This document shows, piece by piece, positions 1 to 64,000 of a DNA stretch of 64,000 nucleotides. Within the stretch, counting starts at the first letter, position 1. Each line of letters starts with the position of its first letter. The notes beneath the pieces are model-generated. The model searched no databases, had not been told where the DNA came from, and saw nothing but the letters and a program-made list of their open reading frames with translations. Made by a program: the position numbers and the translations under genes. Source of the stretch: Chryseolinea lacunae (GTDB lineage Bacteria; Bacteroidota; Bacteroidia; Cytophagales; Cyclobacteriaceae); NCBI RefSeq assembly GCF_016735595.1, contig NZ_JAERRB010000017.1:62001-126000 (forward strand). Reading direction: 5' to 3'.

Positions 1-397
1 TTTTCTGTCCATAGCTCATGCCCTGCAGCAAACTGCCAGCGGGAATATCAAACGATTTCATAAAACCATAGAAGGCATCCCGGTCAAACTTTGGATAGAA
101 CGGGCTGTAGTATTTCACAAAGTCGGGAATGGAAATGTTGGGCAGGTAAAATTCTTCGGGCACCATAAACACCTCCTGCAGAAAACCAGGCTGGCGGCTA
201 CCGGGCGCAAAACCGTTTACCCGGATGCTTCCCTGTTTTGGATAGAGCAAGCCGGCAATGGTATAGAGCAAGGTAGACTTGCCCGTTCCATTCTTTCCCA
301 GAATGCCATAGATGTGACCGGGTTCCAGCGTGGTGGATACGCCTTTGAACACATCCTTTTTTCCATAGTGAAAATGCAAATCGTTGATGGTGATCAT
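1..397 (-). CDS. ABC transporter ATP-binding protein (partial, 5' part)
   Basis: This is the N-terminal ~132 residues of an ABC ATPase that runs off the left edge of the window. It opens MITINDLHFHYGKKDVF, the usual first strand and aromatic A-loop. A Walker A motif, GKNGTGKST, follows near residue 37, and a signature-like MSYGQK sits at the window edge, so roughly half of a ~230-300 residue protein is present. Such ATPases power export together with a membrane subunit, and the neighbouring permease would lie further left. The ATG at 397 is the first possible start and follows directly on a strong palindrome (408-437) that probably controls it. The transported substrate cannot be told from this half. 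Confidence 0.9.
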   Translation of the reverse strand, partial: MITINDLHFHYGKKDVFKGVSTTLEPGHIYGILGKNGTGKSTLLYTIAGLLYPKQGSIRVNGFAPGSRQPGFLQEVFMVPEEFYLPNISIPDFVKYYSPFYPKFDRDAFYGFMKSFDIPAGSLLQGMSYGQK

Positions 398-407
398 AGC
401 AGCGAGG

Positions 408-437
408 ATTAGTGTACTACCTATTTAGTACACTAAT
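408..437. promoter_or_regulatory. Palindromic operator upstream of the ABC transporter gene
   Basis: A perfect inverted repeat with 11-bp arms, ATTAGTGTACT and AGTACACTAAT, is separated by 8 bp and ends 10 bp before the start codon at 397. Palindromes built from AGTGTA/TACACT halves are typical operators of GntR-family (YtrA-type) repressors, which often sit beside ABC ATPase genes. The repressor gene itself is not in the window, so the family assignment is inference. Confidence 0.6.
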
Positions 438-697
438 GTACAGTCTTTTTTCTGAACATTCCAAACCTCGCCGGCGACAAAATACTTTTCGTCTTGAAAA
501 AGAACGTGTCGGCTCCGTGTGTGCCTATAGATATAAGGAGTATCAGAAAGAAAGCAGAAGCTGCGAAGGCAATAGCCGGTTGGGTTCGTTGGTGTGTTCA
601 ATGCGGGAACGGTCTCGGGGGGAGGCTCATACCGCACATCACGTAATTCCGCACACACTTTACGAATATCTTCCGGGGTGTTTTTTAAAGAATCCAT
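425..697 (-). CDS. Doubtful small hypothetical protein
   Basis: This 90-residue frame starts MDSLKNTPEDIRKVCAE and ends inside the palindrome at 408-437. Its first half reads like a soluble helical protein with a proline-rich link, but the second half is of poor quality, rich in arginine, histidine and tyrosine, and resembles nothing I know. A competing plus-strand frame (412-744) is even less protein-like. The stretch 425-843 may simply be the regulatory region between the ABC gene and the oxidoreductase operon. The AT-rich part from 740 to 843 would hold the promoter for the gene at 844; no clean TAnnTTTG box is visible there. Confidence 0.2.
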   Translation of the reverse strand: MDSLKNTPEDIRKVCAELRDVRYEPPPETVPALNTPTNPTGYCLRSFCFLSDTPYIYRHTRSRHVLFQDEKYFVAGEVWNVQKKDCTLVY

Positions 698-843
698 ACG
701 GTCGTGAGGAGATTTACCGCGTGTGCCTGTCGCACACCAAATAAGTAGATTGTAATTTTTCCTTTTACGTATAGAAAGTTTTAAAAAACTCGATTAATAT
801 CCTTATTGCATATCAAGTCTAAGAACGCCCAAATTATACACGA

Positions 844-2124
844 ATGAAAAAGAAGAATGTCAGTGCAAAGGAAAGCTCCCGTCGGGACTTTCTTAAGAAA
901 TCGGCCCTTGCCCTTGGCGCATTTGCCATCGTGCCCCGTCACGTTTTAGGGAAGGGATATCTCGCGCCCAGCGACACCCTCACCAAAGGCATCATCGGTG
1001 TCGGAGGTATGGGGCGTGGTCATATTCCCTATGAGGGCACCAAGGTGATTGCCATGTGTGATGTGGACAAAGTGCATTTGAAGGAAGGCATCGCGCTGGC
1101 CGGCGGAAACGTTCGTGGCTATTCCGATTTCAGAGAGCTGATCACACAACCCGACATCGACATCGTGCACATTGCCACCCCTCCCCATTGGCACGGCATC
1201 ATGTCGGTGATGGCCGCCCAGGCCGGCAAAGACGTGTGGTGCGAGAAACCCATGACCCGCACCATTGGCGAAGGCAAGCGCGTGGTGGAAGCCATGGAGC
1301 AATATGGCCGCATGTTCCGCCTCAACACCTGGTTCCGCTTCAAAGACAACTTCTATGGCCTTGGCACCGAAGTGAAACCGCTCAAGAAGGCGGTCGACAG
1401 CGGCATCCTGGGCTGGCCCCTCAAAGTCACCATCAGCGGTGTGACAGGCTTCAACTGGAAATTCTATTGGGTAGGCAAGAACAACCTCGAACCCACCCCC
1501 GTGCCGCAAGAGCTCGACTACGACATGTGGCTCGGCCCCGCACAATACAAACACTACAACCCCCACCGTGTGCACAGCACCTTCAGAGGGTATTGGGACT
1601 ATGACGGCGGCGGTCTTGGCGACATGGGCCAACACTATATCGACCCCGTGCAATATTTCCTGGGCAAAGACAACACCAGCCCTATCCGTGTTGACGTGGA
1701 CGCTCCCCAGCAACACGACGATGCCGTGGGCACCTGGAGAAGAATAGAGTTTACCTATGCCGACGGCTGCAAGATCATTCTCGACGGCGAAAACAAAGAC
1801 ACGTCGGTACCCTACATTGAAGGTCCCAAAGGAAAGATCTATCGCGGCTTCCGCTCCGACATTCCAAACATTCTGAAAGTGATCGATTCCATGCCCGACT
1901 CCGAACCGCAGGTGGGCCTGTTTTCGGATGCTGTGAAGAGCCGTAAAAAATTCGCGCTCAACGAACTGAACGGTCACCGCTCGGCCACCATCGTGAACAT
2001 GGGCAAGATCGCCCTGCAACTGGGTCGCTCGCTCGACTTCGACCCGGTGAAACAGGAGTTCATCAACGACGAAGCGGCAAACCGCCTCATCAATCAGCCC
2101 ATGCGCGGCGCCTGGAAAATCTAA
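844..2124 (+). CDS. Gfo/Idh/MocA family oxidoreductase with Tat signal
   Basis: This 426-residue NAD(P)-dependent sugar or glycoside oxidoreductase carries a twin-arginine leader, SSRRDFLKKSALALGAFA, which points to folded export to the periplasm. A Rossmann-like segment (KGIIGVGGMGRGH) follows, then the family's EKP motif (VWCEKPMTRT) and the C-terminal Gfo/Idh sheet domain. It is the first gene of an operon with the HEAT/DUF1080 gene (27-bp gap) and a DUF5009 membrane protein. Family members paired with DUF1080 proteins oxidise the C3 hydroxyl of glycosides to a keto group, which lets the DUF1080 partner break the glycosidic bond. That role is inferred from family and context; the substrate is unknown. 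Confidence 0.9.
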   Translation: MKKKNVSAKESSRRDFLKKSALALGAFAIVPRHVLGKGYLAPSDTLTKGIIGVGGMGRGHIPYEGTKVIAMCDVDKVHLKEGIALAGGNVRGYSDFRELITQPDIDIVHIATPPHWHGIMSVMAAQAGKDVWCEKPMTRTIGEGKRVVEAMEQYGRMFRLNTWFRFKDNFYGLGTEVKPLKKAVDSGILGWPLKVTISGVTGFNWKFYWVGKNNLEPTPVPQELDYDMWLGPAQYKHYNPHRVHSTFRGYWDYDGGGLGDMGQHYIDPVQYFLGKDNTSPIRVDVDAPQQHDDAVGTWRRIEFTYADGCKIILDGENKDTSVPYIEGPKGKIYRGFRSDIPNILKVIDSMPDSEPQVGLFSDAVKSRKKFALNELNGHRSATIVNMGKIALQLGRSLDFDPVKQEFINDEAANRLINQPMRGAWKI

Positions 2125-2151
2125 TCCTCACGTAAAGAATCTATCGAAAAA

Positions 2152-5100
2152 ATGAAACGAATAAACTTCATACGCCTCATCCTGTTCTTGTCGCTGCTCG
2201 TCCCTCAACTGCTGTGGGCGCAAGATCAACGTTTGATGAAAACAAAAGTGGCCGACGTGCTCGCGCTGCTTCCCGCCAGCGACAATGCGCAGGCTATCCG
2301 CCTCTATAAAGAAATTATGGGCTTTGGCGACGCGGGCATCACGGCCCTGACCGAGGGCGTGCAGCCCAACGGCAATGCCGCCGGTGTGCCCTATCGCTAT
2401 GGTGTGTCACTCCTCACTCACTATGTGACCACCAAAGAAGACAAGGCTCAGATTGAACGCGCCTACCTCGCCGCATTGGGTAAGGCCAGCGACGTGGAAG
2501 TGAAAGCCTATTTCATGGACAACCTGAAACTGGTCGGCTCCAACGCCGCCGTGTCGGTGTTGACTCCTTTCATTGCAGACAAGGATCTGTTCGACCCCGC
2601 AGTTTCGGCCCTGGTGTCGATCAACACCGACGATGCCCGCAAGGCCATTGCCGGTGCGCTGACCAGCCAGCCCGCTGCCACACAGATAAAGCTGATCAAA
2701 TCGGTTGGCACGTTCCGCTACAAACCCGCGCTGGCGGCAGTCACCACGTTGGCGACAGGCAACGATGCGCTCGTGAAGAAACAAGCGTTGTGGACCATCG
2801 CGTTGTTGGGCGACGCCGCGTCCTATCACGTGTTGCTGGCCGAAGCAAAGAAGGCGGGCTTCAAGAACGAAGCTTCCGAAGCTACGGTGTCGTTGATTGA
2901 GTATCTGCATCAGACTACCCTGAGCAACAACCCCACGCTCACTAAAGAAATCAGCAACGCCATCCTGGAAAACACACCGGCACCCGCCCAGCAACATTTC
3001 AGACTCGCCGCGTTGAAAGCCCTGGCGTTGGCAGACCCTGCTGGCTCCGTGAAGGTGCTCATCAAAGAACGCAGTCTGTTCGACGACGAATATCAAAAAG
3101 AAGTGCTGAAGGTGGCGGCCACCACGGCCAACACACCCGACGCGCTGAAGAGCTGGACCAAAGAATACAAAAAAGCAACGGGTGCGGCACAGGCCGACAT
3201 CCTCGCCACCCTGGCCAAAGCAAACCGGAACACCGCCTTTGTAGAAAGCACACTGGTGCCCGCACTCGCTTCGAAAGAACAAGCCACACGCACCACCGCC
3301 GCCGCCGAAATTGCATTGAGCCGCGACAAGAAATACATTCCTGCATTGCTGGATTACCTGCTGAAGACAACCGACGATGCCGAACTCGCCAGCGCGAAAG
3401 CTGCCGTGCTTCAACTGGCCGGCAAGGACAGTGGCGCATTGATCGCTCAAAAAATCGAGACGGCTCAGCCCAAAAACAAGGTGGCCCTCATTCAACTGCT
3501 GGGAACACGCCGTGCCACCGACCAGTTTGATGTGGTGGCCAAGCTCACCGCTTCAAGCGACGCCGCAGTGAAGACTGCCGCATTCGATGCGTTGCCTTCT
3601 GTGGCAGCTTCCAACAACACGGCTGCCTTGCTCACCATGCTTGCCGCCACCAGCGATGAGAAAGAAATAAAAGCCATCCAATCGTCGCTCGTTTCGGGCC
3701 TTGACAAAAACTCCATTGCGTTGCTGGATGCGGCCTATGCCAAAGACAAAACCAAACTGCTGCCCGTGCTTCCCTTTGTGAAGGATGCCGGTGCGCTTGA
3801 AAAAGTGACGTCTTCGTTCTACAAGGGCGATGCGAAAGAAAAAGAAGTGGCCTTCACCGCGCTGGTGAACTGGAAGAACAACGATGCCGTGAGAACTTTG
3901 CTCGCCATCCGCAAGGACGAAGCGTTGAAGAAATATCACGCCGCAGCATTCGACGCCTATGTTTCGCAAGTGTCGGCCTCCACATGGCCCGACGATGAGA
4001 AGCTGCTGCTGTTGCGCGAAATCATGCCGCTGGCCGCCAACAAAGCCGAGCAGACCAACGTGATTGAAGCTGCCGGTGGTGTGCGAACATTCCTGTCGCT
4101 GATGTTTGTGTCGCAATATCTCGACGACGCAGCCCTGAGCAGCGCCGCCAGCCGTTCGGCCATGCAGATTTCGTTGCCCACCTCCGATGCCAAACCCGGC
4201 CTCACCGGTGTGGAAGTACGCAACACCTTGCAGCGCATGCTTGACAAACTCACCGGTGCCGACAGTCAGTATGAGCGCATCGACATCCGCACCTATCTCG
4301 AAAAGATGCCGTTCACAAGAGGATATGAATCGATCTTTAACGGCAAAGATCTTTCGGGCTGGCAGGGTTTGGTTGAGAACCCCATTGCCCGTTCGAAGAT
4401 GACCAAAGAAGTGCTTGCCAAGAAACAAGCCGAAGCCAACGCCAAAGTGAAAAACAACTGGAGCGTGAAAGACGGCTGCATCTATTTCGAAGGCGACGGC
4501 GCCAACCTGTGCACCGTGCGCCCCTATGGCGACTTCGAAATGATTGTGGACTGGAAGATTTCCAAAAACGGCGACAGCGGCATCTATCTTCGCGGCTCAC
4601 CACAGATTCAAATCTGGGACCTGGCCCGCATCGACGTGGGCGCACAAGTAGGCTCCGGTGGTTTGTATAACAATCAGAAAGAAAGAAGCACGCCGCTGGT
4701 GGTGGCCGACAACCCCATTGGCGAATGGAACACCTTCAACATTAAAATGATCGGCGACCGCGTGACCGTGTATCTCAATGGTGTGCTGGTGGTTGACAAT
4801 GTGGTGATGGAAAACTACTGGGATCGCGGCCTGCCCATCTTCCCCGAAGAAGCCATCGAACTGCAAGCCCATGGCACCGAGCTGGCCTTCCGCAACCTCT
4901 ATGTGAAAGAGCTTAACACAAAACCTTATCAGCTCACACAGGAAGAAAAAACACAAGGCTTCAACGTGCTCTTCAACGGCAAGAACCTCGATGGATGGAT
5001 CGGCAACAAAACCGACTATGTGGTAGAAGACAACACCATCGCCATCTATCCTTCTAACGAAAGCCACGGCAACCTCAACACCGAAAAAGAATACAGCGAC

Positions 5101-5535
5101 TTTGTGTTCCGTTTTGATTTCCAACTCACCCCCGGTGCCAACAACGGCCTGGGCATTCACGCACCGCTGGAAGGCGACGCGGCCTATGTTGGAAAAGAAA
5201 TCCAGATCCTCGACAACACGGCACCGGTATATTCCAAACTGGAAGTGTATCAATATCACGGTTCTGTATACGGTGTGATTGCGGCCAAGCGCGAGTTCCT
5301 GAAACCTGTTGGCGAATGGAACCAGGAAGAAGTGTATGTGAAAGGTGACTACATTAAAGTTACCCTCAACGGCACGGTGATCCTGGAGGGCGACATGAAG
5401 AAGGCTTCCAAGAACGGAACGCTCGACCACAAAGACCATCCCGGCCTGAACAGCCACAAAGGACACATCGCATTCCTGGGCCACGGCTCCATTGTGAAAT
5501 TCAAGAACATCCGCATCAAAGAACTCACTAAATAA
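2152..5535 (+). CDS. HEAT-repeat protein with two DUF1080 (3-keto-glycoside hydrolase-like) domains
   Basis: This large secreted protein of 1127 residues begins with a signal peptide (about residues 1-24, ending LLWAQ). Residues ~40-700 are alanine-rich helical repeats of HEAT/ARM type. Two DUF1080 domains follow: the first from ~723 (YESIFNGKDLSGW) to ~920, the second from ~935 (FNVLFNGKNLDGW) to the C-terminus. DUF1080 is a concanavalin-like fold now linked to hydrolysis of 3-keto-disaccharides. Two tandem copies behind a long helical scaffold is larger than the usual single-domain protein of ~250 residues. It lies 27 bp after the oxidoreductase and 20 bp before the DUF5009 gene, so the three are probably co-transcribed. 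Confidence 0.88.
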   Translation: MKRINFIRLILFLSLLVPQLLWAQDQRLMKTKVADVLALLPASDNAQAIRLYKEIMGFGDAGITALTEGVQPNGNAAGVPYRYGVSLLTHYVTTKEDKAQIERAYLAALGKASDVEVKAYFMDNLKLVGSNAAVSVLTPFIADKDLFDPAVSALVSINTDDARKAIAGALTSQPAATQIKLIKSVGTFRYKPALAAVTTLATGNDALVKKQALWTIALLGDAASYHVLLAEAKKAGFKNEASEATVSLIEYLHQTTLSNNPTLTKEISNAILENTPAPAQQHFRLAALKALALADPAGSVKVLIKERSLFDDEYQKEVLKVAATTANTPDALKSWTKEYKKATGAAQADILATLAKANRNTAFVESTLVPALASKEQATRTTAAAEIALSRDKKYIPALLDYLLKTTDDAELASAKAAVLQLAGKDSGALIAQKIETAQPKNKVALIQLLGTRRATDQFDVVAKLTASSDAAVKTAAFDALPSVAASNNTAALLTMLAATSDEKEIKAIQSSLVSGLDKNSIALLDAAYAKDKTKLLPVLPFVKDAGALEKVTSSFYKGDAKEKEVAFTALVNWKNNDAVRTLLAIRKDEALKKYHAAAFDAYVSQVSASTWPDDEKLLLLREIMPLAANKAEQTNVIEAAGGVRTFLSLMFVSQYLDDAALSSAASRSAMQISLPTSDAKPGLTGVEVRNTLQRMLDKLTGADSQYERIDIRTYLEKMPFTRGYESIFNGKDLSGWQGLVENPIARSKMTKEVLAKKQAEANAKVKNNWSVKDGCIYFEGDGANLCTVRPYGDFEMIVDWKISKNGDSGIYLRGSPQIQIWDLARIDVGAQVGSGGLYNNQKERSTPLVVADNPIGEWNTFNIKMIGDRVTVYLNGVLVVDNVVMENYWDRGLPIFPEEAIELQAHGTELAFRNLYVKELNTKPYQLTQEEKTQGFNVLFNGKNLDGWIGNKTDYVVEDNTIAIYPSNESHGNLNTEKEYSDFVFRFDFQLTPGANNGLGIHAPLEGDAAYVGKEIQILDNTAPVYSKLEVYQYHGSVYGVIAAKREFLKPVGEWNQEEVYVKGDYIKVTLNGTVILEGDMKKASKNGTLDHKDHPGLNSHKGHIAFLGHGSIVKFKNIRIKELTK

Positions 5536-5555
5536 AAAAACTCTGCACTGAACCT

Positions 5556-6665
5556 ATGGCTTCCATCTCTCCAACGCAACGCCTTTATTCCCTGGACGCG
5601 CTCCGGGGCTTCGACATGTTCTGGATCATGGGCGGCGAAGAAATTTTTCACGCCCTCGCCAAGATCACCGGCTCGCCGGCGATGGAAGCCATTGCGCATC
5701 AATTCACACACCCCAACTGGCACGGGTTCCGGTTGTATGACCTCATCTTCCCGCTCTTCCTCTTCCTGGCCGGCGTGGCCACCCCCTACTCCATGGCCAA
5801 AGAACTGGAGAAAGGCAAGACACGCGAAGAGCTGCTGCGCAAGGTGATTAAGCGTGGTTTGATTCTGGTTGTGCTGGGCGTCATCCACAACAACGGGCTG
5901 GACCTGAAACCCATTTCGGAAATCCGCTTTGGCAGCGTGCTGGGTCGCATCGGCCTTGCCTATATGTTTGCCAACATCATTTTCCTCTACACCAAACAAC
6001 GCGGGCAGATCATCTGGTTTTGTTCGTTGCTGTTGGGCTACTGGTTTCTGATCCTCTTCAATTCGGCCCCGGGCTTTCCCGCAGGCGACCTCACCATGGA
6101 AGGAAACTTTGCGTCGTACCTGGATCGTCTCATCATGCCGGGAAGACTTTACCTGGGCATTCACGACCCCGAAGGACTGGTGTCGACTATTCCAGCCATT
6201 GGCACAGCGCTGTTGGGAATCTATGCCGGCAACCTGTTGAAGTATGGCACGCAGACCGCAGAACGAAAAGTATTGCAATTGTTTCTGATGGGCGTTGTTT
6301 CGATCGTGCTGGCACAACTCTGGAACCTGGTGTTCCCCATCAACAAAAATCTTTGGACCAGCTCGTTCGTGTTGCAAGTAGGCGGCCTGAGTCTTATTCT
6401 GCTCTCGCTGTTCTACTACATCATCGACGTGAAGGGCATTAAACGCTGGGCGTTCTTCTTCACCATCATCGGCATGAACTCCATCCTCATCTACATGTCG
6501 GGCGATTTCATAAACTGGGATTACACCACGCGCGCCATCTTCCCCTGGTTGCTGCAACTGGTGGGCGAACCCTGGAACCTGCTGGCGTATGCAATCTGCT
6601 ACCTGGTGGTGGAGTGGATGTTCCTGTATTTCCTGTATAAGAAGAATGTGTTCCTGAGAGTGTAA
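5556..6665 (+). CDS. DUF5009 / heparan-alpha-glucosaminide acetyltransferase-like membrane protein
   Basis: This 369-residue integral membrane protein has about ten hydrophobic segments and opens with the family signature RLYSLDALRGFDMFWIMGG. Another conserved stretch, DLIFPLFLFLAGVA, follows near residue 65. The family is related to lysosomal heparan-alpha-glucosaminide N-acetyltransferase and to acyltransferase 3 proteins, which carry acyl groups across a membrane to sugars. The bacterial role is not settled. As third gene of the operon it may modify, protect or transport the glycans handled by the two secreted partners. A strong hairpin terminator follows at 6708. Confidence 0.85.
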   Translation: MASISPTQRLYSLDALRGFDMFWIMGGEEIFHALAKITGSPAMEAIAHQFTHPNWHGFRLYDLIFPLFLFLAGVATPYSMAKELEKGKTREELLRKVIKRGLILVVLGVIHNNGLDLKPISEIRFGSVLGRIGLAYMFANIIFLYTKQRGQIIWFCSLLLGYWFLILFNSAPGFPAGDLTMEGNFASYLDRLIMPGRLYLGIHDPEGLVSTIPAIGTALLGIYAGNLLKYGTQTAERKVLQLFLMGVVSIVLAQLWNLVFPINKNLWTSSFVLQVGGLSLILLSLFYYIIDVKGIKRWAFFFTIIGMNSILIYMSGDFINWDYTTRAIFPWLLQLVGEPWNLLAYAICYLVVEWMFLYFLYKKNVFLRV

Positions 6666-6707
6666 GTGTCGACGCCCGTCTTGGTTGCGTGAAACTCAAC
6701 ATAAAAG

Positions 6708-6742
6708 AAGCTGGCCAGTGTCAAATACTGGCCAGCTTTTTT
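6708..6742 (+). terminator. Rho-independent terminator of the oxidoreductase/DUF1080/DUF5009 operon
   Basis: The arms AAGCTGGCCAGT and ACTGGCCAGCTT form a perfect 12-bp stem with a 7-nt loop and are followed by four more T residues. It lies 43 bp after the DUF5009 stop codon. Confidence 0.9.
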
Positions 6743-6841
6743 CATTTCACTGCAACGCCCAACAATGTCTTCGCTGCGCGGGCATTGTAATCTTCCTGTT
6801 TGCGATCGGAGGCGTTAAACTTTATCGCCGCACCACCATCA
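6742..6841 (-). pseudogene. Orphan C-terminal coding remnant
   Basis: On the minus strand an open frame of about 33 codons starts as the LytTR gene ends and runs to a TGA at 6742-6744. It reads as a convincing protein tail (GGAAIKFNASDRKQEDYN, then ending LLGVAVK) but has no start codon and lies in a different frame from the LytTR gene. It looks like the 3' end of a lost gene. I do not recognise the family. Confidence 0.3.
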
Positions 6842-7546
6842 ACGTTTGATCAGGTTGTCGCCCATCACACGACTCAGCACGTCGTCTTTCAGCGTGCGGC
6901 TCACGGGAATATGCGCGGTGCCGATCATGAGTTCGTGGCCGTCCAACGCGGTGATCTTGTCGAGGCTGACGATAAACGACTTGTGTACCCGCATAAATTT
7001 TTCCTTGGGCAGTTTCTCTTCCAGGGCCGTGAGGGTGATGTAGGCAATCCGCTTGCCTTTTGCTGAATGGATCACGGCATAGTTCTGCATGGCTTCCACG
7101 TACAACACTTCGCTATGGCTCACCTTCTCAAACACCTGATCACATTTAATAAAAAAATAGTCCGCGCTCTGCGCCGTGGCTGTCCGGAGGGAATGAAATT
7201 CAAAGGCCTTGGTCACGGCCTTCTGAAAACGCGCGAACAGGGTGGGTTTCACAAGATAGTCGATCACGTCGAGCGAATAACCTTCAAGCGCGTAGTCCGG
7301 ATGGGCGGTGGTAAAGATCACCAGGGGCGGGTTGACCAACAATTTCAGGAACTCGATGCCGTTCAGGTTCGGCATCTGGATGTCGAGCAGCATAAGGTCT
7401 ACCGAATGATTTTTCAGGTGGCCTGCGACAGCTTGTGCATTTTCAAATGAGCCCACATGTTCCAGGAACGGAACATCGCTCACATACTCCTCCATTCCCT
7501 TACGGGCCATGGGTTCGTCGTCGACGATCAGGCATTTCATTTTCAT
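6839..7546 (-). CDS. LytTR-family response regulator
   Basis: This 235-residue response regulator has a receiver domain at residues ~3-120, with the acidic pair D9/D10, phosphoacceptor D55 in LLDIQMPNLNG, and the conserved lysine in DYLVKP. A LytTR DNA-binding domain follows from ~135 to the end, with FMRVHKSFIVSLDKI typical of that fold. It overlaps the upstream LytS-type kinase gene by 4 bp (ATGA), so the two are translationally coupled and form a cognate pair. LytTR regulators bind direct repeats in target promoters; no autoregulatory site is obvious here. Confidence 0.95.
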   Translation of the reverse strand: MKMKCLIVDDEPMARKGMEEYVSDVPFLEHVGSFENAQAVAGHLKNHSVDLMLLDIQMPNLNGIEFLKLLVNPPLVIFTTAHPDYALEGYSLDVIDYLVKPTLFARFQKAVTKAFEFHSLRTATAQSADYFFIKCDQVFEKVSHSEVLYVEAMQNYAVIHSAKGKRIAYITLTALEEKLPKEKFMRVHKSFIVSLDKITALDGHELMIGTAHIPVSRTLKDDVLSRVMGDNLIKR

Positions 7547-8550
7547 TTCACTTGCAGGGTCAGGTTAACTTCAAACCAGTCGTTTGTCTTCCGTACGTCC
7601 AGCGCATGTTGATTGGGGAACAGCAGTTCAAGCCGCCGTTTCACATTTCTCAGTCCAATGCCTCCCGACGCCAGCGACATGTTTGTGTCCACTGTGTTGG
7701 CGATGGCCAGCGTGAGGGCACCGTTGCTTCGTTTCAATGTGATGCGAACTTCATTCTCGCGGTGGCTGTAGTTGGAAACATGCTTGAATGCATTTTCAAC
7801 AAACGGGATCAGCAACATGGGCGGAAGCTGAAAATCGTTTAGCGCGCCCTCGGTCTCAAACCTGATCACATCATGCCCGTTCCGCCTCAGCCGTTGCAGC
7901 TCCACATAGCTCTTCAAATACGACAACTCTTTTTCAATGGCAATCCGGTCGCCGTTGCATTCATAGAGCTGATAGCGAAGCATGTCCGAAAATTTGCCCA
8001 GCGTTTCGCGGGCCTCGTGGTTTTGCTTGTCGATCTGAAAGAAAATGGTGTTGATGGAGTTGAACAGAAAATGCGGGTTCATCTGCGCTTTCAGATAGTC
8101 CAGTTCTGTATTTAATTTCTCAACAAGAACCTGCCGCAACATTTCGCGCTGCATATACCATTCCTTGCTCAGATACAACGCGGCTGCAAACGCCTGATAG
8201 AACAACACAATTGAAAAGTTGTAGAATGCATTGTGATAAATTCCGGCGTGTTCGGCGTCACCAATTCCCATCACATATCGATCATGCCAGCCTTTTGCCA
8301 GAACATATAAGCCCATGGAACAAAGCGACGCCAGTATCCAGACTATTTTTTGTTGTCCCAGGCGAGGGATAACAACCAACAGGTTAAAATAGATGACACC
8401 GGCCAGCAAAACATTCCTGACAAAAATCTCCAGCACAAATTGAAACATCGAGGTTTGTTCAATCAGGTAGAGCCGGGTGTAGGCGTGGAACCCCAGCGTC
8501 AGTGTCCAGAAGAGAATATGATCAAGATGGTACCGGAAAAAGCGGTTCAT
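7543..8550 (-). CDS. LytS/YehU-type sensor histidine kinase
   Basis: This membrane-bound kinase of 335 residues has about four N-terminal transmembrane segments (to ~residue 135). The His_kinase domain follows with phosphoacceptor H160 in NPHFLFNSINT, then an ATPase domain with PFVENAFKH and GGIGLRNVKRRLELLF. I chose the ATG at 8550 (MNRFFRYHLDHILFW) because it begins directly at the first membrane segment; the frame stays open 59 codons further, but that part would fill the promoter region shared with the gene at 8687. It is the partner of the LytTR regulator immediately downstream. Confidence 0.93.
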   Translation of the reverse strand: MNRFFRYHLDHILFWTLTLGFHAYTRLYLIEQTSMFQFVLEIFVRNVLLAGVIYFNLLVVIPRLGQQKIVWILASLCSMGLYVLAKGWHDRYVMGIGDAEHAGIYHNAFYNFSIVLFYQAFAAALYLSKEWYMQREMLRQVLVEKLNTELDYLKAQMNPHFLFNSINTIFFQIDKQNHEARETLGKFSDMLRYQLYECNGDRIAIEKELSYLKSYVELQRLRRNGHDVIRFETEGALNDFQLPPMLLIPFVENAFKHVSNYSHRENEVRITLKRSNGALTLAIANTVDTNMSLASGGIGLRNVKRRLELLFPNQHALDVRKTNDWFEVNLTLQVK

Positions 8551-8686
8551 ATATAAAGATAATGGTTTCAGAGGGTACCCTCCTGCCAATCCCGCGCTTT
8601 TCGTCAAGAAAATCAAGCCATACATCATGACCCCCTGAGCGGTAGCATGGGATTGCCGTATTTCAGGATATAAAATAAACATCGCT

Positions 8687-9307
8687 ATGAAATCACTCTT
8701 CTTCGCATTGCTATCACTCAGCACCACGCTTATTGTTTACGGACAAACGTCCACAAAAAAAATCGGTGGCCCATGCGAAGGATGCGAAGCCATTTATGAG
8801 AGCCCGATCCCATTCGATCAACTTCCCTATTCCGTTTCGCTCCCCGACCTCAACAACGCCGGCCCGAAGATCGAGATCAGCGGCATTGTTTATGAACGCG
8901 ACGGCGTGACGGCCGCGAAAGATGTTGTGCTGTATGTCTACCACACCGATCGCAAGGGCATCTATCCCACAACCGGAAACGAGAAAGGTTGGGACAAACG
9001 TCACGGCTACATCCGCGGATGGGTGAAGACGGATAAGAACGGCCACTACCAGATCAGGACGCTTCGGCCCGCCGCCTACCCGGAACGAAACATTCCCGAA
9101 CACATTCACATCACGGTGAAAGAGCCCGGCAAGAACGAATATTACCTCGACGATTTTCTGTTTTCCGATGATCCGCTGCTGCCCAAAACACCAAGCAAAA
9201 CGCCACGCGGTGGCAACGGCGTTGTTACCCTCACCGCCGCAAAAAACGGCATGCAACACGCCACACGCGACATCATTCTTGGCCTTAACATTCCCGACTA
9301 CCGATAG
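8687..9307 (+). CDS. Secreted intradiol ring-cleavage dioxygenase-like protein
   Basis: This 206-residue exported protein carries a signal peptide (residues ~1-19, ending VYGQ). The single domain matches the intradiol dioxygenase fold, whose ferric ligands are two tyrosines and two histidines; candidates are Y93 (KGIYP), Y131 (AAYPER), H139 and H141 (PEHIHI). The loop between Y131 and H139 is shorter than in protocatechuate 3,4-dioxygenase. Family enzymes open catechol-type rings with oxygen. The secreted subgroup in Bacteroidota is not well studied, so the substrate is unknown. It is transcribed divergently from the LytS/LytTR pair, which may regulate it. Confidence 0.85.
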   Translation: MKSLFFALLSLSTTLIVYGQTSTKKIGGPCEGCEAIYESPIPFDQLPYSVSLPDLNNAGPKIEISGIVYERDGVTAAKDVVLYVYHTDRKGIYPTTGNEKGWDKRHGYIRGWVKTDKNGHYQIRTLRPAAYPERNIPEHIHITVKEPGKNEYYLDDFLFSDDPLLPKTPSKTPRGGNGVVTLTAAKNGMQHATRDIILGLNIPDYR

Positions 9308-9417
9308 TAGTATTCTCCAATGACACAGAATTTATCGTTGGCCCGTGTAGTTTCTGGCATTACCCTGAATGACGGGATTTTTTCAAGATCGCCCGGGTAT
9401 TTATAAAAACCATTTGT

Positions 9418-9461
9418 GTAACTTAAAAGTTACTTATATATTTACGTAACTTAAAAGTTAC
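9418..9461. promoter_or_regulatory. Two identical palindromic operators
   Basis: The 16-bp sequence GTAACTTAAAAGTTAC occurs twice, at 9418-9433 and 9446-9461, with start points 28 bp apart. Each copy is a dyad with 7-bp arms (GTAACTT/AAGTTAC). The second copy ends 7 bp before the start codon at 9469, so a bound protein would block transcription or initiation. Such sites resemble those of HxlR-type redox-responsive repressors, but no such regulator gene lies in the window, so that link is inference. Confidence 0.7.
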
Positions 9462-9468
9462 CATTACT

Positions 9469-10203
9469 ATGAATATCGGCATCATCGGTGCAGGCGGCAT
9501 GGGGATCTCTCTGGCTTCAAAATGTGTTACCCTGGGGCATACTGTCTCCATCGCCAATTCCAGAGGCCCTGCGTCCTTAAGCCAGCTTGCAAATAACATC
9601 GGAGCGGTGGCCGTCGCTGTGGACGACGTTCTAAAGAACAAACATGTGATTATTGTGTCGATCCCCGTGAAGAACGTGCCCGATCTTCCTGCAGCATTGT
9701 TTAAACAACTTCCAACCGACGTGGTGGTGATCGACACCGGAAACTATTACCCGACACTGCGCGACGGGACCATTGCAACACTCGACCAACACGGCATCGA
9801 CAGCATGTGGGTGCAGGAGCAGTTGGGTGTTCCGGTCGTAAAGGTCTTCAACGCCATTCTTGCAACAAGCATCCAGGATCTTGGCAAACCCAAAGGCAAC
9901 AGCGACAGAATCGCCATACCAATTTCAGGAAACGATCCAAAGGCAAAACAAATTGCATGCGAGTTGGTGGACCAACTGGGCTTCGATCCCTTCGACATTG
10001 GTGCGCTTTCACAATCCTGGAAACAACAGCCGGGCTCTCCGCTCTATTGCCGCGACATTACCCTCGTCGAAACAAAGAAACGGGCAAACGCACTGGGAAC
10101 AGACTGGACAATCATGCGCGACGTGATCCTCACAAAACGAAAATCAGACGAGGCTCTGATGAAAGCCGACTACCCGACCTATCTGAAAGGGCTGCGCAAT
10201 TAG
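9469..10203 (+). CDS. F420-dependent-type NADP oxidoreductase (NAD-binding protein)
   Basis: This cytoplasmic protein of 244 residues has a Rossmann nucleotide-binding start, MNIGIIGAGGMGISLASK, and belongs to the 'NADP oxidoreductase, coenzyme F420-dependent' family. Non-methanogen members generally use ordinary nicotinamide or flavin partners and act as reductases of unknown substrates. Conserved segments include VIIVSIPVKNV and VIDTGNYYP. It stands alone behind two identical palindromes, suggesting tight repression and induction by a chemical signal. The annotation is secure at family level only. Confidence 0.85.
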   Translation: MNIGIIGAGGMGISLASKCVTLGHTVSIANSRGPASLSQLANNIGAVAVAVDDVLKNKHVIIVSIPVKNVPDLPAALFKQLPTDVVVIDTGNYYPTLRDGTIATLDQHGIDSMWVQEQLGVPVVKVFNAILATSIQDLGKPKGNSDRIAIPISGNDPKAKQIACELVDQLGFDPFDIGALSQSWKQQPGSPLYCRDITLVETKKRANALGTDWTIMRDVILTKRKSDEALMKADYPTYLKGLRN

Positions 10204-10253
10204 GTTGAAGACGTGATGAAAAAATCAGCTCATCACGCCCATCCCAAACCTGC

Positions 10254-10288
10254 AAAAAAAAGAAGCCCGGTTCTTCAACCAGGCTTCT
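10254..10288 (-). terminator. Terminator of the gene at 10320-11207
   Basis: The arms AGAAGCC and GGCTTCT extend inward through one mismatch to GGTT/AACC, leaving a 4-nt loop. On the minus strand the hairpin is followed by seven T residues (10254-10260). It also lies 58 bp past the plus-strand gene and may stop transcription from that side less efficiently. Confidence 0.75.
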
Positions 10289-10319
10289 CTTGATAATATG
10301 ACGGGGTAAACGAAAGGGA

Positions 10320-11207
10320 CTATAAGCAACCCTTCTCTACCAGGTAGCTAACAATTTCCCATTCGGCGCTGTAGACGTCTGTGATCTTGATGAACTTCGA
10401 TTCGCAGTAGGTATAGATATCCGGGCCGGTAACGGCGCTCTTCACTTTTGCCAGGCTGATGTAGTCAACGGTCTGACCATCGAGGGTGAATGAATTCACT
10501 TTGCGGTTAACAATATACGTTACGGATTTAGAAGACGGCGACGTGCTGGGCACGCTGGGGTCTCCCTTGTAGCTTTTTGTCAGTTGACCAATGAGCACAT
10601 CGCCTTTCATAATGTTGAAGGTCTCCAGAGTTTCCTGCCACATGGTGCTGATGGTAACTTTCTCTTTCGACACCAGGCGCAGGGTGCCTGCAGCCGGGCG
10701 GTTAATGATGGGCTCGGTGATTTTCTCTTTGCTTATTTTAATAAGGTTCGAAATGTGCGTGGTGTCTTTGGCGATGGCCTGCGTTTGATCTTTGGACGCG
10801 ATGAACTGATTGATCAGTTCGGCATTCACACCGTCTTTGCCCAGAAATTCCTTTCCGATATTTTCAAACAGGTATTCCACAAGCTTCTTTTCCGACGTAA
10901 AGAATTTCTTCTGATCCGGAATCAGCGACACGGTTTTGCCTACCGAAGGGAATTCAATCGAATAATAGCGGATAGGTTCGTGATAGGGGCTACCAAATTT
11001 CACCAGGGGATCTTTAATCTTCACCAGCGGGCTGCCATCCATCGCCGTGATGGATACATTTGTTCCGTTCAGCAAAGTGGCTTCGCCTTCCAGCTTCCCA
11101 AGTTGCACATCGTCTTTTGAAAGAATACCTTTTTTGAGCTGGATCTTTTGTGAGAAACCAAGCGTGACAGAAAACGTGAGCGCAAGAACGAGAATGAGTT
11201 TTTTCAT
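10320..11207 (-). CDS. Hypothetical exported protein
   Basis: This 295-residue protein has a clear signal peptide (MKKLILVLALTFSVTLGFSQ). I recognise no family. The mature part is lysine- and serine-rich, starts with beta-like segments (ILSKDDVQLGKLEGEATLL) and ends with a cysteine near the C-terminus (VEKGCL). Composition suggests a periplasmic or outer-membrane-associated beta protein. It is a single-gene unit with its own terminator at 10254. The unusual 332-bp region upstream is described separately. Confidence 0.7.
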   Translation of the reverse strand: MKKLILVLALTFSVTLGFSQKIQLKKGILSKDDVQLGKLEGEATLLNGTNVSITAMDGSPLVKIKDPLVKFGSPYHEPIRYYSIEFPSVGKTVSLIPDQKKFFTSEKKLVEYLFENIGKEFLGKDGVNAELINQFIASKDQTQAIAKDTTHISNLIKISKEKITEPIINRPAAGTLRLVSKEKVTISTMWQETLETFNIMKGDVLIGQLTKSYKGDPSVPSTSPSSKSVTYIVNRKVNSFTLDGQTVDYISLAKVKSAVTGPDIYTYCESKFIKITDVYSAEWEIVSYLVEKGCL

Positions 11208-11411
11208 TGTGGATTTAAATTAACGTTTTGGGTTTACAGATGCCTGAATGATCCGCAGTTTCTTATAGGTCAACTGTAGGCCTACTGATCATTCAATTGC
11301 CCCAAATGTAACCGCTGTCTCCCCAATGGATTGTTACGAATTGACTCACTTTCTTACGTGCGTTTGCCGGGGTGAATATTTGTTCGTTTTTTACCTGATC
11401 CCTGGCCAGCC

Positions 11412-11453
11412 GCAGCAACCTCCGCCCACGGCTACATGGGCAGAGGCTGCTGC
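11412..11453. other. Long imperfect hairpin downstream of sulfatase
   Basis: Seventeen-nucleotide arms (starting GCAGCA, ending TGCTGC) pair with only two mismatches around an 8-nt loop. Neither strand shows a T-run after the stem, so it is not a standard intrinsic terminator. It may be an mRNA 3'-end stabiliser or the relic of an element. Confidence 0.45.
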
Positions 11454-11539
11454 AGGATCTCAAACTTCCAATGATATTGGAGGGAACCGTCCAGGTCGGA
11501 GAGCGGGATGACGTAATGCCCTTGTAGGCTTAACGTACG
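11432..11539 (-). pseudogene. In-frame coding tail after the sulfatase stop codon
   Basis: Directly after the TAG that ends the sulfatase, the same frame stays open for 35 codons to a second TAG at 11432-11434. The tail reads like a genuine protein end (LSLQGHYVIPLSDLDGS, then closing QQPLPM). Either the tail belongs to a lost downstream gene whose end became joined here, or the sulfatase once had or still gains an extension through stop readthrough. No start codon precedes it. Confidence 0.35.
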
Positions 11540-13096
11540 CTACTTTCCAGCTGTTGACGTGCCTTCAAAAATCTTCAACGCCTCGTCATCTTTATAGTGC
11601 ACAATCTCATCCTTCAGTTGTTTCTTCAACGCTGCGGTAATCCTTTCGTAGCCTTTGCTGCCGTAGAGATTTTTCAGGTTCTGCGGATCTTTCTTGATGT
11701 CATACAATTCCCAGGCCTGGTCCGGTCCATAGAAGCGCACCAGTGTATATTGCCCGGTGCGTATGCCAAAGTGTGGCGCCACGTTGTGCGGCTGGGGATA
11801 TTCATAGTAGTGATAGTAGATGCCCTTCTTCAATTCCGTTTTTTGTCCGGTCAGCAAAGGTGCAAAAGACTGCCCCTGAATTTCTACGGGAATGGATGTG
11901 CCCGTCAGGTCAAGCACGGTCGGTGCCCAGTCCACGTTCGACACAATGCCGTTCACTTTTGTGCCGGGCTTGATCACACCGGGATAGCGAATAACGAACG
12001 GTGTCTTCAGCGATTCTTCATAGATGAAACGTTTGTCGAACCAGCCGTGCTCGCCCAGGTAGAACCCCTGATCCGATGCATAGATCACCACCGTGTTTTC
12101 AGACAACCCTTTCTGATCGAGGTAGTCCAGCAACCTGCCGATGTTGCGGTCGAGCGAGCGTGCCGTGGCCAGGTAGTCGCGCATGTAGCGCTGATACTTC
12201 CATTCCACAAGCGCCTTTCCTTCCAGTTTTTTTTCATCAAACTCCTTGCTCACTTTGTTTTCATAGTACTCATGAAACGCGGCCTTCTGCTCCGGCGTGA
12301 AGCCTCTGTAGGGATTGTATCGTTTTGAGGAATCATAGTCCACATGCACCTTGAGATCGGTCTTCAGGATCATGGTTTTATCGATGGTCATGTCCTGTTT
12401 CTGTGCGGCAATGCGATCGGCATAGTCATCGTAGAATGTTGGCGGCACGGGGAACGTCACGTTGTCGTAGTAGCCAAGGTCTTCAAGCGCGGGCAACCAT
12501 TCGCGGTGCGTGGCCTTGTGTCCCACCACCAGGAAGAACGGCTTTGAATCGTCTCTTTTCTCCAGCCATTCTGTAGACAATTGCGTCACGATGTCGGAGA
12601 CATAGCCCGTATAGTTCACCTTCTCGTTTTTCGAATTGATGAAGTCGGGATTGTAATACAGCCCCTGACCGGGAAGCACGTTCAGATAGTCGAAGCCATT
12701 GGGCAACACACCAAGGTGCATCTTGCCGATCCATGCGGTCTGGTAGCCGTTCTTCTGAAGTTGTTCGGGAAACACAGGTTGGTTCACGTTAAACTGTCGC
12801 TCGTTCACCATGTAGCCGTTCAGGTGGCTGTACTTTCCCGTGAGCAGCGCGGCGCGGCTGGGACCACAGATGGAGTTGGTCACAATGTTGTTGAAGAGAA
12901 TGGCGCCGCCGTTGGCAATGCGATCGATGTTGGGCGTTTGCGCCAGTTTGCTCCCATAGGCGCTGATGGCCTGGTAGGCGTGATCGTCTGACAGGATAAA
13001 AATCACGTTTGGTCGCTTCGCTTTCTTTTCCTGTGCAAGCACGGATCCGGCCAGGCAAAGCAGCCCCAGCATTCCATAAATAATTCGTCTCATCAT
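11540..13096 (-). CDS. Secreted arylsulfatase A-type sulfatase
   Basis: This 518-residue sulfatase has a signal peptide (residues 1-21, ending GSVLA). The metal-binding start RPNVIFILSDDHAYQ is typical, and the formylglycine site is C77 in SICGPSRAALLTG, the C-x-P-S-R form matured by an anaerobic- or FGE-type enzyme encoded elsewhere. The later GHKATHREWLP and DQGFYLGEHGWFDKR segments supply further active-site and metal residues. It hydrolyses sulfate esters, probably on polysaccharides, in the periplasm. The protein ends FEGTSTAGK at a TAG followed by an in-frame tail. Two more sulfatases lie within 7 kb. Confidence 0.93.
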   Translation of the reverse strand: MMRRIIYGMLGLLCLAGSVLAQEKKAKRPNVIFILSDDHAYQAISAYGSKLAQTPNIDRIANGGAILFNNIVTNSICGPSRAALLTGKYSHLNGYMVNERQFNVNQPVFPEQLQKNGYQTAWIGKMHLGVLPNGFDYLNVLPGQGLYYNPDFINSKNEKVNYTGYVSDIVTQLSTEWLEKRDDSKPFFLVVGHKATHREWLPALEDLGYYDNVTFPVPPTFYDDYADRIAAQKQDMTIDKTMILKTDLKVHVDYDSSKRYNPYRGFTPEQKAAFHEYYENKVSKEFDEKKLEGKALVEWKYQRYMRDYLATARSLDRNIGRLLDYLDQKGLSENTVVIYASDQGFYLGEHGWFDKRFIYEESLKTPFVIRYPGVIKPGTKVNGIVSNVDWAPTVLDLTGTSIPVEIQGQSFAPLLTGQKTELKKGIYYHYYEYPQPHNVAPHFGIRTGQYTLVRFYGPDQAWELYDIKKDPQNLKNLYGSKGYERITAALKKQLKDEIVHYKDDEALKIFEGTSTAGK

Positions 13097-13218
13097 TTCT
13101 TTGTTCGTATGGTTATCGTCTACAAGGTATATTTATCGTTCTGTATCAGGGTTTTGTTCACGTCGCGTTTCATGTTAGTAGCGTTGATTAAGGTTACAAA
13201 ACTAACTGAAAAGAAGCC

Positions 13219-13256
13219 CGGGTAAAAGTGATTCGATGTATGGATGTTTTTACCCG
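13219..13256 (-). terminator. Probable terminator of the SDR/AraC unit
   Basis: Arms CGGGTAAAA and TTTTACCCG form a perfect 9-bp stem around a 20-nt loop. It lies about 60 bp past the AraC stop codon, and the minus strand continues with a T-rich stretch (CTTCTTTTC). The large loop lowers confidence. Confidence 0.45.
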
Positions 13257-13314
13257 ACAAAGCGGAGCGAAAATGCAAGCTTCCGGAAACACCACGCCCC
13301 TCGTTGCTCTCGCC

Positions 13315-14220
13315 TCAGTTCGCATTCCGAAACTCCCTGGGCGATACACCTGTTTTCGATTTGAACACTTTTGTGAAATGTGACGAATGTTCAAATCCCA
13401 ATTCATAGGCAATCTCGCTGATCGATTTTTTGGTGCCCCACAAAAGTGACTTTGCCTTGTCGGTGATCTGAAGATGAATATGTTCGTGCGTGGTTTTTCC
13501 GGTGTATTTGCTCAGCAGGTCCGACAGGTAGTTGCTCGACACATTCAATTCGCTGGCAAAATATTTCACTTCCGGAATGCCCCGTTCAATCAAAGTATCC
13601 TGGGCAAAATAGTCTTTTAACAAACGCTCAAAACGTTGAACGATGTCGTTGCTCACCTTGGCACGTGTAATAAACTGCCGGTCGTAGAAACGTTCGCAAT
13701 AACTCAGCAACAGATCAATATTGCTGACGATCAGTTTCTGTGTATGCTTGTCGATGCTTCGCGAATATTCTTGTATGATTTTAGCCAGGCAGTCGCGCAG
13801 GTCCAGTTTTTCATCTTCAGACACGTGCAGGGCTTCGTTGGCGTCGTAGTGAAAAAAGGAATAGTCGTTGATCTTCTTCCCGAGTTCGGTCCGGTTCAAC
13901 AGATCCGGGTGAACAAACAGGCTCCACCCTTCTTCCATCGTATGTTCATCGGGCGAAGAGCTGATCACCTGGTTGGGGGCGATAAAAACCAGCGACCCCT
14001 CTTCAAAATCATAGTGCGATTTGCCATAGAGAAAAATTCCGTCATAACGCTTGCACGAAATCAAATAGAACCCCAGGCGATAGGACACACCGGGTGCGGG
14101 CGGCTTTGGCTTTGACTCCACCAGGTTGACCACGCTCACCAGCGGATGCTTGGGCTTCTCCCATCCCTGAAAACGATGCATTTCGCTGATGGATTTTATG
14201 TCTACAATTTCGTTTTGCAT
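13315..14220 (-). CDS. AraC-family transcriptional regulator
   Basis: This 301-residue regulator has an N-terminal cupin-like sensing half and a C-terminal double helix-turn-helix (residues ~195-300) with SSNYLSDLLSKYTGKT and ISEIAYELGFEHSSHFTKVF. The frame is open far upstream, but I chose the ATG at 14220 (MQNEIVDIKSISEMHRF): it has GGGAAG close upstream and follows the SDR stop at 14237. A start at 14232 (MGSAMQNE) is equally possible. It is the second gene of an SDR-AraC unit and probably regulates it, using the direct-repeat half-sites at 15098-15126. Confidence 0.9.
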   Translation of the reverse strand: MQNEIVDIKSISEMHRFQGWEKPKHPLVSVVNLVESKPKPPAPGVSYRLGFYLISCKRYDGIFLYGKSHYDFEEGSLVFIAPNQVISSSPDEHTMEEGWSLFVHPDLLNRTELGKKINDYSFFHYDANEALHVSEDEKLDLRDCLAKIIQEYSRSIDKHTQKLIVSNIDLLLSYCERFYDRQFITRAKVSNDIVQRFERLLKDYFAQDTLIERGIPEVKYFASELNVSSNYLSDLLSKYTGKTTHEHIHLQITDKAKSLLWGTKKSISEIAYELGFEHSSHFTKVFKSKTGVSPREFRNAN

Positions 14221-14236
14221 AGCACTTCCCATTTTC

Positions 14237-15037
14237 CTATCCCAGCACAAGCTTGCCCAATTCTTTCCGGAACGCTTCGGCCCCAATCTCCTGGCGCCTG
14301 GCAGCAATGGCCTTGGCATCTTCGCCTGCAATATAACGCAATTGATCTTTTCCATCGGTGGCTGCTTCATAGACCACCGCGGCAATTTGCGCGGGTTGCG
14401 AGAGCTTCTCCGGATCGAACAGCGCATACAGCTTCTTCACTTCCGCGTCATAGACTGGGTTGGGCGGTGTGGCATCCATGGAGCGACCAATGAAGTCGGT
14501 AACAATGCCACCGGGTGCAACCGTCTTGATGCCAATGCCAAGGCTGGCCAGTTCAAAGCTCATGCTCTCACTCCATCCTTCAATGGCCCACTTGGTGGCG
14601 TGATAGATAGACGAGAAAGGGAACGAAACAAAACCGCCCATCGACGAGGTGGTAATAAACAAACCTTTCTTCTTTGTTCTGAAATAAGGAATGAAAGCCT
14701 TCGTCACACGCATCACGCCCAGCAGGTTTGTGTCGATCAGCTTCACCATCTGCGCATCGCTAATGTCTTCCAGGGGGCCGGTGAGTCCGTAGCCAGCGTT
14801 GTTAAAAACAACATCCACGTCACCCAGGGCCAGGGCGGCTTTAACGGCAGCGTCTATAGAGCGCATGTCCGTTACATCCAGTGGCAGCAAGGTCACGTTA
14901 GGAAGCTGCGACAACCCGGTTTCTTTTTCCGGCGACCGCAGCGTGGCAATCACGTTCCATCCTTTGCTCTGGAACAACTGAGCCGTGGTTTTTCCCAATC
15001 CTGAAGAAGCGCCTGTAATAAAAATTGTCTTTGTCAT
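14237..15037 (-). CDS. Short-chain dehydrogenase/reductase (SDR)
   Basis: This 266-residue classical SDR has the cofactor motif TGASSGLGKT near the N-terminus, a NNAGYG segment, the catalytic serine in TSSMGG, and the catalytic Y145-x3-K149 pair in YHATK. I chose the ATG at 15037 (MTKTIFITGASSG) rather than the in-frame start 20 codons earlier, because SDRs begin right at the first strand. The enzyme reduces or oxidises carbonyl/alcohol groups with NAD(P)(H). Pairing with a downstream AraC regulator is a common arrangement for SDRs that act on aldehydes, but the substrate is unknown. Confidence 0.92.
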   Translation of the reverse strand: MTKTIFITGASSGLGKTTAQLFQSKGWNVIATLRSPEKETGLSQLPNVTLLPLDVTDMRSIDAAVKAALALGDVDVVFNNAGYGLTGPLEDISDAQMVKLIDTNLLGVMRVTKAFIPYFRTKKKGLFITTSSMGGFVSFPFSSIYHATKWAIEGWSESMSFELASLGIGIKTVAPGGIVTDFIGRSMDATPPNPVYDAEVKKLYALFDPEKLSQPAQIAAVVYEAATDGKDQLRYIAGEDAKAIAARRQEIGAEAFRKELGKLVLG

Positions 15038-15097
15038 TTTTGTTTGTGCTTTCGCTTTTGTGATGACACAAAGGTGAGCCCGTGGCGCGAGCTTCAT

Positions 15098-15126
15098 TTA
15101 TACATGGCAGGGAACTACTTATACAT
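15098..15126. promoter_or_regulatory. Direct-repeat half-sites upstream of the SDR/AraC unit
   Basis: The octamer TTATACAT occurs at 15098-15105 and again at 15119-15126, exactly 21 bp (two helical turns) apart, 61-89 bp before the SDR start. Tandem half-sites on one face of the helix are the usual target of AraC-type activators, so the AraC protein at 13315-14220 is the likely ligand. Confidence 0.5.
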
Positions 15127-15238
15127 TTCCCAAGTGCGCCATGCCGGGAACGTTTCAACCGGCAACCACTCGTAAAATTCAACGTGTTTTTGAACCGCTA
15201 AAACATCACCTTTCCTTTAGCCTAACACCATTTCGCCT

Positions 15239-16732
15239 ATGACCCGCGTGCTCTTCTTTGCTTTGCTCACACTAGTGGCCTGCCGTCAGGCACCCCATGC
15301 AGTAACGGTGGTCTACGCCGAATCGGCCGAAGATTTCCCCAACCCCGAGCGCGGATTTTATCGCCCCACCAATGTCTTCGCCAGCCACTATGAAGCATTG
15401 TCGGAAGACGTTCTGAAAAGCTACAGGGCACCGTCGAAGACACCGAAGATGGCCTATAGCGTGGTGAGCACATTGGTGTATCGCGATTTTGTATTGGATA
15501 GTTTCAGAGACCAGCCCCTCAACGCAGACTTTCTCCATCGTGTAAGCGCGGATTTTAACACGGCGCGACAGGCGGGCGTCAAGCTGATTCCCAGATTCAC
15601 CTACACCCTGGATACAAAAAAGGGAAGTTGCCCCGACGGAGCCATTTGTCCGCCTTATGGCGATGCATCCAAAACCATCGTGCTGGCACACATTGCGCAG
15701 CTCAAGCCTGTTCTTCAGGAACATGCCGACGTGATCGCGTTTGTGCAGATGGGGTTCATCGGCATTTGGGGCGAGAATTATTATACCGACCATTTTGGCG
15801 ATGCCTCGAACAACAACCCGCAGAAAAAATTGACAGACGCAAACTGGGCCGACCGCATCGACGTGTTGAAGGCCTTGCTCGATGCTCTGCCACCAGACAT
15901 CATGGTGCAGGTGCGCACACCCCAAACCAAACAACGGTTTATCTATGGCATTCATGCGCCCGTAACCGCCGCACCGCTCACCTACGATGAAGCCTTCACG
16001 CAAACCGACAAAGCCCGCATCGGCTTTCACAACGACTGCTTCCTCGCCAGCGCAGACGACTACGGCACCTACGACGACTACGGCAACTCATCCACCCCAC
16101 ACCATTCCGAAAACACCACCCTCCGAAAATACTTCGCCGACGACAGCCGCCATGTGGTGGTGGGAGGCGAAACCTGCGACGACACCTTCAGTCCCCAAAA
16201 CGACTGCGGCCCCGCCGGACACGCCGAACAGGAAATGAGCGCCATGCATTACACCTACCTCAACATGGCCTACAACAACGACGTGAACAACGACTGGGTG
16301 TCGGGCGGATGCATGGAGCGCATCAAGAAAAATCTTGGCTACCGGCTGGTGCTCAAAACGGGCGTCTTCCCATCGGAAGTATCTCACACAGATTCAATGC
16401 ACATAACGCTCACGTTAGAAAACGTGGGCTATGCGTCGCCGGTGAATGCGCGACCTGTTGAGTTGATCCTGAGAAACACAGAAGACAAGACCACACACAC
16501 CCTGCGGTTTGATGTGGACTTGCGCAAGTGGTATAGCGGCAAGATCACCCTGGCAGAAAAATTCGCGATGAGTGCGATACCTGCTGGTGCGTATGAACTG
16601 TTGTTGAGCCTGCCCGATTCGCACCGCGCGCTTTCAGGTCGTCCGGAATATTCCATCCGGCTGGCAAACCAGAACACGTGGGAAGAAAAAACGGGGTTTA
16701 ATAATCTGAATGGCCAGGTCACTGTTCACTAG
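15239..16732 (+). CDS. DUF4874/DUF4832 domain lipoprotein
   Basis: This 497-residue surface or periplasmic lipoprotein has a lipobox at residues ~12-15 (LVAC). The N-terminal half has the DUF4874 signature (FPNPERGFYRP) and a glycoside-hydrolase-like barrel feel (IAFVQMGFIGIWGENYYTDHFG). The C-terminal half is DUF4832, including a beta-sandwich region from ~385 on (MHITLTLENVGYASP). These domains occur together in carbohydrate-active loci and are thought to be glycosidases of unknown specificity; no activity is established to my knowledge. It lies among three sulfatases, so a role on a sulfated glycan is plausible. Confidence 0.85.
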   Translation: MTRVLFFALLTLVACRQAPHAVTVVYAESAEDFPNPERGFYRPTNVFASHYEALSEDVLKSYRAPSKTPKMAYSVVSTLVYRDFVLDSFRDQPLNADFLHRVSADFNTARQAGVKLIPRFTYTLDTKKGSCPDGAICPPYGDASKTIVLAHIAQLKPVLQEHADVIAFVQMGFIGIWGENYYTDHFGDASNNNPQKKLTDANWADRIDVLKALLDALPPDIMVQVRTPQTKQRFIYGIHAPVTAAPLTYDEAFTQTDKARIGFHNDCFLASADDYGTYDDYGNSSTPHHSENTTLRKYFADDSRHVVVGGETCDDTFSPQNDCGPAGHAEQEMSAMHYTYLNMAYNNDVNNDWVSGGCMERIKKNLGYRLVLKTGVFPSEVSHTDSMHITLTLENVGYASPVNARPVELILRNTEDKTTHTLRFDVDLRKWYSGKITLAEKFAMSAIPAGAYELLLSLPDSHRALSGRPEYSIRLANQNTWEEKTGFNNLNGQVTVH

Positions 16733-16743
16733 CCACATCTTCC

Positions 16744-18195
16744 CTACCCTTCATACCCATCCCAGAACGGACTAAAGTTGTCCTTGTGTTTAACCCGCAA
16801 TGCTTTTAGCTCTTCCCTGAGTTCTCCCAACTTTGCCGCATACGTTTTGTCGGTGGCCAGATTGGTTATCTCATAGGGATCTTTAGTCAGATCAAACAAC
16901 TGCGTGTGCCGTTCGCCCTTCACGTTATATTCAATCAGTTTGAATCCATTTTTCTTCACGCCTCGCTGATAGTGTTTGTAGACCAGGTATAACGAAGGCC
17001 TGATCACCGCCTTGGGATTTTTGATGGCGGGGTTGAGGCTCTCACTTTGCACCGACGTAGGCACCGCCACCTCAAGTCTTTCGGCCAGTGTTGCATAGAT
17101 GTCGGTGAGGTAGCAGAGCGAATCCACGCGCTGATTTTTTGGAATGTCGGGCCCGGCAATAATCAGTGGCACACGCAGGCTGTGTTCATACACACTTTGT
17201 TTTCCAAACAACCCGTGTTGGCCCACGGCCAGGCCGTTGTCGCCAGCCAGCACAACAATGGTGTCGTTTTCAAGACCGTTGTCTTTCACGGACTTCACAA
17301 TTCTTCCCACCTGTGCATCGAGGTGCGAGATGATGGCGTAGTAGTCGCGCAATTGCTTGCGGGTGTCTTCTTCCGTTCTGGGAAAAGGCGCCAGCAACTC
17401 GTCGCGCACGTTCAGTTCGCCATTGTCGAACGGATGTTGGGGCAGGTAGTTTGGAGGAAGCTGAATCTTGTCAACATCATAGAGCGCTTTATACGATTCG
17501 GGAAACTCGCGCGGATCGTGTGGTGATTGAAATGCGGTGTAGATAAAGAAAGGTGATGTTTTATATTTCTCAATGAAACGAATGGTTTCATCGGCATAGA
17601 TTTCGGACGAATGTTTTCCCTCAGAGAAATACGTTCGCTCTTTCGGGTATTTACCATCCGCCGCAAAATCCTGATGCGGAATTTTATACTGATCGCTCAT
17701 GCCGCCGAAAAACACTTTGGCGCCGTCAGAAAATGCCCTGGCATATACCTCTGTTCCGTTGTGCTGCTTTCCGATGCCCACGGTGTTGTAGCCTTGCTTT
17801 TTCAGGTACTCGGGCAACGTGATGTAGTTGTTATAAATATCAAACGAATATTCCTGGTTGTCTTTGGCCTGCCGGTCAATGTTGAACAACGTGCGGCCCG
17901 TCAGCAGCATGGCGCGGCTGGGCTGGCAAAGCGCTCCGGAAAGTCCGCCCATGGTGTGGGCCTGTGTGAATGCCGTTCCGTTTTTTGCCAGCGCGTCCAT
18001 GTTGGGTGTGATGGCCTGTGTCTTCCACAATGCGGCAATGGTGTCGAAGCGTTGGTCGTCGGTCAGCAGTATGATCACGTTCAGCTTCCGGCTCCGCGCA
18101 GCCAGGGCATGCAGCGCCGACGGAATAGCAAGCGCCCCCGCAGCAAAAGACATTGTGCGCAGAAAGCTGCGCCGGTCGTGTTGAAAATTTTTCAT
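16744..18195 (-). CDS. Sulfatase with Tat-type signal
   Basis: This 483-residue sulfatase starts at the ATG at 18195 (MKNFQHDRRSFLRTMSF), whose DRRSFLR followed by a hydrophobic stretch is a twin-arginine leader. Using the longer frame would bury that leader. The formylglycine site is C90 in ALCQPSRAMLLTG, and the metal-binding start NVIILLTDDQRFDT is present. The GDNGLAVGQHGLFGKQSVYEHS segment supplies further active-site residues. It resembles choline/iduronate-type sulfatases of Bacteroidota. It is transcribed in the same direction as the sulfatase at 18326-20107, 130 bp upstream. Confidence 0.92.
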   Translation of the reverse strand: MKNFQHDRRSFLRTMSFAAGALAIPSALHALAARSRKLNVIILLTDDQRFDTIAALWKTQAITPNMDALAKNGTAFTQAHTMGGLSGALCQPSRAMLLTGRTLFNIDRQAKDNQEYSFDIYNNYITLPEYLKKQGYNTVGIGKQHNGTEVYARAFSDGAKVFFGGMSDQYKIPHQDFAADGKYPKERTYFSEGKHSSEIYADETIRFIEKYKTSPFFIYTAFQSPHDPREFPESYKALYDVDKIQLPPNYLPQHPFDNGELNVRDELLAPFPRTEEDTRKQLRDYYAIISHLDAQVGRIVKSVKDNGLENDTIVVLAGDNGLAVGQHGLFGKQSVYEHSLRVPLIIAGPDIPKNQRVDSLCYLTDIYATLAERLEVAVPTSVQSESLNPAIKNPKAVIRPSLYLVYKHYQRGVKKNGFKLIEYNVKGERHTQLFDLTKDPYEITNLATDKTYAAKLGELREELKALRVKHKDNFSPFWDGYEG

Positions 18196-18240
18196 CGTTT
18201 CAGGTTTGTAATCTTGGCCCGCAGGCCCGTTGTTCAATTT

Positions 18241-18315
18241 TTATTTTTTCGGATACACAATGTCAAACGCCAGCAGCCCAACATAGCCAATTATTTTCAC
18301 ACGATCACTTCGCAT
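18241..18315 (-). other. Possible micro-ORF or gene-tail remnant between two sulfatases
   Basis: A 24-codon frame (MRSDRVKIIGYVGLLAF, ending IVYPKK) occupies most of the gap between the two sulfatases. It reads like a membrane-anchored micropeptide or the C-terminus of a lost protein. There is no visible ribosome-binding site, and chance is a real alternative. Confidence 0.2.
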
Positions 18316-18325
18316 CTTCACACGG

Positions 18326-20107
18326 TTAAGGTTGTTTAAAAACTTCGAGATAATAGGGCGCGGTCACCTTGCTATCCTGTTCAAACCAGGACTCGATATC
18401 ATAGTCGCCCTTCTTCAGATAAATTCCCGAAAGGCTAACCGTAGCTTCCGATTGCCTCACCACCGTGCTTCGCTGTATCTGTCCCAGGCGCACCACGGCA
18501 CGCACGCCCTTCTGAATCGATTTTGTATTGATAAGTTTAAAATCATAATAGCCGTCTTCTTTCACAGACACCGTCCAAACGCCACTTCCTCCTTCGCCAT
18601 TCCAGTTTCTTGCCCCAAGACCTGCCCAGTCCTGACGGGTGAGCGTGACCGGGTTTTCATGTATCGTACCAATCTGAATGCGTTGGGGGTTCAGGTTGGG
18701 GTTTGGAGAAATATCGGCAAACACACTGTCCAGACTTTTCTTCAACGCGGTGGCCAGTTCCTTTCGCGCTGTCACCAAATTGTTTTGTTCGTAAGGATCT
18801 GTTTTCAAATCGTAGAGTTCAAACGTGTTGAGGTCGTTGCCATCGGCGTTGTTTGCCACCAGTTTGTAGTCGCCGCGATAGAAGGCAGCACTTTGATAGG
18901 GCTCCGGCCAGCCTCTGTTCCAGGCGTTGTAGAACGCGCGCCCCGCGGTTTGTTTCTTTCCGAGAAGGATTGGCCATGCCGACTGTCCATCCAATGTCAA
19001 ACCGGCAGGCAACGTCGTTCCCGTTGCTTCCAGCAGGGTGGGCAACACATCCACGTGTGCCAGCAAGGCGTTGCTTTCTTTATTTTCAGGAACAATGCCC
19101 TTGCCCGACACAAGGTGAACAACCCGTGTTCCGCCTTCGTACACCGAAGCCTTAAGTCCTTTGAAGCCCGTGTTGAAGCGGAGTTGTTGATTGCCGTTGT
19201 CGGTTGTGAAAATGATGATGGTGTTGCTCTCCAACCCCTGACTCTTCACAGCCGCCAGCACACGTCCCACGTTGTCGTCGATGTTTGTGATCAGGGCATA
19301 GGCATGGCGTGCATCTGCTTTGTCTTTCGCCGTCATCTTCGACCAGGGTTTGTCTGCCTGTGTGTCGAGCGCGCTTTGGAACGTAATGTCTTTATACAGA
19401 TCGTCATAGCGCTGCGGCACCTGCAACGGCGTGTGGGGTGCATTGTAGGACAGGTATAGAAAAAAAGGACCGGACTTGTTCTCGCATATAAATTTTATGC
19501 CCGCATCGGTGAAGATGTCTGTGCAATAGCCTTTCGTTTTCACGGGCTTGTTGTTTTCATACAACACCGGATCGAAGTAGCTGCTGTCTGTCCGCACAAA
19601 ATTCTCGATGGGATCGCCCGGCTGACCAATGCCGCCACCGTGGTGAATGAGACTGTACAGAAATCCTTGCTCCGACGGCCGATGCCCGTAGTTTTCACCG
19701 AGGTGCCACTTGCCTGCAATGGCCGTCTTGTAGCCCGCTGCTGCCAAGAGCTCGGCCAGCGTAGTTTCGTCGGTAGCCATAATGGCTCCGTTGTTGTAGG
19801 TGTCGTGCACGCCGGTTCGCTGGTGGTAGCGCCCCGTCAGGAGGCTGGCACGCGTGGGTGCACACACGGGCGACTGGTGAAAGTTGGTGAGCCGGGTCGA
19901 CTTCGCCGCCAGCTTGTCGATGTTGGGCGTTTTCACATACGGGTTTCCGGTAAAGCCAAAGTCGCCATAGCCCTGATCGTCTGTCATAATAAAGATGATG
20001 TTGGGCCGGTTGCGCGCTGCCGTTTTGTTTTGAGCAGAAACGGAAGTGTGCAAAAAGGCAAGGACAGCCATCGTGCCCAGGCAAAGCATGCGTTGAAATG
20101 TGTTCAT
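18326..20107 (-). CDS. Secreted sulfatase with C-terminal beta domain
   Basis: This 593-residue arylsulfatase-like enzyme uses the ATG at 20107 (MNTFQRMLCLGTMAVLAF), with a signal peptide ending at VSAQ. The metal-binding start RPNIIFIMTDDQGYGD is canonical. The formylglycine residue is C82 in VCAPTRASLLTG, the C-x-P-T-R variant. Residues ~480-593 form an added beta-rich domain (WTVSVKEDGYYDFKL) often seen in Bacteroidota sulfatases and perhaps involved in glycan binding. Together with the other two sulfatases it suggests use of sulfated or sulfonated glycans. No SusC/D pair is next to this group. Confidence 0.93.
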   Translation of the reverse strand: MNTFQRMLCLGTMAVLAFLHTSVSAQNKTAARNRPNIIFIMTDDQGYGDFGFTGNPYVKTPNIDKLAAKSTRLTNFHQSPVCAPTRASLLTGRYHQRTGVHDTYNNGAIMATDETTLAELLAAAGYKTAIAGKWHLGENYGHRPSEQGFLYSLIHHGGGIGQPGDPIENFVRTDSSYFDPVLYENNKPVKTKGYCTDIFTDAGIKFICENKSGPFFLYLSYNAPHTPLQVPQRYDDLYKDITFQSALDTQADKPWSKMTAKDKADARHAYALITNIDDNVGRVLAAVKSQGLESNTIIIFTTDNGNQQLRFNTGFKGLKASVYEGGTRVVHLVSGKGIVPENKESNALLAHVDVLPTLLEATGTTLPAGLTLDGQSAWPILLGKKQTAGRAFYNAWNRGWPEPYQSAAFYRGDYKLVANNADGNDLNTFELYDLKTDPYEQNNLVTARKELATALKKSLDSVFADISPNPNLNPQRIQIGTIHENPVTLTRQDWAGLGARNWNGEGGSGVWTVSVKEDGYYDFKLINTKSIQKGVRAVVRLGQIQRSTVVRQSEATVSLSGIYLKKGDYDIESWFEQDSKVTAPYYLEVFKQP

Positions 20108-20335
20108 CGAAAATTGTGATTCACGTGTTCCGCATGATGGTGGGAGCATCGAACACGTGTGAATGTTTTTAATCTATATCAAATCTATAGACAAATCTAA
20201 TACAATCCCGAACAAATTGATTTTCTTTTCCATCAGTGGCTTGAGCGCTCCGGAAACTGGCCGTAAGAAAAATTCCCAACACAACGCTGTGGCTCGTTGT
20301 CATTACCGACGTGAGTTGATCAACCCGAATTTCAG

Positions 20336-20899
20336 TCATTTCTTCGACGCCGTAAACTCGCCAAATCCTTTCACCATTCCCTGCACACATTCGCAGGGTG
20401 TGGGCCCTCCCTCCCAAATGCCTTCACACGCTTTTTCAACATATTCGGGCCGGTTCTTTTTCACCCACTCCTTTGCTGCATAATACTCAGCAAGGTCGTT
20501 AGACGACGTTTGCACAGAAAGAATCTGTCCGTCGCGAATGGCCAGGTGAAAGGTGTCGGTCACGTTGAAATCGATCTGGAGCGCACCCATCAGGTCGTCT
20601 TTCACCGTGATGGGCAACAACACAAGCGAATCATTTTTTTCAACAAAGTCACCCCGCTTCACAATTTTGTAGTGCGCACACTCAGCCCACTTTTGGTAAT
20701 ACAAAATGTTGGGCTGCGATTCCGGCGCCAGCGACAGCATGGACTGGAGTGTGTCTCTGTTGAATGAATAGAAAGCATCCACGAATTTATTGGCGAGACT
20801 AATTTTGATATTTGTGTCGGCGGGAGGCTGCGTGTGCGTGGTGTTTTTGCAGCCGCATAGTAGCAGAAGAAGTATGCAACTGAATAGCGATGTTTTCAT
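20336..20899 (-). CDS. Small hypothetical lipoprotein
   Basis: This 187-residue protein uses the ATG at 20899 (MKTSLFSCILLLLLCGCKNTT), giving a lipoprotein signal with lipobox LCGC. The remainder is a mixed alpha/beta sequence resembling NTF2-like or DUF4878-type stress lipoproteins (DAFYSFNRDTLQSMLSLAP) and ends with a cysteine pair (PCECVQGM). I do not recognise a named family with confidence. The frame continues 29 codons upstream, but that part comes from the degenerate edge of the tandem repeat, so the shorter start is preferred. Confidence 0.7.
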   Translation of the reverse strand: MKTSLFSCILLLLLCGCKNTTHTQPPADTNIKISLANKFVDAFYSFNRDTLQSMLSLAPESQPNILYYQKWAECAHYKIVKRGDFVEKNDSLVLLPITVKDDLMGALQIDFNVTDTFHLAIRDGQILSVQTSSNDLAEYYAAKEWVKKNRPEYVEKACEGIWEGGPTPCECVQGMVKGFGEFTASKK

Positions 20900-20948
20900 A
20901 GTTTGATTAAAGATCATTGAACCGTTTTTGAATTTCATTTCACCGGAA

Positions 20949-21378
20949 GCCGTTTGTGTATATTCTTTGCTCCGTCTTTCACACATACAAGGTTTTCGCT
21001 ACAACGTTGCCGCTTTCGTTCCGATGATGGTTTTTATGTAATACTGTTTGCTGTCTTCTCCATATCCTTTGCTCCGTCCGGTGTGATGATGGCCGTTTTG
21101 TGTAAATACTTTGCTCCGTCTATTACGACTCGAACGATTTCCATCACGATGTTTGCTGCTTTCATCGCGGTGATGGCTATTTTATGCATACTGTTTGCTG
21201 TCTTCTCCATATCCTTTGCTCCGTCCGGTGTGATGATGGCCGTTTTGTGTAAATACTTTGCTCCGCCTATTACGACTTGAACGATTTCCATCACGATGTT
21301 TGCTGCTTTCATCGTGGTGATGGCCATTTTGTGTATACTGTTTGCTCTTTCTTGTATACATGATGAAGCAAAAGGCAT
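20949..21378. repeat. 147-bp tandem repeat array
   Basis: Two nearly identical 147-bp units lie at 21044-21190 and 21191-21337, followed by the start of a third (21338 on) and preceded by a degenerate, partly deleted unit (about 20949-21043). The two full units differ at six positions by eye, all transitions. Each unit also contains shorter internal echoes of TTTGCTCCG/TTTGCTGC. Because 147 is a multiple of three, both strands stay open: the minus strand gives 49-residue repeats (GAKYLHKTAIITPDGAKDME), the plus strand a hydrophobic repeat broken by a stop in the second unit. I consider it a non-coding or decayed repeat rather than a confirmed gene. Confidence 0.8.
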
Positions 21379-21751
21379 AGAGTTTACTGTTTCCGAACAC
21401 AGTTCAGGCCTTTATGCGTGCCCGATATGGTTTTATGTGTCATGTTTGCAGCAAACCGTGTTGAGTTTGCGACAACTTGCATCGAGAAAAACCATCTTTT
21501 TGTTTGAAGGAAACTCCTTTTGCGCTATAGGTTGCAGCCCACACGCACAAGTAAATATATCATTTCAACAGGCAAATCAGACAACATTTTTTTGAACACC
21601 CCTCGGCGTCATCGGCCGTTAGAAAATCTGCACACCGTCAGGCAAAGTCCATGAAACACGAGCGGGTAATCCGACGTCAGGCGCCAATAACTTTACTATC
21701 TTTAGAGAGGCTGTGTTTTAATCAGGCCTCACCAAAAAACGCTACACCACC
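21379..21751. other. 373-bp intergenic region between repeat array and AraC gene
   Basis: No gene is supported here. Small frames exist but have poor composition. A TATCTTTAG box near 21697 lies about 55 bp before the AraC gene and resembles the Bacteroidota -7 element TAnnTTTG with one change. Confidence 0.4.
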
Positions 21752-22579
21752 ATGCCTTTCTATAAACAGTTCATGCCTTCACCCGCGCTCTCCGGATTGA
21801 TCCGCGCGTTCGAGATATACCAGGTCAACTGGCATTCCGGAGAAAACCTGCCCGATCCGTTCATCACCTGTCTTGCCAACACAGAGCAGTGCCTCTATTT
21901 CTACATAAACGATCCCATCCGGATTGTTCCGGCCCAAAATGTGGAAATACCTGTTCCTCCTGTGGTGGTCACCGGGCCCAAGAACAAACCCGTGGGGCTC
22001 ATGTTCGGCAAAGACCACCTCATGGTGAAAGTGATCTTCCACCCTACCGGCACCTATCGCCTGCTCGGACTCAACATGACCGAGACGGTGAACAACGGAC
22101 TGGATGCCACACGTTTTTGGGGCGATGCACTCAACGACATTCTGCAGCAACTGCGCAAGGCCGATTCGCACGACCACATGGTAGACATCATCAGCACCTT
22201 CATTGAAGCAAAGTTTGATGTGCGCTGCCGTCCGGAAGAGCCAATCGACCTGGTGGCCATAAAGATGCTTGACCACTCGCACAATCACGCACAAGCCGAA
22301 TGGGCCACCATGGCGTGTCTGAGCCTGCGCCAGTTCGAACGCAATTTCATGACGCGGACGGGAATCACGCCAAAACTTTTTATCCGCATTGTTCGCTTCG
22401 AACATGCCATGCGTGTGAAGAATGCATCGCCGGAAAAAAGCTGGTCTCAAATCGCAGCGGAGTGTCGCTACACCGATTCGTCGCACCTGTTGCGCGAGTT
22501 CAAAGAGTTTGCCGAGTTTCCTCCCAGCCGGTTCTATGCCCAGCCCACCAGTGGCCACAGCGAATTTCCAACCGGATAG
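21752..22579 (+). CDS. AraC-family transcriptional regulator
   Basis: This 275-residue regulator has an N-terminal domain of the DUF6597 type (MPFYKQFMPSPALSGLIRAF), common before AraC domains in Bacteroidota. The AraC helix-turn-helix is C-terminal, with LSLRQFERNFMTRTGITPK and WSQIAAECRYTDSSHLLREF. The target is unknown; the membrane methyltransferase gene that starts 70 bp downstream on the same strand is a candidate. Confidence 0.9.
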   Translation: MPFYKQFMPSPALSGLIRAFEIYQVNWHSGENLPDPFITCLANTEQCLYFYINDPIRIVPAQNVEIPVPPVVVTGPKNKPVGLMFGKDHLMVKVIFHPTGTYRLLGLNMTETVNNGLDATRFWGDALNDILQQLRKADSHDHMVDIISTFIEAKFDVRCRPEEPIDLVAIKMLDHSHNHAQAEWATMACLSLRQFERNFMTRTGITPKLFIRIVRFEHAMRVKNASPEKSWSQIAAECRYTDSSHLLREFKEFAEFPPSRFYAQPTSGHSEFPTG

Positions 22580-22649
22580 CGAATGTCGATTTTATACTAA
22601 GTCACTCCCCCGCCGATACGCTAGTTTTGTTTCCATAAATCACGCCACT

Positions 22650-23141
22650 ATGGAAAACAACACCTTGAATCTCGCGCGACGCGACCACGCCGGCGTGTAT
22701 GTTCCGCCGCCTATGTTCTACGTGGCCACGTTTTTTTTGTCGCTTGGCCTGCAACGGCTGGCCCCGCTTCCTTCGGCCTGGCTCACCACCAATGCCGCAC
22801 ATGCTGCCCGGTGGGCGGTGCTGGCATCGGCCCTGTTGTTGCTGCTTCCAGCCCTGTGGCGTTTTGCTGTTTCACGAAACACGTTAATCACCGTGAAGCC
22901 CGCGAAGTCGCTTCAAACCACGGGCATCTATGCGCTCACCCGAAACCCGATGTATCTGGGGCTGTTGGTGATGTATGCGGCCGTCGCATTTTTTAAAGGC
23001 AACACCTGGACATTCCTCCTCATCGCGCCGCTCGTGCTGGTGGTGCAGGCCTATGTGATCCGGAAAGAAGAACGATATCTGCAACGCGAATTCGGTGCAG
23101 CGTTCGAACACTACAAAAACAAAGTCAGACGCTGGCTGTAA
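22650..23141 (+). CDS. Isoprenylcysteine carboxyl methyltransferase-like membrane protein
   Basis: This 163-residue membrane protein starts at the ATG at 22650 (MENNTLNLARRDHAGVYVPP). It has about four to five membrane segments and the S-adenosylmethionine-binding C-terminal signature of the ICMT/PEMT group: a conserved RNPMYLGLL, then EERYLQREFGAAFEHYK. Bacterial members methylate small or lipid substrates and are mostly uncharacterised. A TAGTTTTG box at 22622-22629 matches the -7 consensus of Bacteroidota promoters, giving it its own transcription start even though an AraC gene lies 70 bp upstream. Confidence 0.88.
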   Translation: MENNTLNLARRDHAGVYVPPPMFYVATFFLSLGLQRLAPLPSAWLTTNAAHAARWAVLASALLLLLPALWRFAVSRNTLITVKPAKSLQTTGIYALTRNPMYLGLLVMYAAVAFFKGNTWTFLLIAPLVLVVQAYVIRKEERYLQREFGAAFEHYKNKVRRWL

Positions 23142-23189
23142 GCGCCATCCGCCAACATCTTTCTCCACAATCAAAAAATCATACCCATC

Positions 23190-24014
23190 ATGATGCAACG
23201 CCATGTGACCCTGATCTTTCTATATGCCACGTTGTTTGCCTGTCAGAAAGACGACCAACCTCAACCCGCGAGCGTAGCAGCAGCCTGTCGCATTGAAAAG
23301 GAAATGACCAACGATGGCAATTTCCTGCTCTATCGCTATGACGCTGACGGAAACCCGACGCAGATCGAAACCCACAATCCCTACCTGGCAACACACGTGC
23401 TCGATGTGTTCTACGACAAGATCGCCACCGCCGAAGTAAACAAACTCCATCCCATCACCTTCACCACAAACTATGGTGTGGGCCTGCTCACAACACTTCC
23501 CGACGTGGCCCTCATCTCCGTGACCATGGACGGCGTGACGCAGACCAACTGGCGCACCTATTTTTTCCACTACGACTACAAAGGCAGGCTGGTGCGCGTG
23601 GGCCAGGAAACAGAAAACATTCACGGCGACGACCAATGGGAACTGCTCATCTCCTATAATGACCAGGACAATGTCATCAAAATGGTCTATCAACTCACCA
23701 CGGGCGCGCGCAACATCACCACCGTCATTATGGTGGATGGGCACGACACCAACCAAACACCCTATGCCGGCGTCAAAGCCTACAAGTTCCTGATGAGCAA
23801 TTGGGACAGTTCCAGACCGGAGCCCATCATCACCGCGCTCAGCAAAAACAACCCGACCAGCTACCGTCTGATTGTGAACGACGTGCAGACCATGAAAGTC
23901 TCCTTGCAATACGAATACAATAACCACGGCTTCCCCGTTTTGCGCACCATCACACACAACAACGATGCGGGCGAATACACCTATCGGCAAACGTATGAGT
24001 ATGCTTGCCCGTAG
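23190..24014 (+). CDS. Hypothetical lipoprotein with YD-like beta repeats
   Basis: This 274-residue protein has a lipoprotein signal (MMQRHVTLIFLYATLFACQK, lipobox LFAC). The mature part contains repeated beta-hairpin motifs such as LYRYDADGNPTQIE and FFHYDYKGRLVRVG, similar to the YD/RHS or DUF4595 type found in Bacteroidota surface lipoproteins. No catalytic motif is visible. It follows the methyltransferase by 48 bp and may be co-transcribed. Its stop is 13 bp from the stop of the convergent GNAT gene. Confidence 0.7.
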   Translation: MMQRHVTLIFLYATLFACQKDDQPQPASVAAACRIEKEMTNDGNFLLYRYDADGNPTQIETHNPYLATHVLDVFYDKIATAEVNKLHPITFTTNYGVGLLTTLPDVALISVTMDGVTQTNWRTYFFHYDYKGRLVRVGQETENIHGDDQWELLISYNDQDNVIKMVYQLTTGARNITTVIMVDGHDTNQTPYAGVKAYKFLMSNWDSSRPEPIITALSKNNPTSYRLIVNDVQTMKVSLQYEYNNHGFPVLRTITHNNDAGEYTYRQTYEYACP

Positions 24015-24027
24015 TGTCTTCTCAGAA

Positions 24028-24585
24028 CTATGGCTTGATCTGCAAATGCTTCATTTGCTTGCCGCCAAATATTTTGCGACCTATATCCACAAACCCAAGT
24101 TTCAGATACAAACGTTCTGCACCGGGGTTGTCTTCGTCTACCAGCAATCCCAGGGTTTCATGTTTGCCCGAAACAAATTCTTCAATCAGAAACTGAAGCA
24201 TTCGGGTGCCGGTGCCGCGGCCTTGCTGATCGGCCCGCACGCCCAGGCTGTCAATGTAATATTCGCCCGGTTCGGTTTCGTCTTCCATCGTCACCTCGTT
24301 TCCGAAATGGTCTTTCAAAAAACGAATCACAGGTTCTCTGAGCACTTGCAACCTGGCGCCATCATAAACACAGGCGGCAGCAATAATTTCACCATCAGTT
24401 TCTGCCACCCAACAGTTTTCGTATGAATATTGATTGTTTGTGCCGGACGTGAAGTGCTCCATAAACTTTTGCGCCTGTTCCTGATCTTCGCCGCCAATGA
24501 ACCGGTAAACAATATCGCCCATGGCCATCAGAATAAAAGTGGCAAGAAACGGTGAGTCGTGTTGGGTTGCTTTTCGGATGGTCAT
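24028..24585 (-). CDS. GNAT-family N-acetyltransferase
   Basis: This 185-residue single-domain acetyltransferase transfers an acetyl group from acetyl-CoA to an amine. The acetyl-CoA-binding motif is RADQQGRGTGTRMLQFL in the C-terminal half, followed by the conserved LLVDEDNPGAERLYLKLGF. The N-terminus (MTIRKATQHDSPFLATFIL) has the typical first strand and helix. The substrate cannot be inferred. Confidence 0.92.
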   Translation of the reverse strand: MTIRKATQHDSPFLATFILMAMGDIVYRFIGGEDQEQAQKFMEHFTSGTNNQYSYENCWVAETDGEIIAAACVYDGARLQVLREPVIRFLKDHFGNEVTMEDETEPGEYYIDSLGVRADQQGRGTGTRMLQFLIEEFVSGKHETLGLLVDEDNPGAERLYLKLGFVDIGRKIFGGKQMKHLQIKP

Positions 24586-24690
24586 GTTCTTTCGCGCTAC
24601 TCCAAGTCTACAAGTATCTAAGGTCAGAGCCGACCGCGAAGCTGTTGACTTGTACTAAGTATACTAAGAGAATCTGAGTCAACCAAAAAC

Positions 24691-25041
24691 ATGGCCGTTT
24701 CAAAAAAGAAGCCACATTTACCCGGTGGTCATTCCGTTTTGCCAATGGGTGGACTTTACCTAAATTTCCGGACACAATTAAGCCCTTGCATGTTTAACGG
24801 ACCGGATTTCCCCAAATCGCTTGACGAAGAAGTTTTTAATCTTTGGTTGGACAATGGCCGACAGAGCAAGATACGATACACCTATTTGCTGATCGTTTGG
24901 GATGAATACGAAGCGGCCTATCGACCGGTTTATGCGGAGCGGCGCGAAGAGATTGGCGAATACGAAATCTACAAAACATCGATCGGCCGCGAATCGCTGG
25001 TGGCGGCCTACGATCTGTATTCAGAGTCAAGAATCGTGTAG
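24691..25041 (+). CDS. Hypothetical small protein
   Basis: This 116-residue soluble protein has an acidic and tyrosine-rich C-terminal half (YEAAYRPVYAERREEIGEY). No family is recognised. The start MAVSKKKPHLPGG lies downstream of an AT-rich region containing TACTAAG twice (24654-24670). It converges on the gene at 25081-25551, and a strong hairpin lies between them. Confidence 0.6.
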   Translation: MAVSKKKPHLPGGHSVLPMGGLYLNFRTQLSPCMFNGPDFPKSLDEEVFNLWLDNGRQSKIRYTYLLIVWDEYEAAYRPVYAERREEIGEYEIYKTSIGRESLVAAYDLYSESRIV

Positions 25042-25042
25042 A

Positions 25043-25070
25043 CATCAGCCCGCGAACGCGCAGGCTGATG
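25043..25070. terminator. Hairpin between convergent genes
   Basis: Arms CATCAGCC and GGCTGATG enclose an inner CGCG/CGCG stem. It starts directly after one stop codon and ends 11 bp before the other. No T-run follows on either strand, so it may be a terminator of weak canonical form. Confidence 0.45.
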
Positions 25071-25080
25071 AAACTTTGGG

Positions 25081-25551
25081 CTAGTTAGACGCCGTGGTCG
25101 CGTTGCCACCCAGAAGCAGATACGCAATTTGCTGTCCCCCCGGAAAATCGTTCGATGCATAAAAAAGCTTCAGCGTGGTGCCCTTCTTTTTCAGCGCCAG
25201 AATATCTTTCACCGGGCACGTCATGGGTTCCTTAAATCCTGTGGCCGATCCGGAAAACGTCCATTCCTTCAACACCTTGTTGTCGCTGTCTTTGATCGTG
25301 ATTTTCCGGCCGGTCACTGTTCTTCCGCATTCACTGTATTTCACAATCAGTTGACTGTGGTTTTCAGCGGCATCCAGCGTCAACTTGGGGGCATCCGTTT
25401 TTTCATTCACATACCGGTCCATCACCAGCTTACTATCCAGAAAGACCTGCACACTATGTGCACCCGGTGTGACCACAAATGAAAACAGGACGAAACAGAG
25501 GGCGAGGCCCAACAAGGCATCTGCCCGCGACAAGCGTGATTTGTTTTTCAT
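25081..25551 (-). CDS. Hypothetical single-pass membrane or exported protein
   Basis: This 156-residue protein starts at the ATG at 25551 (MKNKSRLSRADALLGLALCF); the TTG three codons earlier is less likely. A positive N-terminus is followed by one hydrophobic segment (residues ~11-28), then a beta-rich domain with HSVQVFLDSKLVMDRYV near the start and CGRTVTGRKITIKD later. It may be a secreted Ig-like or lipocalin-like protein. No family is recognised. Confidence 0.65.
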   Translation of the reverse strand: MKNKSRLSRADALLGLALCFVLFSFVVTPGAHSVQVFLDSKLVMDRYVNEKTDAPKLTLDAAENHSQLIVKYSECGRTVTGRKITIKDSDNKVLKEWTFSGSATGFKEPMTCPVKDILALKKKGTTLKLFYASNDFPGGQQIAYLLLGGNATTASN

Positions 25552-25668
25552 GTTGTTCAAAGGGTTTGTTTCAAATTTCTACTGAAAGGAACGACAAAAA
25601 ACAGGCTGCGTGCCGGATCTATGATTATCTGCGCAATTTACTTGACGAACTGCCAATGGCTTAAGACC

Positions 25669-25698
25669 TTGGGCACTACAATGCCGATGCTAACTTTG
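25669..25698 (+). promoter_or_regulatory. Bacteroidota-type promoter
   Basis: TTG at 25669-25671 and TAACTTTG at 25691-25698 are separated by 19 nt, matching the -33/-7 arrangement (TTG-N19-TAnnTTTG) of the Bacteroidota primary sigma factor. It lies 43 bp before the start codon at 25741. Confidence 0.6.
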
Positions 25699-25740
25699 TA
25701 ACAAAATCTCACGCACCACGTCTACTCCAAAACCTCACCG

Positions 25741-26938
25741 ATGAAGCACTCTCTATTTGCATTCTGTTTCTTCGCCCTCGCGGCCCACGGGCAGGAAAAA
25801 TACATCAATCTCAAAGGCGTTGTCAGCGACAGCCAAAGTGGCGAGCCCATTGCCTATGCATCTGTGTTTGTGAAGGGGCAGCCCCAGGGCACCATGTCGA
25901 ACGAAGACGGCCGGTTTCTGCTCTACCTTTCACCTAACTTAAAAACAGATTCGCTCGTGTTGTCGGCCATTGGCTATGGGCGTTTGGCCGTGGCCATCGG
26001 GTCGCTGCTTGACAAAGAGGCTGTGCTCAAAATGAAGCCCAGCAGCATTCAGCTTGCCGAGATTGTGGTGCACGCAACCGACAAAGAGCTTTCGGCCAAG
26101 GAGATTGTGAAGAGAGCCGTCAGTCGCATTCCGCAAAACTATCCCATGGAACCGTTTGCCATCGAAGGTTTTTTCCGCGATTTGCAAATGGAAAACGGAC
26201 AGCCTGTGGAGTTGCTCGAAGCGGCCGTCAAGTTCCACTATAAGGACTACAATCCTGGCTACGAAACGGTGGAAGTGTTGGAGGTGCGAAAAAGTTTCAA
26301 CCGGCGTCATCCCATCAACGGCACCTACGACCGGCAGAACTCCATTCGACCTCATGGAAGACAACTATGTGAAACACCGCTTCGGCCCCCTCGATGCAAA
26401 AGGCTGGAAGTTTGCCATCGACAGTGTGATGCGCTACGACCGCAGCGTTGTCTTCAAAATCTCCGGCCGCAAGAGCGCTTCCGAAACCGCCGTGCTGCAC
26501 ATCGACACCGAGACGTTTGCCATTCTGCGCATCGAACTGCGCGAGCGCATGGTGAACGGCGAATTCTATCGTCGCTACCTGAACCTGCCCGATCCCTATG
26601 GCCAGCAGGAAACATCGTTCACCATGCTCTTCGAGTTCAGGGAATTTGAAGGCAAGATGTATCTGAAATACCAACGCGAAGAAGACACCTACAACCTCTT
26701 TAACAAAACCACCAACGCCATCATTCTCAAACAATCGTTCATGAAAGAGCTTTTTGTGAACAACGTGCTCCCCCACCAAACGCATGCACCCGATGCCACC
26801 ATGAATATGAACCGGAGTGTGGAAGGGCAGGCGAAACCGTATAACGAAGCGTTCTGGAAATATTACAACGCCCCGGTAGAAACTGCCCGGGACAGCCAGA
26901 TTCTGAAAGCGCTGAGCGAAATGGAAAGCAAGCCGTAG
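25741..26938 (+). pseudogene. Carboxypeptidase-regulatory-like domain protein, single-base frameshift
   Basis: Two frames together encode one ~398-residue protein: residues 1-~200 in the frame from 25741, the rest in the frame ending at 26938. A signal peptide (MKHSLFAFCFFALAAHGQ) and a carboxypeptidase-regulatory-like beta domain (LKGVVSDSQSGEPIAYASVF) come first. A longer beta-rich domain of a Bacteroidota surface-protein type follows (DLMEDNYVKHRFGPLDAKGW). The break is near 26332-26340, where one extra base disrupts the frame; total length is 1198 nt. The intact sequence on both sides suggests a recent mutation or sequencing error, less likely programmed frameshifting. Confidence 0.8.
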
Positions 26939-26955
26939 CCAACCCAACGTTGGGC

Positions 26956-29073
26956 CTACCCTACCTCTTCATCCCGAAGTCGCTCCACCGTGAGGTGCTT
27001 GCCGTCGTTTAGGGCTTCTGTGATTTTCCTTACAATCTGATCGAGCTCTTCACCCGATTTTCGCAGGGGAACAATGAGGTCAGATTCCTTCAGATCTTTG
27101 TCGTGGTCCAGCAGGTTGATCAATCCCAATATTCTGGAAAGGGGTCCGCGCAACAGGTGCGAGTTGATGAAGGCATATTCGCTAAGTCTTTTGTTCTGGG
27201 CTTCGAGCTCTTCGGTGCGATGTTTCACGCGGTCTTCCAAAACTTCGTTCATGTGCGCGATCTTGCGGCTCTGGTCCTTGATGTGTTTTTCGTATTCCAG
27301 TCGCTGCGAACTGCGGAACGCCAGCGTGATGATGTCGGCCACCGAGCTCACAAACAGCTTATCTTCGGCCGACCATGTTTTTATTTTGTGCTGATGTTCA
27401 CAACACAGCAGGCCCTTCAGGTGGCCGTCCAGAAAAAACGTGGCATCCAGGAGAGAATAGATATTGTTGGGGATAAAATAGGTGTCTGTAAATTCGCGAG
27501 TGGCCGGATCGGTTCGTGCGTCCACCGCCGCTATGATTCTTTCTTTCTTAATGGCTTCAAAATAATGTGGTGCATCACAAAACGCCAGGCTTGCCGCGTC
27601 CAGGTATTGATCTGATGCCAGGTTATAACAGGCCAGTGTTTTGATGCAACCTTCGTTCTCGTGATAGATCCAGATGCTCACCTGGCTGGTTTGAAGTTTT
27701 TTTGCTGTGATGGAAACAATGTCGCGGGCGGCATGGGCCAGGTTGCCCACCGCCAGGCTCCTGTTTTTCGAGAAGTCCACCAGCGTGGTCATATGGCTTT
27801 CCAGCGTCCGGTTTCGTTTCATCATCTGTCGTTTGTTGCGGATGAGCTGATACACAATAATGATGGCCGAAATCACCAACACCACCAACACAAAAATGAC
27901 GGCCGTTTTGCGTTCGCTCCTGACTTTCAACAAAAGGTTTTCACTATCCTTTCGCTCAATGGCCAGTTGAAACCGAAACTGCGATTCGCGGTGCTCGGCC
28001 TCCAGTCTTTTAATGGAGTCTTTCAGGGCCACATAGTTTTCGTAGTTGTCGAAAACCGCATGCGAATTCAGTTGCAGCTTGTCGGTCTGCCACAAAAAGA
28101 AATAGGCCTCCATCCGAACATTCAGGTCCTGGCGCGAGGTGGAGACTTCCAGCGTTTTGGTGAAATATTCCTTGGCCTCCGGAATGTTGCCTTTCTTGTG
28201 CAGGATCTGCCCCATAATCAAATAGGCTTCGGGCAACAACCGGATGTTGTTGGAGCGCAGAATATTCGCCAGCCCTTCGCTCACTTTTTTCTCTGCCTCT
28301 ACAAGATTGCCCTGGCCAAACAAACACTCCCCAATGCCCACCTTGATTTCGGATGTCGAAATCAAATCGTGCATGGTCTGTGCAATGGAATCGGCGCTTT
28401 CAAAATACCGCAGTGCCAGGTCAACTTTGTTATCCGACAAATAGAGTTTGCCCAGTTGAAGCTGGGCCGAGATAATTTCCTTTTTATTGCCCAACCCAAT
28501 CCGGATCTTCAGCGCAGCCAGATAGTTTTCTTCCGACTGCTTCCACTGGCGGGTGATCCGGTAATAACCACCCAAACCCTGCAACGAATAGGCTATGCCC
28601 GTAGGGTCGTTCAGCTCGTCGAACATCTTTTTCCCAAGCACCAGGTGTTCGTAGGCTTTGTCCAGCAAGCCCTGCTCCATAAAAAGCCGGCCAATGTTGT
28701 TGTGTGCATGCCCCGCCTGCAGCAGGTCTTTGTTTTCTGCCGCAACACCGAGCGCCTGTTTGTAGAAATCATACGCGGCCAGATTGTCGCCTTTGTGTGT
28801 GTTGGCAACGCCGATAAAATTCAGAGGCTTGGCAATGTCTTTCCGCCCCAGCGCGCGGCCCAGTGCCAAAGCCTTCTGGGCATAAAAAATACCGCTGTCC
28901 GGAAAGGCCGTCCGCAATTCCCACGAAAGTTTGTTTAAGGCTTCATAGCGCTGATCGTCGTTTGGGGCACGGGCAACATCTCTTTTGAGACCCTGAATCA
29001 ACTCGGTGTTCTGGCCCGCCAGGGGCAATGCAAGAAGCAGGAACACAGAAAAAAGGACGCTGCGAAGAATCAC
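26956..29073 (-). CDS. TPR-GAF sensor protein with lone HisKA-like domain
   Basis: This 705-residue membrane signalling protein has a signal peptide (~1-20) and periplasmic TPR repeats (~30-360, for example GHAHNNIGRLFMEQGLLDKA). A transmembrane segment (~392-412, AVIFVLVVLVISAIIIVYQL), a GAF domain (~430-590) and a coiled coil leading to a HisKA-like helix hairpin follow. H639 in INSHLLRGPLSRILGL is the likely phosphoacceptor. The protein ends about 65 residues after it, so the HATPase_c domain is absent. It could be phosphorylated by a separate kinase or act as a dimerisation partner. A soluble HisKA/HATPase protein is encoded 1.4 kb away (30428). Confidence 0.85.
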   Translation of the reverse strand: MILRSVLFSVFLLLALPLAGQNTELIQGLKRDVARAPNDDQRYEALNKLSWELRTAFPDSGIFYAQKALALGRALGRKDIAKPLNFIGVANTHKGDNLAAYDFYKQALGVAAENKDLLQAGHAHNNIGRLFMEQGLLDKAYEHLVLGKKMFDELNDPTGIAYSLQGLGGYYRITRQWKQSEENYLAALKIRIGLGNKKEIISAQLQLGKLYLSDNKVDLALRYFESADSIAQTMHDLISTSEIKVGIGECLFGQGNLVEAEKKVSEGLANILRSNNIRLLPEAYLIMGQILHKKGNIPEAKEYFTKTLEVSTSRQDLNVRMEAYFFLWQTDKLQLNSHAVFDNYENYVALKDSIKRLEAEHRESQFRFQLAIERKDSENLLLKVRSERKTAVIFVLVVLVISAIIIVYQLIRNKRQMMKRNRTLESHMTTLVDFSKNRSLAVGNLAHAARDIVSITAKKLQTSQVSIWIYHENEGCIKTLACYNLASDQYLDAASLAFCDAPHYFEAIKKERIIAAVDARTDPATREFTDTYFIPNNIYSLLDATFFLDGHLKGLLCCEHQHKIKTWSAEDKLFVSSVADIITLAFRSSQRLEYEKHIKDQSRKIAHMNEVLEDRVKHRTEELEAQNKRLSEYAFINSHLLRGPLSRILGLINLLDHDKDLKESDLIVPLRKSGEELDQIVRKITEALNDGKHLTVERLRDEEVG

Positions 29074-29318
29074 GGTGACAGGCTTAAATCATGGTAATTT
29101 ATTGATTTTATTGATAAAAAGGATACGTAAACACGCCTCACCCAAGACCGGAGTATCCTTTCCCAGAAACATGTTCCGGTATTTCCCGCCTGCTTCCATT
29201 GTGCAGCCACCAAATATCACGAAGAAAAGAATTATTCGCACCTTCACCCCAACAATATGACCACGGGCGTGTTTCTTCCGAAGCAAAGAAAATAGTCCCG
29301 TCGCAAGCGCAGCACACC

Positions 29319-30347
29319 ATGACCATCAATTCGAACGACATCCTTCATTGGGAAGACAAGTACAGGATCAGATTCATCAACTCCATTTCCGGCTACAAGA
29401 GCGTGCATTTGATCGGAACACAAAATGCACAGGGCCAAACAAACCTGGCCATCTTTAATTCCGTCGTTCACCTGGGCGCCTCACCTCCGCTCATCGGCTT
29501 TGTTATGAGACCCCTCACGGTGGAGCGGCACACCTACCGCAACATCCTGGCCATGGAATGCTTCACCATCAATCATGTGCACAAATCCTTTCTCAAACAA
29601 GCGCACTACACATCAGCCAAATTTGCGGATACAGAATCCGAATTCACCACCTGTCATTTAACCGAAGAGCGCGTCGGCCAATTCGCGGCACCCTTTGTCG
29701 CCGAAAGCAAAATCAAACTTGGTCTGAGGCTCAAAGAAGACATCACCGTCAGAGAAAATGGAACGCATTTCATGATCGGTGAGATTGTGCACATTCTGAT
29801 CGACGACGACCTGGCAGAACCCGATGGCCAGCTGGATCTGGAACGCGCCAACGACGTGTGCGTAACCGGATTGAATCAGTATTCGTCTGTCTCAAAATTC
29901 ATAAAACTACCGGCCGCCAAGGTCACGGAAATGCCCGACTTCAAAACAAAAGAACGGGCCGACAACGTTGTCTTCGACAAAGACACACAGCGCTACAACG
30001 CTAACCTTCTCCCCTACGGAACAAACATTGGAGCACCCCGAATAGAAGCCACGGGCGTGTCTACCTGGAAAAATTCCAGCATCAGCAGCTTTAACCACAC
30101 CTTTCAGAATAAAATTGAAAACCTCAAAAACACCTACAAACAACTCATCAACGAATATGAAGTAAACCAGATGCTATATCAGTGCAAGCTGAATTTTGAA
30201 CCCCTTGTTGGACAAACCTACCATCTCTATTTTGACACCAACAAGGATGAAAAATTCCTCTCCCTCATTCCACCAGACAGTTGGCGCATGGAGCACGTTG
30301 GTTCGTTCAAACTCAATCATGAAAAACTTTGGGAAAAGGTTGTCTGA
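29319..30347 (+). CDS. Flavin reductase domain fused to DUF2452
   Basis: This 342-residue protein starts at the ATG at 29319 (MTINSNDILHWEDKYRIRF). Residues ~15-205 match the FMN-binding flavin reductase-like family (FINSISGYKSVHLIGTQNAQ, and a PPLIGFVMRP segment). Residues ~225-342 match DUF2452: NANLLPYGTNIGAPRIE, a helical coiled segment, then NFEPLVGQTYHLYF and LSLIPPDSW near the end. DUF2452 proteins are normally separate small proteins of unknown function, so the fusion links that domain to flavin chemistry. The product is cytoplasmic. The kinase gene at 30428 follows by 80 bp on the same strand. Confidence 0.85.
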   Translation: MTINSNDILHWEDKYRIRFINSISGYKSVHLIGTQNAQGQTNLAIFNSVVHLGASPPLIGFVMRPLTVERHTYRNILAMECFTINHVHKSFLKQAHYTSAKFADTESEFTTCHLTEERVGQFAAPFVAESKIKLGLRLKEDITVRENGTHFMIGEIVHILIDDDLAEPDGQLDLERANDVCVTGLNQYSSVSKFIKLPAAKVTEMPDFKTKERADNVVFDKDTQRYNANLLPYGTNIGAPRIEATGVSTWKNSSISSFNHTFQNKIENLKNTYKQLINEYEVNQMLYQCKLNFEPLVGQTYHLYFDTNKDEKFLSLIPPDSWRMEHVGSFKLNHEKLWEKVV

Positions 30348-30427
30348 AATAAAAATAGGGATTCTGCTTAGCCGACCTTTGCAAACCCGCCGAAGCCAGC
30401 CACCATCAACACTAAACGGGCAACCCC

Positions 30428-31333
30428 ATGGACTCAAAAGATTTTAACATGATCCCGGACGCCGCTGCGCGAAAAAACGATTTCGATTTGCTCGTCGCAC
30501 AGTTGAAGGAAGAAACCCTGAAATTGAAAGACCGCGAACAGGAACTGGAAGATCAGGCCGAAGAATTGTCTTCCCAGAAAGAAGAACTCACCGCCGCCAT
30601 CGAAGAGTTGATGTCCAAGAACAGGTCGCTGGAAGACACCCTCACGCAACTGCGCGAACGAAACCACGAACTGGACCAGATTCTCTATCGCACATCGCAC
30701 GATTTGCGCAGCCCGCTTTCGTCCATCAAAGGCATCCTAGCTTTGCTGCAGCTGGAACCACAAACCGACGTGATCAGAAACTACGGAAAGCACATCGACG
30801 ACAAGGCCACCCAGATGGATAACCTCTTGCGCTCGCTCGCCTCGCTCTCCAAATCCATCCTGGAAGAGCCGCTGTTCGGAACAATCGATCTCAACAAACT
30901 CATCTGGCAAGTCATTGGCGAATACCGCCATCTGCCCAGTTGGAACCAGGTAGAAGTGCATGTAGAGCTTCACGCCCTGAGGCTGCACACCGACCCGGCC
31001 CTCATCACCATACTCTTCCAATGTCTTATCTCAAACGCCTTCATTTTCCGCGATCCCGCCAAAAAAGGAAAACTTGTGATCAGAACCAGACACGAGCACG
31101 GGCATTGGATCGCCGATGTGATCGACGATGGTGAGGGAGTTCACCACACAGTTCAGCCACACATATTCGACATGTTCTATCGGGGCTCCGAGCGGGCAAT
31201 CGGCAACGGGCTGGGGTTATACATCGGCAAGAAAGCAGCCCACAGGTTGAAAGGCACGCTCTCTGTTCACCCCGAACCATCCTTCACCCGTTTCACACTC
31301 ATGCTCCCGCTGCACCCGGTTCCGGCGCTGTAG
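30428..31333 (+). CDS. Soluble sensor histidine kinase with N-terminal coiled coil
   Basis: This 301-residue cytoplasmic kinase has no membrane segment. Residues ~18-85 form a long coiled coil (LKDREQELEDQAEELSSQKE). A HisKA domain follows with H91 in YRTSHDLRSPLSSIKG, then an ATPase domain with SNAFIFRD, DDGEGV and GLGLYIGKKA. No sensor domain is present, so the signal must come from a partner. Neighbouring candidates are the BLUF photoreceptor, the coiled-coil protein whose gene overlaps its 3' end by 35 bp, and the ATPase-less sensor at 26956. No dedicated response regulator gene adjoins it. Confidence 0.9.
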   Translation: MDSKDFNMIPDAAARKNDFDLLVAQLKEETLKLKDREQELEDQAEELSSQKEELTAAIEELMSKNRSLEDTLTQLRERNHELDQILYRTSHDLRSPLSSIKGILALLQLEPQTDVIRNYGKHIDDKATQMDNLLRSLASLSKSILEEPLFGTIDLNKLIWQVIGEYRHLPSWNQVEVHVELHALRLHTDPALITILFQCLISNAFIFRDPAKKGKLVIRTRHEHGHWIADVIDDGEGVHHTVQPHIFDMFYRGSERAIGNGLGLYIGKKAAHRLKGTLSVHPEPSFTRFTLMLPLHPVPAL

Positions 31334-31661
31334 CCGAAGTCGCGTTGAGTTTTTCTTCGAGGTCTTTTATGTAGCCCAGAATATCCTCCATCATCAACCG
31401 TTGGGCGTAGTTCAACTCTTTCAGATAGTCGATCTCGCTTTCCAGGTTCAAAATCTTTGACTGGTATTGAGCATTGATCAACGAGAGGCGTGCCTCAAAT
31501 TGTTCGTGCTGGTATTGCGCGTTTCCCGTGGTCACATTTCGGCTTCGGCTAAGCTCCGCCTGGTGAAACGACGACAGCCTGCGCACTTCGTCCTCCAGCT
31601 TCCGGATGAGCTTTTCAATTTTCGCCTGAATTGCCGATTCCTGCACGAGATTGTCCCTCAC
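31299..31661 (-). CDS. Small coiled-coil protein in BLUF operon
   Basis: This 120-residue, almost wholly helical protein (IEKLIRKLEDEVRRLSSFHQ early on, YIKDLEEKLNATSATAP near the end) ends in a short alanine/proline tail. It has no known domain; a structural or adaptor role is likely. Its start overlaps the BLUF stop codon by 4 bp (ATGA), which ties its translation to the photoreceptor, and its 3' end overlaps the convergent kinase gene by 35 bp. It may relay the BLUF light signal to a coiled-coil kinase, but this is inference from context. Confidence 0.75.
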   Translation of the reverse strand: MRDNLVQESAIQAKIEKLIRKLEDEVRRLSSFHQAELSRSRNVTTGNAQYQHEQFEARLSLINAQYQSKILNLESEIDYLKELNYAQRLMMEDILGYIKDLEEKLNATSATAPEPGAAGA

Positions 31662-32080
31662 TTTTTGAAAAACTTCACCAGCAACTCCTGCACCTTTGCC
31701 CCCTCGGTTTCCTTGCCGCTCATGATTTTCGTAAACACATCCTTGTCGCCCGAAGTTATGTCGGTCACAAAACTGATGTCGTCCGAGGAAAATTTACGGC
31801 TTCCCATTTGCCAACTCGGAAATATTCTCGCCGCAATGGGACTATAGGAAATCATCACCGCTTTTTCGTGCCGCTCATCCTTCTTGATCTTGTCATAAAG
31901 CGTCATCAACGACGTTGACTCGCCCTCCACATACTGGATGAATTTATGGTCCGAATAAAGCAGCACACCCGTGATGTCGAGCGGCCCATTGTTGATTTTA
32001 CACGACGCGAGAATTTTTTCGATTTCAGCCTCGGTACAGTTACTTTTTCTTACGCTTACGTAAGCCAGATGTGCCAGCAT
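31658..32080 (-). CDS. BLUF-domain blue-light photoreceptor
   Basis: This 140-residue FAD-binding blue-light sensor contains a BLUF domain at residues 1-~95 and a short helical tail. With the ATG at 32080 (MLAHLAYVS), all the photocycle residues align with AppA at a constant offset of 14: Y7, N31, Q49 (FIQYVEGE), W90 and M92 (SWQMGSR). This supports the start; another ATG at 32113 would add 11 residues. BLUF proteins change the flavin hydrogen-bond network on illumination and pass the signal by protein contacts. It is the middle gene of a three-gene operon and has no fused output domain, so the partner proteins probably provide the output. Confidence 0.93.
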   Translation of the reverse strand: MLAHLAYVSVRKSNCTEAEIEKILASCKINNGPLDITGVLLYSDHKFIQYVEGESTSLMTLYDKIKKDERHEKAVMISYSPIAARIFPSWQMGSRKFSSDDISFVTDITSGDKDVFTKIMSGKETEGAKVQELLVKFFKK

Positions 32081-32127
32081 AGTGAATAGAATTAAAGAAA
32101 GTTTAGTAGTCAAAAAAGGTTTTTCTC

Positions 32128-32550
32128 TCAGAGCTCGATAGCTTCCTCCAGCGACTCTGCATACAAAATGTCCATCTTGTGAAACTTGCCGTCGGGAAAG
32201 GCAACATTAATTTTGTTGCGGCCAATTTTCACACTTTGGCGAAACACCTCGTCGGCAGGCAAAATCTTGACATGCCGGTTCAGGCCAAACTCAAACATCT
32301 TCTCTTTCCATTCCACAAAATACCATTCCATGGAAGGTTGATGAAAAACGGTGAGCTGCCGCTTGTCGAAAATGAGTTTCTGTATTTTGTGGCGATTAAC
32401 CCAATCGGCAATCTCACTGAAAATAAGTTTAAATTGATCCACGGGAATGTAGGTGGCCGTGGCCGTTACCAGCAAAGTAGGTTGGTGGGATTTTACAAAA
32501 GCAAGGGAAGCATGTTTAAAGTCTTTTTTTTCTTCAATATTCACCATCAT
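32128..32550 (-). CDS. STAS/SpoIIAA-like hypothetical protein
   Basis: This 140-residue soluble protein has alternating strands and helices (IQKLIFDKRQLTVFHQPSME in the middle, SVKIGRNKINVAFPDGKF near the end). The pattern resembles STAS/SpoIIAA-like proteins of Bacteroidota that have no firm function. STAS domains in other systems are light- or stress-responsive switch partners of kinases and anti-sigma factors. It is the first gene of the BLUF operon; the BLUF start lies 47 bp downstream of its stop. Confidence 0.65.
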   Translation of the reverse strand: MMVNIEEKKDFKHASLAFVKSHQPTLLVTATATYIPVDQFKLIFSEIADWVNRHKIQKLIFDKRQLTVFHQPSMEWYFVEWKEKMFEFGLNRHVKILPADEVFRQSVKIGRNKINVAFPDGKFHKMDILYAESLEEAIEL

Positions 32551-32837
32551 TTCACGCGTTATGTTCTTTAAACAAGAACATCAGTGGAATGTTCAAAAAA
32601 ACATCCAGCGTCATTCCCGAAATAATCTTAGGCGCTTTGCCAAAAGCCTCGTAAATTTTTAGGCGCAAAGGCGCCCGGGCAACCGAACACGTTCATGGCG
32701 CACCGTCCGGTGCAATCCGCAGCGGTCGGGCTGTCTCGAAGAAACCAGGTAGTTATGATACAATGCCTGGTATTTATCAAAGCCACCCGATTTCGCCTTT
32801 GTTCTTCGGGTTAACTTTAGGAAACGATTACCATACT

Positions 32838-35597
32838 ATGAAGAAAGCGTTCCTCATCATGCTTTTAATGCCGCTTTGGGCATGGGCGCAGCCTGCTGCC
32901 GATAGCCTGAAGGTGATGCTTTCTTCAGGAACACTGCAGGGCACACAACGCATCGACGCCCTCAACGGCCTTGCCTACCAGATCAGGGTGTCGTTTCCCG
33001 ACTCGGCCACGGCCTATGTGCATGAGGCGCTGCGTCTTTCGCAAGACCAAACCTACGCTCCGGGCATCTGCGACGCCTATGTTGTGCTGGGCCTCCTTGC
33101 CTGGCTCGAACCGGCTCCCGAAAAGGGCATCGAATACGGTCTGCGGGCCTTGCAAACCGGCGATGCTGCACACTATAAAAAGGGCATGATGGAAGCCAAC
33201 CTGTTGCTGGGGTTGGTCTATACCGAGCTGGACAACAAGAAGGCCGAAGACTTTACCCAGCGCGGCCTCACCCTCGCGCTCGACCTAAACCATGCCGAAG
33301 GCATTGCCCGCGCCTGCAATCACCTGGGGAATCACTATCGCAGACGCAACGACGGCAAGGAGGCCATGCGCTTCTATGAGATGGGCCTTCGCCACCTCGC
33401 CAACCGCAAAGATGTGTCCATCAAAAACCTTCTGCTCACCAACATCGCGCTCTACTACATCAACCGCGACGAAGAACGCGAGAAGACAAAGCTCTACCTG
33501 GATGAAGCCCTGCAGATCGCCATGTCGTTCAAAAACAAAAGCGCAGAGATGCTGACACGCACACGCATGGGCATGTACTACATGAACCTGAACGACTTTG
33601 CCCACGCCGAAGAACAATTTAAACGCTCCGAAAAAATAAGCCTGGCGCTTGGCACCCGCAGCGCCCTGCTGGAAAACTACACCGGCCTCATCGATATCAA
33701 AACAAAAACCGGCCACATCGACGAAGCCAGGATCTACCTGAAAAAATATTTCAATCTCAAAGACAGTCTCTATGGGTTGGAAAATGCCCGCGAAATTGCC
33801 GCGCTCGAAACACGCCACGAAACCGAAAAGAAAGACCAGACCATCCGGCTCCTCGAACAGGAAAAACGCATACAGCAAATCTGGCGCAATGTGCTTATGG
33901 GCGGCGTGGTGTTTGCCCTGGCCATCGCATTGCTTATTTACCGCCTGCAACGGTCGCGCACACAAAAAACAAAACAACTGCTCAACATCCAGCAACTGCT
34001 CAACGACAAATTGAAAGAGGTCGACAAATTCAAAACCGGTTTCTTTGCCAACATATCGCACGAGTTTCGCACACCGCTAACGCTCATTCTTGCCCCCTTG
34101 GAAAATGAGTTGAAAAAGAAACAGCCGGCCGCTGGAAAAAAGAACCTGGTCCTGATCAGGCGAAACGCCAACCGGCTGCTGGAACTGGTAAACCAGCTGC
34201 TTGATCTCTCCAAGCTCGAGTCGGGCAAAATGGAATTGCACATCCGCGCGGGCGAACTCAAACAATTTCTGGTGGCCATCACCGAATCGTTCGAATCGCT
34301 GGCGCAGTATAAACAAATTGAGTTTGTGCGAGACATCAACCTCGACGACAAAGCCTATTGGTTCGACCAGGACAAAACCGAAAAGATTGTCACCAACCTC
34401 GTGGCCAACGCATTCAAATACACCCCCGCCGGCGGCACCGTCACGCTCTCGGCCACGCTTGTTCACCACCAGCATCTTTCACTTGTCGTAACCGACACGG
34501 GCACGGGCATTCCCCACGAAGAACAGGAGCATGTATTCTCCGCGTTCTATCAAACCAAACAGGCAGCCTCGCAGCAACAGGGCACGGGGCTTGGTCTTCC
34601 CCTGGTGAAAGAACTGGTGAAGTTGCACAATGGCACCATCGTGCTGCAAAGCGAACCCGGCCAGGGCACAACGCTCACGGCAACGATTCCCGTGAGCAAA
34701 GATTCATTTCCTGCCAGCGTGGTGGTGGACGACCGCGATGCCTTCTCTCCTTTTCACATCGGCCATCAAACCATTCACCCCGACAGCAACGCCACCACAA
34801 CACAATCCATTCTTCACAACAAAGATTCCATATTGGTCATTGAAGACAACACCGACCTGCGCGAATTTATGGCGGCCACTTTGCAAAACAACAACTACGC
34901 CGTGTTGACGGCCAGCGACGGCGAAGAGGCATTGCAAATTGCGTTGAAATATGTTCCCAGTCTGGTGCTCAGCGACCTCATGATGCCGCGGATGGACGGC
35001 ATGGCCTTCACCAAAAAAATGAAAGACGACGAACGCACCAGCCACATCCCGGTTATTTTGCTCACGGCAAAAAACGAAACCCAAGCGCGCATCGAGGGAC
35101 TCAAAACCGGCGCAGACGACTACCTCACCAAACCGTTTTCACCCGACGAGCTGCTGGTGCGCATCGACAACCTCATCAGCCAGCGCAAAAAACTGGCGCT
35201 GAAGTTTCGTGAAAAAATACTGGTCGCGCCCACTCCTGCACCCGAAGCCTCGCTCGACGACAAGTTTCTCGACAAGGCCCGCACCATTGTCGACACCAAC
35301 CTGGGCGACTACACCTTCACGGTCGAACAAATGGCCGAAGAAATGAACCTGAGCCGCACACAATTGCTTCGCAAAATCAAAGCCCTCACCGGTCTTTCAC
35401 CCAACGACTTCATCAAAGACATTCGCCTGAAACGCGCCGCCGAAATGATCCGCCAAAAGGTGGACATCATCACGCAGATCGGTTATGCGGTGGGTTTCAA
35501 CGACCAATCCTATTTCACCAAATGTTTCAAAAAACAATTCGGCGTCACCCCCACCGAATATTCCATGATCACCTCGGCACCAAAAATAATCTCCTGA
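32838..35597 (+). CDS. TPR hybrid histidine kinase with receiver and AraC output
   Basis: This 919-residue single-protein two-component system uses the ATG at 32838 (MKKAFLIMLLMPLWAWAQ), which gives a signal peptide. TPR repeats (~20-330) and a transmembrane segment (~352-374) are followed by HisKA with H408 (ANISHEFRTPLTLIL), HATPase_c (ANAFKY, TDTGTGIPHEE, GTGLGLPLV), a receiver with D713 in LSDLMMPRMDG and an AraC helix-turn-helix (~815-919). Sensing, phosphorelay and DNA binding occur in one polypeptide. Unlike the glycan-sensing HTCS at 52715 it uses TPRs rather than a beta-propeller, so the signal may be a protein or peptide. A TAACTTTAG box lies 18-26 bp before the start. Confidence 0.95.
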   Translation: MKKAFLIMLLMPLWAWAQPAADSLKVMLSSGTLQGTQRIDALNGLAYQIRVSFPDSATAYVHEALRLSQDQTYAPGICDAYVVLGLLAWLEPAPEKGIEYGLRALQTGDAAHYKKGMMEANLLLGLVYTELDNKKAEDFTQRGLTLALDLNHAEGIARACNHLGNHYRRRNDGKEAMRFYEMGLRHLANRKDVSIKNLLLTNIALYYINRDEEREKTKLYLDEALQIAMSFKNKSAEMLTRTRMGMYYMNLNDFAHAEEQFKRSEKISLALGTRSALLENYTGLIDIKTKTGHIDEARIYLKKYFNLKDSLYGLENAREIAALETRHETEKKDQTIRLLEQEKRIQQIWRNVLMGGVVFALAIALLIYRLQRSRTQKTKQLLNIQQLLNDKLKEVDKFKTGFFANISHEFRTPLTLILAPLENELKKKQPAAGKKNLVLIRRNANRLLELVNQLLDLSKLESGKMELHIRAGELKQFLVAITESFESLAQYKQIEFVRDINLDDKAYWFDQDKTEKIVTNLVANAFKYTPAGGTVTLSATLVHHQHLSLVVTDTGTGIPHEEQEHVFSAFYQTKQAASQQQGTGLGLPLVKELVKLHNGTIVLQSEPGQGTTLTATIPVSKDSFPASVVVDDRDAFSPFHIGHQTIHPDSNATTTQSILHNKDSILVIEDNTDLREFMAATLQNNNYAVLTASDGEEALQIALKYVPSLVLSDLMMPRMDGMAFTKKMKDDERTSHIPVILLTAKNETQARIEGLKTGADDYLTKPFSPDELLVRIDNLISQRKKLALKFREKILVAPTPAPEASLDDKFLDKARTIVDTNLGDYTFTVEQMAEEMNLSRTQLLRKIKALTGLSPNDFIKDIRLKRAAEMIRQKVDIITQIGYAVGFNDQSYFTKCFKKQFGVTPTEYSMITSAPKIIS

Positions 35598-35643
35598 CAA
35601 TTTTCCAGACCTGCCCATCGGTCCCGGAAATCGCCAGGAGATT
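35588..35643. terminator. Probable bidirectional terminator
   Basis: Arms AATCTCCTG (35588-35596) and CAGGAGATT (35635-35643), with an inner TTTCC/GGAAA stem, lie between the convergent genes ending at 35597 and 35668. T-rich sequence follows on each strand (GATTTTG on plus, ATTTTTG on minus). Confidence 0.5.
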
Positions 35644-35667
35644 TTGAAGTGTTGCTTGGGGGATTTT

Positions 35668-36441
35668 CTAAACCGTCACTTCCGACGCGTCGTGGTTTTC
35701 CTGTTTAGCTTTCGATGCTTTGGTGAACGGAATCAGCATCGGCGCCGAACGTTTATATTCTTTATACTTTACACCAAAGTGCGCCGTGAGGTCGCGTTCC
35801 TCAAACTGGATGGCCGTCAGCATGTAGCCGGTGGTCATCACGGCAAAGAACAAATGCGCGGCCGTCATCACGGGTGTTGCCCAGAAGGCAATCATAAATC
35901 CCAGGTACAGGGGATGGCGCACATACTTATAAAAGAACGGCGTCCGGAAAGGCAGGTCCGTATATTTTTCGCCCGTGAAATTTAACCACACCTGGCGCAG
36001 GCCAAACAGGTCGAAGTGGTTGATCAGAAACGTGCTCACCAAAACAATGCCGAAGCCCAGCATGGAAAGCGATTTCAAAACCGTGGCCACCCCTTCCGAT
36101 TCTACGGACCAGATCACGCCGCCCATGGGTTCCCATTTCCAGAACAGCAAAATCAGGCACAGGCTGGCCAGTAGCACATAGGTGCTCCGCTCAATGGGGG
36201 CCGGCACAAATTGCGTCCACCAGCGCTTAAACGCGGGCCGGGCCATAACACTGTGCTGCACGGCAAACAACGACAGAAGCCCGGCATTGACCAGCAACGC
36301 AAAGCCCAACCCCGATTGCGGCGGGCTGTCGATATGCTTCGGCACAAACCATGAACTGACAAAGCCGACGGCATAACAAAACGTTCCAAAAAAGATTGCA
36401 TACGAAACAATCCCGTAGAGAAGCATGAGAGTTTTTTTCAT
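35668..36441 (-). CDS. mddA: Methanethiol S-methyltransferase (MddA/NnrU-like)
   Basis: This 257-residue membrane protein has about six membrane segments. It matches the MddA subgroup of the NnrU/ICMT superfamily: AVQHSVMARPAFKRWW, then ERSTYVLLASLCLILL, INHFDLFGLRQVWL, VRHPLYLGFM and a C-terminal EERDLTAHFGVKYKEYK. MddA uses S-adenosylmethionine to turn methanethiol into dimethyl sulfide in soil bacteria. Length and motif order fit well. The gene stands alone, without obvious sulfur-metabolism neighbours. An unassigned NnrU-family methyltransferase is the alternative. Confidence 0.82.
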   Translation of the reverse strand: MKKTLMLLYGIVSYAIFFGTFCYAVGFVSSWFVPKHIDSPPQSGLGFALLVNAGLLSLFAVQHSVMARPAFKRWWTQFVPAPIERSTYVLLASLCLILLFWKWEPMGGVIWSVESEGVATVLKSLSMLGFGIVLVSTFLINHFDLFGLRQVWLNFTGEKYTDLPFRTPFFYKYVRHPLYLGFMIAFWATPVMTAAHLFFAVMTTGYMLTAIQFEERDLTAHFGVKYKEYKRSAPMLIPFTKASKAKQENHDASEVTV

Positions 36442-36777
36442 AACTGAGTTGATTAATTAGTTTCCCGCAAAGGAACCTATGCCCGGCCACCACAGCTTGT
36501 AGTTGTGATGCAAAGCCAGGTAAATCTTTGGGATTGGACCAGAATTACCAAGCCATGCAACATTTGGATGGACACTCTTGCCGCCAGGAGACCGGCACAT
36601 TGTGTTTAACCTCATACCTGGAATCCAGTATTTCAGCGCACACACATATCCTGCCTCAACAGTATCCGGCCTGTACACGCCCGGTGTCTTCCGAAAATTT
36701 AGTATATTCGGTTGCAAGTCAATTTCTCGTTGGCATTCCTGGCCAGCCCTGTTTTAGCGGATCTAAAAAATACGGTT
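36442..36777. other. 336-bp intergenic region
   Basis: Divergent region between mddA (minus) and the small membrane protein (plus). A minus-strand frame at 36457-36717 is open for 86 codons, but its composition (many prolines, histidines and tryptophans) is not protein-like. No RNA gene or clear operator is visible. Confidence 0.4.
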
Positions 36778-37095
36778 ATGAAAAAGACAGCATCCCCCGA
36801 AAAGATCTTCGAAATCAATCCAGACGAATGGAAAAAATGGAAGGTCATGCTATCCCTGCAAACCATGATCACCGTTGTGGGATTCTCGTTCACCTGCGGA
36901 TTGCTCTATTCGAAATTCGACAACATGAAAGAGGACATCGAAAGCCTGAAGGCAAGAGGGCCTGAAGACAAAAAAGAACTGATCCTGAAAATTGAAGAGC
37001 TCAGCAACAAAACCGCTGCCATCAACGACAGAACCATTGTGCTTCAAACCAAGATGGAGGGTCTGCGCGAACTTTTGGTCATCAAAAAACCATGA
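36778..37095 (+). CDS. Small membrane coiled-coil protein
   Basis: This 105-residue protein starts at the ATG at 36778 (MKKTASPEKIFEINPDEWKK). A cytoplasmic amphipathic start is followed by one membrane segment (~residues 27-46, LQTMITVVGFSFTCGLLYSK) and a coiled coil (KFDNMKEDIESLKARGPED). No family is recognised. It overlaps the next gene by 4 bp (ATGA), so the two products are probably made in fixed ratio and may form a membrane complex. Confidence 0.7.
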   Translation: MKKTASPEKIFEINPDEWKKWKVMLSLQTMITVVGFSFTCGLLYSKFDNMKEDIESLKARGPEDKKELILKIEELSNKTAAINDRTIVLQTKMEGLRELLVIKKP

Positions 37096-38318
37096 CCAGA
37101 ACCAGGACTGTCCTGATCTTCACAGCCTTTGCGTTGCTGGCCGCCGCAGCCTACTATGCCCTGAACACACTCTCCACCCAATTCCAGGAAACAGCCGCAC
37201 AAAAACAAGATTCGCTCCGGTTGGAAATGGATCGCCTGGCCCGGGCACTCAACATCAGAGATTCGCTGCTGACCGCTTCCGAAAAAATTGTCGACGAAAC
37301 CTATGAGCGCGAGCTGAGCCTGTTTTTCAACGCGTTGCTGGCAACCTTTCAAGACATCGTTCGCACGCAGCCCATGCGATTCGAACAATGCGACGACCAG
37401 GTCGACATCAACATCGCCGAGATCAAACGATGGCGCAAGGTTGCCGTCAAAATATTCAACTCCGAATTTGCCTATAAAATTGTCTACCAAAAACTTCAAC
37501 CCCTCATTTTAAAAGAGTGGAACACCTATTCCTACCACGAGAAAAATTTCATCATCGAAAGCCTCACCAATGGCATCCGCTATCTCGACGAACAAAACAT
37601 TAAACGCGAAAAGTTTTTTCTCGAACACGGCATGCATTTCCGATACCGTTCGCACCTGGACTATTTTGATAAAAAATTTCAGGATGACTTGCCCGACATA
37701 CTCGACAACCCGTTCAGGCATTCGGAAGTGCAGTTGTACAGGCGCGTTCAGGATGGCGCCGGAATTCGGCAGCTGAAAGATTTTCTCAGGTTGGTGAAGG
37801 CCGACCTGAAGCTGCCAAAGAGTGGACAATTCAATTCAAAAAATGATCGCTTCGAAGAGTCTATCACCATGGAGAACGGACTTCGGACGGGACAATGGAA
37901 ATACATTGTTCACGACAGCATCTCATTCTATGGCAAGATGCGCCCCATCACCTTTCGGTATCAATCGTCCTACGTGCGCGACAAGCCCGATGGAGAATGG
38001 CTGGTGGAAACGGCCATTTCAAGTTCGCGCTGCTACTACAAGGCGGGAAGAATAACCAAAACAATCGACACCTACTACAACCGCGATCGACTTGAAAATC
38101 GTTTTGCCGTGCGCTACAACCATGCCACCCGCTTGGCATCCGGCTTTTCTCCGCAGCTCGAATGCCCCGGGTGCCCGCTCATAAAAGTAGTGACCACTTT
38201 CTCAGATTCAGAGACCCTTGCCTCCACCTACTCCGACGACAAGCTGAGTTATCAAACCAAGTATGGACCCGTTTCGAAATACGTTTTGTCGCGGCCAATC
38301 CGGTGGTGTTATTATTAA
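37092..38318 (+). CDS. Hypothetical membrane-anchored protein
   Basis: This 408-residue protein has one N-terminal membrane anchor (residues ~7-27), a short coiled coil (QKQDSLRLEMDRLARALNIR), a helical middle region and a beta-rich C-terminal third from ~255. That third contains a MORN-like motif (ENGLRTGQWKYI) and ends with a cysteine-containing segment (LECPGCPLIKVV). I recognise no family. It is coupled by 4-bp overlap to the small coiled-coil membrane protein upstream, and a terminator follows at 38407, so the pair is a self-contained unit. Confidence 0.7.
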   Translation: MTRTRTVLIFTAFALLAAAAYYALNTLSTQFQETAAQKQDSLRLEMDRLARALNIRDSLLTASEKIVDETYERELSLFFNALLATFQDIVRTQPMRFEQCDDQVDINIAEIKRWRKVAVKIFNSEFAYKIVYQKLQPLILKEWNTYSYHEKNFIIESLTNGIRYLDEQNIKREKFFLEHGMHFRYRSHLDYFDKKFQDDLPDILDNPFRHSEVQLYRRVQDGAGIRQLKDFLRLVKADLKLPKSGQFNSKNDRFEESITMENGLRTGQWKYIVHDSISFYGKMRPITFRYQSSYVRDKPDGEWLVETAISSSRCYYKAGRITKTIDTYYNRDRLENRFAVRYNHATRLASGFSPQLECPGCPLIKVVTTFSDSETLASTYSDDKLSYQTKYGPVSKYVLSRPIRWCYY

Positions 38319-38406
38319 GACACGACGGCGTCATCGATACACATCTCCACATCATTCAAATCGCGCCAGTGGTGTTTCGACACCGCGACCGGCTAATCTG
38401 AAACAG

Positions 38407-38434
38407 AAAAGCCAGGCAAATAAACCTGGCTTTT
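38407..38434. terminator. Bidirectional intrinsic terminator
   Basis: Perfect 10-bp arms, AAAAGCCAGG and CCTGGCTTTT, around an 8-nt loop lie between the convergent genes ending at 38318 and 38458. The A/T ends of the arms provide U-tracts on both strands. Confidence 0.85.
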
Positions 38435-38457
38435 CAGTATATATCAATAGAAAAAGG

Positions 38458-38958
38458 CTACCTGTTTTCTTCTAAATATTCCTCCAGGTTTCCTAGTGCG
38501 CTTTTAAATCCTTCTTCAAAACCCATGTCCAGAATTTTCTCCAGTGCGCCATCGGTTTTTGACGTGACCAAGATTTTCACATCTGTTCCTGCGCCCGAAG
38601 ATCTGAATTCACATTTCCAGTGCATTTGAGGAAGCGAATCGTCGGTAAACCCTTTTTCGTCTGTAAACAAATCCGTTGCTTCAAAACTCTTGGGCGCGTT
38701 GATCTTTGTGTACAGAAATTTTCCATTTTGCCGCTGGTTCTCGGGGCCTACCATGGCATATTGCCAAGAGCCACCCTCCTGAAATTCCAGTTTCTTGGTT
38801 TCGGCATGCCAGGGCTTGGGTGCCCACCACTTGTCGAGAATGTCTTTCTTTGTCCACGCCTGCCACACGGCTTCCGGTTTTGCATTGAAGTGTGTGGAAA
38901 CGGTGATCTGTTTATGTGCCAGATCTTTTTCAATCTTAACTTCCGTTGTTGATATCAT
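38458..38958 (-). CDS. SRPBCC / AHSA1-type domain protein
   Basis: This 166-residue protein uses the ATG at 38958 (MISTTEVKIEKDLAHKQITV). It matches the activator-of-Hsp90-ATPase-1-like START/Bet v 1 family: FNAKPEAVWQAWTKKDILDK, then WWAPKPWHAETKKLEFQEGG and LDMGFEEGFKSALGNLEEYL at the end. These proteins form a hydrophobic ligand cavity, and their bacterial ligands are mostly unknown. The frame continues 43 codons upstream, but that part is poor in composition. Confidence 0.9.
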   Translation of the reverse strand: MISTTEVKIEKDLAHKQITVSTHFNAKPEAVWQAWTKKDILDKWWAPKPWHAETKKLEFQEGGSWQYAMVGPENQRQNGKFLYTKINAPKSFEATDLFTDEKGFTDDSLPQMHWKCEFRSSGAGTDVKILVTSKTDGALEKILDMGFEEGFKSALGNLEEYLEENR

Positions 38959-39344
38959 AGTAGTTGATTTTTTAGAGTTAGAAATTTGATTTAGTGTGGA
39001 AGTCGGATGGACATACCTGTAAATGCCTTCCGACAGCAAGGCGACCCTTACAGCCATCAAATCACAATTACTATGCCGGTCACACACCCGCCTTTATAAG
39101 GACGTAGACACCGCCTAGAGCGCACAGGGGAATAAAATCCACGGACAACTTGGGGACTCGTGTAGGCATCATGCCAACGCGAACACGACATTCAGGTCTA
39201 CACACAAACCCGCATTTGCCTGCAGAGGTGTATTTTGCCCGAAGGTCGTCCTTACTTTAATACGCTTCGAACCGGTGGCAAAGCAGCGGAAAGAATACTA
39301 GCTTTGTCTTGGTCCCTTCAGCAAAACAATAAAACAACCAGAGA
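38959..39344. other. 386-bp intergenic region
   Basis: Divergent region between the SRPBCC gene and the ABM gene. A TAGCTTTG box at 39299-39306 matches the -7 consensus, 38 bp before the gene at 39345, but without a matching TTG upstream. The remainder shows no gene. Confidence 0.4.
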
Positions 39345-39728
39345 ATGAAATCCATAAAAACATTCGTCATCGTGTCGATCTTGCTAATCTCATTTCAAAA
39401 CACATTTGCCCAGGAGAAAAAGCAAATGGTCAGGCTGGCAAAACTGGTCATCGACGCCAATCAACTGGAACCCTACAAAGCTTTTCTCAGAGAAGAAATT
39501 GAAAGCTCCCTTCGCCTTGAGCCGGGCGTCAAAACCTTGTATGCGGTTTCCGAAATTCAAAATCCAACACACATCACCATCCTCGAAATCTATGCCGACA
39601 CTGTTGCGTACAAAGCCCACCTGAAAACACCACACTTCATAAAATACAAAACCGGCACCAAAGACATGGTTAAATCGCTCGAGCTTGTCGAAACAACTCC
39701 CCTTCTGCCAAACCTCAAAGTGAATTAA
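39345..39728 (+). CDS. Exported antibiotic-biosynthesis-monooxygenase (ABM)-like protein
   Basis: This 127-residue protein has a signal peptide (MKSIKTFVIVSILLISFQNT, cleaved near FAQ) and a single ABM dimeric alpha-beta-barrel domain: VRLAKLVIDANQLEPYKAFL, then LEPGVKTLYAVSE and YKAHLKTPHFIKYK. Members are cofactor-independent quinol monooxygenases or related enzymes. Here the exported form with no obvious partner leaves the substrate open. Confidence 0.88.
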   Translation: MKSIKTFVIVSILLISFQNTFAQEKKQMVRLAKLVIDANQLEPYKAFLREEIESSLRLEPGVKTLYAVSEIQNPTHITILEIYADTVAYKAHLKTPHFIKYKTGTKDMVKSLELVETTPLLPNLKVN

Positions 39729-39734
39729 AAACAA

Positions 39735-39762
39735 AAGGCTGCACGTCGAAACATGCAGCCTT
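39735..39762. terminator. Terminator between convergent genes
   Basis: Nine-bp arms AAGGCTGCA and TGCAGCCTT enclose a 10-nt loop. On the minus strand the stem is followed by TTGTTTTTAA, so it best serves the serine hydrolase gene at 39800; on the plus strand only two T residues follow. Confidence 0.7.
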
Positions 39763-39799
39763 GACCAACAGACAACAGCGCTAACTAAAAAGTAGTCTT

Positions 39800-41482
39800 C
39801 TAAAACAAATCGTATGCGGGCCAGTCTGCGCGTGCAGGCACTTCATTAATCATCACATTATAGAGCTCGCTCAGAATCTGGTCGGCATTGTTGTTTGTGC
39901 GCGTGTTGCTCAGCAGCACAAAACTGAACGTGTCGTTTATTCTCCCAAACAAAGTTGACGTGCCCGGCAGCGACCCCGAGTGAACCCACGAAGCTTCACT
40001 AAAATAAAGCTTGTTCAACTCCGCAGTCGACACCACATCTGCCACCTGACCGTTGCGATCAATGCGCACCAGGAAACGCGCCAGGTCTGTTGCCGTGGCA
40101 AGCCATCCGCCATGCGAATCCATACGGTTAACATTCATAGCATAGGGACTATATTCGCTCTGATAATATTTTACCTCGTTCGGTTTTCTCTCCGCCAGGG
40201 TGTTGCCCGCCAGCGTCATGGTGGTAATGCCCATGGGGGCAAACAGGGTTTGCATATACTGGTCGTAGGCCATGCCGGTCACTTTTTCAATCACCCGCCC
40301 CAGCACGCAATAGCCAAAGTTCAGGTAATAATACTTTGTGCCCACCGGGTTCGCCAGCGCACGGTTGGCCACCAGGTCTTTAATGATGTCGGTGCGCGTG
40401 CGCGCGTTGTCCGAAAACATCGGGTCGTCCGGCACATTCACCCAGCCCGACGTGTGGTCCAGCAGGTGCTGAATGGTGATCAGCTCCTTGTTTGATCCCG
40501 CGGGCGGCGCACCAAAATCATTTCCCAGAATTCCGTTCGCACCAAACACCGTGTTGCTCACCGACAACTTCCCCTCCTGCTCCAGCTTCAGAATGGCCAC
40601 GGCCGTGAGCGGTTTCGACACGCTGGCAATCCTGTAGAGGTTGTCGTTTGTAGCCACCTGCTGTGCTTCCTTGTCGGCCAGGCCATACGATTTCACATAC
40701 ACCAGCTTTTCATTCCGCAAAATGGCAATCGACATGCCGGGCACACTAAACTTGCTCATCTTGGCCGCCAGGGCATTGTCGAGGCTTGTAAACGCGCCCA
40801 TGGCCTGAAACACAAATTCGTTGCCATAGGCCGTGCCGTTGGCGTTGGTGGCATAGGCACGAAGATAATAGCGCGTGCCATCCGTGAGGCCGGCCACCGT
40901 GCTCTCAAAAATGCCAGTACCTCCGCCGTTAACCACCTTCGTGCTCAGCGCCACGGTGGGGTTGGGCGACGTGCTCCAGCAAACGCCGCGGCTCACAATG
41001 GCACTGCCACCATCGCTCTGCGCGTTGCCGCCCGAAGTTGCACCGGTCGCCCCAATGGCCGTCACGGCTGCGGTGGTCACCACGGGCAGGTTGGCGGCCG
41101 GTGTCACAAACGTCACCTCGTTGCCATAGCCCGTGCCCTGGGCATTGGTGGCATAGGCCCGCACAAAGTAGGTGGTGCCGGGCGAAAGGTTAATGAGCGT
41201 GCTCGAAAACGTGCCGGTGCCCGTGCCGTTGGTGGTTTTGGTAGACAGCGAAATGTCGGGATGCTCCGCCGTGTTCCACACCACACCACGCGCCGTAATG
41301 GGCGAGCCCGCGTCGCTCAGAATCGTGCCGCCGCTCGAGGCGCTAATGGCCGTGAGGTCGGTCACCAACGTGGTGGATAGGCTAAAATCGGGTGCATCCG
41401 AAGCCGGATCAGGATCGTTGCCACAACCATAAAAAATCCCCAGGCTCAACACGAGCATGATCAGTAGAATGCGCTTGTTCAT
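39800..41482 (-). CDS. Serine hydrolase (class C beta-lactamase family) with two fibronectin-like repeats
   Basis: This 560-residue lipoprotein (lipobox at residues ~17-20, FYGC) has two ~95-residue repeats at ~38-130 and ~133-225 of the Bacteroidota Ig/fibronectin-like type (VRAYATNAQGTGYGNEVTF). The C-terminal ~325 residues form a beta-lactamase/D-peptidase domain with S287-x-x-K290 (ASVSK), Y-x-N (YLNFGYC) and HSG (WVHSGSLPG). Such enzymes cleave peptides, esters or amides in the cell envelope; only some hydrolyse beta-lactams. The repeats probably hold the catalytic domain away from the membrane. Confidence 0.9.
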   Translation of the reverse strand: MNKRILLIMLVLSLGIFYGCGNDPDPASDAPDFSLSTTLVTDLTAISASSGGTILSDAGSPITARGVVWNTAEHPDISLSTKTTNGTGTGTFSSTLINLSPGTTYFVRAYATNAQGTGYGNEVTFVTPAANLPVVTTAAVTAIGATGATSGGNAQSDGGSAIVSRGVCWSTSPNPTVALSTKVVNGGGTGIFESTVAGLTDGTRYYLRAYATNANGTAYGNEFVFQAMGAFTSLDNALAAKMSKFSVPGMSIAILRNEKLVYVKSYGLADKEAQQVATNDNLYRIASVSKPLTAVAILKLEQEGKLSVSNTVFGANGILGNDFGAPPAGSNKELITIQHLLDHTSGWVNVPDDPMFSDNARTRTDIIKDLVANRALANPVGTKYYYLNFGYCVLGRVIEKVTGMAYDQYMQTLFAPMGITTMTLAGNTLAERKPNEVKYYQSEYSPYAMNVNRMDSHGGWLATATDLARFLVRIDRNGQVADVVSTAELNKLYFSEASWVHSGSLPGTSTLFGRINDTFSFVLLSNTRTNNNADQILSELYNVMINEVPARADWPAYDLF

Positions 41483-41685
41483 AAAGTAAAAGAAAGGTGT
41501 TTACGGTGAGTGTTTGTGGTGAGAAAAATAGACCGCCAAATTAAGGCACACACAAACGGCTGTCAATTACCCAAAAGGGTGATACGACCCGCCAAGATTC
41601 GCTCCCGAAAACGATAAGCAGATTTTCGTTATCTTTAGTCAGTGCACCAAATTCACACCACCATCCAACTTGCCACCGGCCGTCA

Positions 41686-43104
41686 ATGAAACGGGCGTTC
41701 TACCATAGGGGCATCTTTTTCATAGCCTTGCTGGTGGTGGCTGTGCTCTTTCAGCACCTCATCCGTTTTCAGCTGGGCGACGAAATCACCCGCCTCAACA
41801 CCTTTGGTCCCTGGCTTTTCAGCTATGGTGCCAATGCAGCGCTGGCAACATTCTTTGTTCTGAAATACTATCAGGCCAAACACTATAGGGTTGCGTTCAT
41901 CACGGGCACCATCAGCATAGTCGTGAGCCTGGCCTACCTCCTGCTCAACTATGCCATAATCGTTTCGCCCGCGCAGTTTGTGCCCTTCGCAGTGCCCGCC
42001 TTCGTGCTCGCTGTGGTGGCCTCTTCCGTTGCCGCGGCAAGCCTGGTGTTTTCGGGCGCTCGCAAAAATCGTTTGCTGTTCACGGCTGGTCTGCTCATGC
42101 TCATCCTGGCCATCGCTATTGCCACAGCCATTCTTTCCTACAACGTCTCTCCCAACATCAGTGTCAGAAACACGCTGAAGAGCATCACGCAAGGGCTATC
42201 CTTCCTCTACGATCTCACGCCGCTGTTTTTCATTGTCATTTTCTGGAACGAAAGCAAAGCGCTGCCACCCGAAAATTCAGACTGGCAACCCGACAAAACA
42301 TTCAACGGCTTCTGGTCCATTGCCGGCACACTGGCTTTCATGCTCACGTTTGTTTTCGGCGCTGTGCTGGCCAACGAAACCCACGGCAAGCTTGCCTGGG
42401 AAAAACACCTCGACCAAAAAGACAAAGAATGGAGCAAGCTGTTTCAATCGCGCACCTTTGTTGGCTCCCGCGGCGACACCCTGCACTACCAACTGCTGCC
42501 ACCTCTAAATGCCGATCCCCAAAAGAAATATCCGTTGGTAGTCTGCCTTCCCTACAACAGCGGGGTCAGAGGCTGTCCGCCAGCGCAGGCGTTGCTTTCA
42601 CAGGGCAACCGCACAAAACATCCGGCCTTCCTGTTCGTGCCCCGCTGCCCCGAAGGCTCTGGCTGGGGCGGCATCCCCCACTACCCCACAATCGACACCC
42701 TGGTCTTCAACGCCATCCTCGCCCTCGAAGCTGAACTTAACACCATCGACCAAACCCGTCGCTACGTCACCGGCGTGTCGCGGGGCGGCTATGGCTCATG
42801 GCACTTCATCTGCACACGTCCCCAAATGTTTGCCGCCGCCATCCCCGTCTGTGGTGGCGAAGATCCAAACCTTGCCGCCAATAGCGTTGGCGTGGCGGTG
42901 TGGGCTTTCCACGGCGGGCAAGATCGGAACGTGCTTGTTCAGAAATCGCGCGACATGATTGAGGGGATGAAAAAAGCCGGCGGCAATCCGCGGTATACGG
43001 AGTTTCCGAATGCGGGTCACGACATTTGGGATAAGGTGAATAATACGCCGGGGTTGTGGGAGTGGCTTTTTGAGCAGCGGCGTGATTCAGTGGGCACCAA
43101 ATGA
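41686..43104 (+). CDS. Membrane protein with C-terminal alpha/beta hydrolase
   Basis: This 472-residue protein has about seven N-terminal membrane segments (residues ~8-240) and a prolyl-oligopeptidase/esterase-like hydrolase from ~270. The catalytic triad is visible: S365 in TGVSRGGYGSW, D413 in HGGQDRNV and H445 in NAGHDIWD. The hydrolase resembles the putative esterase/PHB depolymerase type, for which a seven-helix membrane anchor is unusual. The active site orientation relative to the membrane is not certain. A TATCTTTAG box lies about 50 bp upstream. Confidence 0.82.
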   Translation: MKRAFYHRGIFFIALLVVAVLFQHLIRFQLGDEITRLNTFGPWLFSYGANAALATFFVLKYYQAKHYRVAFITGTISIVVSLAYLLLNYAIIVSPAQFVPFAVPAFVLAVVASSVAAASLVFSGARKNRLLFTAGLLMLILAIAIATAILSYNVSPNISVRNTLKSITQGLSFLYDLTPLFFIVIFWNESKALPPENSDWQPDKTFNGFWSIAGTLAFMLTFVFGAVLANETHGKLAWEKHLDQKDKEWSKLFQSRTFVGSRGDTLHYQLLPPLNADPQKKYPLVVCLPYNSGVRGCPPAQALLSQGNRTKHPAFLFVPRCPEGSGWGGIPHYPTIDTLVFNAILALEAELNTIDQTRRYVTGVSRGGYGSWHFICTRPQMFAAAIPVCGGEDPNLAANSVGVAVWAFHGGQDRNVLVQKSRDMIEGMKKAGGNPRYTEFPNAGHDIWDKVNNTPGLWEWLFEQRRDSVGTK

Positions 43105-43108
43105 TATA

Positions 43109-43450
43109 CTACAAATTCATGTATCTGAATTCCTGCGGGGTCATTCCTGTCTTGGGTTTGAAAAGTTGTGAGAAGTATTGTGGATATTCAAACCCGAGGG
43201 AGAATGCTTGTTCACCTACTGTTTTTTAGAAGAACCAAGAAGCAGGTTCTTCGCTTCCTCTATCAAAAAGTAGTGAATACGATCCTGCGCATTCATACCT
43301 TTCTCTTTTCAATCGATCGCTGAGATAATTGGCCGACAAACCAACTCCATCTGCTAAATAGTTCACGGTGGGAAGTCCGGACTTGACAAACATGCTTTGA
43401 TACATAATATTCCCCCGGCAGTTCATCTACTTTCGCCACTACATCACGGT
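43109..43450 (-). pseudogene. AraC-family regulator remnant
   Basis: Pieces of an AraC C-terminal region are recognisable on the minus strand in three frames. NRDVVAKVDELPGEYY comes first, then VKSGLPTVNYLADGVGLSA with NYLSDRLKRE, then GMNAQDRIHYFLIEEAKN, and finally VGEQAFSLGFEYPQYFSQLF ending at a TAG at 43109. At least three frameshifts separate them, one in an A-run. The N-terminal sensing domain is missing. It directly follows the GH43 genes of the polysaccharide locus and may once have regulated it. Confidence 0.75.
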
Positions 43451-43501
43451 TGATATTTTTCCGGGTAACCTTTCAGGAAAATTGTAGCAGAACCACATTC
43501 T

Positions 43502-45079
43502 TTATTTGTGACCCTCTATCCTGAAAAAATCAAAATCCACAATGCCGCCCACTTGTGTTGATGCATAGTTAAACAAGCCAAAACGATATCCCATAAAATG
43601 TGGAATGGTGTAAGCCATCTTCAATGTCGACCCGATGCGAGTCCAGGATCGACCGTCGAGACTGTAGAAAAAATCAGCCCTATCGTTTTTATCCCTGAAG
43701 TCGCATTCTGCCTTTAGAAATACGGTGTTTTGTCTGAGGGCTACAGACTCCACTTCAACAGCGTGTCCAGACTCCGCGCTAACCATCACTATTTTTTTAA
43801 TACCCTTTTCAGCTACGCGCACACCCACCTGCCCATACTTTTGTTGCAACAGGGCCAAGCCAGCAAAGTCGCCTTCTTTCAGTTGAGAGACGTCAACGTA
43901 TGTCGTACCGGTGCATTGAGGCCCAATGGTGCGTTGCGTCAGGGTATTCCTGGCAAGCAGAAAACTTGTATCCAGTCGCGCCGTGGTCAATCGCAAAAAT
44001 CCCTGACGTGCAGACAGCGACCAATATTGATTGTCAGGGTTGTGATTCCATTGCCACACCAAGGGCAACGTGCGGTCACCTTTTTTTCGGGCAAATTCAT
44101 CGGATGCAACAATCCCCGGAATCAACCCCTCGCTGGGAGGAAGATCAAGCGACAAAGGCACCTTGCCCTCATCCCCTAACACAGGCCATCCATCAATCCA
44201 CGAAACAGGCACCAGGTAAGGAATTCTACCTACAGCGCCATAGTCGCGAAACAGATAGGCGTACCACCTTCCGTCTGGAGTATCAATCAATCCACCTTGC
44301 GCCACTCCCTTATCCTGCAACACAACACGGCCTTCGTAGGGGCCCGTAATTTTATCGGCCCGATGAACAATGACCGTCCGCATCCCTCCCTTCGGCCACG
44401 CAATGTTGAACAGGTAATACTTACCATGCACTTTAAACAACTGAGATCCCTCTGCCGGAAGGCCAACATTTTCACCGGCCGGCGCGCTGGCGTTCTCGAT
44501 GACCACCTTTTCAGAAGTACCTGCCTTTACTCCCGACACATCTGAATTGAGTTCCACAAGCTTTAACTTGCCACCTCCGTAAAGCATATAGGTTTTTCCA
44601 TCGTCGTCAAAAAACAAAGAATGGTCATGATAGGCTGGCGAAAACGAAGAAACCTTCCATGGGCCTTTCTCAATACTCTTTGTTGAAAAAACATACGTCT
44701 TGCCTGTTGTCTGAGCAAACGTGCTGACATAAAAGACCCCTTTGTGGTAACGAATGCTACTGGCCCACGAGCCGCGACCATACGCACTTTTGCCATTGGC
44801 CAGGTTGAGCTCATCGATATTGGCCAGTGTATCGTAGGCATAACTCACCAGATGCCAGTTCACCAGATCTTTTGACTTCATGATCGGCAGGCCAGGCGAC
44901 ATATGCATGGTGGTGCTACTCATGTAGTACACATCCCCTACACGCACCATTGACATATCCGGAACATCCGAAAAGATGACCGGGTTCTGAGCATGTCTTT
45001 CCTGTGCCGACAACGGCGTAGCGAAGAAAAGCCAGGCAAGCAGCATAACACTAAGGAAAACTTTCGGATAGTATCTCAT
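43502..45079 (-). CDS. Glycoside hydrolase family 43 (beta-xylosidase/arabinofuranosidase-type)
   Basis: This 525-residue secreted glycosidase has a signal peptide (~1-25, ending LSAQ). A five-blade GH43 propeller (to ~320) carries the catalytic-base aspartate region (FSDVPDMSMVRVGDVYYMSS), an aspartate in YHDHSLFFDDDG and the acid glutamate in LPAEGSQLFK. A C-terminal concanavalin-like domain (~335-525) is typical for GH43 xylosidases and arabinanases. It releases arabinose or xylose units from plant polysaccharides, presumably at the cell surface or in the periplasm. It is the last intact gene of the polysaccharide locus. Confidence 0.92.
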   Translation of the reverse strand: MRYYPKVFLSVMLLAWLFFATPLSAQERHAQNPVIFSDVPDMSMVRVGDVYYMSSTTMHMSPGLPIMKSKDLVNWHLVSYAYDTLANIDELNLANGKSAYGRGSWASSIRYHKGVFYVSTFAQTTGKTYVFSTKSIEKGPWKVSSFSPAYHDHSLFFDDDGKTYMLYGGGKLKLVELNSDVSGVKAGTSEKVVIENASAPAGENVGLPAEGSQLFKVHGKYYLFNIAWPKGGMRTVIVHRADKITGPYEGRVVLQDKGVAQGGLIDTPDGRWYAYLFRDYGAVGRIPYLVPVSWIDGWPVLGDEGKVPLSLDLPPSEGLIPGIVASDEFARKKGDRTLPLVWQWNHNPDNQYWSLSARQGFLRLTTARLDTSFLLARNTLTQRTIGPQCTGTTYVDVSQLKEGDFAGLALLQQKYGQVGVRVAEKGIKKIVMVSAESGHAVEVESVALRQNTVFLKAECDFRDKNDRADFFYSLDGRSWTRIGSTLKMAYTIPHFMGYRFGLFNYASTQVGGIVDFDFFRIEGHK

Positions 45080-45150
45080 ATAACTAAAGTCGTATGTCTC
45101 TTAATTTTTAGCGCTATCAATCAAACACCAGGCGCCTGCGCGTGTTGTAT

Positions 45151-46827
45151 TCATTTATACATTGGATCATTGCCCCTGTAACGAAGCTCCTTGAATGACG
45201 CACGGTTTGCAGTCTCTTTCCCCGACGAAGTGACATACAAACCAAAAACACATCCAATAAACCCTCCGGCAACGCGCGTACTCAGGAATGTAGCATCAAG
45301 GTTATCTTTCAACAGCGTCCATTGGTTCGGCTTTAATCCAAAATAAAAATCATAGTGATCACCACGGGAATCGATGCGAAAGAAAACCTTTTCACTGTCA
45401 CCCGGCAACGGAACCTGCGTTAGCAAATCCATCGTATCCACTTCGGGATTACTTTTGAACAGTTGCAACACTGGCTTTCCCCGATCGGCCGACTTACATA
45501 GGTAATAGAAATGCTTTTCGTCCTGAAAAATCATAAGCCCCGCTTTCTCGTTATCGGCCTTCGTAGAAAAGCTAACGTCCGTCTCTGTCCGGCAGAATAG
45601 ATGTTGCTGGCGTTTTCCAATGAACGTGGGATGGCCAAGTCCCATAACTGTTTCCGGCGCAAGTTTCAGCGTAAGACCGATCGTCTTGTCAAGGCTGAAT
45701 CGGCTACTGTCGCATGTTCGCAAAAACAAAAGGGCCGGGTCAAGCGTCTTTTCAAAAGTTATGGCGTACTCAAAATTTCCACTCTGCGGGCGGGCATCTT
45801 TTTGCTTAACCTCTTTATAGTTCACTGGAAATTTGTACGGAATTTCTGTGCCTCCCAGGTCAACAACGGGCCATTCATCTTTCCACGACACCGGCGCCAG
45901 AAACGTTTCTCTTCCTGTGTTGTAGTAATCGCCAGCATACGGCCTAACGGCCAAAAAGATAACATACGTTTTGCCGTCTGGTCCTTCAACAAATTGCGCA
46001 TGACCCGCCGAAGTGACCGGATCTTTGCGGTCGCCTGGCAAATCACGCTGCGTGAGTATGGGGTTATGCTCGTAAGGAACGAAAGCTCCCCAGATCGACT
46101 TGCTTCTGAAAACAACTTCTGAATGATTTACAGACGTTCCGCCTTCCGCTGCATACAAATAATACCAACCGTTCCGCTTTATGAAATGCGGTCCTTCTAT
46201 CCATACAGGTTTTTTGCTGAGGTCCACGCCACCATTAACGAGCGTCTTCTCCTCTCCCGTCACCTTAAGATTGTTGTAGTCGAATTCGTACATCCTGATG
46301 GTGCGATGCCCCGGATAAAGAGGCTTGTTTTCGGGCGCGTCGCTATTGTAAATAATGTAGGCCTTGTCTCCGTCGAAGTATAGCGATGGATCTATGCCAC
46401 GTACTTCCGGCAAAAAAACGGGATCGCTCCAAGGACCTGCTGCACTTTTTGCCGTAACAACAAAGTTTCCACCTTTGTCAATAAGGGTGCACGTAACGTA
46501 GAACGTTCCGTTGTGATACGCTATAGCGGGTGCAAATAACCCGCGCGTCATCCGGTGGCCCATGAAATTCATTTGCGACGGCCGGCTAATCACATTTCCG
46601 ATCTGCTTCCAGTTCTTAAGGTCTTTGCTGTGAAAAACGGGAATGCCGGGAAAATAGGCGAAGGTTGAATTTATCAGATAATAATCAGGACCTACTTTCA
46701 ACACACTGGGATCTGGATAAAAGCCCGCCAGCACCGGATTGATTACAGTGGTCGATTGTGCAAGCGCACCCTCTGCACACAGCCCCATCATTAGAAAGGC
46801 TGTCATTAAAATTCTCAACATCTTCAT
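45151..46827 (-). CDS. Glycoside hydrolase family 43
   Basis: This 558-residue secreted GH43 enzyme starts at the ATG at 46827 (MKMLRILMTAFLMMGLCA); an upstream TTG would add five residues. The signal peptide ends ALAQ. Catalytic-site regions are NPVLAGFYPDPSVLKVG (base), RGIDPSLYFDGD (modulator) and WIEGPHFIKRNG (acid). A C-terminal concanavalin-like domain follows. It is a paralogue of the next gene with clear sequence differences, so the two may take different bonds (for example alpha-arabinosyl and beta-xylosyl). It lies 423 bp downstream of SusD, behind a probable terminator. Confidence 0.93.
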   Translation of the reverse strand: MKMLRILMTAFLMMGLCAEGALAQSTTVINPVLAGFYPDPSVLKVGPDYYLINSTFAYFPGIPVFHSKDLKNWKQIGNVISRPSQMNFMGHRMTRGLFAPAIAYHNGTFYVTCTLIDKGGNFVVTAKSAAGPWSDPVFLPEVRGIDPSLYFDGDKAYIIYNSDAPENKPLYPGHRTIRMYEFDYNNLKVTGEEKTLVNGGVDLSKKPVWIEGPHFIKRNGWYYLYAAEGGTSVNHSEVVFRSKSIWGAFVPYEHNPILTQRDLPGDRKDPVTSAGHAQFVEGPDGKTYVIFLAVRPYAGDYYNTGRETFLAPVSWKDEWPVVDLGGTEIPYKFPVNYKEVKQKDARPQSGNFEYAITFEKTLDPALLFLRTCDSSRFSLDKTIGLTLKLAPETVMGLGHPTFIGKRQQHLFCRTETDVSFSTKADNEKAGLMIFQDEKHFYYLCKSADRGKPVLQLFKSNPEVDTMDLLTQVPLPGDSEKVFFRIDSRGDHYDFYFGLKPNQWTLLKDNLDATFLSTRVAGGFIGCVFGLYVTSSGKETANRASFKELRYRGNDPMYK

Positions 46828-47250
46828 GGGTTCGTTTCTCAAGGTTATCTTCTATGTATCGTAAATTATTTTTTTAAGTTATCCCGGTCTTTAAAGATCA
46901 GGCCCGCAAACTGATTTTGAGAACAGTGCCAGGCTATTTAATAGTGTGTAGTGTGACCGTCTGTTTGGTCCACGTGGTCCCTGAATGTAAAACATTCCAT
47001 CGCGATCTTCGCTATCCTGAAACTGCAAATGCGAATATCCACCATTTCGGGCTAGCTCCGGACGGTAATCCTTTTTTTTTCCGCGTTCCAAAAATCACAA
47101 GTCATTCTGACTACTGCTGCCTTTGATAAGGTTAGTACACTCAACAATGACCCATGCATCAAAAAAGGGCAAGGGTTACTCAGATATCCGAGCAACCCCA
47201 CCCTAACTGACACTTAACCCTATACGAAAAGTGTATCCTTTGGCATTCCC
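46828..47250. other. 423-bp intergenic region between SusD and GH43 genes
   Basis: No gene is supported; short frames on both strands have poor composition. The left edge is AT-rich (a T7 run near 46870) and may contain the GH43 promoter, so the GH43 pair may be transcribed separately from SusC/D. A hairpin lies at 47173-47198. Confidence 0.4.
47161..47198 (-). terminator. Possible terminator after SusD
   Basis: A hairpin (GGGTT.../...AACCC, two mismatches, at 47173-47198) is followed on the minus strand by six spacer bases and a run of six T residues at 47161-47166. The gap to the T-run weakens it. Confidence 0.4.
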
Positions 47251-49212
47251 TTAGCCATTTGTTCGATACCCCGGATTCTGATAGGCATCCTTTTCATCGG
47301 GGGTCATATTCATATTGTCAAGCTGGCCTTGAGGGATCGGCCGCAGGTAATGAAAATCTTCAATAGACCTTGTCACGGTCGACTTTGTATGATCACCAAC
47401 CGTGGGCCCACATATCGTATAGGTAGCGGCGATCTCCTGCCACGTCTGCGTGCGCACCAGGTCGTACCAGCGGTAACCTTCGCCATAATATTCACGCGAA
47501 CGCTCTGCCAGAATATAATTGATGTCGATCGTGACCGGCGTCGCGGCAATCATGGCTGCACTGTTGTCTTCATTTTTTTCCACATTTCCGTTGTTGTCCC
47601 AACGCCATTTGCCTGCACGGGCACGTATCACATTAATCAGGTCGTAGGCGCTTTTGCCGGCGGTGGTAGCGGCTCCCTTCACCGCGGCTTCGGCAGCAAT
47701 GAAATAAAGCTCGGAGAACTTCGCTATGTTGAACGGGCGTGTATTGGCAGCGTTAGGTTGCCCCAGTCCCGTGCCATTGTCCGTGCGATAGGTGCCCATT
47801 TTCCAAAGCCCCGGATACACCAGCCGGCTTATGCCACTGGGGGCCACAACATAGTCAGCCCTTCCCGGCAACACCCCTGCGCCTACACTGCTCTTATAGA
47901 CCGCGTTGGAGTAATCGACAGCAGTGCCCGGTTCATCATCAAGAAATGACAGAATGGCTTCACCGGGTGCAACTTCCATATTGTTTGCGTTAAACAAAGT
48001 GGGGTTCGTGACGCCGGCCTTGGGCCAGTTTCCGCGATATACGGTGGCAAAGGTGCCGTCGTAGCGCGAATCGTTTGTCTTGTCCGCGAAGGTGTTTGTA
48101 AACACGCCGTGAGGGGGAGCCATGCGCACCCACGGACGTCCCAAGCCTTGTGCCGCTTCACGCTGCACCGAATTCACCGTCTGAGGAGAACTCCAATTTG
48201 TCTTCGAACTTGTAATGGTCGGATAAGACCATGTCAACATCCAAACAGCAAAATTATCCGCATCGCCGCCACCCGCATAAGTCAAGCTCGATCCATTGTA
48301 GAGTTCACTGGTCTGGGTATGATCGGCATACAGTAGCATTTCTTTGTTGCGATCATTTTTCCCCAGGTTAACGTCATAGTACGTGCTCATCAAACCAAAG
48401 GCTCCGGGATCGCCGATGGCTGCTGTTGCAACATCATAGGCTTGCTGGAAATACCATTGTGCATTCTTTCCATCCGGATCAACCCGGTCTGCGGTGGGGA
48501 ATGTGGCAATTCCATTGGGGTTTTCAAGCCACCAGGCATAGGTAAGGTATGCCTTGGCCAGGTAGAGACGCGCAGCGGTTTTCGTAACGGCGCCCGTCAC
48601 ACGACCCACCGCGGGCAAATTATCAACTGCGGTACGCAGGTCGGGGAATATAGCTTTCGTATAAACTTCCGGCACCGTATTGCGGGCCGACGTTCTGGAA
48701 ACGGAAGTATTGAATTTCAATTCTCCCGCACCCAGGTCAAGGGGCACACCACCAAAGGTCTGCACCAGCATAAAGTAATCGAATGCCCGGAAAAATCTTG
48801 CCTCCGAAATCAACGCCTCCGAAATACCAACCTCGCTGGCATTTTCAATGATGCCGTTGGCGGTATTAATGTTCGGAAAGGCATTAAACCATAAATTGCT
48901 GGCGTCACTGTTAGACGGGGTGATCTGCCCCGCACCGGAAAGATCAAAATATTGAAAACCACTCCCTGTGCCACTGGCACCCCAGGTAGCTTCATCCGTG
49001 CCCGTAAGGGTTGAGTTATAAAAATATGCATTGCCGAAAATATAGCGCAGGTGTGCATACATTCCCGTTAGTCCTCCATACACACCTTTTTCAGTCTTAA
49101 AATAATCCGGCGTGTATATGGCCCGTGGCTGCTCGTTCAAGATGTCGGTGCATCCTACCAAAAGAGCCATGATGAGCGCGGCTCTAACAAATATTATAGG
49201 TATACGTTTCAT
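47251..49212 (-). CDS. SusD/RagB-family glycan-binding lipoprotein
   Basis: This 653-residue surface lipoprotein (signal MKRIPIIFVRAALIMALLVG followed by the lipobox Cys) has the TPR-like SusD fold. It opens TDILNEQPRAIYTPDYF, continues with the conserved RFFRAFDYFMLVQTFGGVPL, and ends in the family's C-terminal RPIPQGQLDNMN. SusD binds oligosaccharides at the cell surface and hands them to its SusC partner, encoded 12 bp upstream. The pair forms one import complex. Confidence 0.96.
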   Translation of the reverse strand: MKRIPIIFVRAALIMALLVGCTDILNEQPRAIYTPDYFKTEKGVYGGLTGMYAHLRYIFGNAYFYNSTLTGTDEATWGASGTGSGFQYFDLSGAGQITPSNSDASNLWFNAFPNINTANGIIENASEVGISEALISEARFFRAFDYFMLVQTFGGVPLDLGAGELKFNTSVSRTSARNTVPEVYTKAIFPDLRTAVDNLPAVGRVTGAVTKTAARLYLAKAYLTYAWWLENPNGIATFPTADRVDPDGKNAQWYFQQAYDVATAAIGDPGAFGLMSTYYDVNLGKNDRNKEMLLYADHTQTSELYNGSSLTYAGGGDADNFAVWMLTWSYPTITSSKTNWSSPQTVNSVQREAAQGLGRPWVRMAPPHGVFTNTFADKTNDSRYDGTFATVYRGNWPKAGVTNPTLFNANNMEVAPGEAILSFLDDEPGTAVDYSNAVYKSSVGAGVLPGRADYVVAPSGISRLVYPGLWKMGTYRTDNGTGLGQPNAANTRPFNIAKFSELYFIAAEAAVKGAATTAGKSAYDLINVIRARAGKWRWDNNGNVEKNEDNSAAMIAATPVTIDINYILAERSREYYGEGYRWYDLVRTQTWQEIAATYTICGPTVGDHTKSTVTRSIEDFHYLRPIPQGQLDNMNMTPDEKDAYQNPGYRTNG

Positions 49213-49224
49213 CGATAAGTTTTT

Positions 49225-52200
49225 TTAGAATGTCAAATTGAGGCCCAGTAAGAAGTTGCGGGTTGAAGGCGTGTTGGTACCCACGGTGAGAATGCGCCGT
49301 AAGTTTGCCGACAGTGGCACTGCCGCATTCTCATTTCCGTAGGAGTTGGTTTCAGGATCCATACCGGATTGATCGTGGTATGGAGAGAACATCACAAACG
49401 GATTCTGCGCAGCGAAATACACCCGCAGATTAGAAATGCCGCTTTTGTTCAGCAGTTGCTTGGGAACGTTATAGCCCAGCGTGATGGTCCGTATTTTCAA
49501 ATACGACGCATCAAAATACCCAAGCGTGCTGCCGTATTTGGGATTGTCTCCTCCTACTCCACCCGGTGCTGGAAATTGGGCACCCGTGTTTTCCGGAGTC
49601 CAATAATCCACACGCACGTTGTTTCCCGACCGTGTGTTCAAATTGTTGAGATAACCACCCGATCCATACAGCGTGCTGTTAAGAAGACCTCCGCTTTTGA
49701 ACGTGCCCACAATGCTCAGGTCAATACCCTTGTAGGCAACGCGTGTATTGAAGCCCCCTTGGAAGTTGGGTTGGATGCTCATGATTTGACGATCGTCTGC
49801 ATTGATCGCCCTTACCGGCGAACCGTCGGCGTTGTATTGGCCCGTATACTTTACCTTGATCATCCCTGGCTTGCTTGCACTGCCGGGTTCAAGAACATTC
49901 AGGTAAGGATCACCTTCCTGCCACAAACCGGTTTTCTCATAATCGAAAATTACGTCAATAGGGTGACCAACAAACCACCAGTTCCCTTCGTCACGCATCT
50001 GTCCCGAAGCAAGCGACACCAGTTCGTTGCGATTGGCATAAAGATTAAAACCCAGATCCCATGTCCAGCCATTGAGGTTGTCGAGGATTGTTCCATTGAC
50101 TGTAATTTCAATGCCCTTGTTCTGCGTTTCGCCCATGTTGGCCGTGATGCTGCTAACACCCGAGGTGGCTGGCAAACCAACCGGCAGCAAAACATTCTTG
50201 GTATCCTGCACATAATATTCAACCGTAGCCGACAAGCGATTGTCAAACGCCTTGAAGTCTAATCCATAGTTAAACGTCTTCGAATATTCCCAGCCCAGTG
50301 AAGCGTTGGGCAATTGAGACACAATGAAACCGGTGGAATAAGTCGCGTCGCCAAAGTTATAGGGTCTGGTATTGAGAAGCCCAAGCGTCTGGTAGGGATT
50401 CACCGATTGATTGGAAGTCTGTCCGTAGCCCACTCTCAGTTTGAGGAGATTCAACTGGCTGATGCCCGTCATAAACTTTTCTTTGGAGATGTTCCATCCC
50501 AACGACACCGCAGGATAGGTGTGCCACTTATGATCGGGTGCCAGTCGCGATGAACCATCAGAACGGAATGTGGCACTCAGCATGTAGCGATCATCATACG
50601 AATACATGACACGGCCCATGTAAGACAGCAATCCCCATTGATAGTAGGCCTGGTCGGCGGGGTTAACCGTGATCACGCCGTCTGCTCGCCCCAGGTTGTA
50701 GAACTGGAATTGATCTGCAGGAATATCCCTTGCGGTTACGCGAGACGTGTTGGAGGTTTCTTCCTGTGCCGAATACAACACAACGGCGTTTACTTCATGT
50801 TTGCCAAAACTCCGATCATAGGTCAACAGGTTTTCAACAGCCCAGTTGGTAGTCCGCTGATCGCTGATCACGGCGGTGGAAGGCGTGGTAGGCACTCCGC
50901 TGAATACGCCCTGCCCGGTGTAGTTCCCGTAGTTATTTTGACGCATGCTCAGGCCAAGGTTGAGGCGATATTTTAAACCCTCAATTCCCGGAATGCCAAT
51001 CTCGGTGTAGGCCGTGTTGTAAATACCGTAGGCCCGGGTCTGATCAACATACTTATCGCCAAGACTTTCAAACCGTGCGCGCGAAGGAACCCATTGTGCA
51101 CCGGTGGTAGACTCCTGTATGATCTGCTTCATCGTGCCGTCGGCATTATAGGGATTAGCGATCGGCGATCGGCCCAACGCCATGCCCACAGCGGGCACGT
51201 TGTTACCATTGGTTATCGAGTAGTTAGACGTTGAGTTGATACCAATCCTGATGTATTTGTTTATCTCCTGATCAAGCGAAAAACGCATGGAATAACGAGT
51301 AAAATCCTGCAACGGCACAACCGCCTCGTCACGGAGATAACCCGCCCCGAAATAATACGTACCTTTTTCGGTCCCACCCGAAATGCCGAGGTCATGACTG
51401 GTGACCATCGCATTTTTGTAGATCATGTCTTGCCAGTCGGTGTTGACATCATTCGATTCATCCAAAGTGTTATTGAATTTCTGAGCGCTCGCGGCACGCA
51501 AGGCCGCAAATTCGGGCCCGTTCATCATGGGGTATTTTGCAAACACCGTTTTCACACCATGATAACCGTTATAGGTCACCTGGGCTTTCTGTCCTTTTGT
51601 TCCACGGTTGGTGGTGATCAGCAACACACCGTTTGCTCCGCGCGAGCCATAGATGGCTGTGGCCGAAGCATCCTTGAGGATGTCGATACTCTTTATGCTA
51701 TTGGGATCGATGTCGTTGATAGAACCGGCAAACGGAATTCCATCAAGCACAATCAGCGGATCATTGCTGGCAAGCAGCGATCGCGTGCCCCTGATCCGAA
51801 TCTGCATGGCCGTGCCGGGCCTTGTCGAGGTCTGAGAAATATCCACCCCTACCGCGCGGCCTTGCAATGCCTGCGAAATATTTGGTGCCGGCAGGTCGCG
51901 AAGCGAGTTTCCACTCATCGAAACCACCGAGCCGGTAACGGCCTCCTGCCGCTGTGTTCCATATCCCACAACCACAACCTCGGAAAGCGCCTGGATGTTG
52001 GGGAGTAGCGTCACATCAATAACAGACTTGCCGCCAACAGTCTCTTCTGTCGACGTGTAACCAATAAAGGAGAACACCAAAACAGCATCCTGATCTGGTG
52101 CCTGAATCGTATAACTTCCATCGCCATCACTGGTCGTGCCTGAAGTTGTTCCCTTCAAAATGATATTAACACCCGGAAGGCTGGTGCCCGTTTCATCAAC

Positions 52201-52332
52201 GATGCGACCCCTCACGGTAACCTGCGCATTCGCCGCGACCGCCGCCAGGCTGATTAGCGCCAGCGAAAGGGCAACATGGAGATATCGGGGATATCGCCAG
52301 AAAAACATGAATCGTAGAATTCCTTTTTTCAT
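49225..52332 (-). CDS. SusC/RagA-family TonB-dependent outer-membrane transporter
   Basis: This 1035-residue TonB-dependent receptor has a signal sequence (~1-37), then a carboxypeptidase-regulatory-like beta domain (VTVRGRIVDETGTSLPGVNI) and the SusC-specific junction VVVVGYGTQRQEAVTGS. The plug domain (DGIPFAGSINDIDPNSIKSI) and a 22-stranded barrel end in LLGLNLTF with the expected C-terminal phenylalanine. It imports the oligosaccharide captured by SusD using proton-motive force delivered by TonB. It is preceded by the HTCS gene with a 382-bp gap that should hold its promoter. Confidence 0.97.
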   Translation of the reverse strand: MKKGILRFMFFWRYPRYLHVALSLALISLAAVAANAQVTVRGRIVDETGTSLPGVNIILKGTTSGTTSDGDGSYTIQAPDQDAVLVFSFIGYTSTEETVGGKSVIDVTLLPNIQALSEVVVVGYGTQRQEAVTGSVVSMSGNSLRDLPAPNISQALQGRAVGVDISQTSTRPGTAMQIRIRGTRSLLASNDPLIVLDGIPFAGSINDIDPNSIKSIDILKDASATAIYGSRGANGVLLITTNRGTKGQKAQVTYNGYHGVKTVFAKYPMMNGPEFAALRAASAQKFNNTLDESNDVNTDWQDMIYKNAMVTSHDLGISGGTEKGTYYFGAGYLRDEAVVPLQDFTRYSMRFSLDQEINKYIRIGINSTSNYSITNGNNVPAVGMALGRSPIANPYNADGTMKQIIQESTTGAQWVPSRARFESLGDKYVDQTRAYGIYNTAYTEIGIPGIEGLKYRLNLGLSMRQNNYGNYTGQGVFSGVPTTPSTAVISDQRTTNWAVENLLTYDRSFGKHEVNAVVLYSAQEETSNTSRVTARDIPADQFQFYNLGRADGVITVNPADQAYYQWGLLSYMGRVMYSYDDRYMLSATFRSDGSSRLAPDHKWHTYPAVSLGWNISKEKFMTGISQLNLLKLRVGYGQTSNQSVNPYQTLGLLNTRPYNFGDATYSTGFIVSQLPNASLGWEYSKTFNYGLDFKAFDNRLSATVEYYVQDTKNVLLPVGLPATSGVSSITANMGETQNKGIEITVNGTILDNLNGWTWDLGFNLYANRNELVSLASGQMRDEGNWWFVGHPIDVIFDYEKTGLWQEGDPYLNVLEPGSASKPGMIKVKYTGQYNADGSPVRAINADDRQIMSIQPNFQGGFNTRVAYKGIDLSIVGTFKSGGLLNSTLYGSGGYLNNLNTRSGNNVRVDYWTPENTGAQFPAPGGVGGDNPKYGSTLGYFDASYLKIRTITLGYNVPKQLLNKSGISNLRVYFAAQNPFVMFSPYHDQSGMDPETNSYGNENAAVPLSANLRRILTVGTNTPSTRNFLLGLNLTF

Positions 52333-52714
52333 AGGAGTTAGGTTTGAGTTTGTGTAATCGGACCATCAGTCCATCCCTTTGAAAACTTCTCAACACCTTC
52401 GCATTGCTCCGTGCGGGTGCAGACGCTGTTCATCTTCAATCGGATTAGGACCTGCCGTTGCGATGCGTTACTGAACCGGCCGGATCAACGCAAACGGTTG
52501 CACCAATCTCATGTTTTGACCTCTCAAAGGCCTTTCACGAATTAGACTTTCTCTTTTAATTTTAAGTCGTGAGCAAAAAAACCTGCTCAATTAATTGTAA
52601 ATGAGGTTTTATAGACCGCAATCGGATGCGATCCAATTCTTTGTGTTGGAGGGATTTTAGAAAGAAGGTAAAAAGGCAAGCGACGATGAGATTTCTTTCG
52701 GCTTCTAAAAAAAA
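52333..52714. other. 382-bp region between HTCS and SusC: probable SusC/D promoter
   Basis: No gene is seen. The minus strand contains AT-rich stretches (52555-52620) fit for a promoter, and a long 5' leader to the SusC start would be available for regulation. I could not define an HTCS binding site. Confidence 0.45.
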
Positions 52715-55700
52715 TCAGCTGGCCAACCCAAGGAATTCGGAGGGAGCCTTGCCATATTCTTCCTTGAAACTGCGGGTAAAATAAGAGGCGGAATTGAACC
52801 CGGTTTGGTATGCTATTTCAGACAACGTGTATTGTTTGGTCTCCATCAACTTCAGGGCTTGTTTAAGCCTTACCATTCGGATAAACTCAACAGCCGTTTT
52901 GCCGGTAAGTGCCTTTATCTTGCGATACACCTGAACCCGGCTTAAATTGAATAGTGTCGCAATGGAGTCAACCCCAAGCTGACCATCCTGGATGTGCTCA
53001 ATAATATAGTCCACAGCGCGTTGAAGAAACGCCTGATCAAGATCATTGGTCGCCATTTTTGCCGGAAGCAGGTAAACATCCTGGCTGAAATGTGCATACA
53101 ATTTTTGACGTGATTCAATCAGACTGCGAACATGCGTCAATAACAGCCGCACGCTAAAGGGCTTTGTGATGTAAACATCCGCACCGGTTTCTATGCCGGC
53201 AATCTGGTCCTCCACGGTAGCTTTCGCCGTAAGCAAAATAAATGGAATATGACTGGTCTTGATATCACTTTTCACTTCGCGGCACAACTCAATGCCGGTT
53301 TTCTGCGCCATCAGAATGTCGCTGATAATAAGGTCCGGACTTTTTTCCGTGGCCATGCGCAACCCCTCCTGCCCATGCTCAGCTTGCCACACCGTGAATT
53401 CATGCTTGAGTTCATCTGAAATATATTCTCTCAATTCTTGATTGTCCTCCACAACCAGAATTTCATAACGATCCTTGCCACCGTCCCGAGCGATTGAAAC
53501 ATAAGGGGCTCCCTCTTCAAAAATTCCGGCTTTGGTGTGAAAAATATCACCCGGAGATTCCACCCTGTTTTCGACCGCATAAACATCGGCATCAATGGGA
53601 ATAACAATGATAAACTTCGTCTCTTTGTCCGGTGCGCTGGCAACATGAATGGTGCCTTGGTGCAATTCAATCAGCGCTTTGGTGAGCGACAGCCCAATAC
53701 CCGTGCCGGGGTTGGAGACTTTCGCAGCAGATTTTGCCTGGTAGAACTTGTCAAAGATCCGTGGAATTTCCTCCGGCGAAATTCCCATCCCATTGTCCTC
53801 AACAATCAACTCCAGGCAACGACACGTGCCGTGCGACGTTGTCATCTCTCCTGCATTAATGATAACGTTGATCTGGCCGCCATCGGCAGTAAACTTAAAG
53901 GCGTTGGAAAGAACATTCACCAACATCCTTTCAAGTTTATCCCGATCAAACCAGCCTTTAAGCGACAACAGCTCGGCGCGTATCGAAAAGGTGATATTCC
54001 GCTTATCGGCCACGTCGCTAAATAGCAACGCCACGTTCCTGATAAACTCCACCAACTCGCCATGCTGCGGGTTCAGTTTCAAACTGCCATTTTCAATTTT
54101 ATTAAAATCCATCAGCTCGTTCACAAGACGCATCATTTTGTCAGCATTCTTGTATGCCGTACAAATCCTCTCCTTCACCGTTGCAGACACGTCTTCCCCG
54201 GTAATGAGACTTTCCAGTGGCATGAGAATAAGACTAAGCGGCGTTCTGAATTCGTGCGATATGTTTGTAAAGAACTGCGTCTTCGATTCGCTAAGGTCGT
54301 GCTCCTTTTCGCGCGCCAGTCGTTCCAGCACCAACTGATTTTTCATGTTCACGCGCTCGATTCTGACTTTGGCCACAAAAAAAATCAAACACGCAAGGCA
54401 AATCATATACAAACAAACAGCCCACCAGGTTTTCCACAACGCCTGGTGAATCGTGATTCTCAGTTGCGTAGGGGCCTCGTTCCACAAGCCATCTCCATGA
54501 GATGCTTTTACCAAAAACACATAGTCACCGGGATCGATGTTGGTATAGGTGGCGCTGTGATTTGTGCCCACAAAATTCCAGTCCTCATCAAATCCATCCA
54601 GTTTGTAAGCGTAACGCTGCCGCGAAGATGGACCAAATTGAATGGCTACGAAGTCGATACTAAACGAACGTTGATCATAAGATAATGCTATCGATGAAGT
54701 AAGGCTGACATGTTTTTTCAACGGCGATCCCTTCGTTCCAATGCCTGCCGATTGGTTGTTTATTTTCAGGTCAGACAGATATACCTTCGGCTTGCCCGGG
54801 TCACTCCGAACACTGTCGGGATAGAATGCATTAAATCCATTGTTACTTCCAAAAAACACCTTGCCCGAGCTGCTCCGCAAACATGCATTGGGATAAAAAT
54901 CATTTGATGCCAACCCCTCTTTCCGCGAATAGTTAACAATCGTATGGGTCTGCTGATCTAACATCGACAACCCCATATTTCCACTGAGCCAGAGATTTCC
55001 CGACGCATCCGAGGTTATGGCCCGGATGGTGTTGCTCGGCAATCCCTCCTTTTTCCGAAAGCTTTTAAACGCCACCGCACCCCTTGCTTTCACATTCAGT
55101 CCGTTATCTGTGGTGCCAACCCACAAATTCTTCTTCCGGTCTTCATACAGCGTCTGTATGCCACTGCTGCTAATACTGCCCGGGGCATCGTTCTGAATAA
55201 ACCAGCGATAAGCATAACCCCGATCGCTCTTTTTTTCCAGTGCATACAAACCGTACATCGTGCCAACCCACAACACTCCGTCCGCGTCTTCAAGCACATC
55301 GCTCACATAGGATGTCCTGGTGATGTAGTTTGGCTTGCCTTGCTCACAGAGCACCACAAAGCGCTGTGTCTTTTCATCGAAATAGAATAGGCCGCTCCCC
55401 GACGACCCTGCCCATAGTGTTCCGCTCTTGTCTTCATACAAACAGCTGGTCTTATCATCACCAAAACCTTGCGACCGCATCGCGTAGTTCCTAAGCTCCA
55501 ACGTTTCAATGTTTAGTTTATACACGCCGTAACCACCGGTGCCAACCCAGAGGTTTCCATGCCGGTCGCAAATCAGTGCCGTCACAAATTTATTCGCCAG
55601 TTTTTCATTGAGCGATGCGCAGTCCTGAAGCGCATGGGTCTTGGCGTCTATCTTGCCCAGACCCAACCCATCAAAGGCAACCCATACGTTTCCGTTGAGA

Positions 55701-56827
55701 TCTTCGGCAAAGCTTCTCACATTCTTGCCCACCAGGTCGTTCTCTTTGTAGACACCGTATTGGTATTGACTGAATTTCCTGGCTTGATTGTCAACCAGGT
55801 ATGCCCCGCGATTGAATGTGCCAACCCACGTGAGTCCGGCATCGTCGGTATACACTGCACGGATGGAATTTGTAGGTATTTTTTTGGGATTCCCCTCTTC
55901 GGCCAGGTATCGCGTAACGCGCCCTGTCTTTGTGTCCAGATAGTTGACACCTGAATTCTCTCCGCCGATCCAAAGATTTCCGTAGCCATCCATATTCAAC
56001 GTCAGAATACTATTCCAGCTTGCACCATAGGCGCGCTCTCCCGAGAGAATGAGATTCACTGTGTAATAGCCATTGCCGGGAATGAGTTTGAAAATTTCTC
56101 CATTCATACTGGCCATCCAGATATTGCCGCTCTTATCGGACACAAGCTGCGTGATCTGCCTGGCGGGCAAAACTTCACCTGCAAAGGTCAACGGCTCAGC
56201 CACCGTTTCGCTTGTGTTAAAAAGTTTCAGACCACCCTTCGTTCCACACCACATCTGATCATCAATACAGAGCAAGCTATTCACATAGTTTGTCGCTGCA
56301 GAAAGCTTGCCGTCTGTGGCGTCGGTGAGATAGGCAAAGGAAGAAGTTTTTGGGTCATACACATTCACACCACCGCCATGCGTACCAATCCAGACCCGCC
56401 GCCCCTCCTGGTCAAACGACAAAGAGGTTATGTAACGGTTATTAAGATGATTCGTATTGCTGGCAATGGAATCTACATTGATAAAATGATCCAGCTCACG
56501 ATCATAGATACACAACCCAAGCGCTGTCCCGATCCACAACCGATGCCGGTCATCCTCCACAATCACATTAATGCTGCTGTGACAGAGGCTGAATTTGTCG
56601 TCAGGGTCATGTTCATAACGATACGTATTCGTTCCGTCGTAACGTATCAAACCATCACCCATACCCAGCCACATATAGCCGTTACTGTCTTTGTAGAAAC
56701 AGCGGACAAATGAATTTGAAATCGCCTCTGGGGCAACCGGCGAAAAAACCGAAGACTGCGCGTAGCCAAAAAATGAACCAAGAATAATGAGGACTGTCAA
56801 CGCAACACGGCACCCCCATCCTTCCAT
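52715..56827 (-). CDS. Hybrid two-component system regulator (HTCS) of the polysaccharide locus
   Basis: This 1370-residue one-protein two-component system uses the ATG at 56827 (MEGWGCRVALTVLIILGSFF), giving a signal peptide. Two seven-blade propellers of Reg_prop repeats (WIGTHGGGVNVYD, WVGTMYGLYAL) and a Y_Y_Y domain sense glycan fragments in the periplasm. A membrane helix (~830), HisKA with H858 (TNISHEFRTPLSLIL), HATPase_c and a receiver with D1170 follow. An AraC helix-turn-helix ends the protein (VQVYRKIKALTGKTAVEFIR). The receiver has SDILMAQKTG where most have SDxMMPxMDG. It most likely activates SusC/D and the GH43 genes when their product is present. Confidence 0.96.
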   Translation of the reverse strand: MEGWGCRVALTVLIILGSFFGYAQSSVFSPVAPEAISNSFVRCFYKDSNGYMWLGMGDGLIRYDGTNTYRYEHDPDDKFSLCHSSINVIVEDDRHRLWIGTALGLCIYDRELDHFINVDSIASNTNHLNNRYITSLSFDQEGRRVWIGTHGGGVNVYDPKTSSFAYLTDATDGKLSAATNYVNSLLCIDDQMWCGTKGGLKLFNTSETVAEPLTFAGEVLPARQITQLVSDKSGNIWMASMNGEIFKLIPGNGYYTVNLILSGERAYGASWNSILTLNMDGYGNLWIGGENSGVNYLDTKTGRVTRYLAEEGNPKKIPTNSIRAVYTDDAGLTWVGTFNRGAYLVDNQARKFSQYQYGVYKENDLVGKNVRSFAEDLNGNVWVAFDGLGLGKIDAKTHALQDCASLNEKLANKFVTALICDRHGNLWVGTGGYGVYKLNIETLELRNYAMRSQGFGDDKTSCLYEDKSGTLWAGSSGSGLFYFDEKTQRFVVLCEQGKPNYITRTSYVSDVLEDADGVLWVGTMYGLYALEKKSDRGYAYRWFIQNDAPGSISSSGIQTLYEDRKKNLWVGTTDNGLNVKARGAVAFKSFRKKEGLPSNTIRAITSDASGNLWLSGNMGLSMLDQQTHTIVNYSRKEGLASNDFYPNACLRSSSGKVFFGSNNGFNAFYPDSVRSDPGKPKVYLSDLKINNQSAGIGTKGSPLKKHVSLTSSIALSYDQRSFSIDFVAIQFGPSSRQRYAYKLDGFDEDWNFVGTNHSATYTNIDPGDYVFLVKASHGDGLWNEAPTQLRITIHQALWKTWWAVCLYMICLACLIFFVAKVRIERVNMKNQLVLERLAREKEHDLSESKTQFFTNISHEFRTPLSLILMPLESLITGEDVSATVKERICTAYKNADKMMRLVNELMDFNKIENGSLKLNPQHGELVEFIRNVALLFSDVADKRNITFSIRAELLSLKGWFDRDKLERMLVNVLSNAFKFTADGGQINVIINAGEMTTSHGTCRCLELIVEDNGMGISPEEIPRIFDKFYQAKSAAKVSNPGTGIGLSLTKALIELHQGTIHVASAPDKETKFIIVIPIDADVYAVENRVESPGDIFHTKAGIFEEGAPYVSIARDGGKDRYEILVVEDNQELREYISDELKHEFTVWQAEHGQEGLRMATEKSPDLIISDILMAQKTGIELCREVKSDIKTSHIPFILLTAKATVEDQIAGIETGADVYITKPFSVRLLLTHVRSLIESRQKLYAHFSQDVYLLPAKMATNDLDQAFLQRAVDYIIEHIQDGQLGVDSIATLFNLSRVQVYRKIKALTGKTAVEFIRMVRLKQALKLMETKQYTLSEIAYQTGFNSASYFTRSFKEEYGKAPSEFLGLAS

Positions 56828-56995
56828 GCGCACACAAGGGCATGCAAAGTCAAGCGTCCGCCAATGCCGACTCCCAAAAAACCTGCTGTCAGTTCCCTTT
56901 GACTCCATTGTCTTTCGGCTCCGGTCAGCCACCCATCGTCACACAAAAAATCATAGTCTTCTTCATATCCATAGATTGTTACAGAATATCGGTGA

Positions 56996-57970
56996 TCATT
57001 TCCGTTTCAGAACTTTTTGAACCTGCAGAACGATGTTGGCCGCATCCAGTTTATACTTCTTCATCAATTGATCGGGCTTGCCACTCTCGCCGAATGAATC
57101 ATCCACGGCTACATACTCCATCGGCACGGGCCTGTGTTTTATGAGAAGCTGTGCAATGCTGTCGCCCAGTCCTCCAATCCGATTGTGTTCTTCGGCAGAC
57201 ACAACACATCGGGTCTTTTCCACCGAAGTCAAAACGGCATGTTCATCCAGCGGTTTGATGGTGTGAATGTTTATTATTTCAGCATCAATGCCCAGGCGCT
57301 CAAGCTCATCAAGGGCTTGAATCGCTTCCCACACCAGGTGGCCGGTAGCAAAAATGCTCACATCCCTGCCATCTTTAACCTTCCACGCTTTTCCGATTTC
57401 AAACCGTTGGTCGGCATCGGTAAACACCGGAACAACAGGCCTGCCAAACCGCAGATACACAGGTCCCACAAAATCGGCAATAGCAAGGGTCGCCGCCTTG
57501 GTTTGATTATAATCGCACGGGTTGATAACCGTCATCCCGGGAAGCATCTTCATCATTCCAATGTCCTCCAGAATCTGATGTGTGGCACCGTCTTCACCCA
57601 GGGTAAGACCGGCATGCGATGCGCAAATTTTCACATTCTTGCCCGAATAGGCGATAGACTGACGAATCTGGTCGTATACCCTACCCGTTGAAAAGTTGGC
57701 AAACGTTCCCGTGAATGGAATCTTTCCTCCAATGGTCATCCCTGCAGCAATCCCCATCATGTTTGCCTCGGCAATACCAATCTGAACAAAACGCTCGGGA
57801 AAGGCTTTGATGAAATCGTTCATTTTCAACGACCCGATCAAGTCGGCGCACAACGCTACCACATTAGGATTGCGTTTCCCGGCTTCCAAAAGCCCCGCAC
57901 CAAAACCCGAACGGGTATCTTTCTTTTCCGAATAGGTAAACCGTTTTGTTTCTATAGTTTCAGCGCTCAT
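56996..57970 (-). CDS. Transketolase, C-terminal subunit
   Basis: This 324-residue protein contains the pyrimidine-binding and C-terminal domains of a split transketolase. The catalytic glutamate region is FVQIGIAEANMMGIAAGM, and cofactor-contact regions include GLTLGEDGATHQ and AEEHNRIGGLGDSI. It works only with the N-terminal subunit encoded immediately upstream (stop and start codons adjacent). Together they transfer two-carbon units between pentose and other sugar phosphates. Split transketolases are common in bacteria beside pentose-use genes. Confidence 0.95.
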   Translation of the reverse strand: MSAETIETKRFTYSEKKDTRSGFGAGLLEAGKRNPNVVALCADLIGSLKMNDFIKAFPERFVQIGIAEANMMGIAAGMTIGGKIPFTGTFANFSTGRVYDQIRQSIAYSGKNVKICASHAGLTLGEDGATHQILEDIGMMKMLPGMTVINPCDYNQTKAATLAIADFVGPVYLRFGRPVVPVFTDADQRFEIGKAWKVKDGRDVSIFATGHLVWEAIQALDELERLGIDAEIINIHTIKPLDEHAVLTSVEKTRCVVSAEEHNRIGGLGDSIAQLLIKHRPVPMEYVAVDDSFGESGKPDQLMKKYKLDAANIVLQVQKVLKRK

Positions 57971-58813
57971 CTAAAAGTCTTTTAAAGTTGAATGAAGTTG
58001 GAGCAATGCGTTTTGAAGTTGTTCGTCGTTGGGGGCAATGCCGTGCCAGTGGTGAGATCCCATCATAAAATCAACGCCATGCCCCATGTTGGTCTTCATC
58101 AGAATCATGACCGGTTTCCCCTTGCCCAGGCGTTGTTTGGCTTCCTCCAAAACCCTGAGCACGTCTTCCATCTCATTGCCATGCATGGCCAACACATCCC
58201 AACCAAAAGCCTCCCATTTTGCCCGAAGGTTTCCTAAAGAAAGCACGCGATCAGTCGGCCCGTCTATCTGCTGACCATTCACGTCGATTGTCGAAATGAG
58301 ATTGTCCACCTTGTTATGCGCGGCAAACATAGCGGCTTCCCAAATCTGCCCCTCCTGCAATTCGCCGTCACCGTGAAGAGAGAAAATGGTGTGTTTGTCT
58401 CCATTGAGTTTCTTCGACAGCGCGGCGCCGATAGCCACCGACAGGCCTTGTCCCAACGAGCCGGAAGCGATGCGAATCCCCGGCAGTTTTTCGTGCGTGG
58501 CCGGATGTCCCTGCAGTCTTGAATTAAGCGTCCGGAACGTTCCCAATTCTTTCACATCAAAATATCCCGACCGCGCAAGCACACTATACCACACCGGAGA
58601 AATGTGACCGTTAGACAGAAAGAATAAGTCTTCGCCAGGACCGTCGATATTAAACCCAGGGTCGTGTTTCAAATGATGAAAATAGAGCGCAACCAAAAAG
58701 TCCGTGCATCCCAAAGATCCACCGGGGTGGCCAGACTGGCATTTGTGTACCATCCGCACAATATCGCGACGCACCTGCGTAGCGATCATTTTGAGTTCGT
58801 TGATGTCAACCAT
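57971..58813 (-). CDS. Transketolase, N-terminal (TPP-binding) subunit
   Basis: This 280-residue subunit binds thiamine diphosphate. It has the conserved CQSGHPGGSLGCTDFL, the TPP motif HGDGELQEGQIWEA followed by a downstream asparagine in STIDVNGQQ, and MGSHHWHGIAPND. It is the first gene of the minus-strand group and directly abuts the C-terminal subunit. A perfect palindrome (58834-58852) stands 20 bp before its start and probably controls the pair. Confidence 0.95.
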   Translation of the reverse strand: MVDINELKMIATQVRRDIVRMVHKCQSGHPGGSLGCTDFLVALYFHHLKHDPGFNIDGPGEDLFFLSNGHISPVWYSVLARSGYFDVKELGTFRTLNSRLQGHPATHEKLPGIRIASGSLGQGLSVAIGAALSKKLNGDKHTIFSLHGDGELQEGQIWEAAMFAAHNKVDNLISTIDVNGQQIDGPTDRVLSLGNLRAKWEAFGWDVLAMHGNEMEDVLRVLEEAKQRLGKGKPVMILMKTNMGHGVDFMMGSHHWHGIAPNDEQLQNALLQLHSTLKDF

Positions 58814-58833
58814 ATCCTTTAATTGATCAAATT

Positions 58834-58852
58834 TATAGTCATTTTGACTATA
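58834..58852. promoter_or_regulatory. Palindromic operator of the transketolase genes
   Basis: TATAGTCA and TGACTATA form perfect 8-bp arms with a TTT spacer, 20-39 bp before the transketolase start. A second, imperfect TATA..CTATA dyad overlaps on the right (58849-58864). The form suits a sugar-responsive repressor of the NrtR/AraR or GntR sort; no matching regulator gene is in the window. No second copy is obvious upstream of SusC or GH43. Confidence 0.6.
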
Positions 58853-59004
58853 AGTAGTACTATAAAAAAACCATCAGGTAGCTGTTGAGTTTCCATGATG
58901 GGATGTATTCCGATCGCGGGCTGCAATCGGTTGTGTAAAATTAAATGTATTCTTTACATTTACAAGCCCTCAAGAAATGCTGATAGATTTTTCTTGTCCC
59001 ACCT

Positions 59005-59200
59005 TGGAGATTCCGACCCCATTCACCACTTTGTTTCAGGAGGACGTGACCAGCTAAAGTTACCAGAGGACTTGAGCTTCGTCTAGGTTTCGAACCACTT
59101 GATTGCTAGACCTGTTTCTGGTCAAATGGTGGCGGAATTGGGTGGTCACGCGATTTGGAAATTGATGGTCAGGGCAAAACGGAAAAAGATGGTCAGCCTC
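59005..59200 (+). repeat. IS21-like non-autonomous element, copy 1 (right end truncated)
   Basis: This copy is nearly identical to those at 60639 and 63327. It begins TGGAGATTCCGACC and contains six TGGTCA/TGACCA motifs, adjacent ones mostly 23-24 bp apart, as in IS21-family transposase-binding ends. It stops at GGTCAGCCTC and lacks the terminal TTCGGATTCTCCA found in the other copies. It has no coding capacity. Confidence 0.8.
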
Positions 59201-59248
59201 CGGTTTTAGAGGGACTTGAAATTATAATGCCGCTATAAAGGTTTTTAA

Positions 59249-60517
59249 ATGAACTACGCAAAAATCGTTCAAGAGAAGTTCAACAACGCCAGGCAGATTT
59301 GTCGAGTTATTCAAAAGGGGTTTTACGCTATTGTAATTATTTTTGAACGTGTTGAGCCTCTCGATGAGGTAATCGGTATTCTTAAATCGCGAACGCCGGA
59401 GACGCGATTTGAAGTACAGGTTGCTGGTACTCCCGAATGTGCTGAATTGAATTTCAATTTTCCAGATGGTGAGCAGGCGAGAATATTTGTCGGTGATAAA
59501 TTCGAGGAGTGGTTAGACGAAATTTTGTTGAAGGACCAAAATGCTAAGATTAGCATTTTGGCCGGCTATAAAAAGGATGGGCGCTATGACTACTTTATCA
59601 ACTGGCCGAACATTCAATTGAATGCAAAGAGAGCCCGGAGTTTTGAGCAACTGTCTACCCTCGATCCTTCGCTTCATTCGGTGATAGCAATTAGTGCTGT
59701 TGAGCAGCAATCTTTTTGGCCGTTTGGTAGCGGCGTTATGTTAATGGAAGGGTATGCTGCTACTGCTCGCCACAATATTATCGGTCTTTATAATCATTAC
59801 AATGATTATCGAAAAATAGGCAACGATGTTACTGGGACCGTTACAATTCGTGGTGTAGGTTTAGTGGCAGTTCATAACTATGGAAACGGGGATGTCCCGG
59901 CACTATGGACAATTGAATCAGCGCATTTTGACGCACTATCAGATGTTGCCATTTTAAGACTGTCGCCTCGAAATGACGTCGCCGAAAAATACCATTGGAA
60001 AGGCTGTCCAAAGTTAAATATCAACCCGCCAAGGCTGAATGAAGTCATCAGTGCTTTTGGATTTACAACCTTCGATGAGTCGGAATTTAAATCTAACCTA
60101 GACCACGTCATCCTCAATTTTATTTCCAAAGATCAGTACGATTTGTGGGCTGCCGTAAAAGCAAAGGGCGTAGTGTTGAACATATTCTCAAAACACAGGG
60201 ATAGGGGCATGGTCAGTTTTCCTTGCTTCAAAACCGATGCAGATTTTAAACATGGAATGAGCGGCGGACCCATTTTTGATTCAAACGGGAATCTTGTTGG
60301 TATTATATCGCAAGGGTCAGTACCAATTGCCTTGGGTGAAACTGAATCTTTTGGTGCGTTACTGTGGCCTTTACTACGAATTGTCGTTTCAATAGAAGGT
60401 AAGACGCGGTTTTTGGATATCTTGAAAGAGTCTCCAGTTGAAGTTATCGGAATTGAGAATTTAGTTTTAAATGCTGATGGATCCTTTGATTTTCGCACCA
60501 TTATCAGAGGTTTTTAA
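59249..60517 (+). CDS. Trypsin-like serine protease with unknown N-terminal domain
   Basis: This 422-residue protein has no signal peptide, so it acts in the cytoplasm unless exported in another way. The C-terminal part is a chymotrypsin-fold protease with the triad H175 (ATARHNII), D232 (SDVAILRL) and S338 (GMSGGPIFDSNG). Residues 1-~140 form a domain I do not recognise, with a beta/alpha pattern (FEVQVAGTPECAELNFNF). Cytosolic trypsin-like proteins with an added domain are known from bacterial conflict and immune systems, but nothing here proves such a role. Codon use and base composition are more AT-rich than in the genes before 58.8 kb, and mobile-element copies flank it. Confidence 0.88.
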   Translation: MNYAKIVQEKFNNARQICRVIQKGFYAIVIIFERVEPLDEVIGILKSRTPETRFEVQVAGTPECAELNFNFPDGEQARIFVGDKFEEWLDEILLKDQNAKISILAGYKKDGRYDYFINWPNIQLNAKRARSFEQLSTLDPSLHSVIAISAVEQQSFWPFGSGVMLMEGYAATARHNIIGLYNHYNDYRKIGNDVTGTVTIRGVGLVAVHNYGNGDVPALWTIESAHFDALSDVAILRLSPRNDVAEKYHWKGCPKLNINPPRLNEVISAFGFTTFDESEFKSNLDHVILNFISKDQYDLWAAVKAKGVVLNIFSKHRDRGMVSFPCFKTDADFKHGMSGGPIFDSNGNLVGIISQGSVPIALGETESFGALLWPLLRIVVSIEGKTRFLDILKESPVEVIGIENLVLNADGSFDFRTIIRGF

Positions 60518-60553
60518 GGGCTTTTAGCAAAAGGCTTTCTAATCAGAATAGGA

Positions 60554-60579
60554 AAGGGCCCGGCGTTAGCCAGGCCCTT
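60554..60579 (+). terminator. Hairpin after the protease gene
   Basis: Arms AAGGGCC and GGCCCTT, with an inner GGC/GCC pair around a GTTA loop, lie 37 bp after the stop codon. No T-run follows, so termination is likely but not of classic form. Confidence 0.45.
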
Positions 60580-60638
60580 GGACTCCTACTCAAAAAGTCT
60601 TTTCAAATGGTTCACGGTAGCATTGGTCGTGTGTATCG

Positions 60639-60847
60639 TGGAGATTCCGACCCCATTGACCACTTTGTTTCAGGAGGACGTGACCAGCTAAAGTTACCAG
60701 AGGACTTGAGCTTCGCCTAGGTTTCGAACCACTTGATTGCTAGACCTGTTTCTGGTCAAATGGTAGCGGAATTGGGTGGTCACGCGATTTGGAAATTGAT
60801 GGTCAGGGCAAAACGGAAAAAGATGGTCAGCCTCTTCGGATTCTCCA
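60639..60847 (+). repeat. IS21-like non-autonomous element, copy 2 (complete)
   Basis: This 209-bp copy has terminal inverted repeats TGGAGATTCCGA and (inverted) TGGAGAATCCGA, beginning TG and ending CA. Internal TGGTCA motifs match those in copy 1. It is inserted into the 3' part of a zinc-ribbon gene on the minus strand. No target-site duplication could be made out. Confidence 0.85.
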
Positions 60848-61070
60848 GTAGGTCCAAGTAGACATCGTTCGCACAACGCGGGCAACGAATTCCATAGCCA
60901 GTGGGAATCCACACCTTACTATTATGAATAGGATTAAAGTCCCTCGGAAAGACTGGTATGAATGGTTCGTTTGTTGCTTTCGTCCAAGGAATAGGAACTG
61001 GGTTGCCACATGATAGGCAATTCAAAGAGACAGGCAGATCACCCGGGATATGAGTAACGAAACGATCCAT
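60780..61070 (-). pseudogene. Zinc-ribbon protein truncated by element copy 2
   Basis: This 96-codon frame holds a zinc-ribbon with C18-x2-C21 (LNCLSCGNP) and C63-x2-C66 (RCPRCANDV). After YLDL the codons come from the mobile element (ENPKRLTIFFRFAL), which also provides the stop. The native C-terminus is lost, although a shortened protein may be made. Similar cysteine pairs occur in the partial gene at the right window edge. Confidence 0.65.
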
Positions 61071-61186
61071 GTGGACTAAGGCAATTTAACGCTACTCCGA
61101 GATTCTGCAAAGAATCCAATTCGAGCATAGATTCATTTCGGTTCGAAGGTCACAAAGACAACTATTTCTGAAAGTCATTCTGGTCG

Positions 61187-62008
61187 CTAGCGCACGGTAC
61201 CAGGAAGGCTATCAGCAATCGTTGGATTGTTTCGTCCTTTCAAGATAATAACATCGAATGGGCCGCCGACTAATTTTGTATCGGCGTATTTGCTATAAAC
61301 ATCTCCAATGAACTTCATTTTAAACTGCACAAACTTTGCCAAGGCATCATCTCGCAGGCTTGTCAACTTTCCAAAGTCATGATGTTTGACAATTTCCTCA
61401 AAAACATTATCCAAATTCTTCCAGGCGGCTTCATGAATTCTGAAATCACCGTTTCGAAATATAGTTGTACTCTTAACCCCTTTCACTGACGCGTGGGTTG
61501 ATCCATCCCAACCAATGCCCTTCGCATGTTCATTGAGAAAATCGGCATAAGGGTCCTTATAACCATAGTTCACCACTTGATATTCGTTTCCTGTCCACTT
61601 GCAGTTAGAGAAATGGATAAACTCTGGTTCACCAGAACTACGGTACCCCGCAAAATGGAAGCCAGACGGTTCTCTTTTGAAGTTATCAACTGGAACACGC
61701 CTATTCAGTTCATCTTTTAGCGCCTTTGCAAAGTCCATTAGATTGTCAATTGCGTGTTTTCGTTTAATGAAGTTAGGCAGCCAATTAAAATAAAATTCTG
61801 CATTGCCCTTCTCATTTATTAGCATCGTATTTCCCCAATAGGATAATGAGGCATTTAGATGCTCGATCTTAAATAATTTCTTGCCTGTTTTATATTTTCG
61901 CTTTGCATTGGCCTCCTTTCGATAGGTGAGCCTTCTGTCAGCCGTTGATATGATGAACGAATCATCAAATCCATCAACTAGGTGAATCTCGTTTGTTATC
62001 AGAGTCAT
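61187..62008 (-). CDS. Hypothetical protein, possibly Ntn-hydrolase (proteasome-like) fold
   Basis: This 273-residue soluble protein begins MTLITNEIHLVDGFDDSFII and continues STADRRLTYRKE, a pattern of two strands and an ADRR turn reminiscent of proteasome/HslV-type Ntn hydrolases. SYWGN, then FIHFSNCKWTG and IGWDG are other notable segments. The family resemblance is from memory of similar uncharacterised proteins and is not proven. An N-terminal threonine (T2) could act as nucleophile if the methionine is removed. It lies 32 bp downstream of the GNAT gene on the same strand, within the AT-rich island. Confidence 0.7.
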   Translation of the reverse strand: MTLITNEIHLVDGFDDSFIISTADRRLTYRKEANAKRKYKTGKKLFKIEHLNASLSYWGNTMLINEKGNAEFYFNWLPNFIKRKHAIDNLMDFAKALKDELNRRVPVDNFKREPSGFHFAGYRSSGEPEFIHFSNCKWTGNEYQVVNYGYKDPYADFLNEHAKGIGWDGSTHASVKGVKSTTIFRNGDFRIHEAAWKNLDNVFEEIVKHHDFGKLTSLRDDALAKFVQFKMKFIGDVYSKYADTKLVGGPFDVIILKGRNNPTIADSLPGTVR

Positions 62009-62040
62009 AGCTACTCATAGTTTTCCCGCGCATTAAAACC

Positions 62041-62886
62041 CTATTCGTCTTCGTGTCGCCTTGAAAGAGAACACCAACGGTAGATTGACTGGTATCCAAC
62101 TTTTAAGAATACTCGACTTGTTATGTTGTTATCCTGGTCAGCCACTAACCCACACCTAAGACTGCCAGTTTCAAGCAGACGACTAGTCAACGTATGCAGT
62201 AAGAAATACGCATAACCGTTTCCTCTTCTGTCGGGTTTAGTAAAAAGACTACCAAGCATAGGTTGCTCTTGATCGTCGTTTATAATGCTTATGATGCCTA
62301 CAATTCTATCCTCGACGCGCCATGTAAAGATAGTTCCATCGATAATTCCCTGCATTGCCGTCGCAGCTACACCTTCATCCTTCATGCGACCGCCGCCTCT
62401 AAACTCTTCCCTATAATAAGCCAATTCCATTTGTATGATTTCCTCCGAATCGTCGATCTCTGCATGAGCCATTTCTCCAGTGAACCGACCATTTGCGGGA
62501 TTTGCCTCACGGCATTCCTCCAAAAGACGGTTCTTAAAAACCTCGAAGTCAATTTGGTTAGATCTAAAAAGGGCCTTAATGAGTTCACTTTCACCACAAA
62601 ATACCCTTCGTTCAATTTCTTCGCCAATTCGTTCTGAAAGCAACGGCAAGACTTCATTGCCCCAACCACGCCCGTAAATGTAATATCCATCTCTAGTCCA
62701 CAAGACAAATATGCGTAGCTCTCCATCCTCTACTATACTGAAATAATCATGTAGTTCGGTGGCTCCACTATGGAGCTTGTCAATTACGTTGATGAGGTGA
62801 TAATGCCTAAAGTAGTCGCTATAAATGAAGTTTCCATTTATAGCGAGAAATTCCCGTGGTGTTGCATGTCGTACAATTGAATACAT
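62041..62886 (-). CDS. GNAT-family acetyltransferase-like protein
   Basis: This 281-residue protein has an unknown N-terminal half (MYSIVRHATPREFLAINGNF) and a C-terminal GNAT domain. That domain has the acetyl-CoA motif TKPDRRGNGYAYFLLHTL preceded by a beta-bulge strand (PMLGSLF) and followed by SRVFLKVGYQSIYRW. It is probably co-transcribed with the gene at 61187 (32-bp gap). The substrate is unknown; in toxin-antitoxin or defence settings such enzymes acetylate tRNA or protein targets, but nothing here shows that. Confidence 0.82.
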   Translation of the reverse strand: MYSIVRHATPREFLAINGNFIYSDYFRHYHLINVIDKLHSGATELHDYFSIVEDGELRIFVLWTRDGYYIYGRGWGNEVLPLLSERIGEEIERRVFCGESELIKALFRSNQIDFEVFKNRLLEECREANPANGRFTGEMAHAEIDDSEEIIQMELAYYREEFRGGGRMKDEGVAATAMQGIIDGTIFTWRVEDRIVGIISIINDDQEQPMLGSLFTKPDRRGNGYAYFLLHTLTSRLLETGSLRCGLVADQDNNITSRVFLKVGYQSIYRWCSLSRRHEDE

Positions 62887-63326
62887 CTCGCCGAAATCTT
62901 AGTGGTGATACGCTTGGATTCGGATTCGTTTGGACGTTCCTGCGGACGTCAACGTTCTAACGTGTTCCATCCCGTTTTCGTAGTTCATCTCTCGTTTGTT
63001 AACCGTCCTCAAAGCCGCGATCAAGAATCACCTGCTGAAACCTTGCATATCTATTCATAAAACGAATGCACGAGTTTGTAACCTTCAAGGGCCGATCGTC
63101 GGGTTGGCGGTGATAGTAGCTTGTCTTCATATTTTTCGCCGAGAGCATCAATATTTGAAAGCCGTTATTTAATAATTCCCAAATTCCATGTAACGCTAAC
63201 AAAACCCCCTATCCGGGTTGCATTTTCAACCGGCACCTCTGTTGGTGCATATGCTTTCTTGAATTTCTGGCCCTCATAAAATCTTCCGTCTAATACTTTC
63301 GCTGTTGCGATCGACATGCCGCCTCC
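62887..63326. other. 440-bp region with small doubtful frames
   Basis: Two minus-strand frames overlap here: a 67-codon frame from a TTG (62999-63202) and a 50-codon frame from an ATG (63165-63317, listed separately). Neither is recognised. The region probably contains the decayed end of a gene cut by element copy 3. Confidence 0.4.
63165..63317 (-). CDS. Small ORF directly after element copy 3, possible gene tail
   Basis: This 50-codon frame starts MSIATAKVLDGRFYEGQKFK and ends FVSVTWNLGIIK. A GGAGG stands 5 bp before the ATG, a strong ribosome-binding site rare in this genome, but it may simply be part of GGAGGCGGC coding for glycines in a larger lost gene. It begins just beyond the element end at 63327. 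Confidence 0.35.
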   Translation of the reverse strand: MSIATAKVLDGRFYEGQKFKKAYAPTEVPVENATRIGGFVSVTWNLGIIK

Positions 63327-63536
63327 TGGAGAATCCGAAGGGGGTGACCAACTTTTTCCGTTTTGCCCTGACCATCAATTTTCAGATCACGTGACCACCC
63401 AATTCCGCCACCATTTGACCAGGAACTAGTCTAGCAATTAAGAGGTTCGAAACCTACGTGAAGTTCAAGTCCTCAGGTAACTTTAGCTGGTCACACCCTC
63501 CTGAAACAAAGTGGTCAATGGGGGTCAGAATCTCCA
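63327..63536 (-). repeat. IS21-like non-autonomous element, copy 3 (inverted, complete)
   Basis: This 210-bp copy lies in opposite orientation to copies 1 and 2 and has both terminal inverted repeats (TGGAGAATCCGAAG and, at the other end, TCAGAATCTCCA). It has more changes than the other two, for example TTGGTCACC for ATGGTCAGC near its end. With copy 2 it brackets the zinc-ribbon, Ntn-like and GNAT genes. Confidence 0.85.
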
Positions 63537-63592
63537 GCTACGCCGAGGAGCAACCAGTTTCTGTTTAAGCCCATTCTAAAAAGGGTGATATT

Positions 63593-63796
63593 GTGATCGT
63601 ACATTTGATGTATCTTGGTGATCCTAAGCTCGTTTCGGGTAGGCTCACCTTCGATCACCCGCAGGCTGTCATCAACGATAATATTTCCTTTAAATTAGTG
63701 GAGCTTCCAACAAATCGACCTTATTATTTGATGACGGATCACGAAGCGAAAGTTACCTTCGAATGCCACAGTTTTCATAGTTCAATTGGTTCATAG
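63593..63796 (+). CDS. Hypothetical small protein
   Basis: This 67-residue frame starts with GTG (MIVHLMYLGDPKLVSGRLTF) and reads as a plausible beta protein (DNISFKLVELPTNRPYYLMT). It begins 56 bp after element copy 3 and overlaps the convergent gene at the right edge by 22 bp. No family is recognised. Overlap with a convergent gene and a GTG start reduce confidence. Confidence 0.4.
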   Translation: MIVHLMYLGDPKLVSGRLTFDHPQAVINDNISFKLVELPTNRPYYLMTDHEAKVTFECHSFHSSIGS

Positions 63797-64000
63797 TCAA
63801 TCCCGGTAAATTTTTCGCGTTTTAGTTTCGCCTGGGTTTCAATACCAATGATTATCAGTGGATTTTTCTTATCATACGAGCCAAAACAAAGGTCCGATGA
63901 ATAAAAACCATCCTTCAAGGGCTTACTGATACCAATTAATGTAGGAGGGTCTGTACCAACTAGAGTGTCGTAGTTTTTACACACTGGGCATAGCTTACCA
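63775..64000 (-). CDS. Zinc-finger-containing hypothetical protein (partial, C-terminal part)
   Basis: The frame is open past the window edge. Its visible N-terminal end reads GKLCPVCKNYDTL, a C-x2-C zinc knuckle, followed by TLIGISKPLKDGFYSSDLCF and a C-terminus ending in YEPIEL. The GTG at 63984 lies inside the zinc motif, so the true start is to the right of the window. It may be a relative of the truncated zinc-ribbon gene at 60780, but the two share only the knuckle. Confidence 0.6.
   Translation of the reverse strand, partial: GKLCPVCKNYDTLVGTDPPTLIGISKPLKDGFYSSDLCFGSYDKKNPLIIIGIETQAKLKREKFTGIDYEPIEL

Follow-up and report, generated by a model that had tools for sequence, protein, structure and literature searches.

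Gene content of the locus

The window analysed here (a 64,000-nt stretch of the Chryseolinea lacunae genome, contig NZ_JAERRB010000017.1) contains a short gene coding for a putative BLUF photoreceptor (31658–32080, minus strand), and no second BLUF turned up in the genome. The gene lies between a gene for a STAS-like protein (32128–32550, minus strand) and one for a small coiled-coil protein (31299–31646, minus strand). A gene for a soluble histidine kinase (30428–31333, plus strand) is convergent to these three and overlaps the coiled-coil gene tail-to-tail by 35 bp. Adjoining this four-gene block is a gene (29319–30347, plus strand) that codes, in one frame, for a flavin reductase-like domain (PF01613; 61.5 bits, cut-off 27) fused to DUF2452 (PF10504). 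Homologues of this fusion protein occur in 83 of 148 genomes, and a full match over residues 1–342 in this genome only. Among the open-access papers listed in literature searches, none was seen to describe the gene cluster.

The kinase contains HisKA and HATPase domains (PF00512 and PF02518, both over the Pfam cut-off) and the catalytic motifs SHDLRSP, N203, DDGEG and GNGLGLY; the H, N, G1 and G2 boxes are kept in 17 of 18 aligned members, the window copy included. Pfam found no sensor domain in its N-terminal stretch, which gave coiled-coil-type matches only. An earlier reading made from the DNA letters (hereafter, the sequence-only reading) had described both the flavin reductase–DUF2452 fusion and a convergent soluble kinase with a coiled coil and no sensor, and these descriptions agree with the domain searches. 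It had also proposed that the coiled-coil gene is translationally coupled to the BLUF gene through a 4-bp overlap. That overlap requires GTG 31661 as the start (giving 120 aa). The in-frame GTG 31646, which lines up with the coiled-coil starts of loci L044 and L120 in the family alignment, is the more probable start, and in the three relatives with the block the two genes are separated by 12, 6 and 11 bp; coupling by overlap is therefore unsure. The coiled-coil protein gave only generic coiled-coil matches in Pfam. As a single sequence it detected its gene in 7 of 390 genomes (E 1e-6), and a profile search finds more.

The BLUF protein resembles PixD

The BLUF gene codes for 140 aa from its ATG, or for 151 aa if translation starts at TTG 32113. 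The protein matches PF04940 with 95 bits, and no second Pfam domain was found at E 0.001, so no output or effector domain was seen. The photocycle residues Y7, N31, Q49, W90 and M92 are all present; the sequence-only reading puts them at a constant offset of 14 to AppA. In an alignment of 53 rows (50 of them different), Y is conserved in 52, N in 51, Q in 52, and W and M in all 53; one truncated row lacks Y, N and Q, and in another N31 is replaced by T. The claim that this is a BLUF protein with every photocycle residue and no output domain is thus confirmed. An AlphaFold2 model (pLDDT 83.8, pTM 0.80) showed two C-terminal helices after the BLUF core (residues 110–120 and 127–138), and Foldseek matched the model to PixD/Slr1694 and Tll0078 over its full length (TM-score up to 0.80). 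Judged from its sequence and model, the protein is a PixD-type short BLUF, sharing with PixD and Tll0078 the fold, the two C-terminal helices and the key residues; flavin binding and a reversible, red-shifted photocycle are predicted. PixD acts in trans on a separate partner, PixE (PMC5899715). By analogy, the window BLUF would act, if at all, on a separate partner in trans. Unlike the case of PixD and PixE, however, its neighbours are the STAS-like, coiled-coil and histidine kinase genes, and the block includes no PixE-like response regulator.

A possible distant relationship of the STAS-like family to SpoIIAA-like proteins

The 140-aa STAS-like protein of the window gave no Pfam match by itself, and a PDB sequence search returned nothing meaningful. 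Its family has a strong motif (FDKRxLxxFHQPSMEWYF..WK..HxKILP) and 16 invariant columns in an alignment of 42 rows. In HHalign comparisons, the family showed profile similarity to SpoIIAA-like (PF11964), of the STAS/SEC14 superfamily, over 93 columns (probability 80, score 35; below Pfam thresholds), while the probability for eight other profiles, classical STAS included, was at most 1.03; the sensitivity of HHalign is limited here, SpoIIAA-like and classical STAS themselves giving only 37. One of the 42 members reached a Pfam match to SpoIIAA-like (E 0.077), the others having none up to E 1. The family therefore looks like a distant SpoIIAA-like relative, distinguished from PF11964 members by its own invariant motif; no likeness to the classical STAS profile (PF01740) was found by Pfam or HHalign (probability 1.03). 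The earlier label of STAS-like holds at the profile level but has no Pfam match of the single protein behind it. Position 73, which may be equivalent to the STAS phospho-site, is S in 36 rows, T in five and A in one. A single-sequence AlphaFold2 model was too poor (pLDDT 43) and was set aside, and a scan of viral contigs for the family found no relative.

A blue-light flavin receptor tied to a STAS-like protein recalls YtvA, a LOV-STAS protein. The window differs in that its receptor is BLUF rather than LOV, receptor and partner are separate genes with no fusion, and the partner looks distantly SpoIIAA-like rather than like a classical STAS. The RsbR/RsbS/RsbT stressosome works with an RsbT-type serine kinase; the kinase of the block, in contrast, is a HisKA histidine kinase.

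The kinase, coiled-coil and STAS-like genes recur together, mostly without BLUF

The neighbourhoods of 103 STAS-like loci were classified. The kinase adjoins the STAS-like gene at 24 of them (18 convergent, four on the same strand, two divergent), and at 20 of these 24 there is no BLUF between the two. The coiled-coil gene is present at 14 of the 24. In other families of the order, a kinase-profile match lies beside the STAS-like gene at six of 40 loci, and a BLUF at none of the 40. The kinase might have been an unrelated convergent neighbour of a STAS-like/BLUF/coiled-coil unit, as its opposite strand and an overlap confined to the gene tails could suggest; the recurrence of the same kinase family in three orientations, and again in other families, makes this highly improbable, and the plain convergent-neighbour reading was rejected.

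Four genomes, each of a different genus, were found to carry the complete block (kinase on the plus strand; coiled-coil, BLUF and STAS-like genes on the minus strand), at the window, L044 (Pseudochryseolinea flava), L046 and L120. The flanks of these four loci are unrelated; apart from flavin reductases at two of them, no homologous genes were seen beyond the block. Four other gene matches among the block loci were antisense or shadow ORFs within the block. The coiled coil and the kinase look similar at loci with and without BLUF. Seen across these neighbourhoods, the kinase, coiled-coil and STAS-like proteins form what appears to be a module of their own, independent of BLUF.

The grouping of these three genes made by the sequence-only reading is thus supported, both by the 24 adjacent loci and by the retention of the block in four genera. 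The same reading had gone on to propose a dedicated BLUF pathway, whose conservation was to be sought in other Cytophagales and against which BLUF orthologues lying without these neighbours in most relatives would count. The block is indeed kept in four genera, but the latter situation is largely what was found, because the vicinity of most BLUF orthologues inspected contains no STAS-like, coiled-coil or such kinase gene; with the module usually lacking BLUF as well, a dedicated pathway conserved in relatives is not borne out.

STAS-like genes also belong to pterin operons

At 65 of the 103 classified loci the STAS-like gene lies inside a pterin operon (PTPS, FolE, SDR), together with a coiled-coil gene in 62 of the 65 and a flavin reductase in 52. 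The flavin reductase of the window is related to that of these operons, and the flavin reductase has a genuine connection with the STAS-like gene, seen within pterin operons (52/65). A flavin reductase adjoins three of the 24 kinase-type clusters (the window, L044 and L130). The primary role of the STAS-like/coiled-coil pair might, then, be to regulate or scaffold flavin/pterin redox enzymes. At the kinase-type loci the kinase would report on that redox or pterin status, and BLUF, as a flavoprotein, would signal flavin status, redox status or light to the pair. We consider this unlikely: no pterin genes occur in the fetched stretch of any of the 24 kinase-type loci, the PTPS-FolE-SDR operon was not seen at the 40 loci that come from the order's other families, and the BLUF protein keeps the whole photocycle set.

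BLUF as a candidate light input to an older module

Since the kinase/coiled-coil/STAS-like module is mostly without BLUF, BLUF is probably a late joiner. We favour, at a probability of about 0.5, the reading that BLUF joined this existing module as a light input acting in trans. An older module in this order of Bacteroidota would consist of the sensorless kinase, the SpoIIAA-like protein and, often, the small coiled-coil protein. In a single lineage, a short BLUF gene of the PixD type would have come to separate the genes for the STAS-like and coiled-coil proteins; the resulting block would have been retained afterwards, perhaps passing between genera. Blue light would rearrange the flavin pocket (Tyr7-Gln49-flavin) and the C-terminal helices; BLUF would then bind or release its STAS-like or coiled-coil partner, the coiled coil leading into the HisKA domain would be altered and autophosphorylation of the kinase would change. 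The response regulator would presumably be unlinked. Any contact among the block proteins, the sign of the effect and the wiring from BLUF through an adaptor to the kinase are what we infer. In photoreceptor histidine kinases (LOV, phytochrome and some BLUF fusions), too, a soluble kinase is reached via a coiled coil, and some kinases contain BLUF units (PMC6798134). Unlike these, the window has receptor and kinase as separate genes, and its kinase family is mostly without an adjacent BLUF.

BLUF may instead be a passenger with an unlinked partner, as is presumably the case for the lone orthologues, its position between the STAS-like and coiled-coil genes lending it only a promoter. Most inspected orthologues lie away from the module with no recurring neighbour, and in the closest clade Ohtaekwangia koreensis (one locus in two copies) and two MAGs have kept BLUF but lack the module. 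The sole large neighbour cluster of lone BLUFs (14 loci) looks, by eye, like generic sensor-kinase-type proteins, and was dropped as a recurring partner. However, the block has been kept in four genera despite differing flanks, and genomes with an unlinked kinase module commonly have a BLUF orthologue: such orthologues occur with 14 of the 20 BLUF-free kinase loci versus 13 of the 65 pterin loci and, in a wider hand list, with 16 of 22 kinase-type loci versus 13 of 65, both counts ignoring ancestry. Only two to four BLUF/module pairs are phylogenetically independent, which gives the comparison no power, and, by the hand list, a kinase-type module is missing from 35 of the 55 genomes that carry a BLUF orthologue. 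On balance, the passenger explanation is possible but distinctly less probable than a light input.

Equally tentative is an extension of the light-input reading, in which the STAS-like/coiled-coil pair would be a general adaptor serving pterin/flavin enzymes, the sensorless kinase or, in one lineage, BLUF, with the block spreading as a light-sensing cassette. If so, the window would show a light input wired to an existing kinase via one inserted gene. The locus offers three concrete candidates, and the module, which occurs with a linked BLUF as well as without one, supplies an internal control. The STAS-like family, which has a strong invariant motif and was assigned here to no Pfam family, is found in pterin operons as well as next to histidine kinases, and therefore provides a testable link between a signalling module and pterin/flavin metabolism.

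In a 45-row tree of the STAS-like family, the four BLUF-bearing rows require one change (support 74/45; a single change in 76% of bootstrap trees) and share a fork with one kinase-type row. This weakly suggests a single gain of BLUF by the module, gain versus loss depending on the root; a gain is taken here as more probable than losses in other lineages. The inner order of the four block members differs between the STAS-like and BLUF trees. In line with a passage between genera, neither the STAS-like nor the coiled-coil gene was found in any of the five genomes of the same genus, and the window BLUF shares 81, 79 and 69% identity with the block BLUFs from other genera, versus 60% with the BLUF of a same-genus genome. 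The BLUF and STAS-like genes have 44.0% G+C (mean 50.0, SD 3.6), a signal too weak for arguing transfer from base composition (13 of 210 windows were as low or lower), and that argument was dropped. In one genome (G099), a BLUF gene lies 6.5 kb from a kinase–STAS-like pair.

Genes of the locus

The locus contains two genes on the plus strand, coding for a flavin reductase-DUF2452 protein (29319-30347; Pfam flavin reductase 61.5 bits, DUF2452 39.1 bits) and a soluble histidine kinase (30428-31333; HisKA 33.5 bits, HATPase 55 bits). Those on the minus strand code, in order, for a STAS-like protein (32128-32550; no Pfam match), a BLUF protein (31658-32080; Pfam BLUF, 95.2 bits) and a coiled-coil protein (31299-31646 or 31661; generic Pfam matches only). 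Genome searches found one copy each of BLUF, STAS-like and DUF2452. The gene-level description in the sequence-only reading was borne out apart from the start of the coiled-coil gene. The BLUF and coiled-coil genes are indeed close, but the 4-bp overlap proposed for them requires a GTG start at 31661; an alternative in-frame GTG at 31646 lines up with the starts in L044 (Pseudochryseolinea flava) and L120, two of the three loci from other genera that hold the same four genes (kinase, coiled coil, BLUF, STAS-like). With longest-ORF starts, the corresponding gaps are 12 bp in L044, 6 bp in the third locus, L046, and 11 bp in L120. The alternative start and these gaps make translational coupling by overlap unsure. 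Elsewhere in the window, a TPR-GAF protein (26956-29073, minus strand) has a weak HisKA match in Pfam, ends soon after it and has no HATPase domain, and two overlapping ORFs in different frames (25741-26938, plus strand) look like a single frameshifted gene.

The photocycle residues Y7, N31, Q49, W90 and M92 are present in the window BLUF, and are nearly invariant among 53 aligned rows (50 different). A model built with 11 sequences (pLDDT 83.8) showed a BLUF core followed by two C-terminal helices; its best PDB matches, over the full length, were Tll0078 and PixD (Slr1694; TM-score ≤0.80). From sequence and model, the protein is predicted to be a PixD-type short BLUF. PMC5899715 deals with the PixD-PixE system, and according to PMC6798134 some histidine kinases contain BLUF units internally. 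Among the relatives' loci, L069 has tandem BLUF genes, with Thr replacing the photocycle Asn31 in one copy. In L325:716-1759 (minus strand), BLUF and an adenylate/guanylate cyclase domain are joined in one protein, as in photoactivated cyclases; L326:671-1726 (minus strand) appears similar by eye. L327:1669-3258 (plus strand) joins a BLUF domain (90 bits) and both AIR-synthase (PurM-like) domains in a single frame of 529 aa; this is one case, from an assembly split into about 400 contigs, and no PurM-like gene adjoined the other BLUFs inspected.

A kinase module mostly without BLUF

STAS-like matches (E 0.001) were found in 160 of 390 genomes of the family, eight of them weak. Of 222 genomes sampled from the order, 72 had a match, and 60 of the 72 belong to other families. 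Part of all the matches was classified: 103 loci in 99 genomes, comprising the window, L044, L046 and 100 fetched loci. The STAS-like gene lay in a pterin operon in 65, with a kinase within 1.5 kb in 20, with kinase and BLUF in four, and with neither in 14. Kinases were recognised with a profile taken from the earliest loci recovered, which biases it towards the family that these represent. The proposed linkage of kinase, coiled coil and STAS-like protein therefore holds, the kinase being adjacent in 24 of 103 loci and in three orientations relative to the STAS-like gene (18 convergent, four same-strand, two divergent). The coiled-coil gene was present in 14 of the 24, overlapping the kinase tail-to-tail by 4-53 bp in 12. 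BLUF is not the common denominator that had been supposed, since 20 of the 24 kinase loci lack an adjacent BLUF. Among 40 loci inspected in other families of the order, six had a kinase-profile match next to the STAS-like gene and nine a coiled-coil match; none had a pterin operon or BLUF beside the STAS-like gene. The kinase matches in BLUF-free loci indicate that the STAS-kinase association is wider than BLUF. One module-family kinase (L123:3682-4482, minus strand) lacks the H-box stretch and is perhaps degenerate or non-catalytic.

Distribution of BLUF and origin of the four-gene block

BLUF matches were detected in 46 of 148 genomes of the family and, at E 1e-15, in 91 of 390, 55 of these above 100 bits. 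Fifty BLUF loci were inspected (10 plus 40 fetched, leaving out some weak matches among the 148 genomes); three pairs are the same locus and contig ends cut some. STAS-like and coiled-coil genes lay beside BLUF only in L034/L044 (one locus) and L046; the L120 block came from the STAS search. Six further BLUF regions, with 2.5-3 kb flanks, contained no STAS, coiled coil or module-family kinase. By eye, other genomes with both BLUF and STAS-like genes have them on separate contigs or far apart, except one (G099), where 6.5 kb separate BLUF from a kinase-STAS pair. The neighbours of the window BLUF are consequently not conserved around most of the orthologues inspected. In the BLUF tree, the block BLUFs form one clade (support 100/99) with four block-free rows nested among them (Ohtaekwangia koreensis twice and two MAGs), in which the linkage or the module seems, from the tree, to have been lost.

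In the STAS tree, one change accounts for the four BLUF-bearing rows, though weakly supported (74/45; 76% of bootstrap trees), which fork with one row of the kinase-adjacent type in a poorly resolved region. The order within the four differs between the STAS and BLUF trees, so strict joint descent is unsupported by them, and the choice between a gain of BLUF in the block and its loss elsewhere turns on how the tree is rooted. Five same-genus genomes searched had neither the STAS-like nor the coiled-coil gene; one of them has a BLUF orthologue with 60% identity to that of the window, as against 81, 79 and 69% for the block BLUFs of the three other genera. The flanks of the block are non-homologous among its loci. 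Such a pattern would fit either a transfer of the block in one piece or repeated losses; the base composition, mildly low, fits neither origin better.

BLUF as a possible light input

The sequence-only reading had proposed a light pathway from BLUF, through the coiled-coil or STAS-like protein, to the sensorless kinase. We put the probability that BLUF would act as light input to the kinase module at about one half. The retained block argues for it, as does the greater frequency of BLUF in genomes of kinase loci than of pterin loci: an orthologue was present for 14 of 20 unlinked kinase loci versus 13 of 65 pterin loci (one genome, G139, enters both sides), and for 18 of 24 kinase loci when linked ones are counted. 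On a wider hand list, BLUF occurred in 16 of 22 kinase-type genomes; counted by genus, the kinase-type list gave 11 of 12 with BLUF, or 8 of 9 once linked genomes are set aside. Shared ancestry may explain this co-occurrence, since it amounts to just 2-4 independent comparisons on the tree. Against a light input, 35 of the 55 genomes with BLUF above 100 bits had no kinase-type module on the hand list, the BLUF orthologues inspected were mostly unlinked to the module, and no difference in coiled coil or kinase was visible between loci with and without BLUF. No description of this gene cluster was found in the accessible text of the literature.

The STAS-like protein and the pterin operon

An alignment of 42 STAS-like rows had 16 invariant columns, including D62, K63, Q71, M74, W76, Y77, W81, K82, H93 and K95. 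Pfam gave a single weak SpoIIAA-like match over the 42 members (E 0.077), and a PDB profile search no significant match (best E 0.42). In HHalign, the probability was 80 with a SpoIIAA-like profile of same-order proteins and ≤1.03 with classical STAS and seven other profiles. The protein did not score as a classical STAS; the comparison pair of SpoIIAA-like and classical STAS itself gave just 37. We call the protein a putative distant SpoIIAA-like protein.

Its commonest context in the family, the pterin operon, includes PTPS (PF01242) and FolE (PF01227), enzymes that suggest a tetrahydrobiopterin-like pterin as product. The families were assigned by Pfam on one example (L150:2391-5670; PTPS-FolE-SDR-coiled coil-STAS-like-flavin reductase) and counted by profile in the 65 operons, found among L133-L243: short-chain dehydrogenase in 64, coiled-coil genes in 62 and flavin reductase (PF01613) in 52. 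The flavin-binding neighbour noticed in the window is, by this last count, a genuine evolutionary companion of the STAS-like gene; it adjoins just three of the 24 kinase loci. The fusion with DUF2452 was encountered in the window genome alone: homologues of the protein occurred in 83 of 148 genomes, with a match over residues 1-342 in that genome only.
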